Shown in pieces: positions 1 to 14,675 of a stretch of DNA of 14,675 nucleotides. How positions within the stretch are numbered: the first letter of the stretch is position 1; each line of letters starts with the position of its first letter. Source of the DNA: an uncultured Clostridia bacterium (GTDB lineage: Bacteria > Bacillota > Clostridia > Oscillospirales > Oscillospiraceae); assembly GCA_946060825.1 (NCBI GenBank), contig CAMGPO010000002.1, positions 1 to 14,675 of the forward strand. Direction: 5' to 3'. The notes below the pieces were generated by a model. That model saw only the letters and a program-made list of their open reading frames with translations, made no database searches and had not been told where the DNA came from. Made by a program: the position numbers and the translations under genes.

Positions 1-366
1 GCGGACAGCGATGTGCTCGCCGAAGGACCCGTCGTCATCGGCTGGCGGGCCAGCAACGAGAGCGAGGTCTACCGCTTTGATCTCCTGCAGGGTGACGGCA
101 AGGCGGGCGAGGTGGTATTGTCCGCCTTCGGCCTGCGGATCAGTCTGGACGAGTCCGATTATACCGACTGTATGGAACTGGCCAAGCAGGTGGAGCTGGT
201 CTACGCCGACGGCACCACGACGCCGCCTGAGGGTACCTGCACCGGTTCTCTCAGTCTGCCATCCGGCAGCATCAGTATTGACTGGCAGTTCGATGAGATC
301 CAGCTGTTCGACCGGATCGTGGAGATCCATGTGGGCGATTATGTCTGCAAACTTCATACGGATTGA
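1..366 (+). CDS. C-terminal part of an unrecognised beta-rich protein (5' end outside window)
   Basis: The reading frame is open from base 1 and ends at TGA 364-366, so the N-terminus lies outside the window; about 121 residues are visible. I do not recognise the family. The fragment is rich in alternating hydrophobic/polar stretches typical of beta strands, has many acidic and Ser/Thr/Gly residues, and ends without a hydrophobic tail. It could be the outer beta-sandwich domain of a membrane-anchored protein (anti-sigma-factor-like or cell-surface), but nothing here proves that. A GTG at 13 could be read as a start but has no ribosome binding site, since the visible upstream bases are coding in the same frame. 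A strong terminator follows 4 bases after the stop, so it is the last gene of its transcript and separate from spoIVA. Confidence 0.75.
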   Translation, partial: ADSDVLAEGPVVIGWRASNESEVYRFDLLQGDGKAGEVVLSAFGLRISLDESDYTDCMELAKQVELVYADGTTTPPEGTCTGSLSLPSGSISIDWQFDEIQLFDRIVEIHVGDYVCKLHTD

Positions 367-369
367 TGC

Positions 370-402
370 AAAAAAAGGAGACCCTGGGGCCTCCTTTTTT
401 TT
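370..402 (+). terminator. Rho-independent terminator
   Basis: A-rich left arm with AGGAG, a CC/GG inner pair around a short loop, and the matching CTCCT arm running into eight T residues. It begins just after the TGA at 364-366. The A-tract and T-tract pair with each other, so it could also work on the other strand, but no minus-strand gene ends here. Confidence 0.9.
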
Positions 403-405
403 GCG

Positions 406-434
406 GCATAATGATGTCCTGTCCCACATATCCA
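406..434 (+). promoter_or_regulatory. Candidate sigma-E (mother-cell sporulation) promoter of spoIVA
   Basis: GCATAAT at 406-412 resembles the sigma-E -35 consensus (KMATATT, 6 of 7), and CATATCCA at 427-434 partly matches the -10 (CATACAHT, 5 of 8) after a 14-base spacer, the spacing expected for sigma-E. It ends 36 bases before the spoIVA start, between the upstream terminator and the gene. spoIVA is a sigma-E gene in Bacillus subtilis. The -10 match is imperfect, so this is an inference from position and spacing. Confidence 0.45.
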
Positions 435-470
435 TGTACAAACAATCCGAGTGGACATGGAGGGGCAGCT

Positions 471-1949
471 ATGACAAAACACAGCATCTATCAGGACATG
501 GCGGAACGGACCGACGGCAGCGTCTACATTGCCGTGGTCGGCCCGGTTCGCACCGGAAAATCGACCTTCATCAAGCGGATGATGGAGCAGGTGGTCATTC
601 CGAACATCGGGAACGACTTCAAGCGGGAGCGGGCCAGGGATGAGCTGCCCCAGAGCGGCTCGGGCAAGACGATCATGACGGCGGAGCCGAAGTTTGTGCC
701 GGAGGAGCCGGTGGAGATCAGCCCTGACGGCACCGCCAGCCTGTCGGTGCGGATGATCGACTCCGTGGGCTATATGATCCCCGGGGCGGTAGGAGCCTCC
801 GAGGACGGCGCACCGCGGATGGTGACGACGCCCTGGAGCAGCGAACCGCTGCCAATGACCGAGGCGGCGGAGACCGGTACCCGGAAGGTCATGGAGGAGC
901 ACTGCTCCATCGGCATCGTCGTGACTACCGACGGCACCATCTGCGGGATCCCCCGGGAGGACTACACCGAGGCGGAGGCCCGTTCCATCCGGGATATGCA
1001 GAGGACGGGAAAGCCCTTTATCGTGCTGGTCAACTCGGCGCAGCCAACAGGTGAGGCGGCTCAGAGTCTCCAGCGGCAGCTCACGGAACAGTACCACACG
1101 GGCTGCATGGCTGTGGACTGCATGGCCCTGGAAGAGCGGGATTTCTCCGCGATCCTGACAGAGCTGCTGCTGAGTTTTCCGATTGCGGAGTTCCGGATCT
1201 GGCTGCCCCGGTGGGTGGAACGGCTGGAGCCGGAGCACAGCCTGAAAAAGGCCCTGTTTCAGAAGATCCGGGAGGCGGCGTCCCACGGCGAGCTGCTCCG
1301 GGACGCGGAGGGTGTTCTCGCGGAAATCGCTGGTCTTGACAGCATCCAGGACACCCATCTGGTCCGGCTGGATCTCGGCACCGGCAGCGTCCACTGCGTC
1401 CTCGACTTCCCGGAGGGGCTGTTCTACGGCGTCCTCAGCGAGAAAAGCGGCTTCCCGGTGGCCGACGACGGCGACCTTCTGACCCTGCTGCAAAGTTTGT
1501 CCCGGATCAAGCGGGAGTACGACCAGGTAGCAAACGCCCTCGAGGAGGTGCAGGCTACGGGCTACGGCATCGTCATGCCGACCCCGGAGAAGATGCACCT
1601 GGAGGTCCCAGAGATCGTTCGCAAGGGCAGCAGTTACGGGGTCCGCCTGCGGGCCAGCGCGCCGTCCATCCACATGATGCGGGCCGATATTCAGGCGGAG
1701 ATCAGCCCCATCGTCGGCGATGAAAAGCAGTCGGAGGATCTGCTCCAGTACCTCCTCGGCGAATACGACGGCGACACGGAAAAGCTCTGGGAGAGCAACA
1801 TCTTTGGCAAGTCGGTCTTTGAGCTGGTCAACGAAAATCTCTCCGCCAAGCTGCGGCGGATGCCGGAGAGTACGCGGCAGAAAATGAAGGACACCCTGAC
1901 GCGGATGCTCAACGAGGGCTGTACCGGCCTTATCTGCCTGATGTTCTGA
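471..1949 (+). CDS. spoIVA: Stage IV sporulation protein A (spore coat morphogenetic ATPase)
   Basis: SpoIVA is the ATPase that polymerises on the mother-cell face of the forespore membrane and forms the base layer of the spore coat, anchored by SpoVM in B. subtilis. The frame is 492 residues from ATG 471, the same length I recall for B. subtilis SpoIVA, and similarity runs end to end. The N-terminal TRAFAC-like ATPase domain carries Walker A GPVRTGKS (residues 24-31, Lys30) and a Walker B-like Asp97 in RMIDSVGY. The stretch KTIMTAEPKFVP (66-77) matches a family hallmark, but the second of the two adjacent threonines found in B. subtilis is Ala71 here. The C-terminus keeps the GLI motif near Gly486. 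The frame is open upstream to 363, but GGAGG at 459-463 with 7-base spacing and homology from residue 1 fix ATG 471. It has its own candidate sigma-E promoter and appears monocistronic. Confidence 0.97.
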   Translation: MTKHSIYQDMAERTDGSVYIAVVGPVRTGKSTFIKRMMEQVVIPNIGNDFKRERARDELPQSGSGKTIMTAEPKFVPEEPVEISPDGTASLSVRMIDSVGYMIPGAVGASEDGAPRMVTTPWSSEPLPMTEAAETGTRKVMEEHCSIGIVVTTDGTICGIPREDYTEAEARSIRDMQRTGKPFIVLVNSAQPTGEAAQSLQRQLTEQYHTGCMAVDCMALEERDFSAILTELLLSFPIAEFRIWLPRWVERLEPEHSLKKALFQKIREAASHGELLRDAEGVLAEIAGLDSIQDTHLVRLDLGTGSVHCVLDFPEGLFYGVLSEKSGFPVADDGDLLTLLQSLSRIKREYDQVANALEEVQATGYGIVMPTPEKMHLEVPEIVRKGSSYGVRLRASAPSIHMMRADIQAEISPIVGDEKQSEDLLQYLLGEYDGDTEKLWESNIFGKSVFELVNENLSAKLRRMPESTRQKMKDTLTRMLNEGCTGLICLMF

Positions 1950-1967
1950 TGGATTTGGAAGCAGATT

Positions 1968-2038
1968 TGTCATTCTGAGCGAAGCGAAGAATCTGATGTG
2001 CAGCAAAGAATTCTTCGGCCTGCGGCCTCAGAATGACA
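1968..2038. repeat. Imperfect inverted-repeat (REP/MITE-like) intergenic element
   Basis: TGTCATTCTGAG at 1968-1979 is perfectly mirrored by CTCAGAATGACA at 2027-2038, and inner bases pair again (GAAGAAT near 1986-1992 against ATTCTTC at 2010-2016), giving a 71-base imperfect palindrome that would fold into a long hairpin. It sits between convergent spoIVA and gltX. From memory, sequences beginning TGTCATTCTGAGCGAAG recur between genes in several bacterial genomes, so this is probably one copy of a dispersed family. Only one copy is in this window. It may also stop transcription leaving spoIVA. Confidence 0.75.
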
Positions 2039-2043
2039 TACGA

Positions 2044-2074
2044 AAGCGGCCGAAGGGAATTCCTTCGGCCGCTT
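2044..2074 (-). terminator. Probable terminator of gltX
   Basis: Perfect 13-base arms (AAGCGGCCGAAGG and its complement) around a 5-base GAATT loop, starting 10 bases after the gltX stop on the minus strand. The following tract (CTTTCG on the minus strand) is only weakly T-rich, so termination may be leaky or helped by the adjoining 1968-2038 hairpin. Its right arm resembles the right arm of that repeat (both contain GAATTC followed by TTCGGCC after zero or one extra base). Confidence 0.6.
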
Positions 2075-2084
2075 GGCGCAGGAT

Positions 2085-3563
2085 TCAGTTGGAGAGGCGG
2101 GCGATGGCGGCGCGGATGCGGCCCAGGGAATCCTCCTTGCCCAGCAGGGCGCACAGCTCCGTGGCACCGCCGGGGGTGGACTGCTTGCCGGAGATGGCCA
2201 CGCGGATGGGCCAGAGGACGACGCTGTTCTTGACGCCGAGCTGTCCCACGACGGTCAGCAGGGCCTCGTAGAGGGCTTCGTTGGTCCAGGTTTCCTGGGC
2301 CTCCAGCACCGGCAGGGCGGCCTGCAGAGCCTTGAGAGAGGTCTCCGCATTGCTCTTGGACTTCTTGTGGGTGTACATTCCGAGGTCATAGTCCGGGACG
2401 GCGTCGAGGAAGTCGACCTTCTCCGGTAGGTCGGAGAGGATTTCGCAGCGGGGCTGCAGCAGGGCGGCCACAGTGCGCAGGTCGATGTCCGTCCGGTGGA
2501 CGGATTTCCGGAGCCACGGCTCGGCCTTTTCATAGAAGGTCTCGGGGGAGAGGCGGCGGATGTATTCGCTGTTCATCCAGCGCAGCTTCTCGATGTCAAA
2601 GACGGCGGGGGACTTGGAGATGCCGGAGATATCGAAGGCCTTAGCCAGTTCGTTCAGCGTGAAGAACTCCTGCTCCGACAGCTCACCCTTGGGCGACCAG
2701 CCCAGCAGAGCCACATAGTTGAGAACAGCCTCGGTCAGATAGCCCTGGGCGATCAGATCCTCGTAGCTGGGGTCGCCGTGGCGCTTGGACATCTTGTGCT
2801 GGCTGTCGCGCATGACGGGAGAGCAGTGGACATAGGTGGGGATTTCCCAGCCAAAGGACTCGTAGAGCAGGTTGTACTTCGGGGCGGAGGAGAGGTACTC
2901 GGAGCCGCGGACGACGTGGGTGATGCCCATCAGATGGTCGTCGATGACGTTGGCGAAGTTGTAGGTCGGCAGACCATCTCGCTTGAGCAGAACCTGATCG
3001 TCAAGAGTAGCATTGTCCACGGTGATATCACCGAAGGAAGCGTCGTGGAAGGTCGTCTGACCCTCGGCGGGAATCCGCTGGCGGATGACGTAGGGCAGGC
3101 CGGCGGCCAGCTTCGCTTCCACCTCGGCCTGGGGCAGGCCGCGGCAGGGATCGGCGGCCCGGTTGAAGTCGCCGGAGTCCTCCTCGGATTCGGTCTTTTC
3201 ACAGAAGCAGTAGTAAGCGCCGCCCTTCTTCACCAGCAGCTCGGCGTACTTGCCGTAGAGGCCGCGGCGCTCGGTCTGGACATAGGGACCGACGGGACCT
3301 CCAACGTCGGGGCCTTCGTCGTGGTCCAGACCACATTCGGCCATGGTCTTGTAGATCACGTCCACGGCGCCTTCGACCAGACGGCCCTGGTCGGTATCCT
3401 CAATGCGGAGAATGAAGGTACCGCCGGCGTTCCGGGCGATGAGCCAGGTGTACAGGGCGGTGCGCAGATTGCCGACGTGCATATAGCCCGTGGGACTGGG
3501 GGCAAACCGGGTGCGGACCTTGCCCTTGGGGATCCGCGCTTCCAGTTCTTCAAAGAAATCCAT
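2085..3563 (-). CDS. gltX: Glutamate--tRNA ligase
   Basis: A cytoplasmic class I aminoacyl-tRNA synthetase that charges tRNA with glutamate. The 492-residue length is normal. The Rossmann catalytic domain opens with FAPSPTGYMHVGN (residues 20-32, the HIGH-equivalent signature), continues with RIEDTD (53-58), and the KMSKR loop is intact at 257-261. Cys119, Cys121 and Cys140 lie where bacterial enzymes carry a zinc-binding insertion. The C-terminal anticodon-binding helical domain includes a WPIRVAISG-type motif. The start is ATG with AGGAGG at 3571-3576 on the minus strand, spacing 7. It is transcribed alone from a consensus promoter, divergent from trpS and convergent with spoIVA. Whether it is discriminating (Glu only) or also makes Glu-tRNA(Gln) for a GatCAB amidotransferase cannot be told here; many Clostridia use the second route. 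Confidence 0.97.
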   Translation of the reverse strand: MDFFEELEARIPKGKVRTRFAPSPTGYMHVGNLRTALYTWLIARNAGGTFILRIEDTDQGRLVEGAVDVIYKTMAECGLDHDEGPDVGGPVGPYVQTERRGLYGKYAELLVKKGGAYYCFCEKTESEEDSGDFNRAADPCRGLPQAEVEAKLAAGLPYVIRQRIPAEGQTTFHDASFGDITVDNATLDDQVLLKRDGLPTYNFANVIDDHLMGITHVVRGSEYLSSAPKYNLLYESFGWEIPTYVHCSPVMRDSQHKMSKRHGDPSYEDLIAQGYLTEAVLNYVALLGWSPKGELSEQEFFTLNELAKAFDISGISKSPAVFDIEKLRWMNSEYIRRLSPETFYEKAEPWLRKSVHRTDIDLRTVAALLQPRCEILSDLPEKVDFLDAVPDYDLGMYTHKKSKSNAETSLKALQAALPVLEAQETWTNEALYEALLTVVGQLGVKNSVVLWPIRVAISGKQSTPGGATELCALLGKEDSLGRIRAAIARLSN

Positions 3564-3593
3564 GTGACTTCCTCCTGTTATTTCGTTGCTCCT

Positions 3594-3622
3594 ATCTTAT
3601 ATTTTTTCGGCCAATCTGTCAA
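3594..3622 (-). promoter_or_regulatory. Sigma-A promoter of gltX
   Basis: On the minus strand TTGACA (plus 3617-3622) is followed by a 17-base spacer and TAAGAT (plus 3594-3599). The -35 is perfect and the spacing optimal. The predicted transcript starts near 3587, giving a leader of about 25 bases, with no room for a T-box. Confidence 0.85.
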
Positions 3623-3629
3623 TGATTGA

Positions 3630-3658
3630 TTGATTCAGGCGGACGGATGTGTTAGAAT
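3630..3658 (+). promoter_or_regulatory. Sigma-A promoter of trpS
   Basis: TTGATT (3630-3635), a 17-base spacer, then TAGAAT (3653-3658). Transcription should begin near 3665, about 30 bases before the trpS start. Its -35 lies 7 bases from that of the divergent gltX promoter, so the polymerase sites are back to back. The short leader leaves no space for a tryptophan T-box. Confidence 0.8.
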
Positions 3659-3694
3659 AGGCCCAATGAATCTGGAACCGGAAGGTGTTTCGAA

Positions 3695-4690
3695 ATGAGC
3701 GAGAAAAAACGGATTTTCAGCGGCATCCAGCCCAGCGGCGACCTGACCCTGGGTTCCTATATGGGCGCCATCAAGAACTGGGTGGCCCTCCAGGACGAGT
3801 ATGACTGCCTGTTCTGCATCGTGGATATGCACGCCATCACGGTGCGGCAGGTCCCTGCGGATCTGCGCCGCCGCAGCCTTGAGCAGCTGGCCCAGTACAT
3901 CGCCTGTGGCCTCGATCCCAAGAAGAATATCATGTTCATTCAGAGCCATGTGCCCCAGCACGCGGAGCTGAGCTGGGTGCTGGGCTGCTATACCCAGTTC
4001 GGTGAGCTGAGCCGGATGACCCAGTTCAAGGACAAATCCGCCAAGCATGCCGACAATATCACCGCTGGTCTCTTCACCTATCCCGTTCTGATGGCCGCCG
4101 ACATCCTGCTCTACCAGGCCGACGCTGTTCCCGTGGGTGAAGATCAGAAGCAGCACGTGGAGCTGTGCCGCGACATTGCCGGCCGCTTCAACTACGTCTA
4201 CGGCGATACCTTCACTCTGCCGGAGCCCTTTATCCCCAAGATGGGCGCCCGGATCATGAGCCTCGGCGATCCGACCAGCAAGATGTCCAAGTCCGACCCC
4301 GACGGCTGCGTGTTCCTAATGGACAAGCCGGAGGATATCATGCGCAAGTTCAAACGGGCCGTCACCGACTGCGAGACTGCGGTGCGGTATGATCCGGCGG
4401 CCAAGCCCGGCATCTCCAACCTGCTGACGGTCTACTGCACGGCTACCGGTAAGACGATCGAGGAGGCGGAGCAGGAGTTCGCCGGACAGGGCTACGGCGT
4501 ATTCAAGCCCGCCGTCGGCGAGGCGGTCGTGGAGCTGCTGCGGCCCATCCGTGAGGAGACGGAGCGGCTTCTCAAGGACAAGGCCTATCTCGAAAGCGTC
4601 TACAAGGAGGGCGCGGAGCGGGCCCAGTACCTGGCCAACAAGACGCTGCGCAAGGTCTACAAAAAAGTGGGCTTTGTTGCCCGGGGCTGA
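3695..4690 (+). CDS. trpS: Tryptophan--tRNA ligase
   Basis: A class I aminoacyl-tRNA synthetase that charges tRNA(Trp); 331 residues is the usual bacterial length. It starts with FSGIQPSGDLTLGSYMGA (residues 8-25), the TrpRS form of the HIGH signature, has the conserved MAADILLYQADAVPVGEDQ segment (133-151) that lines the tryptophan and dimer sites, and an intact KMSKS loop (196-200). The start is ATG at 3695 with GGAAGG at 3680-3685, spacing 9. It is a single-gene unit between a consensus promoter and a strong terminator. Another synthetase, gltX, lies divergently next to it; there is no trp biosynthesis gene nearby and no leader attenuator, so expression is probably constitutive. Confidence 0.97.
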   Translation: MSEKKRIFSGIQPSGDLTLGSYMGAIKNWVALQDEYDCLFCIVDMHAITVRQVPADLRRRSLEQLAQYIACGLDPKKNIMFIQSHVPQHAELSWVLGCYTQFGELSRMTQFKDKSAKHADNITAGLFTYPVLMAADILLYQADAVPVGEDQKQHVELCRDIAGRFNYVYGDTFTLPEPFIPKMGARIMSLGDPTSKMSKSDPDGCVFLMDKPEDIMRKFKRAVTDCETAVRYDPAAKPGISNLLTVYCTATGKTIEEAEQEFAGQGYGVFKPAVGEAVVELLRPIREETERLLKDKAYLESVYKEGAERAQYLANKTLRKVYKKVGFVARG

Positions 4691-4698
4691 CGGAAGAG

Positions 4699-4734
4699 AA
4701 AAAATCCGCGCAGGAGATCCTGTGCGGATTTTTT
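4699..4734. terminator. Bidirectional terminator between trpS and the small-protein operon
   Basis: Arms AAAAAATCCGC(G)CAGGA at 4699-4715 and TCCTG(T)GCGGATTTTTT at 4718-4734 pair fully apart from one G-T position, with a GA loop. A-tract on one side and T-tract on the other make it work in both directions; it lies 8 bases after the trpS stop and 10 bases beyond the stop of the minus-strand gene ending at 4745. Confidence 0.92.
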
Positions 4735-4744
4735 CAGAGGACTG

Positions 4745-5011
4745 CTATTGCAGCAGAAAATAGAGGGCAATGGTCAGCAGCAGGGATGTGTTGTCGCTGC
4801 CGCTGTCGTTCATGAGCAGAAGCAGGATCAGCAGTAGGAGCAGATCTGCGGTGTCCATGCCGGACAGCAGGGAATTCTTCCGGGCCGGCGGTTTGACCGG
4901 CGCCGGCTTCTGCGGCGGCGGACAGGCCGGCTTCGACGGGACTGGTTTCCGCTCCTCCACGACCTGCCTGCGGTAGGTGCCGTCTTCTGAGGGAACATAG
5001 CGGTTATACAT
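4745..5011 (-). CDS. Small proline-rich protein with a double leucine-rich tail, third gene of the small-protein operon
   Basis: 88 residues, function unknown. Three zones are visible: a polar tyrosine/arginine start (MYNRYVPSEDGTYRR), a proline- and lysine-rich middle (about 22-44), and a C-terminal tail with two nearly pure leucine/isoleucine runs (about 57-67 and 77-87) split by the polar stretch NDSGSDNT. Each run is too short to span a bilayer as a normal helix, so the tail may form a membrane hairpin, dip into one leaflet, or self-assemble. GAAGGAG at 5018-5024 lies inside the end of the upstream gene, and only 3 bases separate the two genes, so they should be translationally coupled. 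From memory, proteins of this shape occur in spore-forming Clostridia, but I cannot name a function. A spore-envelope role would be a guess. Confidence 0.85.
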   Translation of the reverse strand: MYNRYVPSEDGTYRRQVVEERKPVPSKPACPPPQKPAPVKPPARKNSLLSGMDTADLLLLLILLLLMNDSGSDNTSLLLTIALYFLLQ

Positions 5012-5014
5012 GGT

Positions 5015-5362
5015 CTACTCCTTCTGGGCGAGACTGCGGAGGGCCGCTCCCGCGATTTGAGAGAGGCGGGCGGCCCGCAGGGCACGGTCGATGCGACGGC
5101 AGCGATCCTCAGAGCAATAGGGTTTCAGGGCGTTGAGCAGCTGTACCTCCCGGGGATCCACCGATCCGGCCTGACGAATCAGCTCTGCCATGGCCGGCAG
5201 GGCGCTTTCCGCGGGCGGCGGCTGCATGGCCTGGGATGGTTGCGGCGTCTCCTGCCGTTCCTCTGGCGGTGAAATGCCGAAGGATTTGGCGAGGGAGAGA
5301 ATCTGGGACATACTTTCGGGGTTCCCGAGAATTTGGCTGATGGTGCTTTCCAGATCCTCCAT
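5015..5362 (-). CDS. Small helical protein of unknown function, second gene of the small-protein operon
   Basis: 115 residues, family not recognised. It has a predicted helical N-terminus (about 1-30, ISQILGNPESMSQILSLAKS), a proline/glutamine-rich linker (about 32-52), and a second helical region (about 54-113) with LLNALKPYCSEDRCRRIDRA, an amphipathic basic segment that looks like a protein- or membrane-surface-binding helix. No signal peptide or membrane span. The start is ATG (minus, 5360-5362) with GGGAG at 5371-5375. It begins 4 bases after the stop of the upstream gene and ends 3 bases before the next start, so the three small proteins are almost certainly made together from one mRNA. 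Confidence 0.85.
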   Translation of the reverse strand: MEDLESTISQILGNPESMSQILSLAKSFGISPPEERQETPQPSQAMQPPPAESALPAMAELIRQAGSVDPREVQLLNALKPYCSEDRCRRIDRALRAARLSQIAGAALRSLAQKE

Positions 5363-5366
5363 GGGG

Positions 5367-5603
5367 TCACTCCCGGTTGAGCTTCTGGATCAGCTGAGAC
5401 GCTTCGCGGCTCTCCATCATCGGGGACAGAATGGCTTGGGCTTCTTCCTGGCGGCCGTTTTTCAGGGCCTCCGCTGCTTCGCGGAGCCGCTTGCCCCCAT
5501 CCTGGTTCAGAAGCCGCAGCAGCTTCTGTCCCTCCGGAGAGGTCAGCGCTTTTTTGACGTCGGCTTCGGAAAAATGAAAGTCGGAAAAATTGATTCCTGG
5601 CAT
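5367..5603 (-). CDS. Small helical protein of unknown function, first gene of the small-protein operon
   Basis: 78 residues, acidic/basic mixed and predicted all-helical, with no membrane segment or cysteine. It contains SEADVKKALTSPEGQKLL (about 12-29) and a helix ending in LSPMMESREASQLIQKL. The family is not recognised. The start is ATG (minus, 5601-5603) preceded by GGGAGG at 5615-5620, spacing 11. As first gene of the operon it should show the promoter: upstream to 5685 I see no convincing sigma-A pair on the minus strand, only a GCATA (plus 5656-5660) and CATTATA (plus 5635-5641) pair 14 bases apart, which resembles forespore sigma-F/G elements but is slightly too close. Confidence 0.85.
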   Translation of the reverse strand: MPGINFSDFHFSEADVKKALTSPEGQKLLRLLNQDGGKRLREAAEALKNGRQEEAQAILSPMMESREASQLIQKLNRE

Positions 5604-5611
5604 GATTATGA

Positions 5612-5640
5612 TTGCCTCCCTTCCGGCAGCTTGATATAAT
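5612..5640 (+). promoter_or_regulatory. Candidate sigma-A promoter of the phosphoesterase-coaX operon
   Basis: TATAAT at 5635-5640 is a perfect -10, preceded at 17 bases by TTGCCT (5612-5617), a moderate -35 that overlaps the complement of the opposite gene's ribosome binding site. Transcription would begin near 5647, inside a 10-base palindrome TAGTATACTA (5646-5655) that could be an operator. The promoter region is shared with the divergent small-protein operon. Confidence 0.6.
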
Positions 5641-5685
5641 GGGATTAGTATACTATATGCGGCGGAAGGTCAGGTGGTTCCTTTG

Positions 5686-6162
5686 GTGAAGCTTTTGGTG
5701 CTGTCGGATTCTCATGGCGTGCGAGAGGCTATGGAGGCGATCGTGCGGCGGGAGCATCCGGATCTCATCTATCATCTGGGGGACTACTATGCCGACGCTG
5801 AGTGGCTGCGGCAGCGGTTTTTCCACATCCCTGTCTTTTCCGTGACCGGCAACTGCGACTACGGCGTCTCCGGCCCGGAGCGGATTGTGGACGAGGTGGA
5901 GGGCGTGCGCATCTTCGCCTGCCATGGCCATCGCTACCGCGTCAAGTTCAGCCTGATGGCATTGAAGTATGCGGCAGAAGAACAGGGAACCTCCCTCTGC
6001 CTCTTTGGCCACACCCACGCGCCGCTCTGCGAGAACGCGGGGGGGATCACATTTTTGAATCCCGGCGCCTGCTGCGCCGGACGACCGGCCTATGGCCTGG
6101 TTACCCTCTCCGTCGGAGCGGCGGAATGCAGCCTGCGGAGGCTGGAGCAAACTGAAGAATAG
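5686..6162 (+). CDS. YfcE/MJ0936-type metallophosphoesterase
   Basis: A 158-residue calcineurin-like phosphoesterase with all metal-binding blocks: Asp8-X-His10 (SDSHG), Gly32-Asp33, Gly55-Asn56-Cys57-Asp58, His80 (ACHGH) and GHTH (108-111). Family members hydrolyse phosphodiesters with two divalent metals, and the physiological substrate is generally unknown; the closest named type is E. coli YfcE. The enzyme should be cytoplasmic. I chose GTG 5686 because it gives the typical MKLLVLSDSHG start with AGGTGG at 5672-5677 and 8-base spacing; GTG 5674 is in frame but adds four residues and has poorer spacing. It heads a compact operon: the coaX ribosome binding site AGGAG (6161-6165) overlaps its stop codon. 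Its link with CoA synthesis is positional only. Confidence 0.93.
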   Translation: MKLLVLSDSHGVREAMEAIVRREHPDLIYHLGDYYADAEWLRQRFFHIPVFSVTGNCDYGVSGPERIVDEVEGVRIFACHGHRYRVKFSLMALKYAAEEQGTSLCLFGHTHAPLCENAGGITFLNPGACCAGRPAYGLVTLSVGAAECSLRRLEQTEE

Positions 6163-6173
6163 GAGTCGTTTTT

Positions 6174-6944
6174 ATGATTTTAGCGGTTGACATCGGCAAC
6201 ACCAACGTCGTCCTCGGCGGCATTGAAGCGGGGAATATCCTGTTTGAGGCCCGGATTGCCACGGATCTCATCAAGACCTCTGACCAGTACGCGGTTGAGC
6301 TGAAGAACATCCTGTCGCTCTATGACGTGACGGGCGGCGACTTTGAGGGGAGCATCATCTCCTCCGTCGTGCCTCCGGTTCTCAATTCCTTCCGGACAGC
6401 CATCCGCAAGCTGACGGGGAATCTGCCGCTGGTGGTCGGACCCGGCATCAAGACGGGACTCAACATCCTGATCGACAACCCCTCCCAGACCGGCGGCGAT
6501 CTGATCGTCGGCGCTGTCGCGGCGATTCATGAATATGAGCCGCCCATGGCACTGATCGACATGGGTACGGCCACGACGATCTCTGTCATCAACGAAAAGG
6601 GAGCGCTGATCGGCGGCTGCATCTGCCCGGGCGTCCGCATTTCCATGGAGGCCCTGAACACCAGGACCGCCCAGCTTCCCGGTATCAGCCTGGAGGAGCC
6701 GAAGCGTGTCATCGGGCGGAATACCATCGACTGTATGCGCAGCGGTATCATGTATGGCGCTGCCGCTATGATCGACGGCCTGCTGGATCGGATGGAGGAA
6801 GAGGCGGGCCAGACGCTTAACGTCATCACGACCGGCGGTATTTCCCGCTTCGTGACGCCGCTCTGCCGCCGGAAGATGATTTACGACAAGGATCTTCTGC
6901 TCAAAGGACTCTGGATTCTCTATGAGCAGAACCGGAAGGCCTAA
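6174..6944 (+). CDS. coaX: Type III pantothenate kinase
   Basis: Catalyses ATP-dependent phosphorylation of pantothenate, the first step of CoA synthesis; type III enzymes need a monovalent cation and are not inhibited by CoA. The 256-residue length is typical. The ASKHA-fold signatures are present: phosphate-1 motif VDIGNTN (residues 5-11, Asp6), DNPSQTGGDLIVGAVAA (101-117) with the catalytic-base region, DMGTATT (129-135) and the GGCICPG turn (147-153). The arginine that often follows the Asp in GADR is leucine here (GGDL), a variant I believe also occurs in other Clostridia. The ribosome binding site AGGAG overlaps the stop of the preceding phosphoesterase gene, and the next gene starts immediately after its TAA, so all three are co-transcribed. 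Confidence 0.95.
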   Translation: MILAVDIGNTNVVLGGIEAGNILFEARIATDLIKTSDQYAVELKNILSLYDVTGGDFEGSIISSVVPPVLNSFRTAIRKLTGNLPLVVGPGIKTGLNILIDNPSQTGGDLIVGAVAAIHEYEPPMALIDMGTATTISVINEKGALIGGCICPGVRISMEALNTRTAQLPGISLEEPKRVIGRNTIDCMRSGIMYGAAAMIDGLLDRMEEEAGQTLNVITTGGISRFVTPLCRRKMIYDKDLLLKGLWILYEQNRKA

Positions 6945-8171
6945 ATGGGCGCCCGCGAGGATGGAGCCCTGTTTCTGCCGGTGGAGCGGCTTCTGGAGTT
7001 CTGCGAAAACCATGAGACCCCATTTTTCCTCTATGACGCTGGAACGATCCGGCGCCGTGCGGCGCAGTGGAAGGACGCATTTTCCTTTTGCCGGTACCGG
7101 CTCAGCGCCCCGGTGCGGGCCTTGCCCAATCCCCACGTTTTTCGTGTGCTGCGGGAATGCGGCGTCGGCGCGGTCTGTGCAAATGAAATGGAGCTGGAGC
7201 TGGCCCGGCGGGCCGGTTATGACCGCGGAGAGATGATTTATATGATGCACCGCCCGGAGGAACCGCCCCGGGATGTGCAGCTTATTCTTGACGATCCGGA
7301 GCAGCTGCAATGGCTTCCCAAGTTCCTGTCGGATCCGGTGGGGCTGCGCTTCACACCCGCTGAGGATGTGAAGCTGACACCGGTGACGGCCTTGCGCACG
7401 GCGCGGTGTCAGTTCGGCATGGACCAGGACCAGCTCATTGAGACGGCGCTGGCCCTTGTGGAGCGCGGCTGTCCCGCCGTTGGACTCCATGCCCAGTTTG
7501 CCACTGCACGGATGGAACGGGGCTTCTATCGCGTCCAGGCGGAGGCGCTGTTTGGCGCGGCTCTGCAGCTGCACCGGTGGAAGATTCCGCTGGCTTACTT
7601 TGACATCGGCGGCGGAATCGGCTGGAGTGACTCGCCCAACTGCGCAGTGAACAATATTCGTGCCATCGCAGAGGATATTTGGGAGCTTCATGCAAAGATG
7701 CTGGTTCCCGCCGGCCTTGGAGATGTGGAAATACGCAGTCAGCCAGGCCGCAATCTGCTGGCGCCGGGCGGAATCCTGGTCAGCAGGGTAGAGTCGGTTC
7801 GGAAAAAGGGCAGCGTCTTCCTGAACCTCGACGCCTCGTCTTCGGACATGATGCGGCATATTCTCTACGGCTCCTGCTACGGGATTCAGCTGGTTCCGCA
7901 TGACCCCGCTGACCGCGATGACAGCTGCTCGGTCTGCACGATCTGCGGATGGCTCCAGGAGCCCGGAGATAAGTTTGCGAGCGCACAGGTCCTGCCGCAG
8001 GCAAAGGCGGGCGACCTCTGCGTGTTCCGCGGCGTCGGCGCCTACGCGGCTGCGATGGGTTCACCTTACGGCGGGAATCTCAGCTGTGCCGAGTATCTTC
8101 TGGACGGCGAGATCCGGTTGATCCGCCGGCGGGAGCGACCTGCTGAATACCTGGCGACCCTTATACCATAA
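6945..8171 (+). CDS. Diaminopimelate-decarboxylase-like fold-III protein lacking key PLP-site residues (probable pseudoenzyme)
   Basis: 408 residues with the layout of LysA-type decarboxylases: an N-terminal TIM barrel and a C-terminal beta domain. Recognisable landmarks are TPFFLYD (25-31, LysA TPLYVYD), PNPHVFRVLRECG (61-73), RCQFGMD (154-160), YFDIGGGIGW (218-227, phosphate loop), QPGRNLLAPGG (266-276), and GAY followed by AEYLLDG (365-388). Aligned without gaps, the PLP lysine of KANPNP is Arg58 (CGG at 7116-7118). The PLP-stacking His of HIGS is Gln184, the Glu of EPGR is Gln266, and the substrate-site Cys of the CESGD motif is Gln338. It therefore probably cannot form a Schiff base and is either a non-catalytic relative or an enzyme of changed mechanism. 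GGAAGG (6934-6939) precedes ATG 6945, directly after the coaX stop. Its 3' end overlaps the convergent gene at 8161 by 11 bases. Fold confidence is good; loss of activity is inferred. Confidence 0.88.
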   Translation: MGAREDGALFLPVERLLEFCENHETPFFLYDAGTIRRRAAQWKDAFSFCRYRLSAPVRALPNPHVFRVLRECGVGAVCANEMELELARRAGYDRGEMIYMMHRPEEPPRDVQLILDDPEQLQWLPKFLSDPVGLRFTPAEDVKLTPVTALRTARCQFGMDQDQLIETALALVERGCPAVGLHAQFATARMERGFYRVQAEALFGAALQLHRWKIPLAYFDIGGGIGWSDSPNCAVNNIRAIAEDIWELHAKMLVPAGLGDVEIRSQPGRNLLAPGGILVSRVESVRKKGSVFLNLDASSSDMMRHILYGSCYGIQLVPHDPADRDDSCSVCTICGWLQEPGDKFASAQVLPQAKAGDLCVFRGVGAYAAAMGSPYGGNLSCAEYLLDGEIRLIRRRERPAEYLATLIP

Positions 8172-8349
8172 CAACGAGGACAGATGCGGCGATGACCAGG
8201 CAGGTCAGCAGTGTGAGGTAGCACAGAGCGTCCAGAATGGTGGCTGCCAGCTGCGCAAAGGCGGTGCGGCGGCTGCGGACTCTGCGACTGCAGGAGCGGC
8301 GGGATGCGGATTGCACGGTGGGAAACGGAATGACATGGTTGGATTTCAT
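8161..8349 (-). CDS. Small single-span membrane protein, unknown function
   Basis: 62 residues: a hydrophilic, strongly basic N-terminal half (several SRR-type arginine pairs at about 16-28) followed by one hydrophobic helix (about 33-61) running to the C-terminus, which predicts an N-in, tail-anchored membrane protein. I do not recognise the family. Support for a real gene is a near-perfect GAGGAGG ribosome binding site at plus 8357-8363 with 7-base spacing, a -10-like TATACT further upstream, and the clear basic-then-hydrophobic design, which chance frames seldom show. Its stop lies inside the 3' end of the convergent decarboxylase-like gene (11-base overlap). It could instead be a chance frame in a leader region. 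Confidence 0.6.
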   Translation of the reverse strand: MKSNHVIPFPTVQSASRRSCSRRVRSRRTAFAQLAATILDALCYLTLLTCLVIAASVLVVMV

Positions 8350-8353
8350 AATG

Positions 8354-8383
8354 TTGCCTCCTCTGTGTTTTCTTCAGTATAAC
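8354..8383 (+). promoter_or_regulatory. Candidate promoter of the alpha/beta hydrolase gene at 8426
   Basis: TTGCCT (8354-8359), an 18-base spacer and TATAAC (8378-8383). The same core read on the minus strand gives TATACT (plus 8376-8381), a -10 for the small membrane protein gene, though no good -35 is seen for that direction. The core may therefore act both ways. Confidence 0.5.
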
Positions 8384-8425
8384 GGAAGGACTGTACGATA
8401 AACTGGACAGAAAGGACTGAATAAT

Positions 8426-9337
8426 ATGGAATCGATGTATTTGCAGTCGGCTGGCGGTGGGCAGATCTTCTGCCGTGTCTGGAAGCCGGAGGGAACGCCG
8501 CGGGCGACGCTTCAGATTGTTCATGGCATCGCAGAGCATGTGGACCGCTACGATGAATTTGCCAGATTTTTGAATGAACACGGGATTCTGGTTGCGGCCG
8601 ACGACCATATGGGTCACGGCAAATCGATCGGAGAAGGAGAGGTTCCGGGCTTTTTCCGCGGGGGCTGGGATGCTGCGGTGGCCGATTCCCGGCAGCTCCA
8701 GGAGAAGCTGATGGAGGAATATCCGGATGTGCCCTGCTTCCTGCTGGGCCACAGCATGGGGTCCTTCATGGCGCGGACGATGCTCTTCCGCTATCCGGAC
8801 AGCGGCATCCGCGGCGCCATCATCTCCGGCACCGGCTGGCAGCCAGCCGTGATGCTGAAGGCAGGACTGGCCCTCTGCCGGCATGAGGAGAAAAAATTTG
8901 GCGAGACAAGTACCAGCAACGCGCTCAACCAAATTATTTTTGGAGGCTACAACAAGAAGTTCAAGCCCAACCGCACGCCTTTTGACTGGCTCTGTACGGA
9001 CAACACCGTGGTGGACCGATACATTGCGGATCCACTCTGCGGTTTTGACGCAACCATTGGACTTGCCCGGGATATGCTGACCGGGATCGGGATGATTCAG
9101 GACCGGTCCAATCTGGAAAAAATGAAAAAAGACCTGCCGGTCTGGTTCTTTGCCGGCGATAAGGATCCGGTCGGCAATATGGGAAAGGGCGTCCGCCAGG
9201 CCGCCGAGGCGTTCCGCAAAGCCGGTATGCAGAACGTTACCGTTACACTCTATGCGGGACGCCACGAGATGCTGAACGAGAAGAACAAAGCGCTCGTCTA
9301 TCAGGACGTACTCGCCTGGACGGATCAATACTGTTGA
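8426..9337 (+). CDS. Monoacylglycerol-lipase-like alpha/beta hydrolase (serine hydrolase, Hydrolase_4 type)
   Basis: 303 residues of canonical alpha/beta hydrolase. The oxyanion-hole strand is QIVHGIAEHVDRY (30-42), typical of monoacylglycerol lipase/lysophospholipase relatives, followed by the DHMGHGKS turn (60-67). The nucleophile elbow is GHSMGS (Ser110), the acid is Asp247 in AGDKDPVG, and the base is His280 in GRHEML, so the triad is complete. There is no signal peptide, so it acts in the cytoplasm on a lipid ester or similar small substrate that cannot be named from sequence. AAAGGA (8411-8416) lies 9 bases before the ATG. It is transcribed alone, with a strong terminator after it. A second, unrelated-looking alpha/beta hydrolase sits at 13068-14009. 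Confidence 0.92.
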   Translation: MESMYLQSAGGGQIFCRVWKPEGTPRATLQIVHGIAEHVDRYDEFARFLNEHGILVAADDHMGHGKSIGEGEVPGFFRGGWDAAVADSRQLQEKLMEEYPDVPCFLLGHSMGSFMARTMLFRYPDSGIRGAIISGTGWQPAVMLKAGLALCRHEEKKFGETSTSNALNQIIFGGYNKKFKPNRTPFDWLCTDNTVVDRYIADPLCGFDATIGLARDMLTGIGMIQDRSNLEKMKKDLPVWFFAGDKDPVGNMGKGVRQAAEAFRKAGMQNVTVTLYAGRHEMLNEKNKALVYQDVLAWTDQYC

Positions 9338-9360
9338 TTGACATAACTATTTTGAAATTT

Positions 9361-9415
9361 GGTGGGGCTTTTTGACGGCGATTCTGGAAATCGCGCAGAA
9401 AGCCCCAACTTTTTG
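9361..9415 (+). terminator. Terminator of the alpha/beta hydrolase gene
   Basis: Outer arms TGGGGCTTT (9363-9371) and AAAGCCCCA (9399-9407) are perfect complements, and an inner stem GCGATT (9378-9383)/AATCGC (9389-9394) caps the hairpin. Five T residues follow at 9410-9414. Confidence 0.85.
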
Positions 9416-9425
9416 AATAGAATTT

Positions 9426-9442
9426 AGTAACAAAAGTGTAAT
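9426..9442 (+). promoter_or_regulatory. WalR (YycF)-like binding box upstream of the lysozyme gene
   Basis: AGTAAC (9426-9431), 5 bases, then TGTAAT (9437-9442) match the WalR direct-repeat consensus TGTWAH-N5-TGTWAH at 11 of 12 fixed positions. The box ends 16 bases before the -35. WalRK controls peptidoglycan hydrolase genes in Firmicutes, which fits the gene downstream. The site is short, so chance is possible; no walRK genes are in the window. Confidence 0.5.
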
Positions 9443-9458
9443 ATTTTTTGCAAAATGG

Positions 9459-9487
9459 TTGCAATCATGTGGAATATCTGGTATAAT
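9459..9487 (+). promoter_or_regulatory. Strong extended -10 sigma-A promoter of the lysozyme gene
   Basis: TTGCAA (9459-9464), a 17-base spacer and TATAAT (9482-9487) with the TGG extension just before it. Transcription should start near 9494, about 30 bases before the ATG. Confidence 0.85.
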
Positions 9488-9504
9488 TCGTACACGAGAT
9501 ATTC
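9472..9504. repeat. 8-base perfect inverted repeat straddling the lysozyme -10
   Basis: GAATATCT (9472-9479) and AGATATTC (9497-9504) are exact complements with 17 bases between, and the -10 (9482-9487) and predicted start site lie inside. The spacing puts the arms a little over two helical turns apart, which would suit a dimeric repressor. No regulator is known here. Confidence 0.5.
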
Positions 9505-9524
9505 TGCCTAAGGAGCCTTGAAAT

Positions 9525-11747
9525 ATGAAAAAGAAGATCATCAGTCTGTTAGTGACTGTGGCATTGATGCTGGGCGTTGCATCTGTGACAGCCGTTGAGG
9601 CCGCGGCAGCCTCGCAGATGAAGGTCAGCGAGGAACTGATTGCGATCCTCAAGCAGTTCGAGGGCTTCCTCGAAAAACCGGTCTGGGACTACAGCCAGTA
9701 TTCCGTTGGATACGGCAGCGCTGTGGACGAGGACTCGGAGGACTTCGACCGCTATATGGAGGAAGGTATCACCGAGGAAGAGGCCGACGCTCTGCTCCGG
9801 GAATATGTGGCCATTGCGGAGAAGGCTGTCAACGGCATGATCGATACATACGGCCTGAATCTCAGCCAGCAGCAGTTTGATGCCCTGATCGATTTTTGCT
9901 ACAACTGCGGCACCGGCTGGATCAAGCAGGAGGGGAATTTCCGCAGCGCAGTCATCAACGGCGCTACGGGTAATGATTTCCTGAACGCCATCATCTCCTG
10001 GTGCAAGGCTGGCGGGAAGATCGAGACCGGCCTCATCAAGCGCCGCCTGGCAGAGGCCAACCTTTACCTCAATGGCGTCTATTCGGTGACGCCACCGAGC
10101 TGTTACTGCTATGTTATATACAATGCAAAGGGCGGTTATTGCGCAAAAGCGATTCAGGCCTATCAGGAAGGCGACGTGATTACAGAGCTGCCGACGCCCT
10201 CCAAGACGGATGCAAACTTTATCGGCTGGTTCAATGCCAGCAGCAATGGCGTGCTGGTGACGCAGCTCGACAGTAGCATCTCTGGTAGAACCCTGTTTGC
10301 CAACTGGGAAAACCTCGATGGCACTCCGGAGAAGGACCCGGAAGAGGTTGCTGTGAACTATAAGCGGGTTGTCCGTGTGAGCAACTCTCTGAATGTCCGG
10401 AAAGAGGCCAGCACGTCGAGCGATGTGATCAAAATCCTGTATGACGGCGATGTTGTGACGATTGTGGCAGAGCTTCAGACCGACGATCTGCTCTGGGGCA
10501 AGCTGGAAGAGGGCGGATGGATCGCCCTGAAGTATACGGAAGCCTATAAGGAGCCGGAGGAACCGGAAGAGCCCGAAGAGCCGGAAGAGCCGGAAGAGCC
10601 GGAAAAACCGGAAGCGCCCGCGGAGGAGATCGTCGTGACGGTGACCGGCTCCGTGGTGAATGTCCGCAGCGGCGCAGGTACGGACAACAGCGTTACCTCC
10701 GCCGTCCACTGCGGCGACAAAGTGACAATTGTGGAAGTCACCGATCTCAACGGAACCAAGTGGGGCAAACTTTCCACCGGCGGCTGGATCTGCCTGACCT
10801 ATACCGATTATCAGGCCGAACCGGCGGAGCCGGAAGAGCCGCAGCAGCCGTCTCAACCGCAGCAGCCAGCGGAGATCACAGTCAAAGTCACCAATGGTCC
10901 GATTAACGTTCGCAGCGGCGCAGGCACCAACAACAAGATTATTTCCAGCGTCTATAACGGCCAGAGCCTGACCATTACCGCTGTGACGGAGGTGGACGGC
11001 AGGCCCTGGGGCCAGCTTTCCGACGGCGGTTGGATCTGCCTGAGCTATACCGACTACAAGGCATCCGATAATGAGACCGGCGGCGAAAACCAGACGCCGA
11101 TTGCACCCTCCGGTACGACGGTCAAGGTCACCGGCAGCGCGGTCAATGTTCGGACAGGTCCCGGTACGAACAACGGCGTATCTACCGTGATCTACCGCGG
11201 CGCCAACGTCACAATTGTGGAGACAACAACAGTCAACGGCGCGATCTGGGGCAAGCTGTCCACCGGCGGCTGGATCGCTCTGCAGTATACGGATTACAGC
11301 GGCGGCGAAACGCAGACGCCCGCAGAGCCGGGCAATGCTTCCGGTGGATCTGTCACCGGTACAGTCAATGCGTCCAGCCTGAACGTTCGCAGTAAGGCCG
11401 GTATGGACGGCTCCGTGGTTGGTACCCTGTCCAAGGGGACGAGCGTGGAGATTCTGGAGCAGACCACCGTTGACGGTACGACCTGGGGCCGGATTTCCTC
11501 CGGCTGGATCAGTATGAGCTATGTCACCGTCCAGAACGGCGGCAGCGGAACGGCCTCCGGCGGCACGACGTACACGGTCACCGCAGATGTGGTCAATGTC
11601 CGCTCCGGCGCAGGGCTCAGCAACGGCGTCGTCTCGACGGTCACCAAAGGCACAAAGGTCACCATCGTGGAGACCGCCTCCGCCGACGGCATGACCTGGG
11701 GCAAGCTCTCCGGCGGCGGCTGGATCAGCATGACCTACGTGGCCTGA
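9525..11747 (+). CDS. Secreted GH24-type lysozyme with Flg_new/InlB-B-like repeat and six SH3b domains
   Basis: A 740-residue exported muramidase. Residues 1-29 form a signal peptide (MKKK, hydrophobic core, AAAA cleavage region). The lysozyme domain (about 33-185) has the T4/phage-type layout: Glu46 in QFEGF, Asp55 nine residues on, the SVGYG turn (60-64, Ser where Thr is usual and one residue nearer), and the late GLIKRRLAEANLYLNG motif (169-184). A repeat of the Flg_new/InlB-B class follows (about 195-262, ending in the typical aromatic FANW). Six SH3b domains follow (about 279-341, 368-429, 450-511, 531-591, 608-669, 681-740), each with NVR and WG(K/Q/R) signatures, joined by Pro/Glu- or Gly/Ser-rich linkers. 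SH3b units usually bind peptidoglycan. There is no LPXTG or membrane anchor. AAGGAG at 9510-9515 fixes the ATG. Likely roles are wall turnover, cell separation or lysis of other bacteria; there is no holin or other phage gene nearby. Confidence 0.93.
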   Translation: MKKKIISLLVTVALMLGVASVTAVEAAAASQMKVSEELIAILKQFEGFLEKPVWDYSQYSVGYGSAVDEDSEDFDRYMEEGITEEEADALLREYVAIAEKAVNGMIDTYGLNLSQQQFDALIDFCYNCGTGWIKQEGNFRSAVINGATGNDFLNAIISWCKAGGKIETGLIKRRLAEANLYLNGVYSVTPPSCYCYVIYNAKGGYCAKAIQAYQEGDVITELPTPSKTDANFIGWFNASSNGVLVTQLDSSISGRTLFANWENLDGTPEKDPEEVAVNYKRVVRVSNSLNVRKEASTSSDVIKILYDGDVVTIVAELQTDDLLWGKLEEGGWIALKYTEAYKEPEEPEEPEEPEEPEEPEKPEAPAEEIVVTVTGSVVNVRSGAGTDNSVTSAVHCGDKVTIVEVTDLNGTKWGKLSTGGWICLTYTDYQAEPAEPEEPQQPSQPQQPAEITVKVTNGPINVRSGAGTNNKIISSVYNGQSLTITAVTEVDGRPWGQLSDGGWICLSYTDYKASDNETGGENQTPIAPSGTTVKVTGSAVNVRTGPGTNNGVSTVIYRGANVTIVETTTVNGAIWGKLSTGGWIALQYTDYSGGETQTPAEPGNASGGSVTGTVNASSLNVRSKAGMDGSVVGTLSKGTSVEILEQTTVDGTTWGRISSGWISMSYVTVQNGGSGTASGGTTYTVTADVVNVRSGAGLSNGVVSTVTKGTKVTIVETASADGMTWGKLSGGGWISMTYVA
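10551..10619 (+). repeat. In-frame 9-base repeats encoding a PEE linker
   Basis: About seven tandem, partly degenerate copies of a 9-base unit (consensus CCGGAAGAG) encode Pro-Glu-Glu triplets between SH3b domains 1 and 2 of the lysozyme. Because the unit is a multiple of three, slippage would change linker length without breaking the frame. Confidence 0.85.
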
Positions 11748-11757
11748 ACGGAATCAG

Positions 11758-11789
11758 AAAACCGGCCGTGAATGCACGGCCGGTTTTTT
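11758..11789 (+). terminator. Terminator of the lysozyme gene
   Basis: Perfect 13-base stem AAAACCGGCCGTG (11758-11770) with complement at 11775-11787, an AATG loop and a six-T tract. It starts 10 bases after the stop codon. Confidence 0.95.
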
Positions 11790-11822
11790 CGCAGCCCATA
11801 CCCAAAGTCCCGATTATGGTAC

Positions 11823-11850
11823 TTGCATTCTGCTAGAATGCTGGTATAAC
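11823..11850 (+). promoter_or_regulatory. Promoter of the small-protein-truA operon, with an inverted repeat in its spacer
   Basis: TTGCAT (11823-11828), a 16-base spacer and TATAAC (11845-11850) with a TGG extended -10. GCATTC (11825-11830) and GAATGC (11836-11841) form a perfect inverted repeat with a 5-base gap lying between and touching the -35, a position where a bound protein would block polymerase. Confidence 0.75.
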
Positions 11851-11870
11851 ATAGAAGGGACGGGAACCAC

Positions 11871-11993
11871 ATGGCATATTCAGTCAAGTATATAAGAGGG
11901 CACATGGAAGTTTACGGCGAGGACGGGCGGTTCCTGTTCTCTGCCGACAGCGACCGGGAAATCCGGGAGACATTGGAGGAGCTGTACGATTGA
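11871..11993 (+). CDS. 40-residue protein of unknown function, overlapping the truA start
   Basis: MAYSVKYIRGHMEVYGEDGR is the first half; the rest (FLFSADSDREIRETLEELYD) is acidic and ends in a helix. It reads as a compact beta-beta-alpha unit: two strands (VKYIRGHMEVY and RFLFSA) then an amphipathic helix. I recall similar short proteins with a YIRGH-EVY core in Clostridia but no assigned function. Support for a real gene: ATG just after a good promoter, AAGGGA about 11 bases upstream, and a TGA at 11991-11993 that overlaps the TTG start of truA, with the truA ribosome binding site GGAGGAG (11975-11981) inside it. It may be a true small protein, or partly serve to couple truA translation. 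Confidence 0.75.
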   Translation: MAYSVKYIRGHMEVYGEDGRFLFSADSDREIRETLEELYD

Positions 11994-12733
11994 TTCGGAA
12001 TTTCAAGATCACTCTGGCCTATGACGGCACGCGCTACAGCGGCTGGCAGAAGCAGGGGAATACCGGGAACACCATCCAGGGCAAGCTGGAAAAGGTGATC
12101 TCCGCCATGTTCGGCACGGCGGTGGAGGTGCAGGGCAGCGGGAGAACCGACGCCGGTGTCCACGCCGCTGCTCAGACGGCGAATTTTAAAATGGATACGA
12201 AAGTCTCCGCAGCGGAGATCTGCCGCTACCTGAGGGCCTATCTGCCCCAGGATATCGGCGTTCTCTCCGTGGAGGAGGTGGATGCGCGGTTCCATGCCCG
12301 AATCTCCGCCAAGCAGAAAACCTATCGCTACCGCATCTGGAACTCGGACGTGCCCAATGTCTTTGAGCGGAAATACCTGTATCTCTGTCCAGAACCGCTG
12401 GATACGGCGGCCATGGAAGCCTGCGTGCCGTACTTCCTCGGTACCCACGACTTCCGGGCCTTCTGCTCCAATCCGGACTTGAAAAAGTCCTCTGTCCGCA
12501 CCATCTATGAGATGCGGCTGGAGCGGCTGGGGCCGGAGCTGCGCCTGACCGTGACCGGCAGCGGCTTCCTCTACAACATGGTGCGGCTGATTGCCGGCAC
12601 ACTTCTGGAAGTGGGTAGGGGACACCTGCGACCGGAGGAGATCCCGGAGATCCTGGAGCGCCAGGACCGGAGGAGAGCCGGACCAATGGCCCCGGCCTGT
12701 GGCCTTTGTATGATGGAGGTGGCGTACGAATGA
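11990..12733 (+). CDS. truA: tRNA pseudouridine(38-40) synthase TruA
   Basis: Converts uridines 38-40 in the anticodon arm of many tRNAs to pseudouridine. The 247-residue length is normal. It begins IRNFKITLAYDGTRYSGWQ (2-20), carries the catalytic Asp54 in GSGRTDAGVHA (49-59), the tRNA-binding KTYRYRIWN segment (about 109-117), the NMVRLIAGTLLEVG helix region, and ends in the usual APACGLCMMEVAYE. The start is a TTG at 11990-11992: GGAGGAG (11975-11981) lies 8 bases upstream and homology begins at once, and no ATG in frame fits. The start overlaps the stop of the 40-residue gene, and its own TGA overlaps the ATG of the next gene, so translation is probably coupled on both sides. Confidence 0.95.
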   Translation: MIRNFKITLAYDGTRYSGWQKQGNTGNTIQGKLEKVISAMFGTAVEVQGSGRTDAGVHAAAQTANFKMDTKVSAAEICRYLRAYLPQDIGVLSVEEVDARFHARISAKQKTYRYRIWNSDVPNVFERKYLYLCPEPLDTAAMEACVPYFLGTHDFRAFCSNPDLKKSSVRTIYEMRLERLGPELRLTVTGSGFLYNMVRLIAGTLLEVGRGHLRPEEIPEILERQDRRRAGPMAPACGLCMMEVAYE

Positions 12734-13071
12734 ACATTCAAATTTTCGGCAAGAGCAAGTGTTTCGACACAAAAAAGGCGGAGCGCTATTTCAAGGAGCG
12801 CAGAATTCCGTTTCAGTCCATTGACGTGACCCGGTACGGTATGGCGCCCCGGGAGTTTGACAGCGTCGTGCGGGCTTTGGGCGGCATCGACAACCTGATC
12901 GACTGGAATGTCAGACACCCGGACATCGACCTCATGAAATACATGGACGACACTGTGGCCAAGGAGGACAAGGTCTACGACAACCCGAAGCTGATGAAAA
13001 CGCCGGTTGTCCGAAATGGCAAGCAGGCCACCGTCGGCTACTGCCCGGAGGTCTGGGAGACCTGGAAATGA
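12730..13071 (+). CDS. ArsC/Spx-family thioredoxin-fold protein
   Basis: 113 residues with the ArsC/Spx fold. The N-terminus NIQIFGKSKCFDTKKAERYF (2-21) carries a single cysteine, Cys11, where ArsC has its catalytic Cys and Spx a CXXC pair. The C-terminal part has KLMKTPVVRNGKQATVGYCPEVW (cis-Pro92), the expected end of the family. Members act as glutathione/thioredoxin-linked arsenate reductases or as RNA polymerase-binding regulators (Spx). With no second cysteine in CXXC form and no arsenic genes nearby, neither role can be claimed; a Clostridia-specific subfamily is most likely. ATG 12730 overlaps the truA stop (ATGA), with GGAGGT at 12715-12720. The frame is open upstream to 12706, but those codons lie inside truA and lack homology. 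Confidence 0.88.
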   Translation: MNIQIFGKSKCFDTKKAERYFKERRIPFQSIDVTRYGMAPREFDSVVRALGGIDNLIDWNVRHPDIDLMKYMDDTVAKEDKVYDNPKLMKTPVVRNGKQATVGYCPEVWETWK

Positions 13072-14009
13072 CTGGCCTCTGGATCGCGGCGGCCCTCTTT
13101 GCTCTCTACTGGGCTGCCGTTTACGGGGTCTACCGTTTTGCTATTGTGCGGCGGGGCGGGAACCCGAACGTGACCGAAATCCACTATAAGCCGCTGCTGC
13201 CCTACAAAGAGGAAGCCGAGGCCGGAATCCGCTGGTTTCTCGACCGAAAGCCGGAGTCGGTCAGCATCCGATCCTATGACGGCTTGACACTCCGGGGCTA
13301 TTGGCTGGAACATCCTCAGGCGAAGGGGGCCGTCGTTCTGATGCACGGCCATCGCAGCAGCTGGGCGACGGATTTCAGCTGCGTCTTCCGCTTCTACTAC
13401 GAGCGGGGCTACTCCGTTCTGGCCTGCTGGCAGCGCGCCCACGGCGAAAGCGAGGGGGAGCACATCTGCTTCGGCGTGAAGGAGCGCTTCGACTGCAGGG
13501 ACTGGGTGCGGTTCCTCGAGACGCGGATCTCGGCGGATCAGCCGGTCTTTCTGGATGGCGTCTCCATGGGCGCCGCCACGGTGCTGATGGCCGCCGGACT
13601 GTCTGATCTGCCGGACTGCGTCCGCGGCGTCATTGCTGACAGCGGCTTCACCTCGGCCTGGGACGAGTTTGCCAGCATTTTGAAACGGCTGCATCTGCCG
13701 CTCCATCCGCTGATGGACTCTGCAAATTGGATGGCCCGTCGTCTTGCTGGATTTGATTTTCGGGAATGCCCGCCCCTGGACGCCGCCCGGGAGACGAAGC
13801 TGCCGCTGCTGCTGGTTCATGGCGAGGCGGATACCTATGTGCCGCCGGAATTCAGCCGCCAGAATTTCGAAGCCTGCTGCTCGGAAAAACGGCTGGTTAC
13901 GGTTTCAGGGGCGGTTCACGGCATGAGTTATCTCGTCGACCGGAATACCTGCCAGAGAGAACTGCTGGAATTTCTGAAATTATATGGCAAAAAAGAGGCT
14001 GCTGTTTGA
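13068..14009 (+). CDS. Membrane-anchored alpha/beta hydrolase (YqkD/S9-like)
   Basis: 313 residues. The N-terminus holds one hydrophobic helix (about 3-26) ending in arginines, which should anchor the protein rather than be cleaved off. The alpha/beta hydrolase domain follows: oxyanion region VVLMHGHRSS (89-98), nucleophile elbow DGVSMGAA (163-170, Ser166), acid Asp255 in HGEADTYVPP, and base His284 in GAVHGMS, so the triad is complete. Similar proteins in Firmicutes are of the B. subtilis YqkD kind, with unknown substrates (esters or peptides). It is the last gene of the operon: its ATG overlaps the stop of the ArsC-like gene, with GGGAGA at 13055-13060. Its last codons form the left arm of the terminator. 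Anchoring topology is inferred from hydrophobicity only. Confidence 0.92.
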   Translation: MTGLWIAAALFALYWAAVYGVYRFAIVRRGGNPNVTEIHYKPLLPYKEEAEAGIRWFLDRKPESVSIRSYDGLTLRGYWLEHPQAKGAVVLMHGHRSSWATDFSCVFRFYYERGYSVLACWQRAHGESEGEHICFGVKERFDCRDWVRFLETRISADQPVFLDGVSMGAATVLMAAGLSDLPDCVRGVIADSGFTSAWDEFASILKRLHLPLHPLMDSANWMARRLAGFDFRECPPLDAARETKLPLLLVHGEADTYVPPEFSRQNFEACCSEKRLVTVSGAVHGMSYLVDRNTCQRELLEFLKLYGKKEAAV

Positions 14010-14026
14010 GACAGCAGCCTCTTTTT
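13990..14026. terminator. Terminator of the truA operon, overlapping the coding end
   Basis: A 16-base stem AAAAAGAGGCTGCTGT (13990-14005) with perfect complement at 14011-14026, a 5-base loop and T-tract. The left arm encodes the last residues of the hydrolase, whose TGA lies in the loop. The paired A- and T-tracts allow function in either direction. Confidence 0.93.
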
Positions 14027-14044
14027 CTGTACATTTGGAGAAAC

Positions 14045-14060
14045 CAACCATGCATGGTTG
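14045..14060. repeat. 16-base perfect palindrome between two terminators
   Basis: CAACCATGCATGGTTG reads the same on both strands with no central gap. It lies in the 139-base gap between convergent genes, flanked by their terminators. Without a loop it is more like a protein-binding site than an RNA hairpin, but its function is unknown. Confidence 0.6.
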
Positions 14061-14093
14061 TGATGCCGGATCGGCGGAAGCCTTCTTTGACGC

Positions 14094-14133
14094 GAGAAAG
14101 AAAATGGCGCGCTGCAATTCCTTGCAGCGCGCC
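14094..14133 (-). terminator. Terminator of nifJ
   Basis: Perfect 12-base stem GGCGCGCTGCAA (14106-14117) with complement at 14122-14133 and a 4-base loop, followed on the minus strand by a T-rich tract (ATTTTCTTTCT). It lies 15 bases after the nifJ stop. Confidence 0.88.
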
Positions 14134-14148
14134 GGATTCAAAGGAATC

Positions 14149-14675
14149 TTACTTGTTGTAGAGGTCGATGAGCTTCAGCAGATGCTCGTAACGCTCCTTG
14201 GCAGCAGCCTCGTTTCTGGCGAACAGATCGTCGGCGCGGTCGGGGAACTCACGGGTCAGACGGCTGTAGCGGGCCTCGTTCATCAGGAAGTCACGATAGC
14301 CACCGGCGGGAGCCTTGGAGTCCAGGGTGAACTTCTTGCCGGCCTCGGCAGCGGGGTTGAACCGGAACATATTCCAGTAACCGCAGTCGACAGCCTTCTT
14401 CATCTCGTTCTGGCAGTTCATCATGCCGCCCTTGATGGAGTGCATCTCGCAGGGAGCATAGCCGATGATGAGGGACGGGCCGTTGTAAGCCTCGGCCTCC
14501 TTGATGGCCTTGATGGTCTGAGCGGGGTTGGCGCCCATAGCGACCTGAGCCACGTAGATGTAGCCGTAGGACATGGCGATCTCCGCCAGGCTCTTCTTCT
14601 TGACTTCCTTACCGGCAGCCGCGAACTGAGCGACCTGGCCGATGTTGGAAGCCTTGGAGGCCTGTCCGCCGGTGT
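14149..14675 (-). CDS. nifJ: Pyruvate:ferredoxin (flavodoxin) oxidoreductase, C-terminal part
   Basis: The frame is open to the window edge and ends at TAA (plus 14149-14151); about 174 C-terminal residues are visible out of roughly 1,170-1,200 in the family. The enzyme oxidatively decarboxylates pyruvate to acetyl-CoA and CO2, reducing ferredoxin, a central step in anaerobic fermentation. The visible part belongs to the thiamine-diphosphate-binding domain and tail: TGGQASKASNIGQVAQFAAA (the first residues, following the usual NTGGQ loop), SYGYIYVAQVAMGAN, the PSLIIGYAPCEMHSIKGG segment with its conserved Cys, and the terminal LTREFPDRADDLFARNE helix region. The ATG at 14572-14574 is internal, because upstream codons are in frame and match the family. 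Downstream is a strong terminator, so it ends its transcript. Confidence 0.96.
   Translation of the reverse strand, partial: TGGQASKASNIGQVAQFAAAGKEVKKKSLAEIAMSYGYIYVAQVAMGANPAQTIKAIKEAEAYNGPSLIIGYAPCEMHSIKGGMMNCQNEMKKAVDCGYWNMFRFNPAAEAGKKFTLDSKAPAGGYRDFLMNEARYSRLTREFPDRADDLFARNEAAAKERYEHLLKLIDLYNK

Follow-up and report, generated by a model that had tools for sequence, protein, structure and literature searches.

A LysA-fold protein without the PLP lysine, encoded behind mpp and coaX in an uncultured Clostridia bacterium, is a likely maintained pseudoenzyme

Introduction

Inactive decarboxylase homologues with regulatory roles have been described for the eukaryotic ornithine decarboxylase (ODC), as with AZIN, and a 2010 paper is said to have dealt with recurrent inactive forms of ODC. 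The animal antizyme inhibitor AZIN1 is a decarboxylase homologue that is unable to bind PLP and has no activity (PMC6313458). Trypanosomatid prozymes are catalytically dead paralogues kept as activators of a partner (PMC3663545).

Here we analysed a window of 14,675 nucleotides (the whole stretch of DNA under study) from an uncultured Clostridia bacterium, in which positions 6945-8171 code for a protein that would resemble AZIN1 in being a decarboxylase homologue unable to hold PLP and devoid of activity. AZIN1 differs from it in belonging to the eukaryotic ODC branch and acting on antizyme; the prozymes differ in deriving from other kinds of enzyme (AdoMetDC and deoxyhypusine synthase) and in having a known active partner. 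Among the matches listed in our literature search, there was no LysA-type or bacterial pseudoenzyme counterpart and no link to coaX.

Results

The gene and its operon setting

The open reading frame, its phase and its coordinates had been correctly given in the original prediction. The gene (6945..8171, + strand) codes for a LysA-fold pseudo-decarboxylase of 408 amino acids and comes third after mpp (5674..6162, +), for a YfcE-type metallophosphoesterase, which opens the run and also occupies the equivalent place in the congener G062, and coaX (6174..6944, +), for a type III pantothenate kinase, both named from searches. A promoter-like site, with TATAAT and a TG extension, lies upstream of mpp (5612..5640, +) as a consensus match only; sites of this kind numbered two, where shuffled sequences gave 0.9 on average. 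The TAA stop of coaX directly abuts the ATG at 6945, which is preceded by GGAAGG, and the joints between mpp, coaX and the third gene contain no promoter-like or terminator-like site; this arrangement makes a single transcript for the three genes likely. Tail to tail with the pseudo-decarboxylase gene, whose 3' end it overlaps, lies an open reading frame of 62 residues (8161-8349, - strand); DNA resembling it by eye is found between coaX and abh in G062 (L117 6940-7260).

Fold and active site

The protein matches profiles PF02784 and PF00278, with the barrel and sheet of the Orn/DAP/Arg decarboxylase fold family, and its best match is of the LysA rather than the ODC type. It has in common with LysA (TIGR01048; structures 3c5q and 2qgh from H. 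pylori and 2p3e from A. aeolicus) the whole fold and the order of the landmarks. Membership in LysA itself was rejected, because the protein scores 165.2 bits with the equivalog model TIGR01048, whose cut-off is 297.9 bits; the host genome holds a second, good lysA that scores 429.2 bits. Genes of this kind are easily misnamed diaminopimelate decarboxylase.

The proposal that an arginine stands at the place of the PLP lysine was borne out: the segment VRALPNPH, with Arg58 (CGG, 7116..7118, +), aligns without inner gaps to the lysine motif of the solved structures 2p3e, 1knw and 3c5q, as well as in multiple alignments. The protein therefore lacks the Schiff-base lysine of the PLP fold-III decarboxylases, and it differs further from LysA in carrying glutamine for the Lys of SKFG (Gln156, CAG, 7410..7412, +), for the Glu of EPGR (Gln266, 7740..7742, +), the partner of the pyridine nitrogen, and for the catalytic Cys of CESGD that comes from the partner subunit (Gln338, 7956..7958, +). 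The alignment also places Gln184 (7494..7496, +) at the His of HIGS.

A search of 5.8 billion proteins retrieved relatives of the same subclade, P0002-P0010, with 42-99% identity, and P0044, with 39%. None of these ten has the lysine, the residue being Arg except for Ser in P0007, named in its source as a hypothetical protein of an Oscillospiraceae bacterium MAG, and Gly in P0008. For residue counts we used a set of ten rows, made up of the 6945-8171 protein, P0003-P0010 and P0044 (39-97% identity), leaving out the 99% copy P0002. Position 58 reads R/R/R/R/R/S/G/R/R/R across these rows, that is, Arg in 8/10 and never Lys, and Gln156, Gln184, Gln266, Gln338 and Glu339 are each present in 10/10. 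The conservation of Gln184 and Gln338 among close homologues, which had been put forward as a check, is thus complete, and a strain-specific accident is rejected, since the relatives share the changes.

Fourteen of 16 active-site landmarks, at positions known from LysA and ODC, do not vary among the ten rows, compared with 86 of all 408 positions (Fisher p 1.2e-8). Invariant in the subclade are Gly222-224 of the glycine-rich loop and Tyr367 of GAY, the survival of which had been noticed, and also Gly268-Arg269; together they preserve the phosphate-cup residues of LysA (GGG loop, GR and GAY). Glu339 and Asp342 are also kept along with the fixed glutamines. In other members of the wider family of genes found at this locus, the cup residues are partly lost. 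A displaced lysine was likewise rejected, because the best lysine column anywhere reaches 6/10 in the subclade and none exceeds 8/18 in a wider set of 18 rows, which leaves out G281, G016, G123 and G053 and contains P0006, P0007, P0009 and P0012 besides the 6945-8171 protein.

Lysine-keeping relatives

Family-wide, 205 of 400 genomes, the host's own included, contain a match at E 1e-20. The PLP lysine is kept in all 65 locus rows that we read, the host's canonical LysA among them, and most of these rows show FAVKATPNP or FAVKATPTP, AKYG, HAFLAS, TELGR and CENND. The lysine-keeping LysA-like subfamily so defined (mostly CENND and HAFLAS, from the same bacterial order) comprises the closest broad relatives of the 6945-8171 protein, with 31-37% identity among the matches listed; like the latter it is devoid of the HIGS His, but it keeps Lys58, Lys156 and Glu266. 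Two genes of the CENND/HAFLAS kind scored 263.4 and 282.4 bits, below the lysA cut-off, and one lies ca. 2 kb from dapF. Neither mpp nor coaX occurs in eight stretches (L108-L115) around lysine-keeping LysA-like genes. In G043 (L158 4581-5818), such a gene is split between two frames, apparently by a frameshift or an assembly error.

A DUF5662-decarboxylase fusion (L108 of G033), whose group has either Ser or Cys where LysA has its Cys, is also among the near relatives that keep the lysine; it differs from the locus family in its N-terminal DUF5662 domain (Pfam, L108) and in residing in a stretch without mpp or coaX. Open reading frames of 601-606 residues with like starts are present in L108 (6279-8096), L109 (5734-7548), L110 (2238-4055) and L111 (5014-6816).

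Comparison with 16 lysine-keeping relatives helps to date the replacements. Lys58, Lys156 and Glu266 are found in all 16 and are thus true losses on the way to the 6945-8171 protein. The HIGS His is instead Phe, Met or Tyr in the 16, and the CESGD Cys is retained in 13, with Ser, Ala and Pro once each, so that Gln184, and perhaps Gln338, replaced residues that were already changed or free to change. The original prediction of four functional residues turned into glutamine holds for Lys156 and Glu266, is partly wrong for the His, already gone in the lysine-keepers, and involves a Cys that was already loose.

Linkage to mpp and coaX in other genomes

Weaker second matches in other genomes include LysA-fold frames of 392-421 amino acids in which the lysine is replaced, each of them the next gene downstream of coaX, or of mpp if coaX is missing there. 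Eleven of the 12 locus genes read have this length and no stops; fragments not covering the lysine position were left unscored. A survey led by coaX added L168, L171, L174 and L196 and confirmed L177, which together make 5 of the 60 coaX loci retrieved for this survey, or 5 of the 24 among them that have mpp as well. Of all 34 loci that have both mpp and coaX, 13 possess the gene and 21 lack it, although the choice of ten of them was not blind (the 6945-8171 locus, the congener, G012 and seven hit-led loci). In five further loci (L116, L151, L152, L157 and L223 of G053), mpp is followed by the gene without coaX.

The gene was found in a total of 18 genomes from 11 genera, always on the same strand (18/18) and with 1-159 bases between the matched parts. 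The lysine position is occupied by Arg in 11 carriers, by Ala, Ser, Met, His, Trp and Cys in one each, and by Lys in G140. In the G140 protein (L148 4901-6154), a possible intermediate, the PLP lysine, the His of the HIGS site and the Glu are all retained and Ser stands at the Cys position. In G016 (L116 4973-6241), a single in-frame TAG separates two open pieces, with Ala at the lysine position; the TAG may reflect an assembly error, recoding or loss. Identity to the 6945-8171 protein is only 24-31% for 11 loci, compared with 61-70% for CoaX in the 12 other carriers with coaX. Scans of genome contigs gave no close relative: P0001 as query had no match, and A2 had one, a Burkholderiales locus with 29% identity that was set aside.

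The distribution of the gene is patchy. In the congener G062, the gene order is as here (spoIVA, gltX, trpS, two small genes, mpp, coaX, abh, the large 9525 ORF, truA and arsC; gltX, trpS, truA and arsC are putative names), and coaX is followed by abh, the decarboxylase gene being absent; tblastn revealed no residual piece of it in the coaX-abh interval. Of the 81 genomes in genus g50, just two, G313 and G194, match above 165 bits; 43 others have weaker matches, and the 12 of these that were read are all lysine-keepers (12/12) in stretches without mpp or coaX. Over evolutionary time, these bacteria can do without the gene.

Descent and selection

A first tree, of 100 rows, joined all lysine-less proteins known by that stage, 11 with the 6945-8171 protein among them, in one group (SH-aLRT 99). 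A second tree of 50 rows again united the lysine-less proteins and the locus genes (bootstrap 99, SH-aLRT 95, 98% of 200 bootstrap trees), next to the lysine-keeping near relatives that include the DUF5662-decarboxylase fusion. The 50-row tree was midpoint-rooted, and both trees omitted the 99% copy P0002; A3 left out 13 weaker database hits (P0023, P0028, P0031 and P0034-P0043). The 50-row tree kept 10 of the 65 main-branch loci and left out the two G016 pieces, the truncated piece of G123, ten distantly related LysA-type rows and G053, which came to light afterwards. Because G140 keeps the lysine, this position needs at least two changes on the 50-row tree, whose inner joints are unsure since several end branches are long.

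The original prediction had read the changes as a maintained but altered protein and not as random decay, which agrees with the single lysine-less group, the mostly intact frames and the dN/dS values of one trio of locus orthologues, outside the 6945-8171 subclade. The lysine-to-Arg proteins of G197, G053 and G281 (genus g54) are 96% identical, and their genes yield dN/dS values of 0.043, 0.036 and 0.041 (398 codons, no gap; dS 0.39-0.53); the LysA paralogue in these genomes, which keeps the lysine, gives 0.041, 0.031 and 0.046. Over short distances, in this one trio, a lysine-less member is held as strongly as an ordinary enzyme, under the purifying selection despite lost catalytic residues by which a maintained pseudoenzyme is recognized, and neutral decay as a general reading is rejected by these values. 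The invariant landmarks of the subclade point in the same direction. Over long distances, the locus family drifts faster than its neighbour genes: two distant pairs gave dN/dS of 0.23 and 0.42 at dS near 1.9, a third pair being saturated, and the neighbours were lower, with 0.15 and 0.36 for mpp and 0.16 for coaX (one pair).

Discussion

The LysA fold, the want of a Schiff-base lysine or a conserved substitute for it, the same place in many genera and the strong purifying selection in one trio are all read from sequence comparisons, and suggest with moderate confidence that the 6945-8171 protein, encoded by the third gene of an mpp-coaX-pseudo-lysA run, descends from a LysA-type decarboxylase and has been maintained as a pseudoenzyme. 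By established PLP chemistry, no internal aldimine can form without the lysine, which makes decarboxylation by this protein very unlikely. Since it is kept as strictly as a working enzyme where measured, and without the cofactor lysine, the locus protein probably has a new, non-enzymatic job. Against the pseudoenzyme reading weigh the fast divergence, the patchy presence, the G016 TAG, the branch-variable pocket and the higher dN/dS in distant pairs.

Some of these same points would be expected of relaxed selection, with the gene on its way out and the changes being decay: the patchy presence and fast divergence, the dN/dS of 0.23 and 0.42 in the two distant pairs and the in-frame stop of G016. 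The gapless trio, with dN/dS of 0.036-0.043 at dS 0.39-0.53, the intact frames in 11 of 12 locus genes and the invariant set of glutamines nevertheless make decay improbable, and for the G197 lineage it is already largely refuted. Less probable still is a functional decarboxylase with a different lysine in the Schiff-base role; the fold and some pocket residues are kept, but the lysine columns, at 6/10 and 8/18 at most, leave it hardly any room. An enzyme with a new chemistry, catalysing without a Schiff base and holding PLP or another phosphate cofactor non-covalently, would agree with landmarks kept far above average in the subclade (14/16 vs 86/408), with the fixed glutamines and with Glu339 and Asp342; it is unlikely, as the landmark positions are scattered across the wider locus family and define no shared catalytic set.

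The active site of the decarboxylase family lies between subunits, and the protein might thus be a subunit akin to prozymes or antizyme inhibitors, which pairs with the active LysA of the host and, by way of the dimer interface common to both, activates or inactivates it. A second LysA-type gene occurs in 15 of 18 carriers, the host genome included. Precedents exist elsewhere in dead paralogues that act as activators (PMC3663545) and in AZIN1, which lost PLP binding (PMC6313458). Nevertheless, the locus gene is linked to coaX and mpp and not to lysA, the 6945-8171 protein has only 24-25% identity with the host's own LysA, and no other LysA-type gene was found at E 1e-8 in G313 (98% complete), G160 (87%) and G184 (70%). 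A LysA-subunit role, which we regard as doubtful, is therefore possible in the host genome but not general.

Returning to the maintained pseudoenzyme, the locus protein would be unable to hold PLP as an internal aldimine and to decarboxylate, and may act through non-covalent binding in a manner tied to the mpp-coaX operon. In the subclade, the kept cup (Gly222-224, Gly268-Arg269 and Tyr367), ringed by four fixed glutamines where PLP contacts used to be, would be suited to a phosphorylated ligand that forms hydrogen bonds. The position beside coaX and the kept phosphate cup lead us to guess at 4'-phosphopantothenate as the first candidate, with little confidence. A LysA duplicate that lost its PLP lysine and became fixed behind mpp-coaX in one bacterial family might, very tentatively, serve as a non-covalent sensor or carrier of this CoA precursor, in which the old PLP phosphate cup would be reused and, in the 6945-8171 branch, the ring contacts would have become amides. 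One shared ligand is doubtful, because pocket residues differ between branches; as other members changed the cup, the shared job may rather be a protein-protein one, such as adjusting how active CoaX or the phosphoesterase is.

A pseudoenzyme present in several genera and tied to mpp-coaX offers a concrete handle on the cofactor-free reuse of the decarboxylase fold, and perhaps also informs on the control of CoA synthesis.
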